In this document: positions 1 through 64,000 of the stretch, piece after piece
Position numbering within the stretch: position 1 is the first letter of the stretch
How the letters are laid out: every line of letters begins with the position of its first letter
Origin: an uncultured Bacteroidales bacterium
GTDB lineage: Bacteria > Bacteroidota > Bacteroidia > Bacteroidales > Muribaculaceae
Direction of reading: 5' to 3'
Assembly: GCA_902774055.1 (NCBI GenBank)
Contig: CACYGX010000013.1
Span: 116,695 to 180,694 of the forward strand
Length of the DNA stretch: 64,000 nt
Translations under genes and position numbers: made by a program
Notes under the pieces: model-generated
What the model saw: only the letters and a program-made list of their open reading frames with translations
Databases searched by the model: none
Told to the model about the DNA's origin: nothing

Positions 1-541
1 ATTGTTGTTCTTTTAGTTTTTTAAGCGCCTCCCACCTGGGGTCGGTGCCGGTTGTTTCACTCACGTCGTCATCGTCGGGGACGGCCTCGGCGCGATGACT
101 GTCGAGCAGCTCAAGCATGTCGGCGTTGCAATCGTCTTCGTTCTCGTGACAGCGCGTCATCGGCAGGGCGAGGAGCACTGTATCACGCACGATGGGTGCG
201 GCGTCCAGTTCTCGCCAGTCCGATGGCACAATCAAGAGCCCGTCATTGCTGTCGTCAAGCTCAGTGCCCAGTTGCTCCACGTTCAGGCAGTAGTCCGTTT
301 CCACCGGCAAATCCAGATTGTCAAGGCATCGGTCGCAGGGTATAGTCACTGTGCCGTCACATGCAATCTCCAGGCGGAAGGTGTTCTCGCTCTTGCGGGT
401 CACATTCATGGTGACATTCACATCGGCGTGGCGCACCTCGGTTTGCTCTTCAATGTTGAAAAATGACTCATCAAGATGACACTCAACCGTGTGAGTGCCA
501 AACGGTAACGTCTTGAGTTTCAACTTCAAAGCATCTACCAT
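1..541 (-). CDS. DUF177/YceD family protein, 3' end cut by window edge
   Basis: The reading frame opens at the ATG complementary to 539-541 (AGGAA just upstream) and runs off the left edge after about 180 codons. The visible protein has cysteines at about residues 61, 69 and 72 (CDRC) and ends in an acidic tail followed by DPRWEALKKL, the two hallmarks of the DUF177 family (YceD in E. coli, plant homologues needed for 23S rRNA accumulation). Family members are usually 170-190 residues, so only a few residues are missing. In Bacteroidetes this gene normally precedes rpmF (ribosomal protein L32) and fabH, which would lie just outside the window. A TACCTTTG box lies upstream at 568-575. Its role in ribosome assembly is family knowledge, not visible here. 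Confidence 0.85.
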   Translation of the reverse strand, partial: MVDALKLKLKTLPFGTHTVECHLDESFFNIEEQTEVRHADVNVTMNVTRKSENTFRLEIACDGTVTIPCDRCLDNLDLPVETDYCLNVEQLGTELDDSNDGLLIVPSDWRELDAAPIVRDTVLLALPMTRCHENEDDCNADMLELLDSHRAEAVPDDDDVSETTGTDPRWEALKKLKEQQ

Positions 542-567
542 TTCCTGAAATTTTCGTTAAAGCGCCA

Positions 568-575
568 CAAAGGTA
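568..575 (-). promoter_or_regulatory. Promoter -7 box for the DUF177 gene
   Basis: The minus strand reads TACCTTTG, matching the Bacteroidetes -7 consensus TAnnTTTG, 27 bp upstream of the DUF177 start. A TTG about 20 bp further upstream could serve as the -33 element. Confidence 0.5.
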
Positions 576-641
576 TAACAAATCCCGCTAATAATCAACG
601 TTTTTCCGATTTTTTTTGATATGACTTCAGCGATTAGGTGC

Positions 642-1904
642 TCAGTCGTCGGCCTCGGGTTGGTGACTCGTCTCCTGGTTGAAGATGTAGTCATAGATGA
701 GTTGTGTGCCGCCCAGGTGGGAATGGATATAGTCGCCGGCGGCCTTGCCACACTTCTGGCGCAGGGGCTCATTCTCGAGCAGGGGATCCATCGCGGCCGA
801 GAACGTGTCGGCATCGTGGATGCTCATGGCTCCATCCAGGGCGATGAGGTCGCTGGCTTCCTGGAACTTGTGGTGCTTGGGCCCAAAGATGACGGGGATA
901 CCATATACAGCAGCCTCGTTGATGTTGTGGATTCCGGCACCAAAGCCGCCTCCCACATAGGCTGCCTGGCCGTAGCGGTAGAGCGATGACAACAACCCGA
1001 AACTGTCGATAATCAGGCAGTCAACATTCTTGATGTTCTTGGGGGTCGCCTCGCTGTAAAAACGTGCGGGACGCGACAGTTTGGACATGAGCACATGCAG
1101 GCGGTGGCGGTCAAACTCGTGTGGGGCGATGATGATCTTCATCTCGCGGTGGGCATTGAAATAGGGGATGACGATATCCTCGTCGGCAGGCCACGAACTG
1201 CCCATGACCAGTGTGAAACGTGCATTCTCGACAAACTTGGCCACCAGGGGAAATTCGCGTGCGGCGGCGCGGACGTCGGCCACGCGGTCAAAGCGCGTGT
1301 CGCCCGCCACAATCACGTTATCGACGCCAATAGAGGCCAGCAAGTCGCGCGACTGCTCGTTCTGGACGAAGAGCGTGTCGAAGCACTTGAGCATCTTGCG
1401 GAACATGCCGCCCCAGGGCTTAAAGAAAATCTGTTTGGGACGGAAAATCGCCGAGATGATATAGGTGGGGACGCCGCGCCGCTTGAGGGCGCTCAGGTAG
1501 TTGCCCCAGAACTCATACTTGACAAAGATGGCCACCGAGGGCTTGACGATGTCAAGAAATGTCTTCACGTTATTGGGCAGGTCAAACGGCAGATAGACCA
1601 CTGTATCCACCATGCTGAAGTTCTTGCGCACTTCATAGCCCGATGGGGAGAAGAACGTCAGCAGAATGCGTGTGTCGGGATTGTCGCGCTTGATTCTCTC
1701 GATGAGCGGGCGCCCCTGCTCAAACTCGCCCAGCGATGAGGCATGAATCCAGATGTATCCGCCTGCAGGGTCTAACTTGCGTTGCAGGGTGCGGAAACAG
1801 CGACGCTGTCCTCGCAGCATCAGTTTGGCCTTGGGATTGTTCAGCGCTGCAATCCTGACGGCGTTGCGGTAGGTGGCTATACCTATATTATAAATAGGAT
1901 CCAT
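642..1904 (-). CDS. waaA: 3-deoxy-D-manno-octulosonic acid (Kdo) transferase
   Basis: This is a GT30 enzyme that adds Kdo from CMP-Kdo to lipid A precursor at the inner face of the cytoplasmic membrane. The 420-residue product has the usual length. It carries SSLGEFEQG near residues 57-65, with E60 matching the family's catalytic glutamate, then VKYEFWGNYL, and a C-terminal GGGFGAGIHNINEAA segment typical of the nucleotide-sugar binding half. I chose ATG 1904 (MDPIYNIG). The frame stays open further upstream, but that extension would run deep into the preceding gene, and this start leaves a 22-nt gap after the outer membrane protein gene. It is probably the last gene of a surE-gltX-OMP-waaA transcript. 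Confidence 0.93.
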   Translation of the reverse strand: MDPIYNIGIATYRNAVRIAALNNPKAKLMLRGQRRCFRTLQRKLDPAGGYIWIHASSLGEFEQGRPLIERIKRDNPDTRILLTFFSPSGYEVRKNFSMVDTVVYLPFDLPNNVKTFLDIVKPSVAIFVKYEFWGNYLSALKRRGVPTYIISAIFRPKQIFFKPWGGMFRKMLKCFDTLFVQNEQSRDLLASIGVDNVIVAGDTRFDRVADVRAAAREFPLVAKFVENARFTLVMGSSWPADEDIVIPYFNAHREMKIIIAPHEFDRHRLHVLMSKLSRPARFYSEATPKNIKNVDCLIIDSFGLLSSLYRYGQAAYVGGGFGAGIHNINEAAVYGIPVIFGPKHHKFQEASDLIALDGAMSIHDADTFSAAMDPLLENEPLRQKCGKAAGDYIHSHLGGTQLIYDYIFNQETSHQPEADD

Positions 1905-1926
1905 TTTCTTTCGGAATTGCTTGTTG

Positions 1927-3015
1927 TTAGTAGAGAGTTGAGATATGTCCGCTCTTGAGATAATCGCGGTCGTGGCGTTTTTTCCACAAGCCGTTGTCGA
2001 TATAGAATCGGCAAGCGACTTGCTGCCAAAAACCCGTGTAACGGTCGGTGGCATGAAGCGTGAGAGACCCCGTCAGGTCCACAAAGCGGTTGCTCACGAT
2101 GTGGAAGACCAGGTCGGTGCGGCTATAGGCCTTGTTGTGGTAGTAGGGGTCACCCTGGATGAGCTGACTGCCGGCATGGAGATATAGCGGCATGAGTCGC
2201 TGACCCGCATAAAAAGTTTCGTCTAGCTCAACCCAGTGCCAGCGTGCAACGGCAGTGGCGATGAATCCGGCGGGCTTTTCCCAATGGTTGAAGCCGCGGT
2301 CGCGCTGCATCGCTATGATGGCTCCTGCCGAGAAACGTAGCGAGTCGAGAGCCCCGCGTCGCGACAGGTCGAGCGACAACATGGGGTTGATGATGAAATC
2401 GTCGTTGACGTGTTGCACATCGTGGCGGTTGCGTGACATGGCCAGGTGGCTGTACTGTATGTGCCCTCCCAGCCTCACGGGGCCCTTGATGCGCCAGTCG
2501 GTGTTAAACATAACGGTGAAGGCCTCGCGTTGACGCTCGGTCTGCAACTGGCGCCAGTCCACCAGCGCCTCGGCATATCCGGCGGGCTTGATGAACTGTG
2601 CCATGATGCCGCGCATGTTGGGCTGGCAGTAGTTGAGCGAGTCGCTCCACATGTAGCGTGGGGCGCGCTCGACCATGAGTGAGCGGGGCATCAGTCCGGC
2701 AGTGACGTGCCATCCGTTAGGGTCATTATAGCGGTAGTAGAGTGTTGGCAATATTTTGTAGCCCTCCATGTCGTCAATCATGGGCTGATACCACACGGCG
2801 CCCCCCTTGAGCACATGCTGGCCGTTCACCATCGAGATGCCCACCTCGGGGGCAAGTCGGGTAAAGGCAAAAGTCTGGTCGGGGGTGTAGGTGTCGTTGC
2901 CGCCCTCACGGTTGTTGATGAGCATGCTGGCGTCAACACTCCATTCCACCTCTTGGGCTGCAAGAGGTGGAATAGCGAGAAACAGGGTCAATATGGCTGA
3001 CAGCCACTTAAGCAT
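1927..3015 (-). CDS. Predicted outer-membrane beta-barrel protein
   Basis: The 362-residue product begins with a clean signal peptide ([21 protein letters not shown]). Alternating polar and aromatic strands follow to the end, as in an outer-membrane barrel; it ends [13 protein letters not shown] do not recognise a named family. The start is set by translational coupling: ATG 3015 overlaps the gltX stop codon (3008-3010), so the longer upstream frame is rejected. It lies between gltX and waaA. Co-transcription with waaA could suggest a role in envelope biogenesis, but this is inference from position only. Confidence 0.7.
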
Positions 3016-4546
3016 CGGCGGGCATCTTGATGGCCTCGACGCCGGCATTGAGGCGTGCGAGGGTCTCCTCGCGTCCCAGCAGGCGTGTGATATCAAACAT
3101 GTGCGGTCCACGGCACTCGCCAACCACGGTGAGGCGGAAGGCGTTCATCACGTTGCCCTTGTGGTAACCGTTCTTGTCGATCCAGTCCATGACGACAGCC
3201 TCACAGGCCTGTACGTCCTCCACATCGGTGGTCTCGAGCAGTGCGGCGAGTTGGTGCATCAGTTCGGGCGTCTCGGGTTTCCAGCGTTTGCGTATGTCCT
3301 TCTCGCTGTAACTGGTGGGACGGGTGAAGAAGAATCCTGCCTGATCCCACAGTTCGCCCACAAAGTTGATGCGGCTCTTGACAAGCGACACCACGCTGGC
3401 GATGAACTTGTCGCTGTAGTCGGCCAAGTTGACACCGTGCGCTACAAGAACGGGTTTGAACAGTTCGGCCAGTTCCTTGTCGTCCATGTTCGAGAGATAC
3501 TCGTGGTTGAACCACTTGCCCTTCTCAAAGTCAAACTTGGCACCCTTGCGCGAGCAATGGTCGATGGAGAATTCCTTGATGAGCTCTTCCATGGAGAAAA
3601 TCTCGCGGTCGTCACCGGGGTTCCATCCCAGCAGTGCCAGGAAATTGACCACGGCCTGAGGCAGATAGCCTGCCTCGCGGTAGCCGCTGGAGCGTTCGCC
3701 GCTCTTGGGGTCGTGCCAGTCGAGCGGGAACACGGGGAAGCCAAGGCGGTCACCGTCGCGCTTGCTCAGCTTGCCCTTGCCGTCAGGCTTTAGCAGCAAT
3801 GGCAGGTGTACAAATTCGGGCATGGTGTCTTCCCAACCGAAGGCTTTGTACAGCAGCACGTGCAGCGGGGCACTGGGCAACCATTCCTCACCGCGGATGA
3901 CATGGGACACCTCCATGAGGTGGTCATCAACGATATTGGCCAGATGGTAGGTGGGCAGGTCGTCAGCGCTCTTGTAGAGCACCTTGTCGTCAAGAATCGA
4001 CGAGTTGATGGTCACGTCGCCGCGCAGCAGGTCGTGTACCACTACGTCCTGGTCGGGCTCGATGCGGAATCGCACCACCCATTTCTCACCCTTGTCCATG
4101 AGGGCCTTGACCTCCTCGGCGGGCAGTGACAGAGAGTTGCGCATCATGCCGCGCGTGTGCGCGTCATACTGGAAGTTCTTGATCTCTTGGCGTTTGGCCT
4201 CGAGTTCCTCGGGGGTGTCAAAGGCATAGTAGGCGCGTCCTGCATCCACGAGTTGCTGTGTGTACTTGCGGTAGAGGTCGCGACGTTCGCTCTGCTTGTA
4301 GGGGCCGTAGTTGCCACCCTCGCGCACGCCCTCATCGATGCCGATTCCCAGCCAGTGCAGGGCCTCGTTGATATATTCCTCGGCGCCGGGCACAAAGCGT
4401 GTGCTATCGGTGTCCTCGATGCGCAGGATCATGTCACCGCCGTGCTGGCGGGCAAACAGGTAGTTGAAAAGGGCAGTACGCACGCCGCCAATGTGCAGCG
4501 GTCCTGTGGGTGATGGCGCAAAGCGCACTCTTACTCGTCGTTCCAT
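3008..4546 (-). CDS. gltX: Glutamyl-tRNA synthetase
   Basis: This class I aminoacyl-tRNA synthetase charges tRNA-Glu in the cytoplasm. The 512-residue protein shows the HIGH-type motif in [13 protein letters not shown] (residues 9-21), the IEDTDSTR segment at 43-50, and the KMSKS-type loop as KLSKRDG at 259-265. An anticodon-binding helical domain follows. The length is normal for Bacteroidetes GluRS. The 3' end overlaps the start of the outer membrane protein gene by 8 nt. surE ends 38 nt upstream with no obvious promoter between, so the two are probably co-transcribed. Confidence 0.97.
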
Positions 4547-4584
4547 GTTCTTATCTTGTTATATATATTATATTAATGTGTTCA

Positions 4585-5358
4585 TTACAGTAACAGGTCG
4601 GCAATCTGTGACATTGACGCGAAGTCGGTCTGGTCGACATGGGTAGGCGTGACGGTCACATAGCCGCGCTGCAGCCAGTAGTAGTCGGTGAGACCCTTGT
4701 CTTTGTCGGCGATTTCAAAGTCGCCCGTCAGCCAGTAGTAGTCGCGGCCCTGGGGGTCGATGCGGTGTTCCCACTCGTTGACCCATCGGCCCATGTCGCC
4801 TGTCGTCACCTTCATGCCGTTGAAGGGGCCATCCATTTTGGGAATGTTCACGTTCAGGCACACGTCCTTGGGCAGGCCGCCCTTGAGCACTCGCTCGACA
4901 ACATGCTTGACAATGGGCTCACACACGCTGGTGTCGGCATCGGCGCTGTAGTCGCCAAACGAGAATGCTACCGACGGCACACCATGAAGGATGCCCTCGA
5001 AGACGCAAGCCATTGTGCCGCTGTATAACGTGTTGAGGCCGCTGTTGTAGCCATGATTGATGCCTGCAAGCACCAGGTCGGGCATGTGGTCGGCCATGAG
5101 TTGGCTCAGGGCGAGCTTCACGCAGTCGGCTGGAGTGCCAGTTGCCAGATAGGCAGTGAACCCCTCTTCCCGGGCGATGCAAGTGGTGCGCACCGGGTTG
5201 ACAAACGTGATGGCGCTTGACTTGCCGCTCTGGTGTACAGCAGGAGCAACGACAAACACATCGCCCAGGGTGCGTGCCACCTTGATGAGCGAACGAATGC
5301 CGTTGTAGTTGTAACCGTCGTCGTTGCTGACTAGGATAAGGGGTCTCTTGTTGTCCAT
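4585..5358 (-). CDS. surE: 5'/3'-nucleotidase SurE
   Basis: SurE is a metal-dependent phosphatase that removes phosphate from nucleoside monophosphates. The 257-residue protein begins with the diagnostic VSNDDGYNYNGI (D13-D14 bind the metal). It continues with QSGKSSAIT at 43-51 and GINHGYNSG at 99-107, where N101 is the remaining metal ligand position, and GTPADCVKLAL at 74-84. It is the first gene of the leftward surE-gltX-OMP-waaA group and diverges from nagB. A TAACTTTG box lies 27 bp upstream at 5385-5392. Confidence 0.96.
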   Translation of the reverse strand: MDNKRPLILVSNDDGYNYNGIRSLIKVARTLGDVFVVAPAVHQSGKSSAITFVNPVRTTCIAREEGFTAYLATGTPADCVKLALSQLMADHMPDLVLAGINHGYNSGLNTLYSGTMACVFEGILHGVPSVAFSFGDYSADADTSVCEPIVKHVVERVLKGGLPKDVCLNVNIPKMDGPFNGMKVTTGDMGRWVNEWEHRIDPQGRDYYWLTGDFEIADKDKGLTDYYWLQRGYVTVTPTHVDQTDFASMSQIADLLL

Positions 5359-5384
5359 TTGGTTTGTTTTGGTAAATTTGGGTG

Positions 5385-5392
5385 CAAAGTTA
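5385..5392 (-). promoter_or_regulatory. Promoter -7 box for the surE operon
   Basis: TAACTTTG on the minus strand matches TAnnTTTG. No clear TTTG lies at the -33 position, so only the -7 element is claimed. The same octamer occurs on the opposite strand for nagB 41 bp away. Confidence 0.5.
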
Positions 5393-5399
5393 CAACTTT

Positions 5400-5433
5400 T
5401 TTGTGGAGTTTTGGCAGATTTGGTTTAACTTTG
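5400..5433 (+). promoter_or_regulatory. Promoter for nagB
   Basis: TTTG at 5400-5403, a 22-bp spacer, and TAACTTTG at 5426-5433 fit the Bacteroidetes promoter with a slightly long spacer. The nagB ATG lies 37 nt downstream. Confidence 0.55.
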
Positions 5434-5469
5434 CCATGTTAAAAACAATTCTACTAAAAACCAAGATTT

Positions 5470-6279
5470 ATGAGACTTATCATTGAACCCGATTACGAGA
5501 AAGTGTCAAAATGGGCAGCCCGCTTTGTGGCAAAGCGCATCAACGATGCTCATCCCACGCCCGAGAAACCTTTTAAACTGGGTTGTCCCACGGGAAGTTC
5601 TCCGCTGGGCATGTACCGTGAACTCATTGAGATGAACAAGGCCGGTAAAGTGTCTTTCCAGAATGTCATCACATTTAACATGGATGAATACTGCAACCTG
5701 CCCGAGGAACACCCCGAGAGTTACCACTCCTTCATGTGGAACAACTTTTTCTCCCATATCGATATCAAGCCCGAGAATGTGAACATCCTCAATGGCAACG
5801 CCCCCGACCTGGTCAAGGAGTGTGCCGAATATGAGGCACGCATTCAGGCTGCTGGTGGCATTGACCTGTTCATGGGTGGTGTGGGTCCTGACGGCCACAT
5901 CGCATTTAATGAGCCGGGTTCGTCGCTCACTTCACGCACGAGGCAGAAGACCCTTACCCAGGATACCATCATCGCCAACAGCCGTTTCTTTGACGGCGAC
6001 CTGAACAAGGTGCCCAAGACTGCATTGACGGTGGGCGTCGGCACCGTGATGGATGCCCATGAGGTGATGATTATCGTCAACGGTCACAACAAGGCACGCG
6101 CCCTGCAGCAGGCCGTTGAGGGAGGCGTGTCGCACATGTGCACCCTGAGCGCCCTGCAGATGCATCCCCACGCCGTCATCATCGCCGATGAGATGGCTGT
6201 GGATGAGCTCAAGGTGAGCACCTATCGCTATTTCAAGGATATCGAGGCTGCTAACCTCGACCCCGACACCCTGCTGTAA
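5470..6279 (+). CDS. nagB: Glucosamine-6-phosphate deaminase
   Basis: NagB converts glucosamine-6-phosphate to fructose-6-phosphate and ammonia, feeding amino sugars from mucin or peptidoglycan into glycolysis. The 269-residue protein has the usual length. It carries TGSSPLGMY (41-49), the catalytic NMDEY (D72), and [17 protein letters not shown] (136-152), with D141, H143 and E148 in the positions of the E. coli relay. It stands alone, diverging from surE, and is closed by a strong terminator at 6304-6352. Confidence 0.97.
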
Positions 6280-6303
6280 CACGAATCAACACAGGTAATA
6301 GAA

Positions 6304-6352
6304 TTTTCACCCTATAGCGACTATACAATCTATAGAAGCTATAGGGTGAAAA
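6304..6352 (+). terminator. Intrinsic terminator after nagB
   Basis: A perfect 15-bp stem (6304-6318 pairing with 6338-6352; arm TTTTCACCCTATAGC) with a 19-nt loop is followed by a T-rich run, 24 nt after the nagB stop. The A/T flanks make it able to act in both directions. Confidence 0.85.
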
Positions 6353-6378
6353 ATTTTGTTTAATAACGTGTATGGGCA

Positions 6379-6416
6379 CAAAAAAAGCTGCTCGGGCCTA
6401 ACGGCGGGAACAGCTT
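6379..6416 (-). terminator. Intrinsic terminator after the small lipoprotein gene
   Basis: Read leftward, AAGCTGTTC (6416-6408) pairs with GAGCAGCTT (6393-6385), with a further short GCC/GGC inner stem, and runs into a T7 tract. It lies 28 nt beyond the lipoprotein stop codon. Confidence 0.75.
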
Positions 6417-6443
6417 CAAACTCTCTTGTTGTAAAAGTCTTGC

Positions 6444-6674
6444 TTACTCAGCGGGAGCAGCCTCAGCCTCAGCGGGAGCAGCCTCTGCGGGAGCGGCCTC
6501 AGCCTCAGCAGCAGCAGCGGTGCTGTCAACAGCAACAACGGTGGTGTCTACGGGAGCCTCCTCAACAACTGCGGTGGTGTCCTCAGTAACCTCAGCCTGC
6601 TCGGCGGTGTTGTTGGTGCAGGAAATCATGCTAACGCTAGCGATAACAGCAAGAGCTAAAACTAACTTCTTCAT
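6444..6674 (-). CDS. Small Ala/Glu/Pro-rich lipoprotein
   Basis: This 76-residue protein has a lipoprotein signal peptide ending in SMISC (lipid-attachment C19). The rest is low-complexity and acidic: Thr/Val-rich, then repeats of AEAAPAE to the end. The repetitive tail is also repeated at the DNA level. It is probably a surface or periplasmic lipoprotein with an extended stalk-like tail. No enzymatic domain is visible. The start is the MKK codon at 6674; an upstream in-frame ATG would place residues before the signal peptide. A TAATTTTG promoter lies at 6732-6739, and a terminator follows. Confidence 0.75.
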   Translation of the reverse strand: MKKLVLALAVIASVSMISCTNNTAEQAEVTEDTTAVVEEAPVDTTVVAVDSTAAAAEAEAAPAEAAPAEAEAAPAE

Positions 6675-6731
6675 TTTCTTTTGTAATTTTAAATAATAAA
6701 ACAATTAATTTTCTGTTGTTAAAATCGGGTG

Positions 6732-6761
6732 CAAAATTAGAACAAATTTTTCACCTGCAAA
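6732..6761 (-). promoter_or_regulatory. Promoter for the small lipoprotein gene
   Basis: On the minus strand, TTTG (6761-6758), 18 bp, then TAATTTTG (6739-6732). The expected transcript start leaves a leader of roughly 50 nt. The rest of the 6675-6941 gap is A/T-rich with no gene; a 6-bp hairpin at 6905-6924 might be a weak terminator for the ligase gene. Confidence 0.5.
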
Positions 6762-6941
6762 CTTTTTTCGACTTTTTTTTATTCGTTTTTTTCAATCGAT
6801 TAAAAATTTTTCTAAAAATTTCGATTGTTATACGTTGATTATCAATTAGATAAAACAGCAAGCGCCGTTGTATGGGCGATTGTTAAATTTTGTTAATGCC
6901 AGGTATGGGTATGCAAAAACCCATCATTTTTGGCTCCGAAA

Positions 6942-8603
6942 TCAGTTGCTGTAGAGGTAGCGTTTGATGCTACGTTTGGGCGTTTTTTCGAATTCGGTGG
7001 CAATCAACTGGATTTTGGCAATGCGCTCATAGGGGGCAACGAGTTTGTTCAACTCGGTGCGGATTTCCTCCATGAGCCCTGGCAGTTTGTCGCGGGTGAC
7101 ACCCAACTGGTCCATTGCGTCATAGTCGGGATAGACGAGCGCGATGAGTTTGCCCTCGCGCATGACGACGAGGCTCTCGCTCACGTAGAGCATATTGTTC
7201 AGTTTGGCCTCGATCTCCTCGGGGTAGATGTTCTGTCCGCTGGAGCTCAGGAGCATCGTCTTCAATCGTCCCCTTATAAATAATGTGCCATCGGCGTTGA
7301 GGGTACCCATGTCGCCGGTGTGCAGCCATCCGTCCTCGTGGAGGACTTTGTCGGTGGCTTCGCTATTATGGAAATAGCCCTGCATGACATTCTCGCCGCG
7401 CACGCAGATTTCGCCCGGGATGTTCTCGGGGTCATCGCTCAGGATTTTACACTCCATGATACCAGGCAGGATGCGGCCCGCGCTGTGGGGCACGAACTCG
7501 CGCCAGGGCGTGTGGCTCACCAGCGGGGCACATTCGGTCATGCCGTAACCCACTGTGAACGGGAATTTGATTTTGTACAAGAAGTCCTCTACCTCGGCAT
7601 TGAACGGAGCGCCACCGACGATAACCTCTTCGAATGCTCCACCGAAGGCCTCAATCAACTTGTTGCGTATCTGGCTATAGATGCGGCGGTCCAGATAGGG
7701 TACTGCCAGCGCCCAGCGCAGGGCACCCCTGCTGATCATGGGCACAATCATCTTGCTGTAAATCTTCTCCAGCACCAGGGGCACGGTGAAGACCACGTTG
7801 GGCTTCACCTCGGCCATGGCCTTAACCAGGATGTTGGGCGAGGGGATGCGGCCCAACAGGGTAATGTGACCACCTGTTGCCAGGGGGGTGAGCATGTCGA
7901 AGGCGCAGCCAAAGGCGTGTGCCAGCGGCAGGAAAGCCAAGTCTCTAGACCCCTTGAAGTGCAGTCCCGAGTTGATACCATAGACAATGTTACCTGCCAG
8001 ATTGTTGGCGGTAATCATTACGCCCTTGCTGAAACCCGTTGTTCCCGACGTGTAGTTGATCTCGACCAGCGCGTCGTTGGGAATCTCGGGATAGTGGATG
8101 TCGTTGCGGTAGAAGCCATTGCCATATTGTGCCTCAAAAGCCTCTTCCAGACCGGCACGGGCAGCGCCCACCGTCTCGCCCTCGTTCTCGGCCAGCAGTG
8201 ACATTTTCTCGAGTTGGAATGCGGCACGCACGCGCGGCATTTTCTCAAATTCCAGGTTTTCCCAGATGCTCTTGCTGATGAACAGCATGGTCGCCTCGCT
8301 GTGGTTGATGATGTGCTGGGCATCGGCGGGGTTGAACTCCTGCAGGATGGGCACGATGACGGCGCCATAGGTGATGGTGCCCATAAAGACGGTGACCCAG
8401 TTGGGCGTGTTCTTGCCGATGAGGGCAATGCGGTCACCAGGTTTCACGCCACTGTTCTTGAACAACATGTGCAACTTTGCGATATTGCGGGCAAAGTCAC
8501 CATAGGTCAGGCTCTCGCCGGTATTGTAGTCGGTCAATGCAGGCAGTTCCCAGTTGTCGATGAAACTGCGCTCATAAATTTTGATCAGGTTTTCCTTCAT
8601 CAT
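6942..8603 (-). CDS. AMP-dependent acyl-CoA synthetase/ligase
   Basis: This ANL-superfamily adenylate-forming enzyme of about 553 residues probably activates a fatty or other carboxylic acid to its CoA thioester. Visible motifs are the P-loop YTSGTTGFSKG (184-194), YGMTECAPLVS, GWLHTGDMG, and the hinge/C-terminal RGRLKTMLLSSSGQNIYPEEIEAKL. The substrate cannot be read from sequence; long-chain fatty acyl-CoA ligase is the nearest general class. I start at the ATG at 8603 (MMKENLIKIYERS). The longer frame would put the -7 box at 8627-8634 inside the gene. It appears to be a single-gene unit. Confidence 0.88.
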   Translation of the reverse strand: MMKENLIKIYERSFIDNWELPALTDYNTGESLTYGDFARNIAKLHMLFKNSGVKPGDRIALIGKNTPNWVTVFMGTITYGAVIVPILQEFNPADAQHIINHSEATMLFISKSIWENLEFEKMPRVRAAFQLEKMSLLAENEGETVGAARAGLEEAFEAQYGNGFYRNDIHYPEIPNDALVEINYTSGTTGFSKGVMITANNLAGNIVYGINSGLHFKGSRDLAFLPLAHAFGCAFDMLTPLATGGHITLLGRIPSPNILVKAMAEVKPNVVFTVPLVLEKIYSKMIVPMISRGALRWALAVPYLDRRIYSQIRNKLIEAFGGAFEEVIVGGAPFNAEVEDFLYKIKFPFTVGYGMTECAPLVSHTPWREFVPHSAGRILPGIMECKILSDDPENIPGEICVRGENVMQGYFHNSEATDKVLHEDGWLHTGDMGTLNADGTLFIRGRLKTMLLSSSGQNIYPEEIEAKLNNMLYVSESLVVMREGKLIALVYPDYDAMDQLGVTRDKLPGLMEEIRTELNKLVAPYERIAKIQLIATEFEKTPKRSIKRYLYSN

Positions 8604-8626
8604 AATGGTTACAGGTTTATTAACCG

Positions 8627-8634
8627 CAAAGGTA
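8627..8634 (-). promoter_or_regulatory. Promoter -7 box for the acyl-CoA ligase gene
   Basis: TACCTTTG on the minus strand, 23 bp before the chosen start. No clear -33 TTTG at the expected spacing. The remaining 8640-8858 spacer shows no other feature. Confidence 0.45.
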
Positions 8635-8858
8635 ATCAAATAATTCCAAACCCACTAATTAAAAAATAATAATTGACTATCAGAGCATGCGCTTGTTGCT
8701 GTTTCGCCCAAAGTCTCCTGCCGCAAGTGCTGCAAAACGCGACAAACTGAAAAAAAGAAATACAATTGACAATTCCAATTGTACTTCTCCTTCTTGTCCT
8801 TCTTGGTCCCCAAAAGAGAATGTCGGGTGGTTGATCGAGAAATTAGGGTGGGGAGGTG

Positions 8859-9596
8859 TTATATGTCGGGGAATTTGAGGTCGGCGATTTGCATCATGCG
8901 GGAGATGTCGAAGTAGAAGCCCTCGGCGCTCTTGCCGGCGACAGGCTGTACCTTGATGTAGTCGATGCCTCCCTCGAGGGTCTCGTGGTCGGTAGCGACG
9001 AAACCGAGGAAATTGATGATGTTGTACTCGTGCTCGGGGGCGATAACCACCCAGGGCTCTTCCTTGGTGCCCCTGCCGCTGGACATGATGGCGGCGATGA
9101 GTCGGTCAAGGCGGTACTGCCACACTGCAGCGCGGGCATGTTTCTTCTTCTCCTTGAGGACGTAGATGAAGAAGTTCATCTGGTTCAAGTCGAACATGTT
9201 GTCGTTGAGCGACTTGTCGGCATACTTCTCGATGCTGTCACACTCGGCGCGGGAATGAGGCTGCTTGTAGTAGAGCTGCTCGACAACGTTGCTATAGACG
9301 CTCTCGCGGAAGGGGTTGTAGTCTTCCTGGAAAGTGTAGCCATAGTAAAAATTCCTCCAGGCCTCGATTGACAGGGTCGTATCGCTGCTGTTATAGGCCT
9401 TCATGAGCTTGGGGTAGTAGTAGGTGTTCTTGGGGTTGGAGATGACCTCGTGGATGTGGTCAAAGTCCACCTTCTTGATGGCAAACTTGCCCATGGCGTT
9501 GCGATCGGGCATTTCTTGCCGTTCCTGCTGGGCCCATACCGGTACAGTGAAGGCGAAAGCGATAACGAGGGTGAGTATGTAGCGGATATATTTCAT
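8859..9596 (-). CDS. DUF4919 family secreted protein
   Basis: The 245-residue product starts with a signal peptide (about residues 1-22, ending VPVWAQQ). It then contains the DUF4919 pattern seen in Bacteroides proteins: DFDHIHEVISNPKNTYYYPKLMKAY, NFYYGYTFQEDYNPFRES and a central DLNQMNFFIYVLKEKKKHA block. The function of DUF4919 is unknown; a helical, possibly TPR-like periplasmic fold is plausible. It sits just downstream (19 nt) of a small membrane protein gene in the same direction and is likely co-transcribed with it. Confidence 0.8.
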   Translation of the reverse strand: MKYIRYILTLVIAFAFTVPVWAQQERQEMPDRNAMGKFAIKKVDFDHIHEVISNPKNTYYYPKLMKAYNSSDTTLSIEAWRNFYYGYTFQEDYNPFRESVYSNVVEQLYYKQPHSRAECDSIEKYADKSLNDNMFDLNQMNFFIYVLKEKKKHARAAVWQYRLDRLIAAIMSSGRGTKEEPWVVIAPEHEYNIINFLGFVATDHETLEGGIDYIKVQPVAGKSAEGFYFDISRMMQIADLKFPDI

Positions 9597-9615
9597 TGTT
9601 CTTATTCTTCAGTTT

Positions 9616-10107
9616 TCATTCAATGACGATTCCCATGATGGCGATACACACGATGGAGATGGCGACGATGGCGGGCAGGCATTTGGCGGCAAAGTAGCGC
9701 CAAAACAGGGTGGAGGGGTTGAGCATCCACTTGCCTGCGGGAGTTCGGCTATAGGCCAGCTGACCCAATGCGGCGCCCAGCACGACGCCGAGTACCATCA
9801 CGCGTGGCGCGAGCAGGATGCCGAGCATGCCACCAGCCATTGCGGTAAAACCCACATAGAGGTTGCTCGCGCGGTTGCCGTCGGGCTCACCGCTGGGCGA
9901 TAGGTAAAACAGGCCGATGGTGATGGCCGTCGCGATGCCCCAAAAGATGAAGGTCATCGTGGGCACGTCGATATAGTAGCTCAAGTGCATGAGCACGAGC
10001 CCGACAAATGCGGGCACCGATGCCATCCATCGGGGCCAAAATACCAATGCCAGCGCAGCAATGAGGCATGCCGCGCCCGCAATGAGTAATATGGTATGCA
10101 TGACCAT
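9616..10107 (-). CDS. Small polytopic membrane protein
   Basis: The 163-residue product has about five hydrophobic segments (roughly 4-20, 27-45, 50-68, 84-115 and 140-160), with a short charged loop (SPSGEPDGNRAS) in the middle. The Gly-rich segment GGMLGILLAPRVMVLGVVLGAALG recalls DUF456-type membrane proteins, but I would not assign the family on that alone. It precedes the DUF4919 gene by 19 nt and may share its transcript. Start at ATG 10107; a second ATG two codons later is equally possible. Confidence 0.6.
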   Translation of the reverse strand: MVMHTILLIAGAACLIAALALVFWPRWMASVPAFVGLVLMHLSYYIDVPTMTFIFWGIATAITIGLFYLSPSGEPDGNRASNLYVGFTAMAGGMLGILLAPRVMVLGVVLGAALGQLAYSRTPAGKWMLNPSTLFWRYFAAKCLPAIVAISIVCIAIMGIVIE

Positions 10108-10187
10108 GATGTGGTATCAGCGTTTGTTTTACACTATATATACTATATAAACACGATTTCGGGCCACTTATTGCCCTGGTGGCGGCA

Positions 10188-12281
10188 TTATTTTGCCTTC
10201 TCGCTGGTGGTGCCGCCAGGCGTGGCATCCTCGGTGTGCTGCTGGTCACTCTCGCGCTTGGCCTCGCTGGGATAGGATACGCGGACGTGATAGGCAGTGC
10301 GCAGTCGCTCAACAAACAACTGCTTGATGGTCTCCACGTCGCGGAAACTGATGGGAGCCTCGCGCAGCAGGCCATCGGCCACTTGGCTGTCGATTACCTT
10401 GCCCACCATGGCTGCGATGGCTTCCTCGCTGTGGTCGGACATGCTCTTGGTCGCAGCCTCGCAGGCGTCGGCCATCATGAGAATAGCAGCCTCCTTGGTC
10501 TGCGGGTTGGGGCCAGGATAGGAGAAGGGCGCCTTGTCAACCTCTTCGTCAGGACGGGCTTCCTTGGCCTTGTAGTAGAAGTAGCGGGTGATGCCCTTGC
10601 CGTGGTGCTGGGCAATGAGGTCGGTGATGACCTTGGGCAGGTCGGCGTCGTTGGCGATCTTGATACCGTTGGTCACGTGGCCAATGACGATTTTGGCACT
10701 ATCCTCGGGCCTGATAAGATGGTCGTGTGGATTCTCGCCGATCTGGTTCTCAGTAAAGAAGGCGGGATTCTTTGTCTTGCCGATGTCGTGATAGAGGGCG
10801 CCCGCACGGGCCAGTTGCATGTTGGCACCAATCTTGAGGGCTGCTTCACCCGCCAGATTGGCCACCTGCAAGGAGTGCTGGAAGGTTCCCGGGCAGTTGG
10901 TGGAGAGTTGGCGCAACAGGGGGTTGTTGATGTCGGACAGTTCCAGCAACGTCATCGACGAGGTGAAGCCGAATATTTTCTCCACAATGGGGATAACGAG
11001 GAAGGCAAACGAGAGAATCACGCAGTTGATGAGGAAGAAGCCAAAGTAGTACTTGTCCAGGTTGTCGAGGTCGCCGTCGGCAATCATGGTCATGGCCACA
11101 TAGGTGGTGCAATAGGCCAGGAAGATGAATGCGGCGCAGCGCACGAGTTGGTTGCGCTTGGTCAATTCCTTGACCGAGACGATGGCGATGATGCCTGCCA
11201 AGAACTGCATGATGATGAACTCGGCCTGATGGCTCTCGGCAATCAGTGAGCAGATGAGCACCGTGACAATGTGCACAAAGAAGGAGGTGTGGTCGTCAAA
11301 GAATGACGATACAATGATGGGCACCAGACCGAAGGGGATGACATATAGCAGGGAGTACTTGAACTTGACGCACAAGAATACCGCGATGACAAATAGGGTG
11401 ATGAAAGTAATGAGGAATACCATGCGCCGCGTGCTGCTGAATACCTGTTTGCGCAGCAATTTCATGAAGAAGAAAAAGGCCAGCATGAGTGTGGCGACGA
11501 TGAGAATCTGACCCAGCAGGGTCACCGACTGGTCCACGTTGCGCTGGCGATTGCGGCTGAGTCTCTCATTCTGGTAACTCTCGATGGCGGCAGCCTTCTG
11601 GGGCGTGACGATTTCGCCACGGGTGATGATGGCTTCGCCCTGCTGCACCGTGCCAGGCGAGCGCAGGGCGTGCCTGAGGTCCTCGCTGAGCCATTTCTCG
11701 TTCTCCTTGGTGTCCACCTTCATGTTGGGAACCAGGTAGTCGTTGATCGAGACGGCCTTGAGGGCTTCCTGAATGGCTGCATTGCCGCTCATCGAGTCGG
11801 TGAGCCATGAGTAGGCCTGACGTACGGTCCTCATGTTGGTGGCATCGACGACCTGCAGCTCGTTGTTGCCCACCAGAAAACGCAACTGCTTGCCGGCGCG
11901 TATGTCGTTGGCAGCATCGTTGTCCACGATGCCGTCGTCATATAGCTTGCTGACCGCCTGCAGCAATGCCTGGCTGCCAGGACGACCACCCAGAGCCTTG
12001 TAGAGCAGAGCCAGTTGCTGTTCGCCCTTCTTGCGGTCCATGGTGTAGATCTTGGAGAAGTTCTTGTTTACACTGTCGGTGATGTGCTTGCGGGTGGCCT
12101 CGTCGTGTTCTATGTCGAACTGGAAGTCGGCTTCAAGCCTGGAGTATAGCCAGGGCTTGCCCACCTCAAAGCTGTAGGTGTCCATTTCCTCCCAACTGAA
12201 AAACAGGGTTGTCGCAATAAGGATGACCGACAACACCATGAGCAGGGCGATGAGGAATTTATTGTTCTTGATCTTTTTCAT
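10188..12281 (-). CDS. 7TM-HD (PgpH-like) phosphohydrolase, probable cyclic-di-AMP phosphodiesterase
   Basis: The 697-residue protein has one N-terminal membrane helix (about 9-28), an extracytoplasmic domain to about residue 250 (7TMR-HDED type), a block of membrane helices from about 255 to 435, and a cytoplasmic HD domain. The HD domain shows CPGTFQHSLQVANLAGEAA (463-481) and the metal-binding YHDIGKTKNPAFFTEN (497-512). Firmicute PgpH enzymes with this architecture hydrolyse c-di-AMP. The same substrate is likely but not proven here. It lies 64 nt downstream of the (p)ppGpp synthetase gene, which would couple two nucleotide second-messenger enzymes in one transcript. Confidence 0.88.
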   Translation of the reverse strand: MKKIKNNKFLIALLMVLSVILIATTLFFSWEEMDTYSFEVGKPWLYSRLEADFQFDIEHDEATRKHITDSVNKNFSKIYTMDRKKGEQQLALLYKALGGRPGSQALLQAVSKLYDDGIVDNDAANDIRAGKQLRFLVGNNELQVVDATNMRTVRQAYSWLTDSMSGNAAIQEALKAVSINDYLVPNMKVDTKENEKWLSEDLRHALRSPGTVQQGEAIITRGEIVTPQKAAAIESYQNERLSRNRQRNVDQSVTLLGQILIVATLMLAFFFFMKLLRKQVFSSTRRMVFLITFITLFVIAVFLCVKFKYSLLYVIPFGLVPIIVSSFFDDHTSFFVHIVTVLICSLIAESHQAEFIIMQFLAGIIAIVSVKELTKRNQLVRCAAFIFLAYCTTYVAMTMIADGDLDNLDKYYFGFFLINCVILSFAFLVIPIVEKIFGFTSSMTLLELSDINNPLLRQLSTNCPGTFQHSLQVANLAGEAALKIGANMQLARAGALYHDIGKTKNPAFFTENQIGENPHDHLIRPEDSAKIVIGHVTNGIKIANDADLPKVITDLIAQHHGKGITRYFYYKAKEARPDEEVDKAPFSYPGPNPQTKEAAILMMADACEAATKSMSDHSEEAIAAMVGKVIDSQVADGLLREAPISFRDVETIKQLFVERLRTAYHVRVSYPSEAKRESDQQHTEDATPGGTTSEKAK

Positions 12282-12345
12282 CTCATTGATTCGTTTAGTT
12301 GTGACAGGTCGCGTTGGCGGGTCTATGGCACTATGTTGTTTTGGG

Positions 12346-14571
12346 TCAACTCATGCGCGTGGCGCTGTTGATTCCCTTGATTTTCTTGATTTCGCGGCAC
12401 AGGTTGGTCACCACCGAGGCGGCACTCACGAGAACGTCGAGTTCACACATGAACACGCCATCGTCGGCCGTGACATTCATCCGCTTCATGTTGATAGACA
12501 TGTTGGTCGAGATGATGTTGACAATGGTCTGGAGGATGCCTTTCTGGTCAATGCCCTTGATCGAGATGGTGGCCAGGAAGCGGTCGCTGTAGTCTTCCCA
12601 CTGGGTCTGTATCAGGCGTGAACCGTAGCTGGCCTTGAGTCGTGCCAGGGTGCTGCAGTCCATCTTGTGGACAATCACCTTGTTGTTGTCGGTCAGGAAG
12701 CCCACAGCGTCGTCGCCAGGGATGGGGTGGCAGCAGTCGGCAATCTGGTAGTTGCTCACGCCGTCGCGGGTGACTAGGCGGTAGATGGACTTGGTGTCGA
12801 TGGCTTCCTTGAGCTTGCTGGTGCTCTCTTGTGGCGCCTCCTTGCCCTTAAAGGGGTTGCGCCTCCACCAGTTGAAACGTGTGCCCTGTTCCTTCTTGAT
12901 GACCATGTCCTCGTTGAGGGTAATTTCGTTATTGCCAATCATGAAGAACAATTCCTCCTTGCCTGCTACGCGCTGGCGGCCAATGGCCTGTGAGAGCACC
13001 TCATTGCTGAATTCGATGTTGTGGCTGGCGAGGAATTCCATGAAGCGTTTTTCGCCCTTGTCGATGATGAGGCGGCGCTGGTGGCGCAGGGCCGAACGCA
13101 GGCGCGTTTTGCCCTTGGCGGTAACGACAAATTTTTCCCAACTGGGCTTGGGCACACCGGTATTGCTGGTGATGATCTCTACCTGGTCGCCGCTGGCGAG
13201 TTTGTGCGAGAGGGGGACGAGCTCGTGGTTCACCTTGCCTGCGATGCAGTGGGTTCCCAGGTCGGTGTGGACCGTGAACGCCATGTCCAGCACCGAAGCG
13301 CCCTTGGGCAGGGTCATGGTTTCTCCCTTGGGGGTGAAAACGACGATTTCGCTGGCAAACAGGTTGAGTTTAATGGTGTCAAGAAAGTCGATGGCGTTGG
13401 GCTCGGGATCCTTCAGAATGTCGGTGATGGTGCTGAGCCAGCGAGCGATTTCCTCTTCCTCCTCGCCCTCGCCGATCTTGTATTTCCAGTGGGCTGCGAA
13501 ACCGCGTTCGGCAATCTCGTCCATCTTCTGGCTGCGTATCTGCACCTCGACCCAGTTGCCATCGGGTCCCATCACGGTAACGTGAAGAGCCTGATACTGG
13601 TTGACCTTGGGGGTCGTTAGCCAGTCGCGCACGCGATCGGGGTGCTTGGTATAGACCTCGGTAATCTCGTTATAGATGTTCCAGCACACGCGTTTGGCCT
13701 GGCTCTCGTCGTCACAGGCGAACACGATGCGGGCGGCATACAGGTCATACACTTCCTCGAAGGGCACCCGCTTCTTCTGCATCTTGTTCCAGATGGAATA
13801 GCAGGACTTAACGCGCACGTTGAACTCATACTTGAGGCCCATGTTGTCGAGGCGTTCACGAATGGGTGCGGAAAAGCGTGCAAACAACTCATTGCGTTGC
13901 TCCTCGCTGGCGTTAATCAGGTCCGAGATGCGCTTGTGCTCGGCTGGGTGGTTGTACTTGAAGCTCAGGTCCTCGAGTTCGGTCTTGATGGCATACAGTC
14001 CCAGTCGATGAGCCAGCGGGGCGTAGATGTAAAGCGTCTCGCCAGCAATCTTGTATTGCTTGTTGAGCGGCATAGACGAGAGGGTGCGCATGTTGTGCAG
14101 GCGGTCGGCCATCTTGATGAGCACGACACGCACGTCCTCGGCCATGGTGAGCAGCAGTTTGCGGAAATTCTCGGCCTGGAGTGAGGCCTTGTCACCGAAG
14201 ATACCTCCCGAGATCTTGGTCAAACCGTCCACGATGCGTGCAATTTTCTCGCCGAATTGTGCCTTGATGTCCTCGACGGTGTAGTCGGTGTCCTCGACGA
14301 CATCGTGGAGCAGCGCGGCACTGATGCTAGTCGAGCCGAGTCCGATTTCCTGGCTGACGATAGTCGCCACGGCAAGCGGGTGCATGATATAGGGCTCGCC
14401 CGATCGGCGGCGAATGCCCTTGTGAGCATCGCGTGCAAACTTATAGGCCTTATCGATAATCTCCACTTTTTTGCGGTGATTGCTAGATAGATAGCCGTTT
14501 AACAAGTTCTGGTAGGCCTGGTCAATCATCTGGTCTTCCATCTCGGGTGTTATGTTACTGTTCTGCATCAT
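12346..14571 (-). CDS. rel: Bifunctional (p)ppGpp synthetase/hydrolase (Rel/SpoT)
   Basis: The 741-residue length and domain order are typical of long RSH enzymes. The HD hydrolase domain shows LLHDVVEDTDYT (88-98, metal ligands H89-D90). The synthetase domain shows YDLYAARIVFACDDE and NQYQALHVTVMG...WVEVQIRS. A TGS domain follows (VFTPKGETMTLPKGASVLDMAF), then the zinc-finger-like region with CCHPIPGDD, and a C-terminal ACT domain (FLATISIKGIDQKGILQTIVNII). Both catalytic sites look intact, so it should make and degrade the stringent-response alarmone. A TACCTTTG box lies upstream at 14599-14606. Confidence 0.95.
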   Translation of the reverse strand: MMQNSNITPEMEDQMIDQAYQNLLNGYLSSNHRKKVEIIDKAYKFARDAHKGIRRRSGEPYIMHPLAVATIVSQEIGLGSTSISAALLHDVVEDTDYTVEDIKAQFGEKIARIVDGLTKISGGIFGDKASLQAENFRKLLLTMAEDVRVVLIKMADRLHNMRTLSSMPLNKQYKIAGETLYIYAPLAHRLGLYAIKTELEDLSFKYNHPAEHKRISDLINASEEQRNELFARFSAPIRERLDNMGLKYEFNVRVKSCYSIWNKMQKKRVPFEEVYDLYAARIVFACDDESQAKRVCWNIYNEITEVYTKHPDRVRDWLTTPKVNQYQALHVTVMGPDGNWVEVQIRSQKMDEIAERGFAAHWKYKIGEGEEEEEIARWLSTITDILKDPEPNAIDFLDTIKLNLFASEIVVFTPKGETMTLPKGASVLDMAFTVHTDLGTHCIAGKVNHELVPLSHKLASGDQVEIITSNTGVPKPSWEKFVVTAKGKTRLRSALRHQRRLIIDKGEKRFMEFLASHNIEFSNEVLSQAIGRQRVAGKEELFFMIGNNEITLNEDMVIKKEQGTRFNWWRRNPFKGKEAPQESTSKLKEAIDTKSIYRLVTRDGVSNYQIADCCHPIPGDDAVGFLTDNNKVIVHKMDCSTLARLKASYGSRLIQTQWEDYSDRFLATISIKGIDQKGILQTIVNIISTNMSINMKRMNVTADDGVFMCELDVLVSAASVVTNLCREIKKIKGINSATRMS

Positions 14572-14598
14572 GGGTCTTGGTCTGTTTTATTTAAACTA

Positions 14599-14606
14599 CA
14601 AAGGTA
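14599..14606 (-). promoter_or_regulatory. Promoter -7 box for the rel operon
   Basis: TACCTTTG on the minus strand, 27 bp before the rel ATG; -33 element not recognisable. Confidence 0.45.
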
Positions 14607-14655
14607 ATAAAATAGTTTTAAAGTATAGGTTATAGATTTTAAAGATTTTGGTTTT

Positions 14656-15984
14656 TTATCCTTGGCCCTGGCTGTCGGGGCGGGTGCCGAGGGTGGGAGC
14701 CGTGACATTGAACCGTCGTTGCCAGTCGCCAGTCGCGGTGTGTAGCCACACGGTGCCGTCGCTGATGGTGATTTTGTGGACTCGGGCGATGCCGTGCGGC
14801 ATGCGCAGGATGGCCCGCACGCGTCCGTTTTGGTCACAAATCTGCAGCCCCATGCTGGTGGCGGCCCACAAGTTGCCCTTGCCGTCGAAGGTGATGGATT
14901 GGATGTCCAGCGGGCGACTGTTGTCATCGTTGTGGAGCCAGTAGAAGGGTTCGCCGCAACTGGGCTGCCCGTCCTGCAGGATATATTGCCACACGGCGTT
15001 GCCGGGCGTGTCGGGTATCATGGCGATAATCGTGAGGTCAGGATAGATGATACGGCGTGTGAAAGGCGCGCCTTCAACGCCATTGCCCACTTTCTCCCAT
15101 CCCTTGTCGTCGGTGGTCAACAGTGCTTGCAGGAAATCGTTTTGGGTGCTTCCCGTGACGAAGGGCTCGCGCCAGTCTCGCCACATCCATTCCATCGCCT
15201 GCGGGAAAACCTGGGTCGAGCGCGTCACGTTGTGCCCACCGTCGCTCCAGTCACACTGCACGTCATATCCAGCAAACTGCAGCGCACTGGCCAGCATCTG
15301 GTTCCCCTCGTACCAGTGACCGAACAGGGGATTCCAAGCGTCGTTGCTGCCGTCCTGGATGAACACGCGCAGGGGGAGGGGTTCGGTCTTGCGCACCAGG
15401 GCCTGCAAATCGTTGCCGCCACGCATCGCCACAAAGGTGCCCACGCCGGTGAATACCTTGCCGAACAGGTCGGGACGGTGCCATGCGGCGTTAAATGCCG
15501 CGATACCGCCGCTACTCAGGCCGCAGATCATGTGGAGTTGAGGGTCGCGTGACAGCCTGATGGGTTTGCCATTGGGGGTGGTCATCGCTTCGACGGCTGG
15601 CAGCACTTCGGTCTCGAGAAAGGCGGCAAAGTCGCCCGTGGTGCTGTCAAACTCGTAGCAGCGGTTGTAGCGCAGGACAGTGCCGTCATTGCCCTTGACG
15701 AGGCCCGGTTGCAGAAAAATGCCGATCGTGCACGGCATCTTGCCTGCCGCGATAAGGGAGTCCATCACCTGGGGCGCATGGCATAGCACGCCGTCGAGCC
15801 CGATGTAGAGGGCGGCGGGCCGCTTGGCGTTGTATTGCTCGGGGACATAGACCTGAAAGGTGTGGACCGTGCCCGGGTAGATGGCGGATTGCTCGAGCGT
15901 GCCGTCGATGAGGACGTGCTCAGCGGCCATGCCGAGGAACATCGCGGCAAGTATAGTCAATGTGATAAGCCGTCTTGATAACAT
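14656..15984 (-). CDS. Secreted esterase (enterochelin-esterase-like) with C-terminal beta-propeller-like repeats
   Basis: This 442-residue protein has a signal peptide (about 1-20). Residues 25-280 form an esterase D-type alpha/beta hydrolase: nucleophile motif GLSSGG (155-160, S157), a following acidic IQDGSND, and a His in SDGGHN, giving a plausible Ser/Asp/His triad. The C-terminal third reads like SMP-30/gluconolactonase or two-component-propeller blades (ITFDGKGNLWAATSMGLQICDQNGRV). That combination occurs in periplasmic carbohydrate esterases of Bacteroidetes, where the substrate may be acylated xylan or a siderophore-like ester; the substrate is not deducible here. The start is the ATG at 15984, because the longer frame adds residues before the signal peptide. 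A full promoter lies at 16009-16040. Confidence 0.8.
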   Translation of the reverse strand: MLSRRLITLTILAAMFLGMAAEHVLIDGTLEQSAIYPGTVHTFQVYVPEQYNAKRPAALYIGLDGVLCHAPQVMDSLIAAGKMPCTIGIFLQPGLVKGNDGTVLRYNRCYEFDSTTGDFAAFLETEVLPAVEAMTTPNGKPIRLSRDPQLHMICGLSSGGIAAFNAAWHRPDLFGKVFTGVGTFVAMRGGNDLQALVRKTEPLPLRVFIQDGSNDAWNPLFGHWYEGNQMLASALQFAGYDVQCDWSDGGHNVTRSTQVFPQAMEWMWRDWREPFVTGSTQNDFLQALLTTDDKGWEKVGNGVEGAPFTRRIIYPDLTIIAMIPDTPGNAVWQYILQDGQPSCGEPFYWLHNDDNSRPLDIQSITFDGKGNLWAATSMGLQICDQNGRVRAILRMPHGIARVHKITISDGTVWLHTATGDWQRRFNVTAPTLGTRPDSQGQG

Positions 15985-16008
15985 AGTCGATGCGATTTTT
16001 GGGCGGCA

Positions 16009-16040
16009 CAAACTTACTTCTTTTGTGGCAATGACACAAA
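16009..16040 (-). promoter_or_regulatory. Promoter for the esterase gene
   Basis: On the minus strand, TTTG (16040-16037), 20 bp, TAAGTTTG (16016-16009): a full match to the Bacteroidetes consensus, ending 25 nt from the start codon at 15984. Confidence 0.65.
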
Positions 16041-16065
16041 TTTCTTGCCGTCTAAATCAAGAAAA

Positions 16066-16096
16066 ACGTGCATCCTCTCATGGTAGAGGTGCACGT
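16066..16096 (-). terminator. Intrinsic terminator after the NlpC/P60 gene
   Basis: Read leftward, AGAGGTGCACGT and its complement form a 12-bp stem with one bulged base and a 6-nt loop, followed by TTTTTC. It lies about 29 nt past the NlpC/P60 stop. Confidence 0.75.
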
Positions 16097-16124
16097 CTAA
16101 ATCTTTATATATTAAATGTTTGTT

Positions 16125-16658
16125 TTACAGAACTCTGCAGGCGCCCACGTAGCGGCGGCTGTAATAGGATTCGGTATTCTTGCTCTCGGTGACACCGCTG
16201 CTGCAGGCCGAGTGGATAAAGTGGAAGGTGTTGTCGTCGTTGACGCGGGTAACGATGCCCACGTGGCCTACGCCACCACGTCCCGAACGGCCCTGGAAGA
16301 ACACCAGGTCGCCAGGCTGCAGGTCATTCTTCTTCACGCGCACGCCGTCGCTGATCTGACCTCTGGATGAGCGGTCGAGCTGGATGCCGAAGCGCTTAAA
16401 GACGTAACTGGTAAATCCTGAGCAGTCAAAGCCGCGAGGTGACATGGCACCATAACGATAAGGCGTACCACGGAAGCGGTATGCATAGTTGATAACTTGG
16501 TCAACAATGTTGTTGCGGCTGTTTTGTTCGAGTTGTTCAAGCACCGTACCGGGCCTGCGGTTGGAAAGTTGCTGGCTTTGAGCCGAGAAACTAGTAAAGG
16601 TAATTGCTATAAGAACGAATAATGCTGATAAACTTATTTTACTTTTAATAAAACTCAT
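16125..16658 (-). CDS. NlpC/P60 family peptidoglycan endopeptidase
   Basis: A 177-residue exported cysteine hydrolase that probably cleaves peptidoglycan stem peptides. A signal peptide (1-27, ending FSAQSQQ) precedes a compact NlpC/P60 domain (about 50-177). Its catalytic Cys is in GFDCSGF (C79), the His in GHVGIV (H132), and a third polar position in HFIHSA (H149). The protein is a single-domain version without SH3 or LysM targeting modules. The start is the ATG at 16658. The long upstream frame covers the promoter at 16757-16788 and is rejected. Confidence 0.9.
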   Translation of the reverse strand: MSFIKSKISLSALFVLIAITFTSFSAQSQQLSNRRPGTVLEQLEQNSRNNIVDQVINYAYRFRGTPYRYGAMSPRGFDCSGFTSYVFKRFGIQLDRSSRGQISDGVRVKKNDLQPGDLVFFQGRSGRGGVGHVGIVTRVNDDNTFHFIHSACSSGVTESKNTESYYSRRYVGACRVL

Positions 16659-16756
16659 AATTGTTAATTTAGGGGACTGGAAAATCCGCACATCGGCGGC
16701 CTTTTCGTTAAGGGCATCGAGAACGATTTCAATGCCGTACGTCCTGGTTTGCGCTG

Positions 16757-16788
16757 CAAAGGTAGCCCAACCCGCTAACCCGACCAAA
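16757..16788 (-). promoter_or_regulatory. Promoter for the NlpC/P60 gene
   Basis: On the minus strand, TTTG (16788-16785), 20 bp, TACCTTTG (16764-16757). It implies a 5' leader of about 90 nt. The rest of the 16659-17128 gap is A/T-rich and gene-free except for the terminator at 17003-17039. Confidence 0.65.
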
Positions 16789-17002
16789 CTATTTAAACAC
16801 TTGTAAACATTTGGCGAAATTTGAGTTTTTTCTCTATTGTTCCACGCAAATCCCCTTACCATAGGGGCTCAAAGCCAGTTTGAATGTTTAAATTTTGGAA
16901 ACTAAAAATGAAAAAGTTTACACTTTTTAACAATAAATACCATCCTATAAGATTTATTTTTTGGATTTTTGCTACAAAAAACGACCATTTGGTGCAAGAA
17001 AA

Positions 17003-17039
17003 AAGCCTGAAATGTTGCAAAATGCAACCAACAGGCTTT
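17003..17039 (-). terminator. Terminator after the Rieske-like lipoprotein gene
   Basis: AAGCCTG (17003-17009) pairs with CAGGCTT (17033-17039) around an inner GTTGCA/TGCAAC stem. Leftward it is followed by TTTTTTC, and rightward by a T-rich stretch. Confidence 0.65.
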
Positions 17040-17128
17040 GTTTTATCAAAAAAGTGATTTTTTCGTGTTTTTGGCCCCCAAAGTGAGGCCCCTGCCGTGG
17101 AACATTTTTGGGTTTTAAATCACGGGGC

Positions 17129-17623
17129 TCAGTTGGAGATGAAGTAACCGCCGTTGAGGGGGGTGACATGGTACTGGCGCATGCCCAATTTGTTATTGAT
17201 GGCGACACCGCTGATGGGGCCTCCGGCGCCAGTGAGGGGATTGTATCTAGAGCCGCACTTGGGGCACACAGCGTCCAGGTTGTCGGGGTCAATCGACAAG
17301 ACGATGTTCTGGTTGACCTCGACGGGACACGCCAGGTCATAGGCCTGCGGCATTTCCAAGCCCATCATGAGCAGCACCCCGCCAAATCCCGTGTAGGTGT
17401 TGACATTATAAGGGAAATTACTGGGAATGCCCTTCTCGCGGTTAAAGATGCGAAAGTCGCCCATGCCAGCAACGCCATAGGTGTTCCACATCGCAAATCC
17501 GCCCAAGTCGATGCGCACGGTGTAAGGCGGGACAGCCTTGTTGTCAATCTTGTCACAAGAGGTGGTTACACACGTCGCCGCCATGGCGATCATAGCACAA
17601 AATATCAGTTTTATCTTTTTCAT
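17129..17623 (-). CDS. Lipoprotein with a Rieske-like cysteine pattern
   Basis: The 164-residue product has a lipoprotein signal (lipid Cys about C23 in TSCDK). The C-terminal half reads YDLACPVEV (C99), AVCPKCGSRY (C120, C123), then GAGGPISGVAINNKLGMRQYHV. This spacing and the Gly/Pro loop resemble the Rieske fold, but the histidine ligands of a true 2Fe-2S Rieske centre (CxH...CxxH) are absent. A structural zinc site or a degenerate fold is more likely. I know similar uncharacterised lipoproteins from Bacteroides. It is convergent with nothing and diverges from the GT2 gene. Confidence 0.7.
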   Translation of the reverse strand: MKKIKLIFCAMIAMAATCVTTSCDKIDNKAVPPYTVRIDLGGFAMWNTYGVAGMGDFRIFNREKGIPSNFPYNVNTYTGFGGVLLMMGLEMPQAYDLACPVEVNQNIVLSIDPDNLDAVCPKCGSRYNPLTGAGGPISGVAINNKLGMRQYHVTPLNGGYFISN

Positions 17624-17667
17624 CGTTGCAATTATTATCGATTATAACGTAAAAAATGGTCATTTGA

Positions 17668-17698
17668 TTGTGAAATTTCTCAGAAATCTGTAATTTTG
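17668..17698 (+). promoter_or_regulatory. Promoter for the GT2 gene
   Basis: TTG at 17668-17670, 20 bp, TAATTTTG at 17691-17698. A GTG at 17698 that would extend the GT2 frame sits inside this element, which supports the ATG at 17725 as the true start. Confidence 0.55.
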
Positions 17699-17724
17699 TG
17701 CATCCAATAAACCGTTATTTAGGC

Positions 17725-18480
17725 ATGGATCCGCTATTTTCTATCATTACTGTCACATGGAACGCCGCCAGCGTCATAGCACCGACCTTGCAGAGCGTTC
17801 AACGCCAAACGAGCAGCAACTATGAGATGCTGGTCATCGATGGCGCCTCGACCGATGAGACGCTTGAAATCGTCCAGCAGGCATCCATAGCGGCCCTGCG
17901 TATCTTCAGTGAGCCGGATAACGGATTGTATGATGCCATGAACAAAGGTATTGACCGCGCCAAGGGACGTTACCTGATCTTCCTGAATGCCGGAGACACC
18001 TTTGCCGATGATACGGCACTGGCCCGCATGGCGGTCCTCGCTGCTGATAACCCCGGCGTCATCTATGGCCAGACCCAGTTGGTGGACGCACAAGGCAATG
18101 TGGTGGGAAAGCGCCATCTGACTGCCCCCAAACGATTAACCGCTAATAGTTTCTTGAACGGTATGGTGGTGTGCCATCAGGCCTTTGTGGCAAGACGTGA
18201 CCTGGTGCCCCATTATGACCTGCAATACAAACTGAGTGCCGACTATGACTGGTGCATCAAGGTGTTGCGCAAGTCTCCGTCTAACGCCTACACGGGCTCA
18301 GCCCCCCTGATCAGTTACCTTGCCGATGGCATGACCACGCGGCACCATCGTGCCTCGCTGCTGGAGCGTTTCAACATCATGAGCCATCATTACGGCACTG
18401 GCAGGGCGATTGTGCGGCATCTTGGATTTATCCCCCGTTACTTGAAACGGCGCCTGGCGGGCAGTGCCAACAAGCAATAA
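17725..18480 (+). CDS. Family 2 glycosyltransferase
   Basis: A 251-residue GT-A fold enzyme. Residues 5-12 IITVTWNA, DGASTDET (39-46) and NAGDTFADD (88-96) are the nucleotide-sugar and metal-binding segments. SEPDNGLYDAMNKGI (62-76) is the signature of the WcaA-like GT2 group that builds exopolysaccharide or O-antigen side chains. No membrane helix is seen, so it should act at the cytoplasmic face. Donor and acceptor cannot be deduced. It is followed after 35 nt by PBP1A on the same strand, possibly in one transcript, although a functional link is not evident. Confidence 0.88.
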   Translation: MDPLFSIITVTWNAASVIAPTLQSVQRQTSSNYEMLVIDGASTDETLEIVQQASIAALRIFSEPDNGLYDAMNKGIDRAKGRYLIFLNAGDTFADDTALARMAVLAADNPGVIYGQTQLVDAQGNVVGKRHLTAPKRLTANSFLNGMVVCHQAFVARRDLVPHYDLQYKLSADYDWCIKVLRKSPSNAYTGSAPLISYLADGMTTRHHRASLLERFNIMSHHYGTGRAIVRHLGFIPRYLKRRLAGSANKQ

Positions 18481-18515
18481 CTGATACATGAATTAGAAAC
18501 CTAAACCATTAGAAC

Positions 18516-20954
18516 ATGAGCGATAAACCTTCATTAGGACATAGAATTGCCCACAACTGGCACCGATTCAAGGTGTGGTACAAGGGATTGTACCAGGGCA
18601 GGCCCTGGTGGGTCAAGTTATTGGCTGCTACCGGGACGTTCATCATTCTTTTCTTGTTATACCTCGTTGCTGTGGATATCAACTTTCTGTGGCTCTTCGG
18701 TAAGTCACCTAGCACCTACAGCATCATGCATCCGCGTAATCCCGAGGCCAGTTACCTGTACAGTGCCGACGGTAAGACTATAGGCAAATACTATGACGAG
18801 AACCGAACGCCGGTGCCCTATGACTCAATCAACCCGCAATTCTTCAAGGTGCTTATCGACACCGAGGATGAGCGTTTCTACAGTCACCATGGCATCGACT
18901 TCAGCGGCTTGGGAGCCGCGTTGAAGGATATGGTGCTGCATGGCCGTCCCCGTGGCGCGAGCACCATCACCCAGCAGCTGGTGAAGAACATGTTCCGCAC
19001 CCGCAGCGACTACTCGACAGGCCTGTTGGGTTATATCCCGGGTGTGAAGATGCTCATCATGAAGAGCAAGGAATGGATTATCGCCACCAAACTGGAGATA
19101 TTCTACTCCAAGAAGGAAATTCTTGAGATGTATGCCAACACTGTCGATTTTGGCAGCAATGCTTTCGGCATTAAGACGGCAGCCAACACCTATTTTAAAA
19201 CTACGCCTCTAGACCTCAAACTCGAGGAGAGTGCAGTACTCGTGGGCTTGCTGAAGGCCACCAGTACCTATAATCCCCGCATCAACCCCAAGAACAGCCT
19301 GCGTCGCCGCAATCAGGTGTTGAAAAATATGGTGCAGCGCGGCGACCTGACTCAGGCCGAGTATGAACACTACTCCTCGCTGCCTATCGACCTGAAATAT
19401 ACCCTCGAGGCCAATTATGATGGCGTGGCACCCTACTTCCGCGAAGCGGTGGCCCGTGAAATCGACGAGATTGCCAAGGCCCAGGGGCTGAAATTGGACC
19501 TGGAACGCGATGGCCTCAAGATTTACACCACGCTGGACTCCAAGATGCAGGAATATGCCGAGCAGGCCGTGAGCGAGAAGATGAAAATCGTGCAGCAGAA
19601 CTTCAAGAGCCACTGGGGCAATCAGGACTGCTGGCTCGACGACAACAACCAGCCCATTGCCAACTTTGTCGAGGACAAGGCCCGCAACACGCCCATCTAC
19701 CACGAGTTGCTGGCCCGCTACCCCAATGACCTGGACTCGGTCAACTACTACATGAACCAGCCGCACATGGTGCACTTGTTCGACTATGAGAACGACTCGC
19801 TCTATATGGAGATGAGTTCGATGGACTCGGTGCGCTACATGCTGCACTTCATGCACTGCGGCTTTATCGCGATGGAACCGAGCAATGGCCATGTCAAGGC
19901 ATGGGTGGGCGATGTGGACTTTGACACGTGGAAGTATGACAAGGTGCGTGCCAAGCATCAGCCCGGCTCCACCTTCAAACTGTTTGTGTATGCAGCCGCG
20001 ATGGAGCGCGGGCTCGTGCCCTGTGACCGTCGCCTCGACGAGTATATCGACACGCTGGTCTATAATGAGGAAAAGCATGAACTGGAACCGTGGCGTCCCA
20101 CCAATGCCAACGGAACCTTTACTGGCGGTGAAATGACGCTGCGTGCCGCCTTTGCACAGAGTATCAACAGTGTCACCGTGCGCGTGGGAGCCGAGGTGGG
20201 CTTTGCCGAGATTGCCCAACTGGCGCGCGACATGGGCATCAAGTCGCCCATGGAGCCCAAACCCGCACTGTCGCTGGGTGCCAGTGATGTGGACCTGATG
20301 GAGCTTGTCAATGCCTACTGCACGGTAGTCAACGACGGCGTGCGCAATGACCCTGTCATCGTCACGCGCATTGTGGACCGCGACGGCAAGGAGATTTACA
20401 AGGCGCCAAGCCATCAGGAACGGGCATTGACCTATCGCTCGGCATGGCTCATGCAGCAGATGCTCATGGCGTGCCGCACCGACGCTGGCGGCACAGGCAT
20501 GGCGCTCAATGGCTACATCACCCGACCACTCTATGATGTTGACCTGGGTGGCAAGACGGGTACCAGCAACCGCCATGCTGACGCATGGTTTGTCGCCGTC
20601 TCGCCAGGACTGGTGTGCGGCTCATGGGTGGGTGGCGAATATCGCCAGATCCACTTCCGCTGGGGTTCACTGGGCCAGGGCAGCCGTACGGCATTGCCCA
20701 TCTGCGGCCGCTTCCTGCAACTCGTGTTGAGTGATCCGCAGTTCCAGCGTTACCACCAGCGCTTCCAGCCTGCCAAGGAACCCATTGATGCCTCGCTCTA
20801 CTCGGGGTGCTCGGCGTTGGCCGAGGTTGAGGAGTTTGATTCCACTATGCTAGAGATGGAAAATGACTCGCTCTTTGTCCCGTTGACCGATGACATCAAC
20901 CCCGACGAGAAACTGGAGGAACCCGCCATTCCCGACTCGGTAAAGGCACCCTAG
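18516..20954 (+). CDS. Penicillin-binding protein 1A (bifunctional class A PBP)
   Basis: The 812-residue inner-membrane protein has a basic cytoplasmic tail, one membrane helix (about 33-54), a GT51 transglycosylase domain and a transpeptidase domain. The GT51 domain shows TEDERFYSHHGID (116-128) and RGASTITQQLVKN (146-158). The transpeptidase domain has the active-site tetrad STFK (S485-K488), an SIN motif in AQSINS, and KTGTS (K680). It polymerises and cross-links peptidoglycan in the periplasm. All catalytic motifs are intact, and the length is normal. The acidic C-terminal tail is not conserved in general. Confidence 0.95.
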   Translation: MSDKPSLGHRIAHNWHRFKVWYKGLYQGRPWWVKLLAATGTFIILFLLYLVAVDINFLWLFGKSPSTYSIMHPRNPEASYLYSADGKTIGKYYDENRTPVPYDSINPQFFKVLIDTEDERFYSHHGIDFSGLGAALKDMVLHGRPRGASTITQQLVKNMFRTRSDYSTGLLGYIPGVKMLIMKSKEWIIATKLEIFYSKKEILEMYANTVDFGSNAFGIKTAANTYFKTTPLDLKLEESAVLVGLLKATSTYNPRINPKNSLRRRNQVLKNMVQRGDLTQAEYEHYSSLPIDLKYTLEANYDGVAPYFREAVAREIDEIAKAQGLKLDLERDGLKIYTTLDSKMQEYAEQAVSEKMKIVQQNFKSHWGNQDCWLDDNNQPIANFVEDKARNTPIYHELLARYPNDLDSVNYYMNQPHMVHLFDYENDSLYMEMSSMDSVRYMLHFMHCGFIAMEPSNGHVKAWVGDVDFDTWKYDKVRAKHQPGSTFKLFVYAAAMERGLVPCDRRLDEYIDTLVYNEEKHELEPWRPTNANGTFTGGEMTLRAAFAQSINSVTVRVGAEVGFAEIAQLARDMGIKSPMEPKPALSLGASDVDLMELVNAYCTVVNDGVRNDPVIVTRIVDRDGKEIYKAPSHQERALTYRSAWLMQQMLMACRTDAGGTGMALNGYITRPLYDVDLGGKTGTSNRHADAWFVAVSPGLVCGSWVGGEYRQIHFRWGSLGQGSRTALPICGRFLQLVLSDPQFQRYHQRFQPAKEPIDASLYSGCSALAEVEEFDSTMLEMENDSLFVPLTDDINPDEKLEEPAIPDSVKAP

Positions 20955-21028
20955 AAGCCGTACGGCCCCGTCAGCCGCTTGCCGCACCCATTAAGTCAAG
21001 AACAGTTAAACTATAATACTATACAATT

Positions 21029-22384
21029 ATGAAAAAGAATTTACTATTAACACTGATGTTGATGGTGGCTGCGACAATGCTAGCCCAGGATGATATGCCC
21101 AGAACGGAGGCACCAGGTATATTTTTTACTAACGAAATAGATTATGGAGTTGTTACCTACTATCATATAGAAGATGATCCCAGTACGGTGATTTTTTACA
21201 GGTATGCGGCCTATGAAGGTGAAGAAATTGGATCATTCACCGATTGGGAATTGTACACCGAACCCATAATCATTTATGATACACGGCTTTATCTTTTTGA
21301 GGGATATGCAATTGCGCCAGGTAAACTTGAGAGTTACATCTCAGCGTTTCATTGTGCCTATCACCCAGATCCCATGTCTGAATATATTGATTATGACTTT
21401 TGTGATAACGACATCTATTATAAAGTCTTGAGTCCCTCAACGGTTGCTGTCACCGAGCGATATGCGATGGAAATTGTGAATCCTGAATTAAATCCAAGCC
21501 CCACTTATTCGGGCGACATCGTCATTCCTGATTATGTGACCCATTTCGGGCAAACTTATGCTGTGACGTCGATTACAGGGCGGGCATTTTGGCAATGTGC
21601 TGTGTCTAGTGTGATTTTGCCCAACACACTTACTACTATCGATTATGGTTCGTTCACAAATTGTTCGTTGTCCGAGATTTCTATTCCCCGCTCAGTTACA
21701 ACAATCGGGACGAATGTGTTTGATGGTTGTGAGAATTTGACTTCAATCATTGTGGATAGTGAGAACCCAATCTTTGACTCCCGTGATCACTGCAACGCTA
21801 TTATCGAAACGGCAACAAACACCTTGCTATATGGCTGCAAAACCACTGTGATACCTAATTCAGTCACTGCGATTGGCTGTGCGTTCAGACTGTGTAAGGG
21901 CTTGGACAAGGTGATTATCCCCGACTCGGTAATTTCCATTAGCGGCTGGGCATTCTTTGGTTGTGACGATGTGACCAGTGTAACACTTGGTGAGTCTGTT
22001 TCATTGATTGGTGAAGGAGCATTTTGCTGTGCAAGCATGACCGATATGACCTGCAGAGCAATTGTGCCTCCTGCAGCGTCCATCATTTTTGGAGTTGACG
22101 ATAGTGACCTTTACAACCAAGTGAAGCTGTATGTGCCCAATGAGTCGTTGGACGCTTATCGAGCCCACAGGGAGTGGGGCAAGTTCACCCATATTGTGCC
22201 GTTTATTGGAGCTGGCCCTGGCGACATCAACGGTGACGGCACCATCGCCATCGGTGATGTGTCAAGCGTTATTGACATGCTGCTGGACGGTGGCGAGTTG
22301 CCCGCCTACTGTGACGTGAACGGCGATGGCGAGGTCACCATTGCCGACGTGAGCGCCCTCATCGACATGCTCCTGGGCGTCTGA
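21029..22384 (+). CDS. BspA-like leucine-rich-repeat protein with C-terminal dockerin-like domain
   Basis: The 451-residue secreted protein has a signal peptide (MKKNLLLTLMLMVAATMLAQ), a unique N-terminal region of about 150 residues, and BspA-type LRR_5 repeats (for example ITGRAFWQCAVSSVILPNTLTTI, SVTAIGCAF). A linker follows (YVPNESLDAYRAH...VPFIGAGPG), then two EF-hand-like dockerin loops, DINGDGTIAIGDVSSVIDMLL and DVNGDGEVTIADVSALIDMLLGV. BspA LRRs typically bind host or microbial surfaces. The dockerin pair suggests calcium-dependent docking, but no cohesin is visible in the window. The last ~175 bp are nearly identical to the next gene and more G/C-rich than the LRR body. Confidence 0.88.
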   Translation: MKKNLLLTLMLMVAATMLAQDDMPRTEAPGIFFTNEIDYGVVTYYHIEDDPSTVIFYRYAAYEGEEIGSFTDWELYTEPIIIYDTRLYLFEGYAIAPGKLESYISAFHCAYHPDPMSEYIDYDFCDNDIYYKVLSPSTVAVTERYAMEIVNPELNPSPTYSGDIVIPDYVTHFGQTYAVTSITGRAFWQCAVSSVILPNTLTTIDYGSFTNCSLSEISIPRSVTTIGTNVFDGCENLTSIIVDSENPIFDSRDHCNAIIETATNTLLYGCKTTVIPNSVTAIGCAFRLCKGLDKVIIPDSVISISGWAFFGCDDVTSVTLGESVSLIGEGAFCCASMTDMTCRAIVPPAASIIFGVDDSDLYNQVKLYVPNESLDAYRAHREWGKFTHIVPFIGAGPGDINGDGTIAIGDVSSVIDMLLDGGELPAYCDVNGDGEVTIADVSALIDMLLGV

Positions 22385-22428
22385 CGTGAAGATGATGAAA
22401 TAATGTTTAACTATATAATTCAAGCCAA

Positions 22429-23919
22429 GTGATGAAGTATTATTATTTATTATTGTCGTTCTTGCTGTTTGGGGCTGCGGGCTCAGTTGCATCGGCTCAG
22501 GATGGAGCGACGCAAACGTCTGCGCCCGTCATTCATCAGCGTTATTCTCCTGAATTGTATGAAATGTCAGAATTTCGTAATTTTTTCGATTTTTGTGCCA
22601 TTGAATTTGAGAATACTGATAATGATACCGTAACGGTTTATTACCGATACCATTATTGCAATGATTGGGACCACGTCGAGACATCTTCGGATTGGAAAAT
22701 GTCATATCCCATGGCGCCAGGCAATATTGCTCATGTCGATCGGGATCTTGTGTTGCTGGAGTCCGCTTGGGGCTGGGTCGAAGCTTACAGTGTGGCCAAG
22801 AACAAATCTGCTAGTGAGGTACAGAGGAGCGACTTTTTTGTCGACCTTTTTCCTTCGGCTCATTTTCAGCGCGATTATGATTTTGCTGTCGGTGATATGT
22901 ATTACAGGTTCCTCAGCGATTCAACCGTTGCTGTGTCCAAGCGCACGGTCGATAAGACCGCAGTTTTTGACCCTGTAACTGGATATGTCACGGTTGATCA
23001 AGGATGGTCTGAATGGGGTGCAGAGGAGTATTGGCCGTATAAGAGTGCCAATCCGTGTTATTGGGGAGATGTGGTCATTCCATCAACCGTTGAATACAAG
23101 GGAAAGACCTATACAGTCACGGGTGTTCATGATTATGCCTTTGAGAGTTGTGAATTGTCAAGCGTTCAGTTGCCTAGCACTTTGACATCGATAGGAGATT
23201 GCGCTTTCTATGAAGCGCAGATTTCTGATATCACAATTCCCGCCTCGGTTTCAACGATGGGTATTGGAGCGTTTTCCAACTGCTACTCGCTAACTCATGT
23301 AAATTTGTCTGAATCACTTGATTCAATCCCTGCTGGCGCTTTCGCGCATTGTAATGAACTATCCAATGTGACAATTCCTGAGTCAGTCACCTCGATTGGC
23401 GCTGGTGCTTTCCTCATGTGCGAGAACGTGACCAGTGTGGAGATACCTGAATCGGTGACGAGCATTGGGGCCTATGCGTTCAGTGATGTCAACTTGACAA
23501 GTATTGAGATCCCTAACTCGGTCGAATACATCGGTGGTGGCGCTTTTGCTTGTCCTAACTTGAGTACAGTGATATGCCGGGCCGTGGCTCCTCCCAGCGC
23601 GCCAAGTGCTTTTTCTCAAGCGGGCGATGGCCTTCCCTGGGATATTTATAGGGATGCGAAGTTATATGTGCCCAATGAGTCACTAGAGGCCTACATGGGT
23701 CATGAGGATTGGAGTTGGTTCTACAACATCGTGCCGTTTATCGGTGCGGGCCCTGGCGACATCAACGGTGACGGCTCTGTGGCCATCGGTGATGTGTCAA
23801 GCGTTATTGACATGCTGCTGGACGGTGGCGAGTTGCCCGCCTACTGCGACGTGAACGGCGACGGCGAGGTCACCATTGCCGACGTGAGCGCCCTCATCGA
23901 CATGCTCCTGGGCGTCTGA
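22429..23919 (+). CDS. BspA-like leucine-rich-repeat protein with C-terminal dockerin-like domain (paralogue)
   Basis: A 496-residue paralogue of the preceding gene, 44 nt downstream and probably in the same transcript. A signal peptide (1-23, ending SVASAQ) and a unique N-terminal region precede about five LRR_5 units (IPESVTSIGAGAFLMCENVTSVE and similar). The same linker (YVPNESLEAYMGH) and a double dockerin-like C-terminus follow. The N-terminal ~200 residues share layout (RFLSDSTVAVSKR compared with KVLSPSTVAVTER) but have diverged strongly, while the 3' end is almost identical. A hairpin at 23949-23978 follows the stop codon. Confidence 0.88.
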   Translation: MMKYYYLLLSFLLFGAAGSVASAQDGATQTSAPVIHQRYSPELYEMSEFRNFFDFCAIEFENTDNDTVTVYYRYHYCNDWDHVETSSDWKMSYPMAPGNIAHVDRDLVLLESAWGWVEAYSVAKNKSASEVQRSDFFVDLFPSAHFQRDYDFAVGDMYYRFLSDSTVAVSKRTVDKTAVFDPVTGYVTVDQGWSEWGAEEYWPYKSANPCYWGDVVIPSTVEYKGKTYTVTGVHDYAFESCELSSVQLPSTLTSIGDCAFYEAQISDITIPASVSTMGIGAFSNCYSLTHVNLSESLDSIPAGAFAHCNELSNVTIPESVTSIGAGAFLMCENVTSVEIPESVTSIGAYAFSDVNLTSIEIPNSVEYIGGGAFACPNLSTVICRAVAPPSAPSAFSQAGDGLPWDIYRDAKLYVPNESLEAYMGHEDWSWFYNIVPFIGAGPGDINGDGSVAIGDVSSVIDMLLDGGELPAYCDVNGDGEVTIADVSALIDMLLGV

Positions 23920-23948
23920 CTCCAGTTGACTATCTTCGATAAAATGTG

Positions 23949-23978
23949 CGTGCAACGACTCGTTTGAGCCGTTGCACG
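23949..23978 (+). terminator. Hairpin after the LRR/dockerin pair
   Basis: A 9-bp stem (CGTGCAACG with CGTTGCACG) and 12-nt loop between two convergent genes. No T-run follows, so a factor-dependent or bidirectional stop is possible. Confidence 0.45.
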
Positions 23979-24000
23979 TCGTGTATTATGTCATGTGGTG

Positions 24001-25281
24001 TCACTGCCCGCGGGCATCGGTGGCTAGCAGGCGGTGCCCAATGCGGCAATAGATGCACTTGCGGGCCTCGCAGTAGTTGCGGCGCAACTCGATAAGGGCT
24101 TGGCTGGTGAGTGCGTCGTCGCACCTGAGGCCAGCATTGCGAAACAGGGTAACGATGCTGTTTTGCTCGGGGCGGATGTCCTCGAGCAGTGCTATGGCGC
24201 GGTCGGTCATCTGGTAGTCGTCGGTCATCTCGCCACGGGCGTAGTAGAGTGGGGCGACGGTGTTGATGAGCACGATGTCGATGCTGCTGTTGCTCAAGGC
24301 GCGGCCCGCGCTGGGCGACGGCTTGCCAAAGGAGTAATGCGTCGTCCAGTAACCGCTCAGCTCGATGTCAAACAGTTGCCTCAGCGCCTTGGTGTCGCTG
24401 GCGTTGAGGATGTCGTTCATCAGGTTGAAACCGCCCTGGACAAATTGTGCCAGCAGGGCGATGCGCCGATAGGGGAAATTCTGGGGGCGGCTGCGGAACA
24501 GGCGCCATGCCGAGCCCTCGATGGGACGTAGCGAGAATTTGTTGGCCAGGAAGGCATATTCCCGCATCAGTTGCTTGTAGTAGGTCTCGCTGTCGTATGA
24601 GCCGTTGAGCAACCCCGCCTGGCCAAAGAGCAGCGCCTCGACCTGGAGGATGGAGTCGCTGTGCTTGTGCAGCAGGCGCAGGGGGGTGACCCGTGCCAGC
24701 CGTTCAAAGGCATCGTTGTTGATGCCGAAGCCCAGCGTCCTGGCCAGCATCACGTAGCAGATGTCCTCCCAGCTGCCGTGATATCGGTCATAAAGTTCAC
24801 GCACGCGGTCCACCTTATTGTGCAAGCGCTCAAACGCCAGCGCCTCGATCCACTCGGTGATGGTGAGCGTGGGCACTTCGCCCATGCGGGCGGCACAGGG
24901 CAATTCCACCTTAGCGTTCACCAGTCGGTCATAGCACTCGTTGAAGCGCGGCGACACCCTCAGTTCCACCTGTGGGATGATTTCGCCGTTGATGCGGGTG
25001 ACAGGGGCGTCGTCCTTCTCGACGACGTGCAGGATGACGCTGTCATAGGCCGGGTCTTCGTCGTGATGGTGGCGTTTCCAGTCGCTGGCGCGCACATGGA
25101 CCTCGACGTTGCCCACCCACAGGTGCCCGTCAATCTCCACTTTGGCATTAAAAAAGTCGGGACCGGCGTCGGTGTTGAGCAGACCTGGGTCAATGACGCG
25201 CACACGGTGCCCGTCGTTGGTCACCATGTCCTCGCTGAGCCACAGCCTGTGCTGCCAGATGTATTGCAACAGTCCTTCCAT
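24001..25281 (-). CDS. DUF2851 family protein
   Basis: The 426-residue protein begins MEGLLQYIWQHRLW and continues with the DUF2851 signature (VIDPGLLNTDAGPDFFNAKVEIDGHLWVGNVEVHVRASDW...HDEDPAYDSVILHVVEKDD). The DF/VE/H arrangement in the N-terminal ~110 residues looks like a PD-(D/E)XK-type core, but that is inference. The C-terminus has CEARKCIYCRIGH, a possible Cys cluster. DUF2851 is common in Bacteroidetes, usually as a single gene of unknown function. I chose the ATG at 25281; the longer frame would start near the divergent promoter. Confidence 0.82.
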   Translation of the reverse strand: MEGLLQYIWQHRLWLSEDMVTNDGHRVRVIDPGLLNTDAGPDFFNAKVEIDGHLWVGNVEVHVRASDWKRHHHDEDPAYDSVILHVVEKDDAPVTRINGEIIPQVELRVSPRFNECYDRLVNAKVELPCAARMGEVPTLTITEWIEALAFERLHNKVDRVRELYDRYHGSWEDICYVMLARTLGFGINNDAFERLARVTPLRLLHKHSDSILQVEALLFGQAGLLNGSYDSETYYKQLMREYAFLANKFSLRPIEGSAWRLFRSRPQNFPYRRIALLAQFVQGGFNLMNDILNASDTKALRQLFDIELSGYWTTHYSFGKPSPSAGRALSNSSIDIVLINTVAPLYYARGEMTDDYQMTDRAIALLEDIRPEQNSIVTLFRNAGLRCDDALTSQALIELRRNYCEARKCIYCRIGHRLLATDARGQ

Positions 25282-25349
25282 TCCGTTTTGGGATTCAACG
25301 AGCGAATTTACTGCTTTTTTCACTGTCAGCGGCAAGATAATGGCAAAAA

Positions 25350-25381
25350 TTTGGCATTTCGCTCAACTTGCACTACCTTTG
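25350..25381 (+). promoter_or_regulatory. Promoter, nearly leaderless, for the polytopic membrane protein gene
   Basis: TTTG at 25350-25353, a 20-bp spacer, TACCTTTG at 25374-25381. Transcription normally starts about 7 nt after this box, at about 25388, next to the ATG at 25389. Confidence 0.65.
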
Positions 25382-25388
25382 TCACTTA

Positions 25389-27092
25389 ATGATTGGACAA
25401 CTGCGACACATCAAGCAATATCTCGATGGTCACTACACCGCCACGGTGGGGTGGGCTATCGTCTTGCTGGCCCTATGGCAACTTCTGGTAGCCACCTTTG
25501 GCGTGGACCTGTGTGACACGGGCTACTATCTCACCTTCTTTGACAACATCTTCAAGGCGCCGGCGTGTGTCGAGTACAATTTCATGTACTACCTGAGCGG
25601 TGTGGCGGGTGGTGCCCTTGATGCCTTGCTGCCCGAGGGCGGCAAGTGGATGGCGATGCGTGTCGCGGGTGTGCTGTGCAATGTGGGCATCATGGTGATG
25701 CTGGCTCATGGGCTGCGGCGCATCCTCCCCGCCAGTGCTGTCATTATCGGCTTCACGATGGTGGTGGCCTCGTTGGTGCAGTTCCCTTATACCTTCAACA
25801 ACGACTTGATGAGCGCCCTGCTCTGGGTCGCCGCGCTGGTGATGACTTTTAGGGGGCTGACTGATGGAAAATGGCACCACTTGCTCGTTGCGGGCCTGCT
25901 GGTGGGCGTGAACACATTTACCCGCATTCCTAACGTGCTGGCGGCGGGCTTGGCGGTGATGCCATTTATCGCCCACTTCTATAACAAGCGCCCGTGGCAT
26001 GAATGCTGGCGACAGTGCGGCCTGATGTTGGTAGGCATGGTCGTTGGCGCGCTGGCGGTCATCGGATTGATGACGGCGCTGGGGCATTGGGAACTTTTCA
26101 AGCAGAATATGGCCGATTTGCTGGGCGTGGCCACGGGCAGCAGTGGAGTGGCCAGCCACAATGCCGGAGGCCTGGTGATGGAGATGCTGGGCTTCTATAA
26201 GCAGTGTCTCATCGTGGGCATTAAGGCATATGGACTGTTGTGGGCATTCTGGGCAATCAGGCACTATGTCAGCGACTTTTTATTGCGCGCGCTGGCATGG
26301 CTGGTGGTTGCCGTCATGGTCATCTTCTTCATGTGGCACCAGTCCCACATTATGCACCCCCTGTGGGTGATGTGTGTGGCCGGACTCGCGTGGGTCATCT
26401 TCTATAGAGGAGTGGAGCGCGCCTTGGCGGCCTGGCTGGGCCTGTTCATGCTGCTGGTGTTCCCGCTGGGCAGCGACGGTGCGACTAACAACGGCGGCAT
26501 CATCGCTTGGATGGCGGCACCCGTGGCAGTGCTCTACTGGCAGCATCGTCACAACGTGGTCTTCCCGCTTGCCTTTATTGTGGTGGCCTTGTTGCAGACC
26601 TTGACTGTGGGCGCATACTTTGACGGCGGCCACCTGTGGCACAAGACGGCGAGCATCAACGACAGCCGCGCCGCCCTCATCCACACCACTCCCGAACGCG
26701 CTCAAATCATCAACGAGACCCTGCCCGAATTGACGCGATTCCTCAATGAGGGTGACACCCTGTTGTGCTACGGCAGCATTCCCATGATGAACCACCTGAC
26801 GCGCACCCTGCCCGCCATCGGTTGCTCGTGGCCCGAATTGCTTAGCGCCGAAGCCTTGACCGAGCGCTTGAACGCCTTGAATGACGGCCGTCCTGCTGTC
26901 TTGAGGCAGAAGTTCAATAATCTGGGCCCCTATTGGAGCGAGGCGAGCGACGCTTACCTCGAGGCCTATCTCATGACCGACGACAAGTTCCTGCAGCAGG
27001 ACAAGATGGATGCGCTCAACCGCTGGATGACAACAGCAGGTTATCACCCCATTTGGCAAAATCAATGGTTTGCATTGTATGTTGTTGATTGA
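25389..27092 (+). CDS. Polytopic inner-membrane protein, possible GT-C-type glycosyltransferase
   Basis: The 567-residue protein has about ten to twelve hydrophobic helices in residues 15-400 and a soluble C-terminal domain (about 410-567). An acidic pair near the first loop (FGVDLCDTGYYLTFFDN) matches the position of the catalytic aspartate in GT-C polyprenyl-phosphate-sugar transferases. The C-terminal region has YGSIPMMNHLTRTLPAIGCSWPEL. I do not recognise a named family, so GT-C is inference. The ATG at 25389 is used. An upstream TTG at 25368 lies between the -33 and -7 promoter elements and cannot be the start. Confidence 0.65.
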   Translation: MIGQLRHIKQYLDGHYTATVGWAIVLLALWQLLVATFGVDLCDTGYYLTFFDNIFKAPACVEYNFMYYLSGVAGGALDALLPEGGKWMAMRVAGVLCNVGIMVMLAHGLRRILPASAVIIGFTMVVASLVQFPYTFNNDLMSALLWVAALVMTFRGLTDGKWHHLLVAGLLVGVNTFTRIPNVLAAGLAVMPFIAHFYNKRPWHECWRQCGLMLVGMVVGALAVIGLMTALGHWELFKQNMADLLGVATGSSGVASHNAGGLVMEMLGFYKQCLIVGIKAYGLLWAFWAIRHYVSDFLLRALAWLVVAVMVIFFMWHQSHIMHPLWVMCVAGLAWVIFYRGVERALAAWLGLFMLLVFPLGSDGATNNGGIIAWMAAPVAVLYWQHRHNVVFPLAFIVVALLQTLTVGAYFDGGHLWHKTASINDSRAALIHTTPERAQIINETLPELTRFLNEGDTLLCYGSIPMMNHLTRTLPAIGCSWPELLSAEALTERLNALNDGRPAVLRQKFNNLGPYWSEASDAYLEAYLMTDDKFLQQDKMDALNRWMTTAGYHPIWQNQWFALYVVD

Positions 27093-27156
27093 TAACGTGT
27101 TATGTGTTGGTTTGAGATGAAGCTGAAAAGAAATTTCAATTTTTTCTGCCAAAAAA

Positions 27157-27188
27157 TTTGGTCACGTCAAAAAGTCGCCGTATCTTTG
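27157..27188 (+). promoter_or_regulatory. Promoter for the tRNA-Phe gene
   Basis: TTTG at 27157-27160, a 20-bp spacer, TATCTTTG at 27181-27188: full consensus. The predicted start would leave about 8 nt before the tRNA 5' end. Confidence 0.7.
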
Positions 27189-27203
27189 CACTCGCTTTTG
27201 AAA

Positions 27204-27291
27204 GGTACCTTAGCTCAGTGGTAGAGCAGTGGACTGAAAGAGCAGTGGACTGAAAATCCGCGTGTCCCTGGTTCGATCCCCGGAGGTACCA
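27204..27291 (+). tRNA. tRNA-Phe (GAA) gene with an internal 16-bp tandem duplication
   Basis: Acceptor arms GGTACCT (27204-27210) and AGGTACC (27284-27290) pair perfectly, the D-stem is GCTC/GAGC, and the anticodon arm is GTGGA-CTGAAAA-TCCGC with anticodon GAA. The T-loop is TTCGATC and the discriminator is A; CCA is not encoded. A normal 72-nt body is interrupted because GAGCAGTGGACTGAAA occurs twice in tandem (27224-27239 and 27240-27255). This duplicates the D-stem 3' strand, base 26, the anticodon-stem 5' strand and the loop through base 37. The T-stem also has a T-C mismatch at pair 51-63. Either copy could close the cloverleaf, giving a 23-nt D-loop or a 16-nt insert after base 37. It may be non-functional. 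Confidence 0.85.
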
Positions 27292-27307
27292 CATCAAAAA
27301 CACGAAG

Positions 27308-27340
27308 CGACCGACTGCCCGCGCAGCCGGCCGTTTTTTT
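27308..27340 (+). terminator. Terminator after tRNA-Phe
   Basis: CGACCGACTGC pairs with GCAGCCGGCCG apart from two A-C mismatches and is followed by a T7 run. The mismatches make it weaker than a typical tRNA terminator. Confidence 0.55.
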
Positions 27341-27501
27341 GTTGGATATAAGGGAAATGGGCCTGACAATGATGATGATTGAAAAATCTTCTTGCTCTCA
27401 GCAGCTAATTCGCAAGTGAAAAAAGCGCCCCGTGGTGACATGGGACGCAGCTGCCTGCGAAATGGTCGCTAGGTGTCAAATCAAACGAGACGCAGGCTGT
27501 A

Positions 27502-27918
27502 TTAGTCGACGGGGGCGAAATCCACTTTGCTCAGCTCGCCACCGAAACGGTTGAGCGCTTTCTGGATCTTTTCGACAGTCTTGGCGTTCGGATGGCGGCG
27601 CCCAGTCACATAATGCGACAGCTGACCCTGAGCCACGCCAGTGATGCGGGACAAGCCTGCCAACGTCAAAAGACCCTTGTAGTACTGCAAGAACGATGGC
27701 ACGTCATAGCTGAAGATGAACTCCACCTCCTCAAACGGCTTGCCCTCCTCGGTATAGAATTCCTTCATCTCCTGATAGGCGGCATTAAAGTCCTCGACTA
27801 CCTCGGCAACGGTATCGCCAATACCGCTCACACCATAGTCCAGACCGTCATCATCGGGCATATAGGCTCCATAGCCACCATCGCTGCCCCGCTCTATAAA
27901 TACTCTAACCTTTTTCAT
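27502..27918 (-). CDS. hicB: HicB-family antitoxin with HTH domain
   Basis: The 138-residue protein has an N-terminal HicB fold (RVFIERGSDGGYGAYMPDDDGLDYGVSGIGDTVAEVVEDFNAAYQEM), a partial RNase-H-like domain that wraps the toxin. A C-terminal helix-turn-helix (about 85-125, LAGLSRITGVAQGQLSHYVTGRRHPNAKTVEKIQKAL) is for DNA binding and autoregulation. It follows hicA by 51 nt on the same strand. A 10-bp-arm palindrome next to the shared promoter is the likely operator. The order toxin then antitoxin is usual for hicAB. Confidence 0.9.
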   Translation of the reverse strand: MKKVRVFIERGSDGGYGAYMPDDDGLDYGVSGIGDTVAEVVEDFNAAYQEMKEFYTEEGKPFEEVEFIFSYDVPSFLQYYKGLLTLAGLSRITGVAQGQLSHYVTGRRHPNAKTVEKIQKALNRFGGELSKVDFAPVD

Positions 27919-27969
27919 AACATCTACGGTTTAAAGATAATCTTGATTCATAACACCCAGAAATAATGG

Positions 27970-28158
27970 TTATTGCAACCCAGAATCACGCTTGATTGAC
28001 TTGAGCGTGCCTGGCTTAACCTCTTCACTCAAGTGGTTGCTCGTTGTAAACGTCTTGCCGGTAATCGGGCTATACCATAGCGGGTGGCCGGCCCGTTGTT
28101 TGCTTAGTTTTTGGCAGCCGATGGCAAGCGGTTTTCTGTGAAGTTCGTTGTACTTCAT
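27970..28158 (-). CDS. hicA: HicA-family mRNA interferase toxin
   Basis: A 62-residue double-stranded-RNA-binding-fold toxin that cleaves mRNA in a translation-independent way. It begins MKYNELHRKPLAIGC, has the catalytic-His segment AGHPLWYSPITGK (H at about residue 25) and ends KPGTLKSIKRDSGL, the HicA C-terminal signature. The length is typical. No damage to key residues is seen. It is the first gene of the hicAB operon. Confidence 0.88.
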   Translation of the reverse strand: MKYNELHRKPLAIGCQKLSKQRAGHPLWYSPITGKTFTTSNHLSEEVKPGTLKSIKRDSGLQ

Positions 28159-28183
28159 ATCTATCTCGTTGGATTTGACACTG

Positions 28184-28213
28184 CAAAGTTAATGATATTA
28201 ATTTTAATATCAT
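28184..28213 (-). promoter_or_regulatory. hicAB promoter box and adjoining palindromic operator
   Basis: The minus-strand -7 box TAACTTTG is at 28191-28184. Directly upstream, 28192-28213 is ATGATATTAA, two bases, TTAATATCAT: a perfect 10-bp-arm palindrome within the space between -7 and -33. A repressor bound there would block RNA polymerase, matching known HicB autorepression. The operator role is inference. Confidence 0.55.
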
Positions 28214-28309
28214 AATAAATTAAGCATCTTTTTTAATGCTGTTGTTTTCTATCAGGGTCGCTATATTTTTCTAAACTTATCGTTAATCGGCCTTTGGTTT
28301 CCTGTGGTT

Positions 28310-28387
28310 GTAGGGCCTCGCCTTGGCGTGGCCGTTTTTGCCGATTACTATCTGTTGGGTAGCGGCCACGCCAAGGCGAGGCCCTAC
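28310..28387. repeat. REP-like palindromic element, copy A
   Basis: A 25-nt arm starting GTAGGGCCTCGCC (28310-28334) and its perfect reverse complement (28363-28387) flank a 28-nt loop. The same arm occurs at 32456, 32509 and 32555 (inverted), 39900, 40156 (inverted) and 60230. Confidence 0.85.
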
Positions 28388-28438
28388 GTGCCATCCGCGG
28401 CATTGCAGCCTGTTTAGGGGGTACCTGTAATTAATTAT

Positions 28439-28469
28439 TTTGATTATTATTGGCAAATCACTAACTTTG
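28439..28469 (+). promoter_or_regulatory. Promoter for the first dockerin/paralogous-domain gene
   Basis: TTTG at 28439-28442, 19 bp, TAACTTTG at 28462-28469. The same promoter is copied at 32630-32660. The 28159-28511 gap otherwise holds the hicAB operator and REP copy A. Confidence 0.65.
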
Positions 28470-28511
28470 CAGTCGAGAAAACATTATAAAAAACTAATAA
28501 ACAATCGAGTT

Positions 28512-29270
28512 ATGAAGAAGTTTAGCACATTTTTACTTGTATTATTGTTGGCGCTGGTTTCGTCAACTGCCAGTGCGCAGAGTTATCCCCGAGGTGACGT
28601 GGACCAAGATGGATCAGTAGGCATTTCGGACGTCTCGGCTCTTATCGATTACCTGTTGAATGGAACTTGGCCCGACGAGACCGATGAGTACGAGTGGGTT
28701 GACCTGGGTCTGCCCAGCGGCACGCTGTGGGCAACCTGTAACGTGGGTGCCACCGCTCCTGAGGAGTATGGCGACTACTTCGCCTGGGGCGAGACCGAGC
28801 CCAAAGAGGAATATACGTGGGAAACCTATAAGTGGTGTAACGGTAGCGAGACTACGCTGACGAAGTATTGCATCCACAGCGATTACGGCTACAATGGCTT
28901 TGTTGACGGCAAGGTCGAATTGGATCCTGAGGACGATGCCGCTTATGCCAACTGGGGTTCGTCGTGGCGCATGCCGACGGTCGAGCAGTTGAATGAACTG
29001 ATTGACAACTGCTCCTGGACGTGGGCAGCTCGTAACGGCGTTTACGGTCGCTTGTTCACCGGTCCCAACGGGAACACTTTGTTCTTGCCTGCTGCGGGCG
29101 GCCGCTGGGGCGACAGGTCAGAAAACTCGGACTGCGTCTATTGGACGCGCTCGCTCGGCAACCACGGGTCGAACTACGCTTTCGGCATCGATTTCTACTC
29201 GGAGGGCAAGCAGTGGTGGAACTTCACACGCAACAACGGCCTCTCCGTGCGTGCCGTGCGTGTTCAATAG
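28512..29270 (+). CDS. Secreted protein: N-terminal dockerin-like loop plus Fibrobacter-paralogue-type domain
   Basis: The 252-residue protein has a signal peptide (MKKFSTFLLVLLLALVSSTASAQ) and directly after it a single dockerin-like calcium loop (GDVDQDGSVGISDVSALIDYLLNG). A ~200-residue domain follows (VDLGLPSGTLWATCNVGATAPEEYGDYFAWGE...WRMPTVEQLNELI...GNTLFLPAAG...VRAVR) of the type annotated as Fibrobacter succinogenes major paralogous domain. That domain is common in secreted Bacteroidales proteins and has a C-type-lectin-like layout. It is probably exposed on the cell surface. The ATG at 28512 follows the promoter at 28439-28469, so upstream in-frame codons are rejected. A paralogue lies at 32703. 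Confidence 0.85.
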   Translation: MKKFSTFLLVLLLALVSSTASAQSYPRGDVDQDGSVGISDVSALIDYLLNGTWPDETDEYEWVDLGLPSGTLWATCNVGATAPEEYGDYFAWGETEPKEEYTWETYKWCNGSETTLTKYCIHSDYGYNGFVDGKVELDPEDDAAYANWGSSWRMPTVEQLNELIDNCSWTWAARNGVYGRLFTGPNGNTLFLPAAGGRWGDRSENSDCVYWTRSLGNHGSNYAFGIDFYSEGKQWWNFTRNNGLSVRAVRVQ

Positions 29271-29337
29271 AATTAGCACCATTGCCATCGGCTTGCAATT
29301 CGCTCATCGGCGGCATGCATGCCCAACAATCATCATG

Positions 29338-29366
29338 AGAAAAGGCGGCAAAAAGCCGTCTTTTTT
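29338..29366 (+). terminator. Terminator after the 28.5-kb gene
   Basis: AAAGGCGGC, an AAAAA loop, GCCGTCTTTTTT: a 6-10 bp stem (one G-T) with a T-run. Confidence 0.7.
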
Positions 29367-29445
29367 CATGCCTATATAAGGCGACGGACTGTGTTACAGG
29401 TTGTGGTTTTTAATGCTTTATGTGTCATGGTATAAATAAAATTGC

Positions 29446-29453
29446 TAAATTTG
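29446..29453 (+). promoter_or_regulatory. Promoter -7 box for the DUF285 repeat gene
   Basis: TAAATTTG, 39 nt before the ATG at 29493; -33 element unclear. Confidence 0.45.
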
Positions 29454-29492
29454 CGGCAAATTACGATATTTACGTTATTAATTGCCTGTTAT

Positions 29493-32288
29493 ATGAATAA
29501 TTCGTTACTTTTTCGGCTGTTCGTTTTGGTGGGGGCCATAATGTGCGCCCTGAGTGCCAATGCCCAAGAGGCCTATGCCTGGTACTCGCCGGCGGCCAAT
29601 TCGCTGACGTTCTGCTACGACAACGAGCGCAGTATCTGTGTAGGAACGACCTATGACTTGAACGATGGCGCCAGCGAGCCCGGTTGGATAACTGATGGCA
29701 ACGGTGCCTATGTGAAGCATGTTGCCTTTCACCACTCGTTCGCCGAGGCCCGCCCGACGTCGACCTACCACTGGTTCTACGAAATGCGTAACCTTGAATC
29801 CATCAATGGGATGAGTTACCTGAACACCAGCGAGGTGACGCGCATGGATAATATGTTCCATGCCTGCAATAAATTGACGAGCATTGATTTGTCGTATTTC
29901 AACACAACCAATGTGACCAGCATGTCAGGCATGTTCTCCCGTTGCACCGGTATGACGGTACTTGACTTGAGCCATTTCAATACGGCCAATGTGACCAGCA
30001 TGGAGTATATGTTCAATGCTTGTACCAACCTGACAACCATTTATGTCGGTACCGAGTGGAGCACAGCGGCTGTGACCAGTTCTACAGACATGTTCTATAA
30101 CTGCACCAGCCTGATGGGCGGCAAGGGCACACCCTACGATGCCGACCATGTGGATAAGACCTATGCCCGCCTCGACGGCAAAGATGGCCTCCCGGGCTAC
30201 TTGAGCGATATCGTTCCTGGGCCCTATGCCTGCTTCACGACGGCGGACAAGACGCTGACGTTCTACTACGATAACCAGCGCAATACGCGCCCGGGCAAGA
30301 CCTATGACATGAACGAGGGCAACCACAATTCGGGTTGGAGAGATGATGGCACCAATGACAAAGTGAACAAGGTGGTCTTTGACCCGTCGTTTGCCGAGGC
30401 TCGCCCGACGACCACCTATGGTTGGTTTTATGGCATGCAGTGGATGAAGTCCATCGAGGGCCTGGAGTATTTGAACACCAGTGAGGTGAGACTGATGAAT
30501 TATATGTTCTATGACTGCAGTGACTTGACGAGTATTGACTTGAGTCATTTCAATACAGACAAGGTGACACGCATGCCTGGCATGTTCTCCTACTGCCAAA
30601 AACTTAAGAGCCTTGACCTGAGCACCTTCAACACCGCCAATGTGGAAGCCATGGATTATATGTTCTCGATGAGTGTCAATCTGCAAACTATCTATGTCGG
30701 CAGTGGATGGAGCACCGAGGTTGTGGACGATTCCGAGGATATGTTCTATGGCTGTGTGGACCTGGTGGGTGGCAAAGGCACGGCCTATACCAGGGATCAC
30801 ATTGGAGTAGAATATGCCCACATCGACGGTGGAGAGAGCGACCCGGGCTACTTGAGCGATATCACTCCTGCGCCCTATGCCTGCTACACGGCCGAGGACG
30901 CGACGCTGACGTTCTACTACGATAACCAGCGCGGTCCTCGCCCGGGCAAGACCTATGACCTGAATACCGAAAACAACGAAACCGATTGGCGCACTGATGG
31001 CATCAGCGCCAGTGTGACCAAGGTGGTGTTTGACCCGTCGTTCGCTGATGCCCGCCCGACGACCACCCACGGTTGGTTTCGCGGTATGACGTTACTTCGA
31101 CCCATCGAGGGTTTCAAGTATCTGAACACCAGTGAGGTGACTCATATGGATTATATGTTCCGTGATTGCAATGAATTGACGAGCCTTGACTTGAGCAGTT
31201 TCAACACAGATAAGGTGACAAGCATGTCCAACATGTTCTCCCTCTGCGTATATTTGACAAGCCTTGACTTGAGCACCTTCAACACGTCCAATGTGGAAGC
31301 CATGGATTCTATGTTCCATGCCTGCGTCAGTCTGAAAACTATCTATGTCGGTGACGGCTGGAGCACGGCGGCTGTGACCGAATCCGAGAGAATGTTTAAT
31401 GATTGTATCGACTTGGTGGGCGAAAAAGGCACGAGTTACGACCGCAACCACATGGATAAAGAATATGCCCACGTCGATGGCGGCTCCAGCGACCCGGGCT
31501 ACTTAAGCTATGTCGCTCCCCAGGCCTACGCCTGCTACACGGCCGAGAACACGACGCTGACGTTCTACCACGACTACTATCGTAATGGCCGAACGGGCAC
31601 GACCTACGGCTTAAATGATAGCGCTATCGAACCCGGTTGGGCTAACGATGGAACTAATGCCAAAGTGACCAAGGTGGCCTTCGACCCCTCGTTCGCCGAA
31701 GTCCGCCCGACGTTCACCTGCTACTGGTTCTACGAAATGAGGAAGCTTGAATCCATCACTGGAATGGACTACCTGAACACCAGCGAAGTGACGCGTATGG
31801 ATGCCATGTTCAATCGCTGCTATAAATTGACGAGATTGGACTTGAGCAGTTTCAACACCTCCAACGTGACGGATATAACTGAGATGTTCCGGAACTGCAG
31901 TGCTCTGCGGGCTATCTACGTGGGAGATGGTTGGCAGTTAAGTGACATGGCTCAAGCGTTCTCCAGAAATGTGTTCAATGACTGCACCAGCCTGGTGGGA
32001 GGCAAGGGCACGACCTATGATGCTGCCCATGTGGATGCGGACTATGCCCACATCGATGGTGGCCCTAGCAACCCCGGCTACTTCAGAGAGAAGGGTCCCT
32101 TCGTCCGTGGCGACGTGAACGGCGACAACAATGTTGACATCGCTGACGTGTCGGCCCTGATTGACTATCTGCTGACTGGCGATGCTACGGGCATCAATCT
32201 GGATGCAGCTGACTGCGACCTTGCCGATGGTGTTAACATTAACGATGTGTCGGCCCTGATCGACTACCTGCTGAGCGGAGCATGGTGA
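29493..32288 (+). CDS. Large secreted DUF285/BspA-type repeat protein with C-terminal dockerin-like domain
   Basis: The 931-residue protein has a signal peptide (ending CALSANAQ). Four tandem units of about 216 residues follow, starting near residues 25, 243, 459 and 676. Each unit opens with Y/F-A-C/W-Y and LTFxYDNxR, followed by DUF285-type LRRs (YLNTSEVTRMDNMFHACNKLTSIDLSYFNTTNVTSMSGMF) and closes with KGTxYDxxHxDxxYAxxDG...PGYLS. Two dockerin-like loops end the protein (GDVNGDNNVDIADVSALIDYLL and LADGVNINDVSALIDYLL). DUF285 repeats are used in adhesion and are prone to copy-number change. The 28.5-kb and 32.7-kb duplicated genes flank it. Confidence 0.88.
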   Translation: MNNSLLFRLFVLVGAIMCALSANAQEAYAWYSPAANSLTFCYDNERSICVGTTYDLNDGASEPGWITDGNGAYVKHVAFHHSFAEARPTSTYHWFYEMRNLESINGMSYLNTSEVTRMDNMFHACNKLTSIDLSYFNTTNVTSMSGMFSRCTGMTVLDLSHFNTANVTSMEYMFNACTNLTTIYVGTEWSTAAVTSSTDMFYNCTSLMGGKGTPYDADHVDKTYARLDGKDGLPGYLSDIVPGPYACFTTADKTLTFYYDNQRNTRPGKTYDMNEGNHNSGWRDDGTNDKVNKVVFDPSFAEARPTTTYGWFYGMQWMKSIEGLEYLNTSEVRLMNYMFYDCSDLTSIDLSHFNTDKVTRMPGMFSYCQKLKSLDLSTFNTANVEAMDYMFSMSVNLQTIYVGSGWSTEVVDDSEDMFYGCVDLVGGKGTAYTRDHIGVEYAHIDGGESDPGYLSDITPAPYACYTAEDATLTFYYDNQRGPRPGKTYDLNTENNETDWRTDGISASVTKVVFDPSFADARPTTTHGWFRGMTLLRPIEGFKYLNTSEVTHMDYMFRDCNELTSLDLSSFNTDKVTSMSNMFSLCVYLTSLDLSTFNTSNVEAMDSMFHACVSLKTIYVGDGWSTAAVTESERMFNDCIDLVGEKGTSYDRNHMDKEYAHVDGGSSDPGYLSYVAPQAYACYTAENTTLTFYHDYYRNGRTGTTYGLNDSAIEPGWANDGTNAKVTKVAFDPSFAEVRPTFTCYWFYEMRKLESITGMDYLNTSEVTRMDAMFNRCYKLTRLDLSSFNTSNVTDITEMFRNCSALRAIYVGDGWQLSDMAQAFSRNVFNDCTSLVGGKGTTYDAAHVDADYAHIDGGPSNPGYFREKGPFVRGDVNGDNNVDIADVSALIDYLLTGDATGINLDAADCDLADGVNINDVSALIDYLLSGAW
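30218..31520 (+). repeat. Tandem ~650-bp coding repeats inside the DUF285 gene
   Basis: Related blocks begin near 30219, 30867 and 31518 (spacing about 648-651 bp), with a first, more diverged block from about 29565. They share long near-identical stretches such as CTGACGTTCTACTACGATAA. Confidence 0.75.
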
Positions 32289-32348
32289 TGCTCGCTTTGC
32301 TCGCAGATTAGAGATTATAGATTAGTGATTAGCGGTTAGAGATTAGAG

Positions 32349-32390
32349 GCATCCGCGTCCCAGGTCATTTGGGCGCGGATGCTGCTGTTT
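32349..32390 (+). terminator. Terminator after the DUF285 gene
   Basis: GCATCCGCG (32349-32357) pairs with CGCGGATGC (32374-32382), with an additional CCCA/TGGG inner stem, followed by TGCTGTTTTC. Short GATTAG-type repeats precede it (32306-32348). Confidence 0.6.
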
Positions 32391-32455
32391 TCTATTAGGC
32401 GCCGCCCTGAATATTTCTATACTCATCGTTAATCGGCCTTTGTTTACCTGCGACT

Positions 32456-32579
32456 GTAGGGCCTCGCCTTGGCGTGGCCGTTTCTGGCGATTACTGTCTG
32501 TCGTGCGGTGGCCACGCCAAGGCGAGGCCCTACGTGCTACTGTCTGTCGTGTGGCGGCCACGCCAAGGCGAGGCCCTAC
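32456..32579. repeat. REP-like palindromic element, copy B, with three arms
   Basis: Forward arm at 32456-32480, inverted arms at 32509-32533 (one base different at its first position) and 32555-32579. The second and third arms are spaced by a repeated ACTGTCTGTCGTG segment, so the 3' half has been tandemly duplicated. It lies in the 32289-32702 gap, which also carries the terminator and the copied promoter. Confidence 0.85.
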
Positions 32580-32629
32580 GTGCCATCCGCGGCATTGTGG
32601 CCTGTTTAGAGGGCACCTGTAATTAATTT

Positions 32630-32660
32630 TTTGATTGTTATTGGCAAATCACTAACTTTG
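32630..32660 (+). promoter_or_regulatory. Promoter for the second dockerin/paralogous-domain gene
   Basis: TTTG at 32630-32633, 19 bp, TAACTTTG at 32653-32660. Confidence 0.65.
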
Positions 32661-32702
32661 CAGTCGAGAAAACATTATAAAAAACTAATAAACAATCGAG
32701 TT

Positions 32703-33488
32703 ATGAAGAAGTTTAGCTCATTTCTAGTTGTATTATTGTTGGCGCTGGTTTCATCTACTGCCAGTGCTCAAAGTTATCCCCGTGGTGATGTGGACCAGGA
32801 TGGTGCCGTCAACATTTCTGACTTGTCCTGCTTGATAGATTACCTATTGAGTGGTTCATGGCCTGATGAACCTGTGACGCCTCCCGATGGCCACGACTGG
32901 GTCGACCTGGGTCTGCCCAGCGGCACGCTGTGGGCAACCTGTAACGTGGGCGCCAATGCCCCTGAGGAATACGGCGACTACTTTGCCTGGGGCGAGACGG
33001 CGCCCAATGACTACTATGACTGGGAATGGAGTAACTACAAGTGGTGCAACGGCAGCGAGCGCACGATGACGAAGTACTGTACCAACAGTAATTATGGCTA
33101 TAACGGCTTTGTGGATAACAAGACGGAGTTGGATCCCGAGGATGATGCCGCCTATGTTAACTGGGGTCCCTCGTGGCGCATGCCCACGACCGAGCAGCAG
33201 CAGGAGCTTATCGACAACTGTACGTCGGTCTGGACGACACAGAACGGCGTGAACGGTCGCTTGTTCACCGGTTCCAATGGGAACACTTTGTTCTTGCCTG
33301 CTGCGGGCAGTCGCTGGGAGAGTCTCAACGACGCAGGTTCCCACGGCTTCCATTGGTCGCGTACGCTCTACTCCAGTAGACCGTACAACGCTTACTTACT
33401 CGACTTCGGCTCGGACTACATACACCGTCCCTACTACTTACGCGCCATGGGTTTACCCGTGCGGGCTGTGCGTGTTTCGCAGAATTAG
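32703..33488 (+). CDS. Secreted protein: N-terminal dockerin-like loop plus Fibrobacter-paralogue-type domain (paralogue)
   Basis: A 261-residue paralogue of the 28512 gene with the same plan: signal peptide (MKKFSSFLVVLLLALVSSTASAQ), one dockerin-like loop (GDVDQDGAVNISDLSCLIDYLLSG), then VDLGLPSGTLWATCNVGANAPEEYGDYFAWGE...WRMPTTEQQQELIDNC...LFLPAAGSRW...GLPVRAVRV. The region facing the putative ligand side (about 190-245) differs most between the two, while the signal peptide and promoter are nearly identical. That fits duplication followed by diversification. A strong terminator lies at 33583-33610. Confidence 0.85.
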   Translation: MKKFSSFLVVLLLALVSSTASAQSYPRGDVDQDGAVNISDLSCLIDYLLSGSWPDEPVTPPDGHDWVDLGLPSGTLWATCNVGANAPEEYGDYFAWGETAPNDYYDWEWSNYKWCNGSERTMTKYCTNSNYGYNGFVDNKTELDPEDDAAYVNWGPSWRMPTTEQQQELIDNCTSVWTTQNGVNGRLFTGSNGNTLFLPAAGSRWESLNDAGSHGFHWSRTLYSSRPYNAYLLDFGSDYIHRPYYLRAMGLPVRAVRVSQN

Positions 33489-33582
33489 TACCATTGTCCC
33501 ATCGGCTTGCAATTCGCTCATGGGTGGCATTCAAGCGCAACGATCATTCGGCCTTAGGGGACAAAACTGTATTGGCAAAGCG

Positions 33583-33610
33583 AAAAAAGCGGCATCATGC
33601 CGCTTTTTTT
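33583..33610 (+). terminator. Terminator after the 32.7-kb gene
   Basis: AAAAAAGCGGCAT and ATGCCGCTTTTTTT form an inverted repeat around a 1-3 nt centre, with A and T tracts on either side. Confidence 0.75.
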
Positions 33611-33710
33611 GTCGCAGGGGGGCTGTGGCGCTCGTAATGGCGTCTTCTGGACTTACCTGTTTCTCTCGCTTGCGTTGTTGTCATTTTGATGCTATTTTTG
33701 ATTATATTTG

Positions 33711-33753
33711 AATAAAACTTAAATAAAACTTAAATAAAACTTAAATAAAACTT
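33711..33753. repeat. 11-bp tandem repeat next to a promoter
   Basis: Four copies of AATAAAACTTA (the last lacks its final base). The end of the array supplies part of the -33 TTG of the promoter for the 34.0-kb gene. Confidence 0.8.
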
Positions 33754-33782
33754 GTCTGCTAATAATAATTAACCTAAATTTG
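33752..33782 (+). promoter_or_regulatory. Promoter for the large LRR/dockerin gene
   Basis: TTG at 33752-33754, 20 bp, TAAATTTG at 33775-33782. It implies a leader of about 240 nt, containing a TTATCCAA/TTGGATAA inverted repeat. The rest of the 33489-34026 gap shows nothing else. Confidence 0.45.
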
Positions 33783-34026
33783 GGGGTGATTTAGCGAAAG
33801 ACATTATCCAATATTAAATCAAACTCTTTTGGATAAAAGGAAATGCGTTTTTGTTCTATTTTGTCTGGGTGGTTGTATTGCGCTCCGTTGCGATAGCATG
33901 TTGATGCTCCAAGACCGATAGACAGAACTTCGTCCTCACGCAATTCTTTTTATCCGACCATTAAAACTATAAACCTTGCCGACTTCTGAGGAGGACCAGC
34001 ACCCGGCTTAAATTCTTTTATTACTT

Positions 34027-36924
34027 ATGAAAAATTGTTTCCTATTTCGAAGAATGCTATTGTTCCTATTGCTGCTGATGGGATCGAGTTTAATCGTTAG
34101 TGCCCAGTCACAATTTACTTACCAGGGCATCCGTTACCAAATCCAATATGATAACACGGTCAAAGTCATATCGTCCTACTCGGGATATAGCGGCGATATT
34201 GTCATCCCCTCTACTGCTACTGTTACATCAAGCTTTTACAATGAATACTTTGATGTGACATATCCGGTTGTCGCCATTGGTAATAATGCATTCAACAATT
34301 CAACCAATCTAAGAAGTGTTACTTTACCCAATTCGATTACGTCAATTGGGGAAAACGCTTTCAGCGGATGCAGTAGCTTGACGAATGTTAGCCTGCCGTA
34401 TGGCCTGACATCGATTGGTAAAGAAGCATTCTATCAATGTACCGCTCTGCAGTCCATCACTATCCCTAACACGGTTAGTACAATTGGCTGGAACGCATTT
34501 TACGGCTGCACGGCCCTGACCGATGTGGTGTTGCCCAAGGGAATTAAGGCTCTTAATGGTACTTTCATCGGTTGCAGCAGTCTGTCTGAGATTAGGATTC
34601 CCGCGTCGGTGAACACGCTGGATGGCACGTTCACGCAATGCTCCAGTCTCGTGTCTGTCGTGATACCGAATTCTGTCATAACGGTTGGTGACAGGACTTT
34701 TGAGGATTGTACTTCACTGGTAAGCGTTTATATTCCCAATTCAGTCAATTACATCGGCGAACGGGCATTCAGGAATACCGCTTTGCAAATTGTCACCCTG
34801 CCAAATCAGTTGCAGGACATCGGCGATTATGCCTTCGACCTGTGTGATGACCTGACATCCATTACCAGCAGGGCTGACAATCCTCCTGCCATGTCCAGCC
34901 AGAATTGTTTTCTTAATGAGTTATACAGTAACGCTTTACTGAGTGTGCCCCAACAAGCATTTAATGCCTACCAGTCTGCTAATTGGTGGAAGTTGTTTAT
35001 GAACATCACAGGTAACGAAGCACTGAATAATGTCTATGACTTTGCTGTCAATGGAATCTATTATATCAAGTGTGATGACGACAATGTCTATGTGACCTAC
35101 AAGGATACAAACTACAATTCCTATAGTGGCAATATCAATATACCCAGTTCTGTCACTCATGGTGGCAAGACCTACCAGGTAATTGGGATTGGCCATAAAG
35201 CATTTTACGGATGCAATAACTTATCAAGCGTGACGATACCCAGTTCTGTGACGTCAATCGGGTCGTTGGCATTCTGTGAGTGCACGGGTCTGACGTCGTT
35301 GACCATACCCAAATACGTCACATCCATTGGTGAAATTGCATTCGCGGGATGTTCAGGGTTAACATCATTGACCTGGAATGCCAAGAACTGTCCCTCAAAT
35401 GGTGACATGAATACCGGCAATCTCACCAGTGTGACCATTGGAACCGATGTCGAATTGTTGCCCGACAATTTTGTTTCCGGCTCACAAATCACATCAATAG
35501 TCATACCTGGCACGGTAGTTTCTATCGGGAAAAAAGCCTTCTATAACTGTACTGGCCTCACAGCAGTCTCTATCCCCCAGTCTGTTCGTTCAATAGGTGA
35601 GGACGCCTTTTATGGTTGCAATAGCTTGAGTACCCTGGCATGGAATGCCCAGGAATGTTGGTCAAACGGTAATATGTACACATCAAATCTTGAGCAGATC
35701 ACAATCGGTAACGCGGTTCAAGTCATTCCTTCAAAACTTGCATATTCTTCAAAGATATCAACCATAATCCTACCGAACACTGTTCGTTACATTGGCAAAA
35801 ATGCATTCAGCTATTGCACCGGTCTTGCTGGTATCAACTTGCCAAATCAACTTGAGACCATAGATATTGGTGCATTTTATGGTTGCTCATCTTTCACGTC
35901 ATTAACTATTCCTGAAACAGTCAATTCAATTGCTGATGCTGCTTTTACTGGTTGTGATGGATTGACCTCCCTGACATGGAATGCTATAGATTGTGCAAAA
36001 AATGGCAATATGTCGACATCAAACATTAGTAGTGTGACGATTGGTGATGGTGTGAAGAAAATACCGTCTGAATTTGTGTGTTATTCAAAAATAACGTCTG
36101 TCTCGTTGCCAAACTCTGTTGATTCAATCTATTCCTATGCGTTTAATTACTGTGAAGGCTTGACTAGCATCAACATTCCCAACTCGGTTACTTACATTGG
36201 TAACTCTGCGTTTTCATATTGTAGTGGTTTGACCAGCATCGACATCCCCAACTCAGTCACGTTCCTTGGTAGTTCTGCATTCAGCTACTGCAGTGGCCTA
36301 ACTACCATAAACATTCCTAACTCCATCACAAGCATCTACTCAGGTACGTTTGAAGGCTGCAGCGGCCTAACCAGCATTGACATTCCCAACTCTGTCACCG
36401 AGATTGGCTCATATTCATTTTATGAGTGCAGCGGTCTGACGAGCATCGACATCCCCAACTCTGTCACAAGCATTGACTATGGCGCGTTTAGTTACTGCAG
36501 CGGCCTGACAAGCGTCCGCATTCCTAATTCTGTCGGTTATATAGGTAATTATGTGTTTAGTGCATGTAGTAGCCTCGACACCGTGTATAGTTATATCATG
36601 GAACCGAATGCCATTAATATGGGTTATGAGGTCTTCTATCAATATCCTGCAAATTATTCTGTAAGGAAACTATACGTACCGTCTGGCAAGGTCGAAATGT
36701 ACCAAAGTAATACTAGGTGGAGTCAATATTTTGGCTCCATCATAGAGATGGCAACAACTCCTGGAGATGTTGATGGTGACGGTGTGCTTGGCATTTCTGA
36801 CGTCTCCTCTCTTATTGATTTGCTGCTTAGTGGAGTTGAATCTCCTGGTGCAGATGTTGATGGAGATGGCCAGGTAAGCATTGCAGATGTAAGCGCCCTT
36901 ATCGATATGCTGTTACAATCATAA
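34027..36924 (+). CDS. Large BspA-like leucine-rich-repeat protein with C-terminal dockerin-like domain
   Basis: The 965-residue secreted protein has a signal peptide (1-26, ending SLIVSAQ), then more than 25 LRR_5/BspA repeats of about 23 residues (SVTYIGNSAFSYCSGLTSIDIPN and variants). Three blocks of xLTWNAxxCxxNGxMxTxNLxxVTIG interrupt the array, and two dockerin-like loops end it (GDVDGDGVLGISDVSSLIDLLL, DVDGDGQVSIADVSALIDMLL). The late repeats are almost identical to one another, so recombination could change their number. BspA relatives bind fibronectin, fibrinogen or other bacteria; the ligand here is unknown. A terminator hairpin follows at 36949-36984. Confidence 0.9.
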   Translation: MKNCFLFRRMLLFLLLLMGSSLIVSAQSQFTYQGIRYQIQYDNTVKVISSYSGYSGDIVIPSTATVTSSFYNEYFDVTYPVVAIGNNAFNNSTNLRSVTLPNSITSIGENAFSGCSSLTNVSLPYGLTSIGKEAFYQCTALQSITIPNTVSTIGWNAFYGCTALTDVVLPKGIKALNGTFIGCSSLSEIRIPASVNTLDGTFTQCSSLVSVVIPNSVITVGDRTFEDCTSLVSVYIPNSVNYIGERAFRNTALQIVTLPNQLQDIGDYAFDLCDDLTSITSRADNPPAMSSQNCFLNELYSNALLSVPQQAFNAYQSANWWKLFMNITGNEALNNVYDFAVNGIYYIKCDDDNVYVTYKDTNYNSYSGNINIPSSVTHGGKTYQVIGIGHKAFYGCNNLSSVTIPSSVTSIGSLAFCECTGLTSLTIPKYVTSIGEIAFAGCSGLTSLTWNAKNCPSNGDMNTGNLTSVTIGTDVELLPDNFVSGSQITSIVIPGTVVSIGKKAFYNCTGLTAVSIPQSVRSIGEDAFYGCNSLSTLAWNAQECWSNGNMYTSNLEQITIGNAVQVIPSKLAYSSKISTIILPNTVRYIGKNAFSYCTGLAGINLPNQLETIDIGAFYGCSSFTSLTIPETVNSIADAAFTGCDGLTSLTWNAIDCAKNGNMSTSNISSVTIGDGVKKIPSEFVCYSKITSVSLPNSVDSIYSYAFNYCEGLTSINIPNSVTYIGNSAFSYCSGLTSIDIPNSVTFLGSSAFSYCSGLTTINIPNSITSIYSGTFEGCSGLTSIDIPNSVTEIGSYSFYECSGLTSIDIPNSVTSIDYGAFSYCSGLTSVRIPNSVGYIGNYVFSACSSLDTVYSYIMEPNAINMGYEVFYQYPANYSVRKLYVPSGKVEMYQSNTRWSQYFGSIIEMATTPGDVDGDGVLGISDVSSLIDLLLSGVESPGADVDGDGQVSIADVSALIDMLLQS

Positions 36925-36948
36925 TAATCTGTAAAAATACTCAATGTG

Positions 36949-36984
36949 AAATCCCTCATGCTCAAAATGCGGCGTGAGGGATTT
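36949..36984 (+). terminator. Terminator after the large LRR gene
   Basis: AAATCCCTCA (36949-36958) pairs with TGAGGGATTT (36975-36984), followed by GGTTTTTAT. A related hairpin follows the next gene (39813-39849). The rest of the 36925-37282 gap holds no supported gene. Confidence 0.75.
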
Positions 36985-37203
36985 GGTTTTTATCCTGTGC
37001 GCGAATTACTCTATAACCCAAGCAAAATAACCTTCAGCACAACGAGATATATGTGCTAGTGGTCTTTGCAATGCCTGGCTAATCCTTGACTGGAGCATGG
37101 TTGGGCAAATATCAAGATTTTTGGCGAAATTTGCGTACAAGTCGAGCATGCGGTGATTTGTATATATTGTTTCCAGTAGTTTTACATGGGTCTCTTCAGA
37201 TGA

Positions 37204-37235
37204 TTTGGTTGATTCCAGACTTTTCATTAACTTTG
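37204..37235 (+). promoter_or_regulatory. Promoter for the 37.3-kb gene
   Basis: TTTG at 37204-37207, 20 bp, TAACTTTG at 37228-37235: full consensus, leaving a leader of about 40 nt. Confidence 0.65.
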
Positions 37236-37282
37236 AAACGATAAAACGATTGTATATATAAACTTTTAACTATGTAATTGAT

Positions 37283-39790
37283 ATGAATACCCTATTAAAA
37301 CGATTATTAGCGTCGTGCCTGCTGGTGGTGGGCATGGCTGCAAGTGCCTTAGGGCAAGTGGTTGACCCAGTTGGCTCTTATGACGACGGGAATGCGGTAT
37401 ACAAGCTGTATCATTCCTATTATTCTAATGGCATGGGCGGATATTGGATGGAAGAGTATTATGCTACCATTCATAGGTTTTATGCCCCCAACAATACCTT
37501 TAAGACAAAAACCATTCCTGCTTATATTGAATTTAATAACCAGCAATATAATGTGGTAGGAATTGGTGCTAACGCCGACGTGGACACCGATGAACTGGAC
37601 ATCAGGTCCTTGACGTTTGAAGGTTCGGTGACGAAATGGGATACACCCGTAAAATTCAAAGGGGGGATCGTTGGATTCAATACCCTGAGATTCAACGAGC
37701 GCAGCTATCCCTTCGAGGGCAATTGGGAGCAGTATTTCGTGAATGCCCCTTACATGATCAACGTCTATGTGAGTGACAAGAATGAAAGCCAGATTGCCGA
37801 GCTTCTACAAACGAGCCCATGGAACAGTTTCTACAGCGTCAATTACACTCCGATACCATTGACATTGACGACGAATATCACATTCTCTCAGTCAAACCAA
37901 TACGAGGATGTGGCGGTATATAGTCTCGATAACTACGATTCGTTTGAGGATGCCAACTACGATCTGAGCAACCTGACCCTCCTGAACTATTCAAGTCCTC
38001 ACCAGTACAACATCAACAAGTATCAAAGTTATGTGCTGGTTGCCCGCTACAACAAGGAGAATGTGGATTGCCAGTTTAAGTACAATGGCACCGAGATGAC
38101 TATGTATTCGTTCAACGACATGGACTATTTCAGCATCATAGATGCTCAATCAGACGTGACAATCGACTTGACTTTCACTTGGAAAACCAATACTATGAAT
38201 TTCATTCAGGTGAACGAGTCGCCCGACTTCTCCTACTCCATTGGTGGCAATAATACTCCAATGTCCGGCACCATTTCCGGGCCCTTGGGTACCGTATCGG
38301 GTGCATCGAGTGGCGAAACGCTCACCTTGACACTTCCCGCCACACACGTGCTGGACAAGGTGGTGATGCTGGCAGGCGACACCGAGCAAACCATTGCCGC
38401 ACCTGAACCCTCGAACGGGAACTACAAGGTCAGCTTCACCGTTCCGACCGAGAAAATCGCCTATGTTTATGTCTATTGGAAAGAGGAAGAGCCAAACGCC
38501 ACATTCAAGTTCTTGCGATATGGCGGAGGCGACAGCGATACATGGATCAGGTGGGATGACGGCGTCTATGAATTCTTTTTCAACGAAGGAACTTCTGAAA
38601 CAACCATCCCCAAGGAACAGCTGACTACCGATATGTATATGTATCTTGAACTCAAGCCAGGTGAAACGTTCAAAGTCTATAAGGACGACATCGACATCAC
38701 TTCGCAATTCCAAAGTGTCAATCCCACAGAGTACGAGATGGAACTCGACAAAAAATCGGCAACCTACACTATCATCTACCAAGAGGTTGGAGGAATCATT
38801 GACTTTGCCGACCCCGCTGTGAAGGCTATCTGTGTGGATAACTGGGACACGAACGAGGATGGCGAAATTTCAATGACAGAGGCGGCGGCCGTCACCACCG
38901 CAGCCATGGGCGAAACATTCAGAGGCAATACCGAGATCACCTCATTTGATGAACTGCAGTACTTCACGGGGCTGACCAGGATTCCTCAGTATGCTTTCTA
39001 TGGAGACTCGGCATTGAAGAGCGTAGTGATTCCCCAAAGTGTTACGGCGATTGAAGCATGGAGTTTCCGCGATTGTGCTGCACTCGAGCACGTGGTTCTT
39101 CCCGATAGCCTCTTGTATATAAATTCAGGCACATTCATGAACACAAGCCTACGGCACATAACGCTTCCCGAAAAAGGCACTTTGATGTTAGGCTATAATG
39201 TATTTTCAGGTACGCCCCTCAAGACCTTGTTCATTCCGGCTAATCTGAAAGCAACCATTTATAAGGATGTTGTGTCGAAGTGTCATGATCTTATCAGTAT
39301 TGCTGTTGATGAAGGGAACCTGTATTACGATTCCCGCGAAGGTTGCGACGCAATCATCAAGACTGCGACCAATACGCTTATTGCAAGTTGCAAAAACACC
39401 GTGATACCCGAGAGCGTGAAAGCTATTGGTGACAATGCTTTCTTCCATAATAACGGGATAAAGAAGCTGGAGTTGCCGGCAGGACTGGAAAGCATGGGAA
39501 CAACCAGCCTATTCCATTGCGACAGTCTTACCTCCATTGTCGCTCACATGCAAGAGCCGTTTGAGATTACTATTGTCAACATCCAAGGCCTGCCCAATAA
39601 TTGCATACTTACCGTGCCTCGTGGCAAACGTCAGGCCTACATCGATGCTGGCTGGACGACCAACATCTTCAAGGGCGGTATCATCGAGGAGGAGACGACC
39701 AACGTCGGCGATGTGAATGGTGACGGCAATGTAACTATCAGCGACGTGAGTGCCCTGATTGACTACCTGTTGTCTGGCACCTGGAATTAA
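37283..39790 (+). CDS. Secreted LRR protein with internal EF-hand-like motif and C-terminal dockerin-like loop
   Basis: The 835-residue protein has a signal peptide (1-24, ending ASALGQ), a long beta-rich region of about 480 residues without a recognised family, and an acidic loop DTNEDGEISMTEAAAV at about 520-535 that resembles a calcium-binding EF-hand. LRR_5/BspA units follow (YAFYGDSALKSVVIPQSVTAIEAWSFRDCAALEHVVLPDSL), then one dockerin-like loop (GDVNGDGNVTISDVSALIDYLLSGTWN). Its LRR section is short, so the N-terminal region probably carries the main function. It is the seventh dockerin-bearing gene of the region. Confidence 0.85.
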   Translation: MNTLLKRLLASCLLVVGMAASALGQVVDPVGSYDDGNAVYKLYHSYYSNGMGGYWMEEYYATIHRFYAPNNTFKTKTIPAYIEFNNQQYNVVGIGANADVDTDELDIRSLTFEGSVTKWDTPVKFKGGIVGFNTLRFNERSYPFEGNWEQYFVNAPYMINVYVSDKNESQIAELLQTSPWNSFYSVNYTPIPLTLTTNITFSQSNQYEDVAVYSLDNYDSFEDANYDLSNLTLLNYSSPHQYNINKYQSYVLVARYNKENVDCQFKYNGTEMTMYSFNDMDYFSIIDAQSDVTIDLTFTWKTNTMNFIQVNESPDFSYSIGGNNTPMSGTISGPLGTVSGASSGETLTLTLPATHVLDKVVMLAGDTEQTIAAPEPSNGNYKVSFTVPTEKIAYVYVYWKEEEPNATFKFLRYGGGDSDTWIRWDDGVYEFFFNEGTSETTIPKEQLTTDMYMYLELKPGETFKVYKDDIDITSQFQSVNPTEYEMELDKKSATYTIIYQEVGGIIDFADPAVKAICVDNWDTNEDGEISMTEAAAVTTAAMGETFRGNTEITSFDELQYFTGLTRIPQYAFYGDSALKSVVIPQSVTAIEAWSFRDCAALEHVVLPDSLLYINSGTFMNTSLRHITLPEKGTLMLGYNVFSGTPLKTLFIPANLKATIYKDVVSKCHDLISIAVDEGNLYYDSREGCDAIIKTATNTLIASCKNTVIPESVKAIGDNAFFHNNGIKKLELPAGLESMGTTSLFHCDSLTSIVAHMQEPFEITIVNIQGLPNNCILTVPRGKRQAYIDAGWTTNIFKGGIIEEETTNVGDVNGDGNVTISDVSALIDYLLSGTWN

Positions 39791-39812
39791 AACTTCATCA
39801 AAACCTAAGTTA

Positions 39813-39849
39813 TATCCCTCATGCTCTCAAAATTGCAGCGTGAGGGATT
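39813..39849 (+). terminator. Hairpin after the 37.3-kb gene
   Basis: ATCCCTCATGCT pairs with AGCGTGAGGGAT (one mismatch region); related in sequence to the terminator at 36949. No strong T-run. Confidence 0.5.
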
Positions 39850-39899
39850 TCGCATTACTGGTACCGTTATAAAGCGCAATGCTGTGGATGGTACTTAAC

Positions 39900-39924
39900 G
39901 TAGGGCCTCGCCTTGGCGTGGCCG
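39900..39924 (+). repeat. REP-like arm, copy C (left half only)
   Basis: Exact copy of the 25-nt arm. Its partner arm is not at the normal distance. A palindromic insertion follows, and an inverted arm appears at 40156-40180. Confidence 0.8.
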
Positions 39925-39958
39925 TTCCTGTTGATAACTATCTGCTTCCCAGGTAGGT

Positions 39959-40121
39959 GTTGCAAAATTCATATCTCTTATAAATGATCGCGCTACGCGC
40001 GAGAAATCAAGAAAAATCAGTAATAAAAACATAATAAAGATTCAATATTATGGATGTTAATAGATTTTTTGATTTCTCGGCCGTTAGGCCGATTAAATGG
40101 TATCAAGAGGAGTTCTGCAAC
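39959..40121. mobile_element. 163-bp palindromic MITE-like element
   Basis: Starts GTTGCAAAATTC and ends GAGTTCTGCAAC, so the termini are inverted (GTTGCA plus flanking similarity). About 60 bp at each end are imperfect inverted repeats of each other, both containing CGAGAAATCAA and a small hairpin (TCGCGC-TAC-GCGCGA on the left, TCGGCC-GTTA-GGCCGA on the right). The centre is A/T-rich and non-coding. It separates the two halves of a REP-like element. No target-site duplication or transposase is visible, so the mobile nature is inference. Confidence 0.55.
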
Positions 40122-40155
40122 ATCCTGTTCCTGCTGATAACCATTTGCCGCCCAG

Positions 40156-40180
40156 TGGCCACGCCGAGGCGAGGCCCTAC
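40156..40180 (-). repeat. REP-like arm, copy D (right half, one or two changes)
   Basis: Inverted arm with a T for C at the first base and one internal A-to-G change. Its spacer (TTCCTGCTGATAACCAT) resembles the spacer after copy C, so both sides of the insertion retain part of the loop. The 39791-40202 gap holds nothing else. Confidence 0.75.
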
Positions 40181-40202
40181 AGCCGCGGGTGAGCCTGTAG
40201 TG

Positions 40203-42434
40203 CTATTGGTTGTTGTTCCTTAGGCCTCCCACAAGGTCGTCGTTCTCGACGGTGGTCTCTGTCTGCTTGACGCGGGTGTTGCTGGAGCCGAAGGCGTAAC
40301 TTACGGTCAGTTGCACGTTGCGCTGGTTGAAGTGACCCACGCCGTGGTCCACATAGTCGCCCTGTGTGATATATTCCTTAGATACCTGGTACTTGCGCAG
40401 GATGGAATTGGCGTTCAGCTTTACCGTCAAGCGGTTATCCTTGAGGAAGGAGCGCGACAGACCCAACATGATGGTTGGGTAGGGCATAGTGCTGTAGCCG
40501 TACACATTGAGCAGATTGTGGCCGATGCCGTACCACATGCAGGTCGCCGTCGCTCTCAGTTTCCACGGCAACTGCTGCGAGAGTTGGGCATACAGGTTGC
40601 CGCCCCAGCCGCTGTTGGTCAAGTCCTGTGAGGGGTTGCAGTAGCGCTTATAGCACACCTCGCCGTTCATGACAAGGGTGGTCTTGCCTGTTATCATCCA
40701 CTGCAAGAAACCACCAACGCCAGCCATCAGGTAACGGCAGTCGTTGCTGTTGGTGAGATAGACAATGCCGTCATGGGCGGTGCGAGAGGTGCCGATGAGA
40801 TTATTGGTGATGGTCAGGCTGGGCTTGACATTGAAGGTCAAGCGATTGCCCGTGTGCTGGAAGTTGATGCTCAACATGTTGTTGCGAGCGCTGGATAGGT
40901 GAGGGTTGCCATACTCTATCGTTGTGGTGTAGCGCTTCACGGCAGGATTGAGATACTGGATGCCCGGGCGGTTGAGGCTTGTTGCCCACGACAGCCGCAG
41001 GCTATTGAACGGCGTCATCTGCCAGTGGACACTAGCCGAGGGTACCACATCGTGCAGGTCGCGCCCGAAGGGCTCCCCGTCGCCATTGGGGTAGCTGGCG
41101 CGGAAGTGGCTGTACTCGTATCGCACTCCGCCGCGCAGGGTCACATTGCCCACCTTGTATCGCCACGAGGCATAGGCGGCGCCCACGTGCATGGTGTGCT
41201 TGAAGCGGGTGTCGGTGTCCAGTTCCGCAGCGCTGTCATAGTTCATGCGGTTGTGGCTCTTGTTCAGGCGCAGGATGTACTTGCCGCCCACTTCGAGCAG
41301 GTGATGACCCCATAGCGGCAGTTGGTAGTCGAGTTGCCACGTGTGCTCGATAAAACGTTCTTTGCCCCACTTGCTGTAGGCTGTGTAGTCAAACGGCGGA
41401 TTAACCAGGTTGATAAGCGAGTCGTACTGTTCCTCCTGTTGGCCTGTGGTCGAGAACATGTAGGAGGCGGTCAAGACTTCGTCTTTGCGGGCGGTGCGAT
41501 GCTCCCAGTCGGCACGGCCGTTCCATGTCATGCCGCCATATAGCGGCACGTTGAACGGGTTGTCATAGGACGTGAGCAACTGCCCTGCTGCATCATGGTA
41601 CTCGATGTGGCTGTCGCCATAGATATTCAAGCCGTAGCGGTAACCGCCAAAGGAGGCCGTAATCAGGTTCAGCGAATCGATTTCCAGACTGGCGTTCAGG
41701 TTAAGGCTATATACCCATGCGGGTTGCTCGTTGCGATAGAGTTTATACATCGTGGTTCCCGTGTCCTTATAGGTCGTCCATGTCTCGTCCTCGCCGGCGA
41801 ACATGCGGCGCGCCTGTTTCTGGAAGAATCCAGTCGTGCCCAAGGTAAATTTGCCTGCCCTTGCAGCGACATAGGCACTCGCATTGGGTGTGCCGAAGGT
41901 GTTTATCGAGGCCGACACCGTGCCGTTTACGCCCTCGATGCGCAGCCCCTCGACGGTGACGATGTTCAGGATGGCCGTTGCGCCTTCGGCATCATAGCGG
42001 GCTCCAGGCTCGGTAATGACCTCGATGCGTTTTATCATGCTGGCAGGCATGGCACGCAGCACCTCCTTGGGGTTGGCCGACAAGGCCGGGTCAGGGTGGC
42101 CATTCTTGTAAATCTTGAAACTCCCGCCGCCATTGACGCGCACGTTGTCCTCGCCGTCAACGCTCACCAGCGGCACGCGTCGCAGCACGTCGAGTACGGT
42201 GCTCGTGCGCGCCTCGGGGTCGGCCTGCACATTATAGGTCACACGGTCGTCCAGCGTCTTGACTAGTTGGCGCATCGTCACCACCTCCACGTCCTTGAGT
42301 GCTATGGTGTCGCTGGTGCTTAATGTGGTGCTATCCTGTTTTTCTTCTACTAACTCGACATTGTCCTGGGCCATCGCATGGGTGGTCATCACCATGACCG
42401 TTACCATCATCATGATTATTCTCGCCATTTTCAT
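40203..42434 (-). CDS. TonB-dependent-receptor-like outer-membrane beta-barrel protein
   Basis: The ~743-residue protein has a signal peptide (MKMARIIMMMVTVMVMTTHAMAQ). A plug-like domain follows (LKDVEVVTMRQLV...VLDVLRRVPLVSVDGEDNVRVNGGGSFKIYKNG...MIKRIEVITEPGARYDAEGATAILNIVT), then a barrel of the OMP_b-brl_3 type extending to YAFGSSNTR near the C-terminus. The N-terminal carboxypeptidase-like domain usual in this group is missing. It diverges from the DUF3790s cassette and the two-component genes. A possible operator shared with the kinase lies at 42510-42540. Its substrate is unknown. I chose the ATG at 42434 because the -7 box lies at 42462-42469. Confidence 0.85.
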   Translation of the reverse strand: MKMARIIMMMVTVMVMTTHAMAQDNVELVEEKQDSTTLSTSDTIALKDVEVVTMRQLVKTLDDRVTYNVQADPEARTSTVLDVLRRVPLVSVDGEDNVRVNGGGSFKIYKNGHPDPALSANPKEVLRAMPASMIKRIEVITEPGARYDAEGATAILNIVTVEGLRIEGVNGTVSASINTFGTPNASAYVAARAGKFTLGTTGFFQKQARRMFAGEDETWTTYKDTGTTMYKLYRNEQPAWVYSLNLNASLEIDSLNLITASFGGYRYGLNIYGDSHIEYHDAAGQLLTSYDNPFNVPLYGGMTWNGRADWEHRTARKDEVLTASYMFSTTGQQEEQYDSLINLVNPPFDYTAYSKWGKERFIEHTWQLDYQLPLWGHHLLEVGGKYILRLNKSHNRMNYDSAAELDTDTRFKHTMHVGAAYASWRYKVGNVTLRGGVRYEYSHFRASYPNGDGEPFGRDLHDVVPSASVHWQMTPFNSLRLSWATSLNRPGIQYLNPAVKRYTTTIEYGNPHLSSARNNMLSINFQHTGNRLTFNVKPSLTITNNLIGTSRTAHDGIVYLTNSNDCRYLMAGVGGFLQWMITGKTTLVMNGEVCYKRYCNPSQDLTNSGWGGNLYAQLSQQLPWKLRATATCMWYGIGHNLLNVYGYSTMPYPTIMLGLSRSFLKDNRLTVKLNANSILRKYQVSKEYITQGDYVDHGVGHFNQRNVQLTVSYAFGSSNTRVKQTETTVENDDLVGGLRNNNQ

Positions 42435-42461
42435 TTCTTGTTTTTTTATTGATTTCGGCGG

Positions 42462-42469
42462 CAAAATTA
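42462..42469 (-). promoter_or_regulatory. Promoter -7 box for the outer-membrane receptor gene
   Basis: TAATTTTG on the minus strand, 27 bp before the start; no clear -33 TTTG, as might be expected of an activator-dependent promoter with the site at 42510-42540 upstream. Confidence 0.5.
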
Positions 42470-42509
42470 CCTCCGTCATCCTGTTCATGCTCCCTCCTGC
42501 AACTTACCA

Positions 42510-42540
42510 AGTCTTAACCAAAAACTTATTTAGTCTTAAC
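42510..42540. promoter_or_regulatory. Candidate response-regulator operator / left direct repeat
   Basis: AGTCTTAAC occurs twice with starts 22 bp apart (two helical turns), with a CTTA half-site between. The 21 bp at 42520-42540 (containing CTTATTTAGTCTTAAC) recur perfectly at 43641-43661, upstream of the histidine kinase gene. The layout suits an OmpR-type regulator; it may alternatively be a repeat produced by insertion of the cassette between. Confidence 0.5.
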
Positions 42541-42591
42541 ACCTTGCCAAAGATTTTCTGGATTCTTTATCAATACATCAACTTTTTAAGC

Positions 42592-42599
42592 TAACTTTG
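42592..42599 (+). promoter_or_regulatory. Promoter -7 box for the DUF3791/DUF3990 cassette
   Basis: TAACTTTG, 24 nt before the ATG at 42624. Confidence 0.5.
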
Positions 42600-42623
42600 C
42601 AACATGTCTAATCGAGCAACGGC

Positions 42624-42863
42624 ATGGAACAACTTGTAGAAATACCCAGAGCACAAGTCATTTTGGCATTTGTTGCTACTTGTATTGAATCAACAGCTCG
42701 CCTTCTCAACACGACTTATCAGGAGGTGTACAACCGCATGAAGCGAGTGGGCATGATTGAGCAATACATCATACCTCATTATGAGTCTTTGCATACCGAA
42801 AGCCGTGAGAATATTGCCAATGGCATGATAGAATGCCTTAATCGATGGGAGGAATCAAAATGA
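42624..42863 (+). CDS. DUF3791 family small protein
   Basis: A 79-residue helical protein with the DUF3791 pattern: FVATCIESTARLLNTTYQEVYNRMKRVGMIEQYIIPHYESLHTESRENIANGMIECL. DUF3791 genes in Bacteroidetes and Firmicutes are very often next to DUF3990 genes. The stop codon overlaps the start of the next gene (ATGA at 42860-42863), indicating coupled translation. In a toxin-antitoxin reading it would be the small partner or antitoxin. This is inference from context. Confidence 0.75.
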   Translation: MEQLVEIPRAQVILAFVATCIESTARLLNTTYQEVYNRMKRVGMIEQYIIPHYESLHTESRENIANGMIECLNRWEESK

Positions 42864-43351
42864 ATGAGGTGGTTGTTTACCATGGAGGGACAGACATAGT
42901 TGAGGCCCCGATTTGCATATTTGGCCGTAGAAACCTGGACTTTGGTCAGGGGTTTTATGTGACAGACATACGCAAACAAGCCCTAGATTGGGCGATTTTG
43001 ATGGCTGGCCGCAGAAAAAGAGAACCTGTTTTGAACAGATATCTGCTTAATCGTGATGCCATAATGACTGAGGACCGTTGCAAGATTTTCAAAGCCTATG
43101 ATCGTGATTGGCTGGAGTTTATAGTGGCAAGCCGGCGAGGGGAGCCGGTTGCAGAGGCCTTTGACTACATTGAGGGTGGTGTTGCCAACGACAGGGTGGT
43201 TGACACCGTTAACCTGTACATGTTAGGGCTGATGGATATAGACACGGCTTTAGGACGGTTGTCGCAGCATCAGCCTAATAATCAAATGTGTTTACTCGCT
43301 CAAGAAATTACTGACAAATACTTGATTTATGATGGAACCGAACCAATATGA
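42860..43351 (+). CDS. DUF3990 family protein, putative ADP-ribosyltransferase-like toxin
   Basis: The 163-residue protein opens with VVYHGGTDIVEAPICIFGRRNLDFGQGFYVTDIRKQALDWA. The YHG and GxGFYxT segments are the arrangement seen at the NAD-binding site of PARP/diphtheria-toxin-type ADP-ribosyltransferases (H and Y of the H-Y-x triad). The family was defined as a domain of unknown function. The ART relationship is inference from these motifs and I see no certain third catalytic residue. Start at ATG 42860 within the ATGA overlap. It also overlaps the next gene by 23 nt, so the three genes form a tightly packed operon. Confidence 0.72.
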   Translation: MNEVVVYHGGTDIVEAPICIFGRRNLDFGQGFYVTDIRKQALDWAILMAGRRKREPVLNRYLLNRDAIMTEDRCKIFKAYDRDWLEFIVASRRGEPVAEAFDYIEGGVANDRVVDTVNLYMLGLMDIDTALGRLSQHQPNNQMCLLAQEITDKYLIYDGTEPI

Positions 43352-43583
43352 TGACCCCGTCAAGTCACCGATTGTTCAAGAAATTATTTTGAGTAACCGC
43401 ATCGGTGCCATCTCAATGGAATTGTCCAAGCGACTTGAAATCGACCCCGTCAAAGCGCTTGAATTGTTCTATGAGAGCCAGACTTGTGCCGACCTGCATG
43501 ACAAATCCACGGGTCTCTATTTGTATAGCGACCTCTACATTGCCGACGAATTTATCCAAGAAAAACAGAATAGACAAGCGTAA
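43329..43583 (+). CDS. Small DUF3990-associated protein
   Basis: An 84-residue protein: VQEIILSNRIGAISMELSKRLEIDPVKALELFYESQTCADLHDKSTGLYLYSDLYIADEFIQEKQ. The LFYESxT...LYxYSDLYIADEF pattern is familiar from the third gene of DUF3791/DUF3990 cassettes, but I cannot name a function. It overlaps the DUF3990 gene by 23 nt. Candidate antitoxin or specificity partner. Confidence 0.68.
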   Translation: MMEPNQYDDPVKSPIVQEIILSNRIGAISMELSKRLEIDPVKALELFYESQTCADLHDKSTGLYLYSDLYIADEFIQEKQNRQA

Positions 43584-43640
43584 AATTCAAAGGATTATTC
43601 TCTTCTACATTTGGCATTACTCAGCAGCCACAAATCTTCT

Positions 43641-43661
43641 AAAAACTTATTTAGTCTTAAC
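43641..43661. promoter_or_regulatory. Right copy of the 21-bp direct repeat; candidate operator of the kinase/regulator genes
   Basis: Perfect 21-bp match to 42520-42540 (contains CTTATTTAGTCTTAAC), ending 3 bp before the -33 TTTG of the histidine kinase promoter. A weaker TCTT half-site precedes it. Confidence 0.55.
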
Positions 43662-43664
43662 GGA

Positions 43665-43697
43665 TTTGGTGGCTGATGGGAATATTGTGTATTTTTG
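43665..43697 (+). promoter_or_regulatory. Promoter, nearly leaderless, for the histidine kinase gene
   Basis: TTTG at 43665-43668, 21 bp, TATTTTTG at 43690-43697. Transcription about 7 nt downstream would start at the ATG at 43704. Confidence 0.6.
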
Positions 43698-43703
43698 TGG
43701 GTG

Positions 43704-45149
43704 ATGAACACGAGGTTGAAATATATTGCTGTGCTGGTGATCGTTGCCCTGTCGGGTGTCGCGGTTTATCAAGCTTATTGGCTGGGGCAACTGTACTTCA
43801 CCATGGGAGAGCAGATGGACAATGACATCCGTGAGGCTATGCGCGTTGCCGACCTCAAGGAGGTGTTTTTGCGCCTCAAGAGCATTGAGGACAAGGGGCC
43901 CCATGGAGTGATGGACGTGAGCGCAGGCATAGGTGAGGACGGCAGTATCATCACCAAGAGTGTCACTACCACTCAGGTAACCCTTGGCGACGAAACCCTT
44001 GAGCAGAAAACAGGTGTCGTGCTGCGTTCAAGCCCTCAGGCCGAAAGTGACAGCACAGACGATGAAAATGCCTTCATGAAGATGCTCGAAGACCAGATTT
44101 CGGTCACCGAACTGGCATCGATGATTCAACAGGGGCTGCATCTGGGCGTTGACCGTTTTGAGGGTACCCGATATGAGACCTATGACTCGCTGCTCACGGC
44201 AGGACTGCAGCAACTGGGATTGAGCGGAGACCATTCGTTGTTATGTATTAAGACCGATACCGTTTTTCGTCATGCCACAACAGGGTATGTCCCTAGTCGC
44301 AAGGCGCGCCATTTCGTGTATAACTGGGCTGATTTTGGCTGCTACGAACTCACCATCGAGCCCACGACGGGACTGGTCTTGCGGGAGATGGCAGGCATCT
44401 TGACGGCGTCAGGCCTTATCGTGCTACTATTGGGGCTTGCATTCTATTATTTGATAAAGACCATCCTCAGGCAGCGCACGCTCGATGAGATGAAGTCCGA
44501 CTTCACCAATAATATCACCCATGAGCTGAAAACACCCATCGCCGTGGCCTATGCTGCCAACGATGCATTGCTCAACTTCGGCGAACAGGCTGATGCAACC
44601 AAGCAACGCCATTATTTGGCGCTTTGTAAGCAGCAATTGGAACGCTTGAGCGGCATGGTCGAGCAAATCCTGTCGATGAGCATGGAACGGCGCCGTCAGT
44701 TCAAGCTCAATATCGAGACGTTGAACCTTGCCGAGTTGCTGCAACCCGTTATCGAGCAACAACAGTTAAAGGCCGATAAACCCGTCACGATCACGACCCA
44801 GATCGAGCCTGAAGACTTGACCGTGCAGGCCGACCGCTCTCACTTGAGCAACATATTGAACAATCTTATCGACAATGCCATCAAGTATTCTCCCGGTGAG
44901 GCCCGTGTTGAGATTACCGCCACAGGGACTGGCATTAGCGTTACCGACCACGGCATGGGCATCGCCGCCGACAAGTTGTCGCACATCTACGACAAGTTTT
45001 ACCGTGTGCCCACAGGTGATGTGCATGATGTCAAGGGCTATGGCCTGGGGCTCTTCTATGTCAAGACGATGGTCGAAAAGCATGGCTGGAGCATCGAGGC
45101 ATCAAGTACTAAAGGCGAGGGTACCACTTTTACAATCCTATTCACATGA
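43704..45149 (+). CDS. Membrane sensor histidine kinase
   Basis: The 481-residue protein has two membrane helices (about 7-28 and 233-255) enclosing a ~200-residue periplasmic sensor region. A HisKA domain follows, with the phosphorylated His in NITHELKTP (H273), and an ATPase domain with N-box ILNNLIDNAIKYSP, G1 DHGMGIA and G2 GYGLGLFYV. The stop overlaps the start of the response regulator gene (45146), the usual arrangement for a cognate pair. The layout is similar to the RprX/RprY system of Bacteroides; orthology is not claimed. It lies downstream of the DUF3990 cassette, and its likely target is the divergent receptor gene. Confidence 0.92.
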   Translation: MNTRLKYIAVLVIVALSGVAVYQAYWLGQLYFTMGEQMDNDIREAMRVADLKEVFLRLKSIEDKGPHGVMDVSAGIGEDGSIITKSVTTTQVTLGDETLEQKTGVVLRSSPQAESDSTDDENAFMKMLEDQISVTELASMIQQGLHLGVDRFEGTRYETYDSLLTAGLQQLGLSGDHSLLCIKTDTVFRHATTGYVPSRKARHFVYNWADFGCYELTIEPTTGLVLREMAGILTASGLIVLLLGLAFYYLIKTILRQRTLDEMKSDFTNNITHELKTPIAVAYAANDALLNFGEQADATKQRHYLALCKQQLERLSGMVEQILSMSMERRRQFKLNIETLNLAELLQPVIEQQQLKADKPVTITTQIEPEDLTVQADRSHLSNILNNLIDNAIKYSPGEARVEITATGTGISVTDHGMGIAADKLSHIYDKFYRVPTGDVHDVKGYGLGLFYVKTMVEKHGWSIEASSTKGEGTTFTILFT

Positions 45150-45850
45150 GCGAGACCATCAACATACTGCTAGCCGAGGACGAACGCACCCTGGCGATGA
45201 TTATCAAGGACACGCTGGATGGACAAGGGTTCCATGTGACTGTGGCTGGTGACGGAGAGGAGGCCTTGCGGCTATATGCGGCCAACAAGCCCGATGTGCT
45301 CGTGGCAGATGTGATGATGCCGCGTCTCGACGGCTTTGAAATGGTGAGGCGCATCCGCAAGACCGACATGCAGACGCCAGTTATCTTCTTGACAGCGCGC
45401 TCGGCAGTCAACGATGTGGTACATGGCTTTGAGATGGGAGCCAACGATTACCTGAAGAAACCTTTTGGTATGCAGGAGCTCATCGTCCGCATCAAGGCAC
45501 TGCTGGGACGTGCTTGCACGGTCACGCCTCAGCCCGAACAGCCCACACGTTTCACCATCGGCCAATACCTCTTTGATGCAGTCGTTCAACGGTTGACCCA
45601 TGTGCCCACGGGTGCGCGGGCGGAATTGTCCTTCCGCGAGAGCGAAATTTTGAGGCATTTGTGCCTGCATCCTAGCGAGGTCGTGACTTCCCAGTCACTA
45701 TTGCTGGAACTTTGGGGCGATGACAGTTTCTTTAATAATAAGAGCCTGCATGTGTTCATCACCAAATTGCGACACCGTCTTGCCCTCGACTCATCGTTAC
45801 GGATTGTCAACGTGCGTGGTATCGGTTACAAATTGATTAATGGTGAGTGA
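45146..45850 (+). CDS. OmpR-family response regulator
   Basis: The 234-residue protein has a receiver domain with acidic pair E11-D12, phosphoacceptor D55 (VADVMMPR), T83 and K105 (LKKP). A winged-helix DNA-binding domain follows (about 135-232; LSFRESEILRHLC...LWGDDSFFNNKSLHVFITKLRHRL...NVRGIGYKL). All phosphorelay residues are present. It is coupled to the kinase gene by a 4-nt overlap. Its last 54 nt overlap the 3' end of the convergent L,D-transpeptidase gene. The direct repeats at 42510-42540 and 43641-43661 are its candidate binding sites. Confidence 0.93.
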   Translation: MSETINILLAEDERTLAMIIKDTLDGQGFHVTVAGDGEEALRLYAANKPDVLVADVMMPRLDGFEMVRRIRKTDMQTPVIFLTARSAVNDVVHGFEMGANDYLKKPFGMQELIVRIKALLGRACTVTPQPEQPTRFTIGQYLFDAVVQRLTHVPTGARAELSFRESEILRHLCLHPSEVVTSQSLLLELWGDDSFFNNKSLHVFITKLRHRLALDSSLRIVNVRGIGYKLINGE

Positions 45851-46453
45851 CTTTTGGTTGGTAGTGCTATGATTGCGTGTCCGCTGTTCCCAGGTGAAGG
45901 GGGCTTGGCCCTCGGCTTGGACGGTGACGGGCATGCCGACGTAAGCGAAGTGTTTCTTCAAGGTGATGATGTCCTGGTCGAGCAGACGGATGCAACCCTC
46001 GCTGGCGCGGCCAGGGACGGTGTTCTCGTTGTTGGTGCTGCCGTGGATGCCTATGCCGCGGTGACCAGGAGTCTCCAAACGCAGGAACCAGTGGCCGTAG
46101 GCCTTGATGCGGCCGCGCCCGTCGTGGAAATCGTGTTTCCAGGTCGAGGCATCCTGTATCATGGTGATCTTGAAAGGTTTGCCCGCAGGGGATTCGGGGG
46201 TGCGCATATCGCCACGCCGCTGCTTGTTACCCTTGTTCTTGCCCATGCAGCAGGGAAATTGTGCGACCATGACGGTATCGCCCGTAGTGCCCAGGTCATA
46301 GACGGTGAGTGTCAGGTTCTGCTTGGAGATAACGATGAAGGCGGTGCCTGTGGGCCTGCTGGGCAGGGGTTGGACGCTATCATTAGGGTTTGCGGCTCCA
46401 ACTAAGGGCGTGAGCAGCAAGAGGATGATGGATATGACGATGTTTTTGATCAT
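45797..46453 (-). CDS. L,D-transpeptidase (YkuD domain) protein
   Basis: The 218-residue exported protein has a signal peptide (1-20). The YkuD domain (about 38-178) shows the catalytic signature HGSTNNENTVPGRASEGCIRL: H137, S151, C154, R156. Such enzymes form 3-3 peptidoglycan cross-links or attach proteins to the wall. The C-terminal tail (about 190-218) is polar, and its coding sequence overlaps the end of the response regulator gene on the other strand, so this tail may be a late extension. A TACCTTTG box at 46494-46501 precedes it. Confidence 0.88.
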   Translation of the reverse strand: MIKNIVISIILLLLTPLVGAANPNDSVQPLPSRPTGTAFIVISKQNLTLTVYDLGTTGDTVMVAQFPCCMGKNKGNKQRRGDMRTPESPAGKPFKITMIQDASTWKHDFHDGRGRIKAYGHWFLRLETPGHRGIGIHGSTNNENTVPGRASEGCIRLLDQDIITLKKHFAYVGMPVTVQAEGQAPFTWEQRTRNHSTTNQKSLTINQFVTDTTHVDNP

Positions 46454-46493
46454 TATAGATAGTCGGTAAAATGATTATTTTTATATGGGAATG

Positions 46494-46501
46494 CAAAGGT
46501 A
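46494..46501 (-). promoter_or_regulatory. Promoter -7 box for the L,D-transpeptidase gene
   Basis: TACCTTTG on the minus strand, 40 bp before the start codon. Confidence 0.5.
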
Positions 46502-46547
46502 GTGATATTCGACGAAGTGGGCAAGCCTGTTTGGAAGGCCACAATAA

Positions 46548-46723
46548 AAACGCTACGCTCTCTCAATCCAGAGAAAGCGTAACTTTGTGTGTTCCAATAA
46601 AAACTATAAACTTGTGGTTATGAAAATGTAACTGATGTCCTCTAAAACCTATGAGCCTAAAAATAGACTAAATTGAAATCATCTAGTTCAGTCGATATAG
46701 ATTGACGAGACTTTTTCAAATTC
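46548..46723 (-). ncRNA. Candidate small RNA upstream of eno
   Basis: On the minus strand a consensus promoter (TTTG at 46761-46758, 21 bp, TACTTTTG at 46736-46729) is followed about 175 nt later by a terminator-like hairpin. In that hairpin ACGCTTTCTC (46580-46571) pairs with GAGAGAGCGT (46564-46555), one G-U, 6-nt loop, then AGCGTTTTTATT. No open reading frame of useful length lies between. The boundaries assume initiation 6 nt after the box. I do not recognise an Rfam family. This accounts for part of the 46454-46947 gene-free gap. Confidence 0.4.
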
Positions 46724-46877
46724 GAGAGCAAAAGTATAAAAATTATAGCCATCGGTACAAAAAAATAGACGAACGGCTTATTTTTATCGACAAATCTGCA
46801 TATTGTCGACGAAATAAGGATAGAAAATGTAGGTCAAACGGTTGCACTAACCGAATTTGACAAAAGATTCAATATAT

Positions 46878-46908
46878 TTTGCAATGCGCTTAAAAATGAC
46901 TATCTTTG
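46878..46908 (+). promoter_or_regulatory. Promoter for eno
   Basis: TTTG at 46878-46881, 19 bp, TATCTTTG at 46901-46908: full consensus, 39 nt before the ATG. Confidence 0.7.
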
Positions 46909-46923
46909 TCCCCAACTAAGTGA

Positions 46924-48255
<1,332 letters not shown>

Positions 48256-48320
48256 TCTTTGTGAGTGAAGGACGAATCTGCCTCACAACCAACAACTGGT
48301 TTTCTTGAGGCAAACGCATT

Positions 48321-48359
48321 GTGGAGACGCAAAACGACGCGTCTCCACTGTTTTTTTTG
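48321..48359 (+). terminator. Intrinsic terminator after eno
   Basis: Perfect 10-bp stem (GTGGAGACGC with GCGTCTCCAC), 8-nt loop, then TGTTTTTTTTG. Confidence 0.85.
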
Positions 48360-48489
48360 TGTCACATCCAGGTGGGGCTTTTAAACTTTTGGGTGGTTTG
48401 GGAGTCATAGAAACCGTGAAAGCGTGATGATTGAGTGGTGCTTGGCATCAAAAAATAGTCAATAAACGCTTAAGATTAAAAAATATGCT

Positions 48490-48497
48490 TACCTTTG
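48490..48497 (+). promoter_or_regulatory. Promoter -7 box for the 48.5-kb gene
   Basis: TACCTTTG, 22 nt before the ATG at 48520; -33 element unclear. Confidence 0.45.
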
Positions 48498-48519
48498 CGG
48501 TGTTATTAAAAATTAAATT

Positions 48520-49041
48520 ATGATGAAAAAGTTATTATTTACGCTCGTTGCCTTTATGGCGGTCATGACCGTGCAGGCACAATCGATTTGCGCTAGCTGG
48601 CGCACCATGCAACCTGTTGTTAACACGGCAGAAGATGGTACCTTCTCAACCCAGAGTTTTATTTATACCTTTAACGAGGATGGCACCTATTCCTGCGTGA
48701 ACGAGTACACCGAGTCTTCGGAGCCCGCACCGACGATGGCCATGGAGATTGCCATGAGCATCGATATTAAGGGAACCTATACACTCGAAGGCGACAAGCT
48801 GACCCTTACTCCCAATATTGATACCTATAAGGGAGAACTGCTCAGTATGTCAATGAATGGTAAAGTGACCAACAATCCGTTGGCTACTTCCCAGATCAAG
48901 CAGATGCTCAACAGCGCTGATTTCAAGGCTGAGTTTGCTAAACCCGAGACCTACACCATTAAGGTGGACGAGTCGTCACTGGAGATGACTGATGGTGAAG
49001 ATACGCTCAAGTTTGTGCGTTTCGCTACTATTCAGCAGTAA
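48520..49041 (+). CDS. Small secreted lipocalin-like protein
   Basis: The 173-residue protein has a signal peptide (MMKKLLFTLVAFMAVMTVQAQ). A domain of alternating beta strands follows, with repeated signals of lipocalin-like Bacteroidales proteins: GTYSCVNEYT, IKGTYTLEGDKLTLTP and SLEMTDGEDTLKFVR. No catalytic motif is visible, and the function is unknown. The initiator may be 48520 or the next ATG at 48523. It ends at a strong bidirectional hairpin (49069-49102). Confidence 0.75.
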   Translation: MMKKLLFTLVAFMAVMTVQAQSICASWRTMQPVVNTAEDGTFSTQSFIYTFNEDGTYSCVNEYTESSEPAPTMAMEIAMSIDIKGTYTLEGDKLTLTPNIDTYKGELLSMSMNGKVTNNPLATSQIKQMLNSADFKAEFAKPETYTIKVDESSLEMTDGEDTLKFVRFATIQQ

Positions 49042-49068
49042 GATATTTTTTGTACATAAATTTCTGGT

Positions 49069-49102
49069 CCCGCAAGCCTCTCGCAGGTTTGCGGGATTTT
49101 TT
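49069..49102. terminator. Bidirectional terminator between two convergent genes
   Basis: CCCGCAAGCCT pairs with AGGTTTGCGGG (one G-T), 5-nt loop, then ATTTTTT; lies between the 48.5-kb gene and the convergent methyltransferase gene. Confidence 0.8.
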
Positions 49103-49113
49103 GGCCAGATGAA

Positions 49114-49749
49114 TTACAGTTTGTGGATGAGGGTGAGGCCGTCGCGCAGGGGGATGATGACCTTCTCGACGCGGGGGTCTTCCTTGACGCGATCGTTAAA
49201 GTCGAGGATGCCGCGGGTCTGGGCTTCGCGTTGAGCCTTGGGGTCCACTACCTTGCCCGCCCACAGCGTATTGTCGGCGATGATGTAGCCGCCGTCGTTG
49301 AGATAATCCATCACCAGGTCGTAATACTCGACATACTGGCGCTTGTTAGCGTCGATAAACACGAGGTCGTAGCGCTCGCCCAGCGTGGGAACGATGTCAC
49401 GGGCATCGCCGATGTGTAGGCGCACGCGCTTGCCAAAAGGCGACAATGCCAGGTGTTCACGGATGAAATCTTCCTGCTCGTCGTTGACCTCGATGGTATC
49501 GACGAGACAGTCATCATCGGCAAGTCCCTCGGCCAGGCACAGTGCCGAATAGCCGCTGAAGGTGCCCAACTCCAGCACGCGCCGCGGCCCTATCATGCGT
49601 GTCAGCATCTTGATGAGCCGTCCCTGCAAGTGGCCCGAACACATGTGCCAATAGTAGTTCTGCACATGCGTGTCATGGTCGATGCGCGCCAGCGCCTCTG
49701 GCTCCTCATCAATATGCCCCAAAATATACTCCTCTAACTCCTCACTCAT
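49114..49749 (-). CDS. Class I SAM-dependent O-methyltransferase
   Basis: The 211-residue protein belongs to the caffeoyl-CoA/catechol O-methyltransferase family. The SAM-binding motif is VLELGTFSGYSALCLAEGL (about 58-76), followed by DTIEVNDEQEDFIREHL, and DLVFIDANKRQYVEYYDL, where D and N of DANK bind the metal. The tail has VDNTLWAGKV-like IIADNTLWAGKV. The length is normal. The methyl acceptor cannot be predicted. The start is the ATG at 49749. The spacer upstream (49750-49822) is A/C-rich and contains CAAC-type short repeats. Confidence 0.88.
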   Translation of the reverse strand: MSEELEEYILGHIDEEPEALARIDHDTHVQNYYWHMCSGHLQGRLIKMLTRMIGPRRVLELGTFSGYSALCLAEGLADDDCLVDTIEVNDEQEDFIREHLALSPFGKRVRLHIGDARDIVPTLGERYDLVFIDANKRQYVEYYDLVMDYLNDGGYIIADNTLWAGKVVDPKAQREAQTRGILDFNDRVKEDPRVEKVIIPLRDGLTLIHKL

Positions 49750-49822
49750 ATCAAACTATAACTTTATCAAACTATCAAACAACTGGAACAACAATAAACA
49801 ACATTAACAACAATCAATGTAT

Positions 49823-50260
49823 TTAACATGTTCGATATCCTATCACTGCCTTATTTGCGGGAACAACCGCTTGCTTTTCTTCATCAAAGAAGTAACGCTC
49901 AATCTCGGCATATCGTGGCAAGAAGTTCACTAAGATTCCACAGGGCTTTTTGAGCAGTCTCATGTAATTGAATAATTGCGCCCGATGGTCAGCGACCAGT
50001 TTTGGAACGGCTTTACATTCTATGATAATATCGTCTTTGCATAAGAAATCTAAGCGGAATTGCGCCTCCATTTTAACCCCTTGATATGTCGGATGAAATG
50101 TAACTTCCCTTTTGTAGGGTATTCTTTTTTGAGTGAATTCTATCTGCAAGCCTTCTTGATAACAAGACTCATTCAAGCCTGGTCCCAGTTCCTTATGCAC
50201 TTGATGTATTGCTCCAACAACATCAAATATATGATCTCTTAATTTAGCCGTGTCGATCAT
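49823..50260 (-). CDS. GxxExxY protein (PD-(D/E)XK nuclease-like)
   Basis: The 145-residue protein carries the family-naming motif GLNESCY (G28, E31, Y34). The later RLDFLCKDDIIIECKAV, with D71 and E81-x-K83, is in the arrangement of a PD-(D/E)XK nuclease core. The family is widespread in Bacteroidetes and often treated as a small nuclease of unknown role. It is a single gene on the minus strand. Short GTTGTT repeats lie in the spacer between it and aroQ (50261-50292). Confidence 0.85.
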   Translation of the reverse strand: MIDTAKLRDHIFDVVGAIHQVHKELGPGLNESCYQEGLQIEFTQKRIPYKREVTFHPTYQGVKMEAQFRLDFLCKDDIIIECKAVPKLVADHRAQLFNYMRLLKKPCGILVNFLPRYAEIERYFFDEEKQAVVPANKAVIGYRTC

Positions 50261-50292
50261 AAAAGAAAGTTGTTCATGTTGTTCAACGTTGT

Positions 50293-50715
50293 TTATGTTG
50301 TTTGAGATAGGGAGAGGAGGGCGAGGCGGTAGCTGTCGAGGCCGAAGCCTGCGATGATGCCCTTGCAGACGGGGGACAGGAGGGACTTGTGGCGGAAAGG
50401 CTCGCGCGAGTAGATGTTGCTGATGTGAACCTCTACCACTGGAGCGGTGATGGCAGCAACGGCATCGGCGATGGCGACCGACGTGTGGGTGTAGCCGCCA
50501 GCGTTGAGCACGATGCCGCAGTCGTCAAAGCCCACCTGCTGCAGTCGGTCCACGATTTCGCCCTCAATGTTGCTCTGATAGGTGTCAATCGTGTGTTGCG
50601 GGAACTGCTCAATCAGTTCAGCCAGATATTGGTCCAGCGAGCGGTTGCCATAAACCTCGGGCTCACGCAGGCCCACGAGGTTCAGGTTGGGGCCGTTGAT
50701 GATGTGGATGGTCAT
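50293..50715 (-). CDS. aroQ: Type II 3-dehydroquinate dehydratase
   Basis: AroQ dehydrates 3-dehydroquinate to 3-dehydroshikimate in aromatic amino-acid biosynthesis. The 140-residue protein shows INGPNLNLVGLREPEVYG (6-23; R17, Y22), SNIEGEIVDRLQ, NAGGYTHTSVAIADA, and VEVHISNIYSREPFRHKS, all conserved in the dodecameric type II family. Its start overlaps the stop of the MaoC gene by 4 nt, so the two are translationally coupled. Confidence 0.96.
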   Translation of the reverse strand: MTIHIINGPNLNLVGLREPEVYGNRSLDQYLAELIEQFPQHTIDTYQSNIEGEIVDRLQQVGFDDCGIVLNAGGYTHTSVAIADAVAAITAPVVEVHISNIYSREPFRHKSLLSPVCKGIIAGFGLDSYRLALLSLSQTT

Positions 50716-51173
50716 TTCTTGAAGTAGTAGAGGAAGGAGGCGATGCCTTGCAGGGCGGGTTTGCGTTGTCCCTCGATTTCCATCCTGAAGTCAATCTCGG
50801 CCTTGCAGATGCCGCGCAGGTCGGCGATGTTGTGCAGTGTGGTGACCAGGCGCACACGGCTGCCAGTGATGACGGGCTGGCCAAAGCGCATCTTGTCCAT
50901 ACCGTAGTTGACCTGCATCTCCAGGTTGTTGACCTCGATGATTTGGTTCCACAGGTGGGGAATCAGCGACATCGTCAGGTAGCCGTGCGCGATGGTGCTG
51001 TGATAGGCGCTCTCGGCCTTGGCACGTTCTACATCTACATGAATCCACTGGTGGTCGAGTGTGGCGTCGGCAAACATGTTAATGCGGTCCTGATCGACCG
51101 TGAGCCAATCGCTGGCACCTAATTCCTTGCCAAGATAGGAGGCAAATTCGTCATAAGAGTTGATTGTTAACAT
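50712..51173 (-). CDS. MaoC-like (R)-specific enoyl-CoA hydratase
   Basis: A 153-residue hot-dog-fold hydratase: DWLTVDQDRINMFADATLDHQWIHVDVERAK contains the catalytic D/H pair (DATLDHQWIH), and TIAHGYLTMSLIP is the hydratase-2 motif. It probably acts on acyl-CoA or acyl-ACP thioesters. It is followed by aroQ with a 4-nt overlap and preceded by the permease gene 36 nt away, so a permease-MaoC-aroQ unit is likely. Confidence 0.9.
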   Translation of the reverse strand: MLTINSYDEFASYLGKELGASDWLTVDQDRINMFADATLDHQWIHVDVERAKAESAYHSTIAHGYLTMSLIPHLWNQIIEVNNLEMQVNYGMDKMRFGQPVITGSRVRLVTTLHNIADLRGICKAEIDFRMEIEGQRKPALQGIASFLYYFKK

Positions 51174-51209
51174 ATTCTTCGCTTTTAAGTTTTATATTCA
51201 ATTTACAGG

Positions 51210-52442
51210 TTAATCAGTTGTAGAGGAGAGGCGGCGGCGCATGATCAGGGCCGTAACCATGCTGGTGAGCAGGCCCACGGCGGCGACAAGGGCAAGCGTG
51301 ATGAGCACGTCCATCCACTCCACCTCGACGGGATAGGCGTTGATAATCATATTGGCGGGGTCGCCGCTGAGTCGCAACCAGCCGAATTGCTGCTGGCACA
51401 GGCACAGGATCAGGCCAATCACGACGCCCGTGACAGCACCGACCAGCGTAATGAGCCAGCCCTGCAGGACAAAGATGCGGGAAATCTGCCTGTCATTAGC
51501 GCCTAGAGCACGCAGCGTGGCAATACTGTCGTCCTTCTCGATAATGAGCAGTGACAGTGTGCTGATGACATTAAACGTGGCGATGACCAGTATAAAGGCC
51601 AGCAGGAGGAAGGCCATCCACTTCTCGATATTGACCAGGCGGTAGGCCTCGCGCTGCTGCATCAGGCGGTTCTTCACTTGATAGGCGTTGCCCAGGGCCT
51701 TGCCGATGTCTTTCATCACCTGTTGCTCGTTGGCACCAGGGACGAGTTTTACCTCAATCTGTGTGGCCTCGCTCTCGTAGTCAAACAGTTGCCGGGCCAT
51801 GTCAAGGGGGACATAAATGAGGTCGGCGTCATAACTGTTCTGCTGCAACTGGAAGATACCCGACACAAATACCGAGTCCTGCCTGAACGCACCCATCGGG
51901 TTGGCCAGGTTCACGCGTCCCTGGCGCTGTGGGGCATACAGGCGGACCATACCTAGGAATTCGGGCCTTACCATCAACCTCACGGCAGGACCGGCCCCCA
52001 CCACAGCGTACTGCGACACTTGGTCCCGCAGTTTCCACTCACCGTCAACGATGACCGAGTCCATATCGTTCATCGTGTTGTAGTCGTCGGGTACGCCCTT
52101 GATGCGCACAGGCATTTGCAAATCGACATAGATGGCCAGTGCCTGGTCCTCAACGACGGGAATGGCACGCTCCACGCCAGGAATACCCGTGATGGCGTTG
52201 ATGACACTGTCGGCATCGTTCACCGTCTTGCCCATGGTGGCGGTGATGGCCACTTGAGGGTCAAGCATGGCGAGTTTGCCCATGATGAGCCCGCGGAAAC
52301 CGTTGAACACGCTCAGCACGCAAATCAGCGCGGCCGTCGATACCACGACGCCGCAAACCGCGACAATCGAGATGATATTGACAGCCTGATGCCCCTTTTT
52401 AGACATCAGGTAGCGCCACGCTATTTTCAACGGGAGGGTCAC
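51210..52442 (-). CDS. FtsX-like permease (LolC/LolE type)
   Basis: A 410-residue inner-membrane permease with four helices: one near residues 20-45, then a long periplasmic MacB-type domain, and three C-terminal helices (about 275-400). The start LPLKIAWRYLMSKKGHQAVNIISIVAVCGVVVSTAALICVLSVFNGF and LRALGANDRQISRIFVLQGW near residue 310 are typical of LolC/LolE lipoprotein-release permeases. The ATPase partner is not adjacent. rbfA ends 21 nt upstream, in the same direction. Confidence 0.88.
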   Translation of the reverse strand: MTLPLKIAWRYLMSKKGHQAVNIISIVAVCGVVVSTAALICVLSVFNGFRGLIMGKLAMLDPQVAITATMGKTVNDADSVINAITGIPGVERAIPVVEDQALAIYVDLQMPVRIKGVPDDYNTMNDMDSVIVDGEWKLRDQVSQYAVVGAGPAVRLMVRPEFLGMVRLYAPQRQGRVNLANPMGAFRQDSVFVSGIFQLQQNSYDADLIYVPLDMARQLFDYESEATQIEVKLVPGANEQQVMKDIGKALGNAYQVKNRLMQQREAYRLVNIEKWMAFLLLAFILVIATFNVISTLSLLIIEKDDSIATLRALGANDRQISRIFVLQGWLITLVGAVTGVVIGLILCLCQQQFGWLRLSGDPANMIINAYPVEVEWMDVLITLALVAAVGLLTSMVTALIMRRRLSSTTD

Positions 52443-52463
52443 TGTCTGGCGATTGGCTGGTGG

Positions 52464-52841
52464 TTATTCGCTGGGAGCGTCGGCAGCAGGATTGTCTTTG
52501 GGCTTGTCTTTGGCGAGCAGTTCGTCGATGTGGTCGATGTAGTCGAGTGAATCATCGATGTGGAACTTCAGCTCGGGACAGCGGCGCAGTTGGTAGCGCG
52601 TCTGCTGGGCCAACTGGTGGCGGATGCCGCGTTCGTTGTGGTTGATGTTATCCATGATGGCTTGGGCATTCTCGCTGGGGAAGATGCTCAAGCGCACGTT
52701 GGCCACGCTCAGGTCGGGCGAGACGCGAACGCTGCTCACCGTGACGAGTGTGCCGCGCGTTTTGGCGGTCTCACGACGGAATATCTCGCTCAATTCCTTC
52801 TGGACGAGGCGGCTGATTTTTTGTTGTCTTGTTGTATCCAT
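52464..52841 (-). CDS. rbfA: Ribosome-binding factor A
   Basis: A 125-residue KH-type factor needed for 30S maturation. It shows RQQKISRLVQKELSEIFRRE, GTLVTVSSVRVSPDLSVANVRLSIFP and IRHQLAQQTRYQLRRCPELKFHIDDSLDYIDHIDELL, all standard for RbfA, followed by an acidic tail. It is the first gene of a probable rbfA-permease-MaoC-aroQ transcript, with a TACCTTTG box at 52870-52877 upstream. Confidence 0.95.
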   Translation of the reverse strand: MDTTRQQKISRLVQKELSEIFRRETAKTRGTLVTVSSVRVSPDLSVANVRLSIFPSENAQAIMDNINHNERGIRHQLAQQTRYQLRRCPELKFHIDDSLDYIDHIDELLAKDKPKDNPAADAPSE

Positions 52842-52869
52842 TATTTATGATTTCGTTTGATTTCAAACT

Positions 52870-52877
52870 GCAAAGGT
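52870..52877 (-). promoter_or_regulatory. Promoter -7 box for rbfA
   Basis: TACCTTTG on the minus strand, 28 bp before the ATG. The 9-bp tandem array begins 23 bp further upstream, across the expected -33 position. Confidence 0.5.
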
Positions 52878-52900
52878 AGTGATTTTTCTTGATATTGAGT

Positions 52901-53008
52901 GGATAAACTGGACAAACTGGATGAACTGGATAAACTGGATGAACTGGACGGGCTGGATGAACTGGATGAACTGGACGGGCTGGACGGGCTGGATGAACTG
53001 GATGGGCG
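52901..53008. repeat. 9-bp tandem repeat (12 units)
   Basis: Twelve consecutive 9-mers of the form GGAYRRRCT: mostly GGATGAACT, GGATAAACT and GGACGGGCT. On the plus strand one frame reads DELDKLDELDGL and so on, but a stop codon precedes it directly. It lies between rbfA and the M16 peptidase terminator. Confidence 0.9.
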
Positions 53009-53018
53009 TTCTTTAAAG

Positions 53019-53053
53019 AAAATAGCCCTGTAGAGGACCTACAGAGCTATTTT
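53019..53053 (-). terminator. Terminator after the M16 peptidase gene
   Basis: AAAATAGCCCTGTAG (53019-53033) pairs with CTACAGAGCTATTTT (53039-53053) with one mismatch and a 5-nt loop. Confidence 0.75.
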
Positions 53054-53075
53054 CTGATATTTGAGTTAATTGTGA

Positions 53076-55907
53076 TTACTCCTCGGGGAGCATGACAACC
53101 TCTACCTTGTTGCCGGCCGACAGCAGCTGCTTAGCAAATGCGGCAATGCTCTCGGGGGTCTGTGCGTTGACGATCTGCTCAAAGCTAGTGAGACCGTCTG
53201 AACCAGTGAACAGGTAGTTGTGGATTTGACGCAGCCAGTAGCCATTCTCCTTGAGGCTTGTGCCATGGTCCTTGATCATGAGTTCCTTGATCTCCTTGAG
53301 GGTGGTTGCATCGATGTTCTTGCAAGCCTCGTAGATCTCCTCGTTCATGATCTTGACAGCCATGTCAGCCATCTCGGGTTTCATCGGGCAGGATGCCATG
53401 ACGGCAGTGAAGAAGTTGTTACCCTCATGGGTGGACCAGCCACGAGCACCAGCTGAATAGGCAGCACCGGCATCCTCACGGATCTTCTGCAGGTAAATCT
53501 TGCTCAGTACCTGACCCAGGATGTTAGCCTTCAATTGAGTCTCCAGTGAATAAGGAGTCTTGGTGTCATACCAGTAGATTTCGGCCATGGCCTTGGGCGT
53601 CTCGCTTTTGCGGGTGAAGTGGGTAACAGTCTGGCCTACTGGATGTGATATAACATCGACAAAGTTGGACTGTTTGCCCTTCTTGCCGGGCAGACTGGCA
53701 ATGTATTGCTCGATGAGGGGACGAATAACGGCCTCGTCAAATGCACCCACAAACATGAAGGTGTAGTTGGCGGCATTGGCAGTGCGCTCCTTGACAATCT
53801 GCATCATGCGGTCCAGATTTATCTGGTCGAGGTAGCTGATGTCAAAGGGCCTGTTGCGCCAGTCGTGGTTGCCCAGGATGTAGTTAACTGAATCCTCAAA
53901 TACATTCTCGGGATCGAGATTCCTGTTCTTGAGCATGGTCTCCACTTGACCCTTGATCATGTTGAAGCTCTTCTCATCCTTGCGCATATCGGTAAAGTTG
54001 AGATAGGTGAGCTGGAACAAGGTCTCCAGATCCTTGACAGTGGACTGACCGCTGAACTGGTCCTCATAGTTGTCCATTGAGAAGCCTACGCTGGCCTGCT
54101 TGCCGGCGAGAGCCTTCTGCAACTCGGTGTAGGAGAATTCTCCCAGACCGCTCATCATCGTAGCCAGGGGCAGCAACTCAGTATTTGCCCAATCCTTCTC
54201 GCCATAGAGCGAAGCGCCACCACGCTGGAAGGCGGACATGCGGATCTCGTTCTCCTTGAAATCGGTCTTCTTGAGGATGACGCGAGCGCCATTGCTCAAC
54301 TCGAGCTCCTTGTAACCGAACTGGTTGTTAACGGTTTCCTTCTTGATCTTGCCGGGCTTGGGCAGCTTGGCAATGAGGGGCTCCTGCTTCACATTATCCA
54401 CAAAGGCCTCGACCTGAGCGTTCAAGCCAGCGTCAACGGCGGCCTTCAGGCTCTCGGGGGTGGGATAAACGGCGCCGTCCTTCTCCTGGTTGAAGTTCAT
54501 GATAACCAGGTTCTCACCCGTGGTGGTTATAAAGCCAGGCATCATCTGGTTAACGACATCAACGGGGAGCATGGGCACATACTGGTTCATGATTTCATAT
54601 TCCTGCTCAATCGAGGGGATGGGCTCGTTGTCCAGGTAGTTGCGGTAGTACTGAGCAGCAAGACGCGCATTGGAAATCTTGTTGCGCTCGTTGTACTGCT
54701 TCTCCAAGCGGCTCAGGTACTCTTCCTTGGCGCGCTCATACTCGGTGGCGGTGAAACCGTGCTTTGCGGCACGCATGGCCTCGGTAACAACAGCCTCGGT
54801 AGCGGCCTCGATTTGACCCTCCTTGGGCATGATGCCCAGGGTGAAAGCATCCTTGGTGTTGGCGAACAGATAGTTGCCGTCGTAGGCGTTGGCCTGGATG
54901 AAGGGGCAATCGGGCTCCTGAGCCTTCTCGGACAGGCGCTCGTTGAGCATGCTGGCCATCATGGACTTGGCATAGTCAATGACCATATACATCTGGTCGG
55001 CCTTGATCTCCTTGGGCAGTGCATTGTGCTTGAACATCACCATCACCTGGCTGTACTGCTGCTCCTTGTCCTTGTCGATAACGATGATGGGCTCAGCGTT
55101 GTCGGGAACTTGCTCGTCAACAACTTGGGCGGCATTGGGATCAAGAACGGCATCCTTGAAGAGCTCCTTGATCTGGGCCTCGATGTGGTCAACATCGACG
55201 TCACCCACGATAACCAGGGCCTGGTTGTCGGGACGATACCACTTGTGGTAGTAGTCGCGCAGTTCGTTGTACTTGAAGTTGTCAACCACGCTCATCAGAC
55301 CGATGGGCATGCGCTTGCCGTACTTCGAGTCGGGGTACAAGGCCTCGAGCTGGTTCTCAAGCATGCGCTGCTGGGCGCTGCGACGCAGGCGCCACTCCTC
55401 GTGGATCACACCGCGCTCCTTGTCGATCTCCTCGTCGGTGAGCAGCAGGCCGTTGCTCCAGTCCTTGAGGATGAGCAAGCAAGAGTCGATAGCGCTCTGG
55501 CGGGTGCTGGGCACGTCGTTGATGTTGTAAACGGTCTCGGCAATGCTGGTATAGGCGTTCAAGTCCTTACCGAAGGCTACACCCAGCGAGCGGGTATAGT
55601 CGATAATGCTCTTGCCCTCGCCGTTGAAGTGCTCACTGCCGTTGAAGGCCATGTGCTCCAGGAAGTGGGCGAGACCACGCTGGCTCTCCTCCTCTTGGAT
55701 AGAACCCACGCGCTGGGCGATGTAGAAGTTCACACGGTGCTCGGGATAGTCGTTGTGGCGGATGTAATAGGTCAATCCGCAATCCAACTTGCCGATGCGC
55801 ACCTGGTCATCGGTGGGAATCGGACCCATCGATTGAGCCTTAGCGACGTTCACGCTGAATGTCATGAGCATCATGAACATTACAGCAAATAATTTTTTCA
55901 TCTTCAT
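53076..55907 (-). CDS. Secreted M16-family zinc metallopeptidase
   Basis: The 943-residue protein has a signal peptide (MKMKKLFAVMFMMLMTFSVNVAKAQ). Two pitrilysin halves follow: the inverted zinc motif HFLEH (81-85) with a downstream GVIHEEWR glutamate, then a second, catalytically inactive half (KELELSNGARVILKKTDFKENEIRMSAFQRGG...). This layout matches Bacteroidetes PqqL-like peptidases acting in the periplasm. It is a single-gene unit ending in a terminator. I chose the start at 55907; the longer frame places extra residues before the signal peptide and covers a T-rich leader. Confidence 0.9.
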   Translation of the reverse strand: MKMKKLFAVMFMMLMTFSVNVAKAQSMGPIPTDDQVRIGKLDCGLTYYIRHNDYPEHRVNFYIAQRVGSIQEEESQRGLAHFLEHMAFNGSEHFNGEGKSIIDYTRSLGVAFGKDLNAYTSIAETVYNINDVPSTRQSAIDSCLLILKDWSNGLLLTDEEIDKERGVIHEEWRLRRSAQQRMLENQLEALYPDSKYGKRMPIGLMSVVDNFKYNELRDYYHKWYRPDNQALVIVGDVDVDHIEAQIKELFKDAVLDPNAAQVVDEQVPDNAEPIIVIDKDKEQQYSQVMVMFKHNALPKEIKADQMYMVIDYAKSMMASMLNERLSEKAQEPDCPFIQANAYDGNYLFANTKDAFTLGIMPKEGQIEAATEAVVTEAMRAAKHGFTATEYERAKEEYLSRLEKQYNERNKISNARLAAQYYRNYLDNEPIPSIEQEYEIMNQYVPMLPVDVVNQMMPGFITTTGENLVIMNFNQEKDGAVYPTPESLKAAVDAGLNAQVEAFVDNVKQEPLIAKLPKPGKIKKETVNNQFGYKELELSNGARVILKKTDFKENEIRMSAFQRGGASLYGEKDWANTELLPLATMMSGLGEFSYTELQKALAGKQASVGFSMDNYEDQFSGQSTVKDLETLFQLTYLNFTDMRKDEKSFNMIKGQVETMLKNRNLDPENVFEDSVNYILGNHDWRNRPFDISYLDQINLDRMMQIVKERTANAANYTFMFVGAFDEAVIRPLIEQYIASLPGKKGKQSNFVDVISHPVGQTVTHFTRKSETPKAMAEIYWYDTKTPYSLETQLKANILGQVLSKIYLQKIREDAGAAYSAGARGWSTHEGNNFFTAVMASCPMKPEMADMAVKIMNEEIYEACKNIDATTLKEIKELMIKDHGTSLKENGYWLRQIHNYLFTGSDGLTSFEQIVNAQTPESIAAFAKQLLSAGNKVEVVMLPEE

Positions 55908-56024
55908 GTGATAGAAAAGTGATTTTAAATTATAAATATGTTGATATAAAATATTCTTCTTGTTAGACGTGTCAACGCTGTGATTTGTTTCACGTTGTTG
56001 CATATATTTCTCTTAACTTGAGCG

Positions 56025-56032
56025 CAAAAGTA
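56025..56032 (-). promoter_or_regulatory. Promoter -7 box for the M16 peptidase gene
   Basis: TACTTTTG on the minus strand, implying a leader of about 110 nt. Confidence 0.4.
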
Positions 56033-56102
56033 CACTTTTTTTCAAAATAATCACCTCAATTGGCAGTAAATATGCGGTTTAGGGGCCATGAGGGCCATTA
56101 CA

Positions 56103-56729
56103 TTACTGCTCGCGGGTAAAATCATTGATCTGCTCAATCATTTCATCATTGGCGCGCTGCATGCGGCGATACATGTTCAAGCCGATGGCTAGGCCAATGG
56201 CTCCACCAATAATCATGCCAATGATAATAAAAGTCAAGTATAGTGAGATTGACTCAGGCTCAATCTGGGACGCCGTAGCCTTGTAAATCTCATAGAAATA
56301 CCAGGGAATCCAGATGGCTACTGCGCAGAATCCGACGGTCAACTGGGTTTTGCGGTTCTTCTTCATCTGCAGCAATTTGCGGGCTGTCTCGACGAGGTCA
56401 TCAGACATGTGCTGGATGTTCATGCGGTTGATAAAGTACTCTGCCGTGAATGAGGCGGCAAAAAACAATATCGTGAAAATGATAAAAGCCCAAGAGTAGC
56501 CCGACTGGATAAAGTTCCAAATTATCATGGGCACAAACAGGCCCAATATCAGGCAGTACCAGAAAAGAGTGTGGTGAAGGCTACGCATTTTTCCTTGGAT
56601 AGCTTTCTTCACCAGGGCTTCGTTGAGGTGTCCCTGCTGGTCCACCTTGTTCTTGAGCTCGTTGATCTGCCGGCGCAGGTCTTCAAGCTCGTTGAAGTCG
56701 TTAAGATTATTGTTGTTTTGGATTTCCAT
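56103..56729 (-). CDS. Membrane protein partner of the ECF sigma factor
   Basis: The 208-residue protein has an N-terminal coiled-coil-like stretch (ELEDLRRQINELKNKVDQQGHLNEALVKKAI). Four membrane helices follow, arranged in two pairs (about 55-75, 78-95, 130-150 and 165-187). It starts 21 nt downstream of the sigma factor gene, so it is likely co-transcribed. It may hold the sigma factor at the membrane, but it has no recognisable zinc anti-sigma or FecR domain; the anti-sigma role is inference from position. Confidence 0.65.
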   Translation of the reverse strand: MEIQNNNNLNDFNELEDLRRQINELKNKVDQQGHLNEALVKKAIQGKMRSLHHTLFWYCLILGLFVPMIIWNFIQSGYSWAFIIFTILFFAASFTAEYFINRMNIQHMSDDLVETARKLLQMKKNRKTQLTVGFCAVAIWIPWYFYEIYKATASQIEPESISLYLTFIIIGMIIGGAIGLAIGLNMYRRMQRANDEMIEQINDFTREQ

Positions 56730-56750
56730 ATCGATTGTGTGTAGTCTGTT

Positions 56751-57224
56751 TTAGTTCATCTGTTTGAGTTGTTCCTTGATGCGGTAGAGGCGCACCGACA
56801 CGTTCTTGACATTGATGCCCACGATCTGGGCAATCTCGTCATAACTCATGTTCTCGAGCCATAGCAGCACGATGGCACGGTCAAAGGGTTGAAGCCGCTG
56901 GATGCGCGCGTGCAGCATGTCGGTCTGCTTGTTGTCGGCGTCATTCTTGTCAAACAGGTCGATGCCTTCCATGAGCGGTTGGGTCTTGTGGCCCTTCTTC
57001 TTGCGGTCGATGGAGATACAGGAATTCAGGGTAACCTTGTAAATCCATGTCTTCAAGTCGCTCTTGCCCTGAAAGGAGGCAACGCCCTGCCATAACTTGA
57101 TGAGCGCTTCCTGGAAGAGGTCATCGACCTCCTCCTTGTCCTTGGAGAACATGTAGCACACGGTGTAGATGGTGCCCTTGTTCTCGCGGATAATGCGCGC
57201 AAATTCGGCTTCGTTGATTTCCAT
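56751..57224 (-). CDS. ECF-type RNA polymerase sigma factor
   Basis: The 157-residue protein has region 2 (YMFSKDKEEVDDLFQEALIKLWQGVASFQGKSDLKTWIYKVTLNSCISIDRKKK) and region 4 (LQPFDRAIVLLWLENMSYDEIAQIVGINVKNVSVRLYRIKEQL) with the usual helix-turn-helix. The true start is the ATG at 57224; the two codons before it begin with TTG. It heads a two-gene unit with a membrane protein. The target regulon is unknown. Confidence 0.92.
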   Translation of the reverse strand: MEINEAEFARIIRENKGTIYTVCYMFSKDKEEVDDLFQEALIKLWQGVASFQGKSDLKTWIYKVTLNSCISIDRKKKGHKTQPLMEGIDLFDKNDADNKQTDMLHARIQRLQPFDRAIVLLWLENMSYDEIAQIVGINVKNVSVRLYRIKEQLKQMN

Positions 57225-57292
57225 TCTCAAATCGTTGTTTGTCCCTTAGACGCAGGATGCTACTAAAAAACTACACTATATTTCAATTTTTT

Positions 57293-57338
57293 TTCTAGAT
57301 GCTCTAGATATTCTAGATATTCTAGATGCTCTAGAATG
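57293..57338. repeat. 9-bp tandem repeat centred on TCTAGA
   Basis: Five 9-bp units (TTCTAGATG, CTCTAGATA, TTCTAGATA, TTCTAGATG, CTCTAGAAT). The last unit contains the stop codon of the ABC exporter gene (complement of 57331-57333). Confidence 0.85.
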
Positions 57339-59157
57339 TCTGCATATCGACGAGGTGCTTGTAGGCGCCTTCCTTGGCGATGAGCTCGTCGTGGGTGCCT
57401 TGTTCGATGATGCGGCCGTCCTGCATGACACAGATAAGGTCGGCATTCTTGATGGTGCTCAGGCGGTGGGCAATCACCAGCGTGGTGCGGCCGTGCATGA
57501 GCTTGTCGAGGGCGTCTTGAACCAGATGCTCGCTCTCGGTGTCAAGGGCGCTGGTCGCCTCGTCAAGGATGAGGATGGGCGGGTTCTTTAATATCGCGCG
57601 GGCAATGCTGATGCGCTGGCGCTGGCCGCCCGAGAGTTTACAGCCCCGGTCGCCGATGTTGGTGTCAAAGCCTTGCTCGCTCGCCATGATGAAGTCATAG
57701 GCATTGGCAATGCGGGCTGCTTCCTCGACCTCTTCGCGTGTGGCATCCTCGACGCCAAAGGTGATGTTGTTGTAGAACGAGTCGTTGAACAGGATGGCTT
57801 CCTGGTTGACGTTGCCCATCAGTCCGCGCAGGTCGGTGACCTTGAATTGCCTGATGTCGGTGCCATCGATGCTGATAGAGCCTTCCATGACGTCGTAGAA
57901 ACGCGGCAGCAGGTCGGCGAGCGTCGTCTTGCCGCTGCCGCTCTGGCCTACCAAGGCCACGGTCTGTCCGCGCTTGATGTCGAGTGTCACGCCATCGATG
58001 ACCCAGGCGTCGCCATAGCGGAAACGCACGTCCTTGTATTGGATGCCGCGTTCCATCTGCTTGAGCGGGGTGGGGTGCTCGGGGCTCTTTATCGGGTTGT
58101 CGGCACCCAGGATCTTGTCGATGCGTTGCAGCGATGCCAAACCGCGCTGGATGGCATAGCTGGCCTTGGACAAGTCTTTAGCGGGATTGATGATGCTATA
58201 GAAGACCACCATGTAATAGATGAACTTGGGGGCCGTGATGCTGCTGTGGCCGCCCAGGATGAGTGTGCCGCCAAACCACAGCACAATGGCGATGGTGAAG
58301 GTGCCCAGAAATTCGCTCATGGGGTGGGCAAGTTCATAGCGGCGATTCATGCGGGTGATGATGCTGCGGTATTTCTCGTTTTCGGCCTCAAAGCGCTTGA
58401 TCACCTTGCGCTCGGCGTTGAAGGCCTTGACGATGCGCAAGCCGCTGATGGTCTCCTCGATGTTGCTCAGCATCACGCCCATCTGAGTCTGACCCTCAAA
58501 CGAGATGCGCTTGAGCCGTTTTCCCACAGTACCCATCACCAGTCCCGCCAGCGGTAGCAGGACGAGCACAAACAGCGTCAATTGCCAGCTCAAGGCAATC
58601 ATCATTGTCAGGCAGGCGATGATCATGATGGGGTTCTTGAACATCATGTCCAGCGATGACATAATAGAGACCTCGATTTCGGCCACGTCGCCACTCATGC
58701 GGGCCATCACGTCGCCCTTGCGCTCGTTGGAGAAGAAACCGATGGGCAGGGAGACGATTTTGCTGTAAATCTGGTTGCGGATGTCGCGCACCACGCCCGC
58801 GCGGATGTTGATCATGAAATAGGCACCCAAATAGGCACACCCGGTCTTGAAAGCCGTCATGACCACCATTGCCGCGGCAATGCAAGCCAGTGCGGTTGAC
58901 TGGCCGTAGTGCTCGATGATGCGTTGCACATAGTAATAGAAGTTGTTGGTCAACACGGCGTCAATCTTGCCGCTGTTCATGGGCATGTAGCTATAGACTT
59001 GGGTGTTGAGACCAAAGAGCATCTCCAGAATGGGGATAATCAGTGCAAACGAGAACAGCGTGAGGAACGCGGTCAACAGGTTGAACAGGATGTTCAACAC
59101 AATGTATTTCTTGTAGGGCGGCACAAACCGCTTCAACAATTGCCAAAAACCTTTCAT
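57331..59157 (-). CDS. MsbA-type ABC exporter (permease-ATPase fusion)
   Basis: A 608-residue half-transporter. An N-terminal six-helix ABC membrane domain spans about 1-330. The ATPase domain has Walker A GQSGSGKTT (K410), the signature LSGGQRQR near 510, Walker B ILILDEATSALD near 530 and the switch His in IAHRLST. The type is that of lipid A or lipid-linked exporters (MsbA), though drug or lipid substrates cannot be separated by sequence. A single gene preceded by TACCTTTG (59163-59170); its stop codon lies inside a 9-bp tandem repeat. Confidence 0.93.
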   Translation of the reverse strand: MKGFWQLLKRFVPPYKKYIVLNILFNLLTAFLTLFSFALIIPILEMLFGLNTQVYSYMPMNSGKIDAVLTNNFYYYVQRIIEHYGQSTALACIAAAMVVMTAFKTGCAYLGAYFMINIRAGVVRDIRNQIYSKIVSLPIGFFSNERKGDVMARMSGDVAEIEVSIMSSLDMMFKNPIMIIACLTMMIALSWQLTLFVLVLLPLAGLVMGTVGKRLKRISFEGQTQMGVMLSNIEETISGLRIVKAFNAERKVIKRFEAENEKYRSIITRMNRRYELAHPMSEFLGTFTIAIVLWFGGTLILGGHSSITAPKFIYYMVVFYSIINPAKDLSKASYAIQRGLASLQRIDKILGADNPIKSPEHPTPLKQMERGIQYKDVRFRYGDAWVIDGVTLDIKRGQTVALVGQSGSGKTTLADLLPRFYDVMEGSISIDGTDIRQFKVTDLRGLMGNVNQEAILFNDSFYNNITFGVEDATREEVEEAARIANAYDFIMASEQGFDTNIGDRGCKLSGGQRQRISIARAILKNPPILILDEATSALDTESEHLVQDALDKLMHGRTTLVIAHRLSTIKNADLICVMQDGRIIEQGTHDELIAKEGAYKHLVDMQTF

Positions 59158-59162
59158 AACTG

Positions 59163-59170
59163 CAAAGGTA
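59163..59170 (-). promoter_or_regulatory. Promoter -7 box for the ABC exporter gene
   Basis: TACCTTTG on the minus strand, only 6 bp before the ATG, so the transcript would start at or just inside the annotated 5' end. A 7-bp CCTTAGT/CCTTGGT tandem follows at 59186-59210. Confidence 0.4.
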
Positions 59171-59282
59171 GTATAAAGTTTTTAGTCCTTGGTCCTTAGT
59201 CCTTAGTTTTTAGTCGTCTGTTTTCCGATTTCAGTGAATTGGAAAGAAGGTCAAATAACCCTTTTTCCCTATAAGTATGGCA

Positions 59283-59299
59283 TATCTTTGTTACCTTTG
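59283..59299 (+). promoter_or_regulatory. Two overlapping-phase -7 boxes before the ECF sigma gene
   Basis: TATCTTTG at 59283-59290 and TACCTTTG at 59292-59299, starts 9 bp apart. Either could serve the sigma factor gene, with a leader of about 70 nt. Confidence 0.4.
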
Positions 59300-59372
59300 T
59301 TGAAAAATCAGCCGTAGCGGGTTTACATTTTATGGGTCTTAAACGTCTATCAAGTGTAATTGACCCACGACT

Positions 59373-59864
59373 ATGACAAAAAGTGAATTGGAAATACTGT
59401 TCAAGGCTCATTACGCGGCGATGTACCGCCTGGCCATGTCGCTGCTCTACGATGAGGACGAGGCGCGCGATGTCGTGAGCGACGTGTTTGCCTCGCTGCT
59501 TGACGGCGGATTGGCCATCCGCACCGACAATGCCCGCGGTTTCTTGCTGACGTGCGTGCGCAACGGTTGCATCAATGTGATTCGCCACAAGCAGATGCGA
59601 GAACGCTTCATCAAGCTCTATTCGACAAAATCTGAACCGCTTGCCGATGGCCCCGACGACTCATTGATGCTCGCCGAATTGCGCAACTACATCAGCAACC
59701 ACTTGCCGCCGCTGTCACGCCGCATTTTCATCCTGCGCTACTTGCACGACATGACCTGCCAGCAGGTCGCCGAGGCCGTGGGGGTGAGCCGCGTGACGGT
59801 CCATCACCACTTGTCACAGTCACTTGAGAAAATCAATGCCTATTTCAACAACTCAAAACAATAG
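59373..59864 (+). CDS. ECF-type RNA polymerase sigma factor (FecI-like)
   Basis: A 163-residue sigma factor: region 2 FKAHYAAMYRLAMSLLYDEDEARDVVSDVFASLLDGG...NARGFLLTCVRNGCINVIRHKQ, and region 4 LPPLSRRIFILRYLHDMTCQQVAEAVGVSRVTVHHHLSQSLEKI. It is of the Bacteroidetes type paired with FecR-like anti-sigma factors. The anti-sigma gene begins 5 nt after the stop, and an STN-bearing receptor gene follows, giving a Fec-like surface-signalling set. Confidence 0.92.
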   Translation: MTKSELEILFKAHYAAMYRLAMSLLYDEDEARDVVSDVFASLLDGGLAIRTDNARGFLLTCVRNGCINVIRHKQMRERFIKLYSTKSEPLADGPDDSLMLAELRNYISNHLPPLSRRIFILRYLHDMTCQQVAEAVGVSRVTVHHHLSQSLEKINAYFNNSKQ

Positions 59865-59869
59865 ACGTT

Positions 59870-60493
59870 ATGGAACAGAACGATAAAATCCGTCTCTTGC
59901 TCGACATGCACGAGCATCCCGAGAATTACACCGACGAACAGTTGGGCGCCATGCTCGCTGATGAAACGCAAGAACGCTTAGTTACTGCCAAGCGTGCCAT
60001 GACCGACATCCCCGAGCCCGATGTCGATGCCGAGTGGCAACGCTTTGAAAAAGAGCATTTTGTCTCAGTTAGAGACCGCCGCTGGCTCAAGATCGCTGCC
60101 ATGATTGCTGGCGTGATTATGCTATCGGCCTTCACCTATGCCGCTATCCAAGCCGTGCGCCACAGCACTAATGAAAAAGTCGAAGAAACGACCGAACAAG
60201 TAGTCACTACGCCTCAGCCCGAAGCAACCGTAGGGCCTCGCCTTGGCGTGGCCGATACTGTAGAGGTGGTAGATGAACCTATAGTGTTTGATAACCAGCC
60301 ACTTGACCAAATGCTGGAAAATATTGTGCCACACTACGGCATGCAGGTCGAGTTCCGCAACGAGGACGCCCGCGTGCTGCGCTTCTACTTCATTTGGCAG
60401 CCCGATGAGGGCCTGGATGCGGTGCTCGAGCGCCTTAACCTGTTCGAGAGTGTGAATATCAGTAAGGAGGGCAATACAATCGTGGTGGAATGA
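59870..60493 (+). CDS. FecR-like anti-sigma factor with DUF4974 domain and an in-frame REP arm
   Basis: The 207-residue protein has a cytoplasmic N-terminal region (1-72), one membrane helix (about 76-97) and a Thr/Glu/Pro linker. A C-terminal DUF4974/STN-like domain follows (about 140-207: PLDQMLENIVPHYGMQVEFRNEDARVLRFYFIWQPDEGLDAVLERLNLF). The central FecR domain of longer family members is missing. Codons 121-129 of the linker (VGPRLGVAD) are exactly the 25-nt REP-like arm found in intergenic spacers of this window. Its stop overlaps the receptor start. It would pass a signal from the receptor to the sigma factor. Confidence 0.85.
   Translation: MEQNDKIRLLLDMHEHPENYTDEQLGAMLADETQERLVTAKRAMTDIPEPDVDAEWQRFEKEHFVSVRDRRWLKIAAMIAGVIMLSAFTYAAIQAVRHSTNEKVEETTEQVVTTPQPEATVGPRLGVADTVEVVDEPIVFDNQPLDQMLENIVPHYGMQVEFRNEDARVLRFYFIWQPDEGLDAVLERLNLFESVNISKEGNTIVVE
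60230..60254 (+). repeat. REP-like arm inside a coding sequence, copy E
   Basis: Perfect 25-nt identity with 28310-28334, 32456-32480 and 39900-39924, here in frame inside the anti-sigma gene. No inverted partner arm is nearby. Confidence 0.9.
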
Positions 60494-62969
60494 TGGCAAG
60501 ACGCATGATTTTTATCGTGGCGTGCCTGTGCATGGCCACGGCTGCCTTCGGGCAGCGTGTGACGCGGTCGTTCAATGACGTGTCGATGAGTGAGGCGCTC
60601 AAGTGGCTCAACGAGCGGGGTGGGGAATACAACATCAGTTTCCTGTACAATGAGTTGGAGGACTTCAGGGTGACGACTTCGGTTAAAAACAAGTCGGTGC
60701 CCGATGCCATTCAGCAGTTGATCGGCTTCTATCCCATCAAGATGACCGTGCAGGGCAAGGAAATCGCCGTCGAGTGCCCGCAGAAGGCTTCCACGCGCTA
60801 CAAGGGCACCGTCCTTGACGAGACGGGCCAGCCCTTGCCCTATGCCAACGTCGCCCTGCTCTCGCCGCGCGACTCCACCCTCATCACCGGCGGCGTGACC
60901 AACGAGAGCGGCCTTTTCGTCATCCCCTGTGACCAACAGGGCGTTCTCGCCCGCATCACCTACGTCGGCTACCGCCCCGTCTATTGCCACTGCAAGACCC
61001 CTCACCTGGGCACCATCAAAATGCAGCCCGACCAATACGCCCTCGATGGCGTAACCGTCAAGGGCGAACGCCCCCAGTACCAGATGACCACTGGCGGCAT
61101 GACGGTCAATGTTACGGGCACGGTGCTCAGCGACATGGGTACGGGTATTGACGTGCTGGGACAGTTGCCCCGTGTCGATGTCAAGGGCGACGGCCAAGTG
61201 AGCATTTTTGGCAGTGGCACACCGCTCATCTACATCAATAACCGCCCGATTCAGAGCAATACCGAGTTGTCACGCCTCAAGTCGGGCGACATCAAGTCCA
61301 TCGATGTGATCACGAGCCCAGGTGCCCGATACAAAAAGAATGTGTCGTCCGTCATCCGCATCTACACGGTCAAGCCCCAAGGAGACGGCTTCAGTGTTAG
61401 CACCATTACCAACGTGCGTAACAACCACGAGTGGGGCGGATATCAGGACATTAACGTGAAATACCGCACCCACGGCCTGGAACTGTTTGCCGAGGGCTAC
61501 TTGCGCAGCGCGTGGATGGGCGAGGATAATGACATCAATAATGACTTGTTCTTGGAGGATGGCACAGTGCATGTCGATCAGACGGGCGACACCAAGTACC
61601 GCAGCAAGTCGCATTATGAGCAAGTAGGCTTCAATTACGATATCAACGACAACCATTCGCTGGGCGCGTCTTACACCTTGAGCGGTGTCAATATCAAGAA
61701 CAGCAGCGTCATCGGTGAGCAACAAATATGGAACAACGGTGTGCTTGAGGGCAGCGTGTGGTATGATGCCCTCGTCAATCGTAAACAAAATCCGTTGCAC
61801 GATGTCAATATGTATTATGTGGGCAAGGTGGACCAGCTGTCGATTGACTTCAACGGCACGTGGTATCGTCGCAATGAACGCAATACTGATGAACGCACTG
61901 AATTAAGCGATGAACTTGATGACCGCCATGTGCTCACCCAGAGCCGCCAGTGACCTTTACCCGCACCGACGGCACCTATTCCAACGACGATCAATCCCAT
62001 TTGTCATCCGACACGCGCATCCGCGAGAATAACAGTGCGGGCTTTGCCGAGTATGACTTCACCCTGGGCAATTTCACCTTCGGCGCCGGACTGCGCTTTG
62101 AGCACATCAACTCTGACTACTATTCGTCAGGCATCCGTGAGGAGGAACCCAGCCGCACCTATAATGACTGGTTCCCCAATGCCTCCGTCGCCTGGAAGAA
62201 GGACAAGTGGAACTGGCAACTGAATTACAGCCGCCGCATCAACCGCCCCAGCTATTTCCAGCTGCGCAATTTCATCCAGTACGATAACCGTTACACCTAC
62301 GAGGGTGGCAATCCGCTGTTACGCCCGCAGCTGAACCACCGTTTGGAGTTGTCGGCCATCTACTCGTGGCTGAGCCTGCAGGTGCGCTACACCTACAGTC
62401 AGAGCACCATGTGCTGGGTGCCCGTGTTGGAGCAGGACAAGCGCTATATCTTGCTGTGTACTCGCAACTATGGCGATGCCCAGCGCTTGTTTGCCTCGCT
62501 GGTGGCAGCACCGCGCTTCGGTGTCTATCGGCCCACGTTGACGTTGTCTTTCAACAAGGTCTTCTTTGATGCCAAGCAGTATGGCTCTAGTTTGACCCAT
62601 CACAGGCCGCTATGGCGGTTTGAACTGAGGAACACCTTTGTCCTTCCTCATTCCTGGACGGCAGTGCTGGGTGTGCGCTTCGCAAGTGATACCGATGACG
62701 AGTTCCAGAGCATCAAGCACTATTGGACTGTCGGTGCCCGTATCAACAAATCCTTCTTCAACAAGGCGCTGCTGGTCAACCTCTATGCCGACGATATCTT
62801 CAGGACCAGCCAGGAGCGGTGGACCACCTACGGCATCGGCACCAACATCACCAAGGATTGCTACAACTTTGACCGCACCATCGGCCTAACTGTGACCTAT
62901 AACTTCAACGTCACCCGCAGCAAGTACAAAGGCACTGGTGCCGGCAACGACGAGAAATCCCGCCTGTAA
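60490..62969 (+). pseudogene. STN-domain TonB-dependent-receptor-like gene broken by a frameshift
   Basis: Frame 1 (60490-61953) encodes a signal peptide (to about residue 22), an STN domain (SFNDVSMSEALKWLNERGGEYNISFLY...), a carboxypeptidase-like domain (YKGTVLDETGQPLPYANVALLSP), a plug (VLGQLPRVDVKG...) and the first part of the barrel, ending at TGA 61951-61953. Frame 2 continues from 61950 (TFTRTDGTYSNDD) to 62969 with the rest of the barrel (VTYNFNVTRSKYKG). Compared with the normal order in this family, about 20-30 residues (the NRLYAGK...-type strand pair) seem to be missing at the joint. This fits a deletion plus frameshift. It is translationally coupled to the anti-sigma gene. A sequencing error cannot be excluded. 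Confidence 0.8.
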
Positions 62970-63014
62970 CCAATGAAATGCAGGTAAAAGCTTCAACATA
63001 TCGCCCAATACAAT

Positions 63015-63046
63015 CCACCCTCTCACCAGCGACAGCGAGAGGGTGG
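63015..63046. terminator. Hairpin after the receptor gene
   Basis: Perfect 10-bp stem CCACCCTCTC/GAGAGGGTGG with a 12-nt loop and no T-run; lies between the receptor gene and the convergent small gene. Confidence 0.5.
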
Positions 63047-63058
63047 AAGATGGACTGT

Positions 63059-63307
63059 TCATTTGCGCATCAATTTGATGTACCACTCTTCATCGGGAGA
63101 GTGTCCCCAGAATACTTTGCCATCACCTCCGAGGTCCCATTGGTTTGTTACTTGAATCAAGAGGGACGGCAAGCGATCATAATTACTGGTTTTGATCATC
63201 ATTCGTTCCTTGCGACGGAACTTGCGATGGCAAAACTGTTTCCCGTGTTTTTGAGACTTACAGCAACAAAAAGTGCTGACAGGAGTCTTTTTTCTGCTTC
63301 TGCTCAT
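63059..63307 (-). CDS. Small basic protein of unknown function
   Basis: An 82-residue basic protein beginning MSRSRKKTPVSTFCCCKSQKHGKQFCHRKFRRKERM and ending NQWDLGGDGKVFWGHSPDEEWYIKLMRK. The N-terminal SRSRKKTP and the WDxxxDGKxxxG...MRK tail recur in an uncharacterised bacterial family, sometimes near phage or polymorphic-toxin genes. I know no function. The ATG at 63307 is preferred over an upstream one because the family begins at MSRSRKK. Confidence 0.6.
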   Translation of the reverse strand: MSRSRKKTPVSTFCCCKSQKHGKQFCHRKFRRKERMMIKTSNYDRLPSLLIQVTNQWDLGGDGKVFWGHSPDEEWYIKLMRK

Positions 63308-63454
63308 TATACCTGTAATGTTATGAGTGGGCATGGCTATTGCCTATTGTGCCACTCCGTTAAACATTACGAGGCTTTAGTGGAGACATATCTCCTGTTC
63401 AATTGTATTTGTTCCATTATATTGATTGTAAGTTGTCTTATAGCTTCGTTCTTA

Positions 63455-63949
63455 TTAAGGTTTCATCTCATTGAACATCGTGGTATCGTTGTCAAACAAT
63501 TCGAGGATTTCAGCTATATGTGGATTCGAGCGTTGTGCAATCAACGCAACATATTCACTTTGACCGTCTTCTCCTTTGACTTCTGCTGTTCGTATGATGT
63601 AGTGCTTCTGCTGCTCTGCGCCATTAAACCATTTCAAGAAAAGTCTTGCACGTTGGGCTTGCTTTCCTCCTTCAGGGCTACAAAGGTAAAGAAGTATGTC
63701 AGGATTCTCTCTAAAAAACTCTTCAATGATGCAGATTATGGTTTTGGGAATTTTGGGATCGCTAGGAGATTTGCTATGACTTGGGTTGGAAAGATTAAAC
63801 CAAAAGACCGAAAAGAATGGATTGTCTTCTTGGTCAAAAGTTACGATGTATTCTACATCATGATCAGTCCTGAAATGCAGACGACCAGAAATTTCTGCAA
63901 CGGTGTAAGGCGCCAGCAGATTAATGTTGTTGATATTAAGGGCATTCAT
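63455..63949 (-). CDS. DUF6169 family protein
   Basis: The 164-residue protein matches DUF6169: APYTVAEISGRLHFRTDHDVEYIVTFDQEDN..., DPKIPKTIICIIEEFFRENPDILLYLCSPEGGKQAQRARLFLKWFNG and YVALIAQRSNPHIAEILELF. The family is found in Bacteroidetes, often next to small toxin-antitoxin-like genes. The function is unknown. It starts 3 nt after the stop of another gene cut by the window edge, so the two are almost certainly co-transcribed. The 63308-63454 spacer holds nothing evident. Confidence 0.78.
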   Translation of the reverse strand: MNALNINNINLLAPYTVAEISGRLHFRTDHDVEYIVTFDQEDNPFFSVFWFNLSNPSHSKSPSDPKIPKTIICIIEEFFRENPDILLYLCSPEGGKQAQRARLFLKWFNGAEQQKHYIIRTAEVKGEDGQSEYVALIAQRSNPHIAEILELFDNDTTMFNEMKP

Positions 63950-63952
63950 GGT

Positions 63953-64000
63953 TTAATTCCACTCAATATCATAATAGCCAGACTCCGCTGCCTCTTTTTT
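63953..64000 (-). CDS. C-terminus of a gene extending beyond the window
   Basis: Reading leftward from the right edge, 15 codons (KKEAAESGYYDIEWN) end in TAA at 63953-63955, 3 nt before the DUF6169 start. Too little is visible to name it; the tight spacing suggests it is the upstream partner of the DUF6169 gene. Confidence 0.5.
   Translation of the reverse strand, partial: KKEAAESGYYDIEWN

What the first reader, a model, noticed from the sequence alone, without database searches (positions are those of the whole stretch)
27204..27291. tRNA-Phe gene with a 16-bp tandem duplication across the D and anticodon arms
GAGCAGTGGACTGAAA is present twice in tandem. All other cloverleaf parts (acceptor stem, D-stem, GAA anticodon arm, T-loop) are normal, apart from one T-stem mismatch (51-63). 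Depending on which copy is used, the extra 16 nt sit after base 37, the canonical intron position in other domains of life, or enlarge the D-loop to 23 nt. The promoter is perfect, so it may still be transcribed. Either this is a recently disabled gene, a tRNA that needs unusual processing, or an assembly error. The terminator also carries two mismatches, as expected of a decaying locus.
Basis: partly seen in the sequence, partly recalled or inferred. Interest (0 to 1): 0.75.

Follow-up and report, generated by a model that had tools for sequence, protein, structure and literature searches.

The report
Assembly glitch in a tRNA-Phe gene
The only phenylalanine tRNA gene found in this draft bacterial genome contains an exact 16-letter tandem repeat that would disrupt the molecule; related genomes have a normal gene there and their assemblies often break inside it, so the repeat is most likely an assembly error and not new biology.

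Summary
The two "decay" signs are not decay: intact relatives share the T-stem mismatch and, in near-identical form, the terminator. tRNA-Phe is single-copy in the genus and only this genome has the insertion: 84 matches in 83 of 101 genomes, one of them inserted.

An essential tRNA without backup cannot simply be dead. No splicing endonuclease or RtcB was found, and the 88-nt RNA prefers a non-cloverleaf fold. The gene is a recurrent assembly breakpoint: contigs end inside it in five relatives, twice as overlapping contig pairs (99 and 74 bp), and one further relative has a different mid-contig corruption of the same gene. Two pieces sharing tRNA nucleotides 21-36, abutted without trimming, give exactly this sequence. 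Best verdict: assembly-join artefact (about 0.85); no reads were available to prove it. More interesting, nearby: arrays of gene cassettes ending in copies of the tRNA-Phe 3' end plus terminator.

The parts
27204..27291 (+). tRNA-Phe(GAA) gene as assembled, 88 nt instead of the 72 nt of close relatives
   Evidence: Rfam RF00005 50.7 bits; ARAGORN Phe(gaa) only with introns allowed; 72-nt genes in relatives
27224..27239 (+). first copy of GAGCAGTGGACTGAAA (tRNA nt 21-36)
   Evidence: sequence, Tandem Repeats Finder
27240..27255 (+). second copy of GAGCAGTGGACTGAAA; absent from all 83 other tRNA-Phe matches in the genus
27158..27188 (+). promoter-like sequence: TTG at 27158-27160 and TATCTTTG at 27181-27188; the -33 TTG / -7 TAnnTTTG type of Bacteroidetes is recalled, not from a call
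   Evidence: sequence; also present upstream of intact genes in relatives
27308..27341 (+). terminator-like hairpin and T run behind the tRNA
   Evidence: sequence; same or near-same in intact relatives
24001..25281 (-). DUF2851 gene, conserved neighbour
   Evidence: Pfam PF11013, E 1.5e-142; matched beside tRNA-Phe in several relatives
25389..27092 (+). membrane protein with a PMT_2 (PF13231) match, left neighbour of the tRNA
   Evidence: matched in L046, L048, L051 and L053

Best explanation
The second 16-mer is an assembly-join artefact in a metagenome-type draft genome. tRNA-Phe is nearly identical among related species, so the assembly graph branches in it and contigs stop inside it. A left piece ending at tRNA nucleotide 36 and a right piece starting at nucleotide 21 share exactly 16 nt; placed end to end without trimming the overlap they give the observed sequence. 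The cell most likely has the ordinary 72-nt tRNA-Phe of its relatives. Shown: single-copy gene, insertion private to this assembly, breakpoint hot spot. Inferred: that co-occurring relatives cause the branch, and the untrimmed join itself.
For: Insertion in 1 of 84 genus matches and 1 of 393 order genomes. No second tRNA-Phe in the assembly. Contig ends inside the gene in G011 (two contigs overlapping exactly 99 bp), G082 (74 bp; its right contig starts at tRNA nt 22, one base from where copy 2 starts), G024 (nt 44), G051 (nt 41) and G059 (nt 49): 5 genomes against 0.45 expected over the 67 genomes with printed contig counts (Poisson 1e-4). G102 has a different mid-contig corruption of its only detected tRNA-Phe. 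G000 has contig ends 3 and 22 bp from two other tRNA genes and no 16S gene found, as in a metagenome draft. The 88-mer does not favour a cloverleaf.
Against: No reads or depth were available. The window contains no N. Exact tandem repeats are not in excess in the sampled 464 kb of G000: 5, this one included, against 7 in 220 kb of the single-contig relative G043. The other 42 tRNA genes are all called by ARAGORN with default settings. Contig overlaps seen in relatives are 74 and 99 bp, not 16, and no join was seen directly.
Confidence: 0.85

Rival explanations
1. The duplication is real and disables this gene, and an intact second tRNA-Phe gene lies in the unassembled part of the genome.
For: The draft is 94.29% complete in 54 contigs and its tRNA set is visibly incomplete: ARAGORN labels no tRNA-Ile, Gly(TCC), Thr(GGT), Val(GAC) or Ser(GGA), so a tRNA gene can be missing. 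Exact tandem repeats do occur in this genome.
Against: None of the 82 other genus genomes with a match has a second locus; single-contig G043 has one.
Confidence: 0.08
2. The duplication is real and the RNA is still used: either the 16 extra nt are tolerated in the D-loop, anticodon loop or between the stems, or an unknown activity removes them.
For: Three registers keep all stems, promoter and terminator are intact, and it is the only tRNA-Phe found while TTT/TTC make up 209 of 4,823 codons in eight window ORFs.
Against: Best cloverleaf -23.2 against -29.2 kcal/mol for the minimum-energy fold; no EndA-type endonuclease and no RtcB; not conserved in the genus; a 16-nt insert is far below the roughly 100-nt core of a group I intron (passage in PMC4033280).
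Confidence: 0.05
3. The duplication is a real scar of integrase activity at this tRNA, which is an insertion site for mobile DNA.
For: Copies of the tRNA 3' end plus terminator recur downstream in relatives, in one case beside a tyrosine integrase gene.
Against: Those copies begin at about the last 12 nt of the tRNA, some 25 bp past the end of the duplication; no extra copy was detected in the window; and the gene would still be lost with no replacement.
Confidence: 0.02

Closest known systems
Ordinary bacterial tRNA-Phe(GAA)
   Same: Sequence outside the repeat, synteny, promoter and terminator match intact congeneric genes
   Different: 16 extra nt across the D and anticodon arms
Contig-overlap (false duplication) assembly errors
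   Same: Exact tandem repeat inside a conserved element where other assemblies of the genus end
   Different: Assembler and reads are unknown here, and the overlaps seen in relatives are longer (74 and 99 bp)
tRNA introns at 37/38 (archaeal/eukaryotic; bacterial group I/II)
   Same: In one register the extra nt sit after base 37
   Different: Direct repeat of exon sequence, 16 nt, no splicing enzymes found, not conserved

Membership tests
functional tRNA-Phe | RNA folds as a cloverleaf | tested here: not met
   88-mer minimum-energy fold -29.2 kcal/mol is not a cloverleaf, best cloverleaf -23.2; single-copy 72-mer folds as one. Energy model only
functional tRNA-Phe | covariance-model score above the Rfam cut-off | tested here: met
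   50.7 bits against a cut-off of 29; intact relatives 61.4
enzymatically spliced tRNA intron | tRNA-splicing endonuclease in the genome | tested here: not met
   PF01974: no match in G000; found in 4 of 14 control genomes, the four archaea
enzymatically spliced tRNA intron | RNA ligase RtcB in the genome | tested here: not met
   PF01139: no match in G000; found in 9 of 14 control genomes
group I or II intron in a tRNA | catalytic intron RNA of about 100 nt or more | tested here: not met
   insert is 16 nt; the only Rfam gathering-level match in the window is the tRNA itself
tRNA pseudogene | another intact gene supplies the function | tested here: inconclusive
   none found in the assembly, but the draft is incomplete
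assembly-join artefact | reads support one copy only | not testable with these tools
   no reads held
assembly-join artefact | site is a contig breakpoint in related assemblies | tested here: met
   contig ends inside the gene in 5 genomes; 0.45 expected over 67
assembly-join artefact | general excess of exact tandem repeats in the same assembly | tested here: not met
   5 in 464 kb of G000, 7 in 220 kb of G043; not required by a single bad join

The most novel reading that the evidence does not exclude
A bacterium whose only tRNA-Phe is made from an 88-nt transcript with a 16-nt internal direct repeat, tolerated in the mature tRNA or removed by an undescribed, RtcB-independent pathway.
Probability: 0.03. 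Interest if true: 0.9.

Novelty: not a real feature. Interest (0 to 1): 0.12.

Why it matters
If the duplication were real and the gene in use, a bacterium would live with an interrupted sole copy of an essential tRNA, which would be a new kind of tRNA biology. As it stands it is a caution: in drafts of closely related species, conserved tRNA genes are assembly breakpoints, and a corrupted mid-contig tRNA gene (two seen among the 101 genomes of this genus, this one included) should not be read as a pseudogene or an intron without reads.

Tried and rejected
Intron reading: no splicing endonuclease or RtcB match in the genome, insert too short for a group I core, not conserved. Decay reading: T-stem mismatch and terminator are shared by intact relatives. 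Chimeric contig at the tRNA: not supported, because the sequence is collinear with G110 from the promoter through the first bases past the terminator and the left flank with several relatives; farther right the region is variable in the genus and synteny cannot test it. General excess of exact tandem repeats in this assembly: tested, not found. The order-wide search shows an insertion in 1 of 393 genomes, but I did not count how many of the other 392 have a tRNA-Phe that this pattern could see. In the genus, 18 of 101 genomes had no match to the pattern; a looser search of those 18 found something in 10, of which only some are tRNA-Phe. The contig-end count of 5 is a lower bound, since ends at high coordinates were checked only where the contig length was printed; the expectation of 0.45 uses rounded genome sizes and contig counts. 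Paper searches: only listings with abstract starts were seen; no listed title or abstract start reported a short insertion in a bacterial tRNA gene. Passages of PMC4033280 and PMC9179125 were read; no paper was read whole.

Full report
WHAT IS THERE. The window carries GAGCAGTGGACTGAAA twice in tandem at 27224-27239 and 27240-27255, inside a tRNA gene that Rfam places at 27204-27291 with 50.7 bits. Tandem Repeats Finder reports an exact repeat, and no exact unit-16 tandem repeat arose in 20 shuffles of the window. ARAGORN does not call the gene by default and calls tRNA-Phe(gaa) when introns are allowed.

IS IT THE ONLY tRNA-PHE? The genome (G000: 3.17 Mb, 54 contigs, 94.29% complete) has 43 tRNA hits. 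I fetched all 43 places; ARAGORN with default settings of them, all but this one, and none of the 42 is Phe. GACTGAAAATC occurs exactly once without mismatch in the genome. In the genus, a tRNA-Phe pattern that allows up to about 27 extra nt matches in 83 of 101 genomes, 84 matches in all; 83 are of normal length and one, G000, carries the insertion. The one genome with two matches, G011, has them on two contig ends that overlap exactly by 99 bp across the gene. G043, whose contig is 3,340,670 bases long, has one normal copy. In the order, 1 of 393 genomes shows an insertion, G000 itself. So the gene is normally single-copy and intact, and the duplication is private to this assembly.

NOT A DECAYING LOCUS. 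Intact relatives carry the same U-C mismatch at 51-63 and the same or nearly the same terminator. Several relatives keep the DUF2851 gene, and some the PMT_2-like gene, on the left. G110 aligns from the promoter through tRNA and terminator to the first bases beyond: 219 of 244 columns identical, the 16-nt gap being the only gap and the 9 mismatches all outside the tRNA.

CAN IT WORK AS DRAWN? Three registers keep every stem and place the 16 extra nt in the anticodon loop, in the D-loop or between the two stems (-21.8, -21.8 and -23.2 kcal/mol). The minimum-energy fold of the 88-mer is a different structure at -29.2, whereas the single-copy 72-mer folds as a cloverleaf. The genome shows no tRNA-splicing endonuclease and no RtcB. 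A passage of PMC4033280 calls bacterial tRNA genes uniform, with group I and II introns as the only significant exception. TTT and TTC are 209 of 4,823 codons in eight window ORFs, so some working tRNA-Phe must exist.

WHY AN ARTEFACT. The gene is where assemblies of this genus break. Contigs end inside it in G011 (a pair overlapping 99 bp), G082 (a pair overlapping 74 bp; the right contig begins at tRNA nt 22), G024 (ends at nt 44), G051 (nt 41) and G059 (nt 49); in G115 a contig starts 1 nt past the last tRNA base. Five genomes with an end inside a 72-bp gene compare with 0.45 expected over the 67 genomes whose contig counts were printed (Poisson 1e-4). Such exact overlaps are what de Bruijn-graph assemblers leave at a branch (recalled). 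G102 (96% complete) shows another corruption in mid-contig: tRNA-Phe cut at about nt 47 and fused to the terminator, with no intact copy found. In G000 itself two contigs end 3 and 22 bp from other tRNA genes (C11, C32), and no 16S gene is found, as is common in metagenome drafts. A left piece ending at nt 36 and a right piece starting at nt 21 share 16 nt; side by side without trimming they reproduce the observed sequence. That last step is inferred.

AGAINST THIS READING. I have no reads. The window has no N. The sampled 464 kb of G000 shows no excess of exact tandem repeats (5, this one included, against 7 in 220 kb of G043). The other 42 tRNA genes are called normally. The overlaps in relatives are 74 and 99 bp, not 16. 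The tRNA set of the draft is incomplete (for instance nothing labelled Ile), so an unassembled second tRNA-Phe is possible. I give a real duplication with a hidden second gene 0.08, a used 88-nt RNA 0.05, and an integrase scar 0.02.

SIDE FINDING. The last roughly 12 nt of tRNA-Phe plus its terminator recur elsewhere: 36 of 101 genus genomes have at least one match to the 68-bp stretch, the tRNA's own terminator included, and several (such as G009, G082, G085, G086, G104, G107, G112) have two to four further copies downstream of the tRNA on the same strand, kilobases apart. In the loci I fetched, by my reading, 9 of 19 copies away from the tRNA are preceded by GAGAC and 5 more by a one-letter variant; 5 are not. 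Between the copies examined lie genes for BspA-type leucine-rich proteins, several with dockerin-like ends, and in one case a serpin. In G019 one copy lies about 270 bp from a tyrosine integrase gene. This looks like repeated site-specific insertion of small cassettes at the tRNA-Phe 3' end. I did not test it further, and it may deserve its own study.

Noticed in passing
window 27278-27345; L200 (G009:C29), L202 (G019:C52), L203, L204, L213; G104:C4, G107:C18, G092:C21, G086:C54, G112:C12, G082:C47: Copies of the tRNA-Phe 3' end plus terminator stand one behind the other downstream of tRNA-Phe in relatives, separated by single-gene units (BspA-type LRR proteins, several with dockerin-like ends; a serpin). 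It looks like serial cassette insertion at the tRNA 3' end; G019 has a tyrosine integrase gene beside one copy.
   Followed up: partly
L258 (G102:C12, around 72221): tRNA-Phe truncated at about nt 47 and fused to the terminator in mid-contig, with no intact copy found in that 96%-complete draft.
   Followed up: partly
L052 (G007:C63, 27193-27311): The tRNA-Phe is followed directly by the distal half of the terminator, so the last tRNA base before the added CCA would be G instead of A.
   Followed up: no
L203 at 4113, L211 at 6300, L212 at 4148: Another group of terminator copies is preceded by a different shared sequence (ending GTGAGTCCCGGAGG or GTGAGTACCGGAGG), perhaps the ends of larger islands in tRNA-Phe.
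   Followed up: no
G000:C48:2443-2507 (L201): The only further copy of the tRNA-end/terminator sequence in the window's own genome, 88% identical, on a 5.1-kb contig.
   Followed up: no
window 27245-27279 and relatives: A pyrimidine-pyrimidine mismatch at T-stem pair 51-63 is kept in tRNA-Phe across the genus genes read here; in Escherichia coli this pair is a weak one that tunes EF-Tu binding (recalled).
   Followed up: no
L159 (JASBSU010000027.1, Hyphomicrobium MAG): The 5' half of a tRNA-Phe-like gene without a T-arm at the expected place.
   Followed up: no
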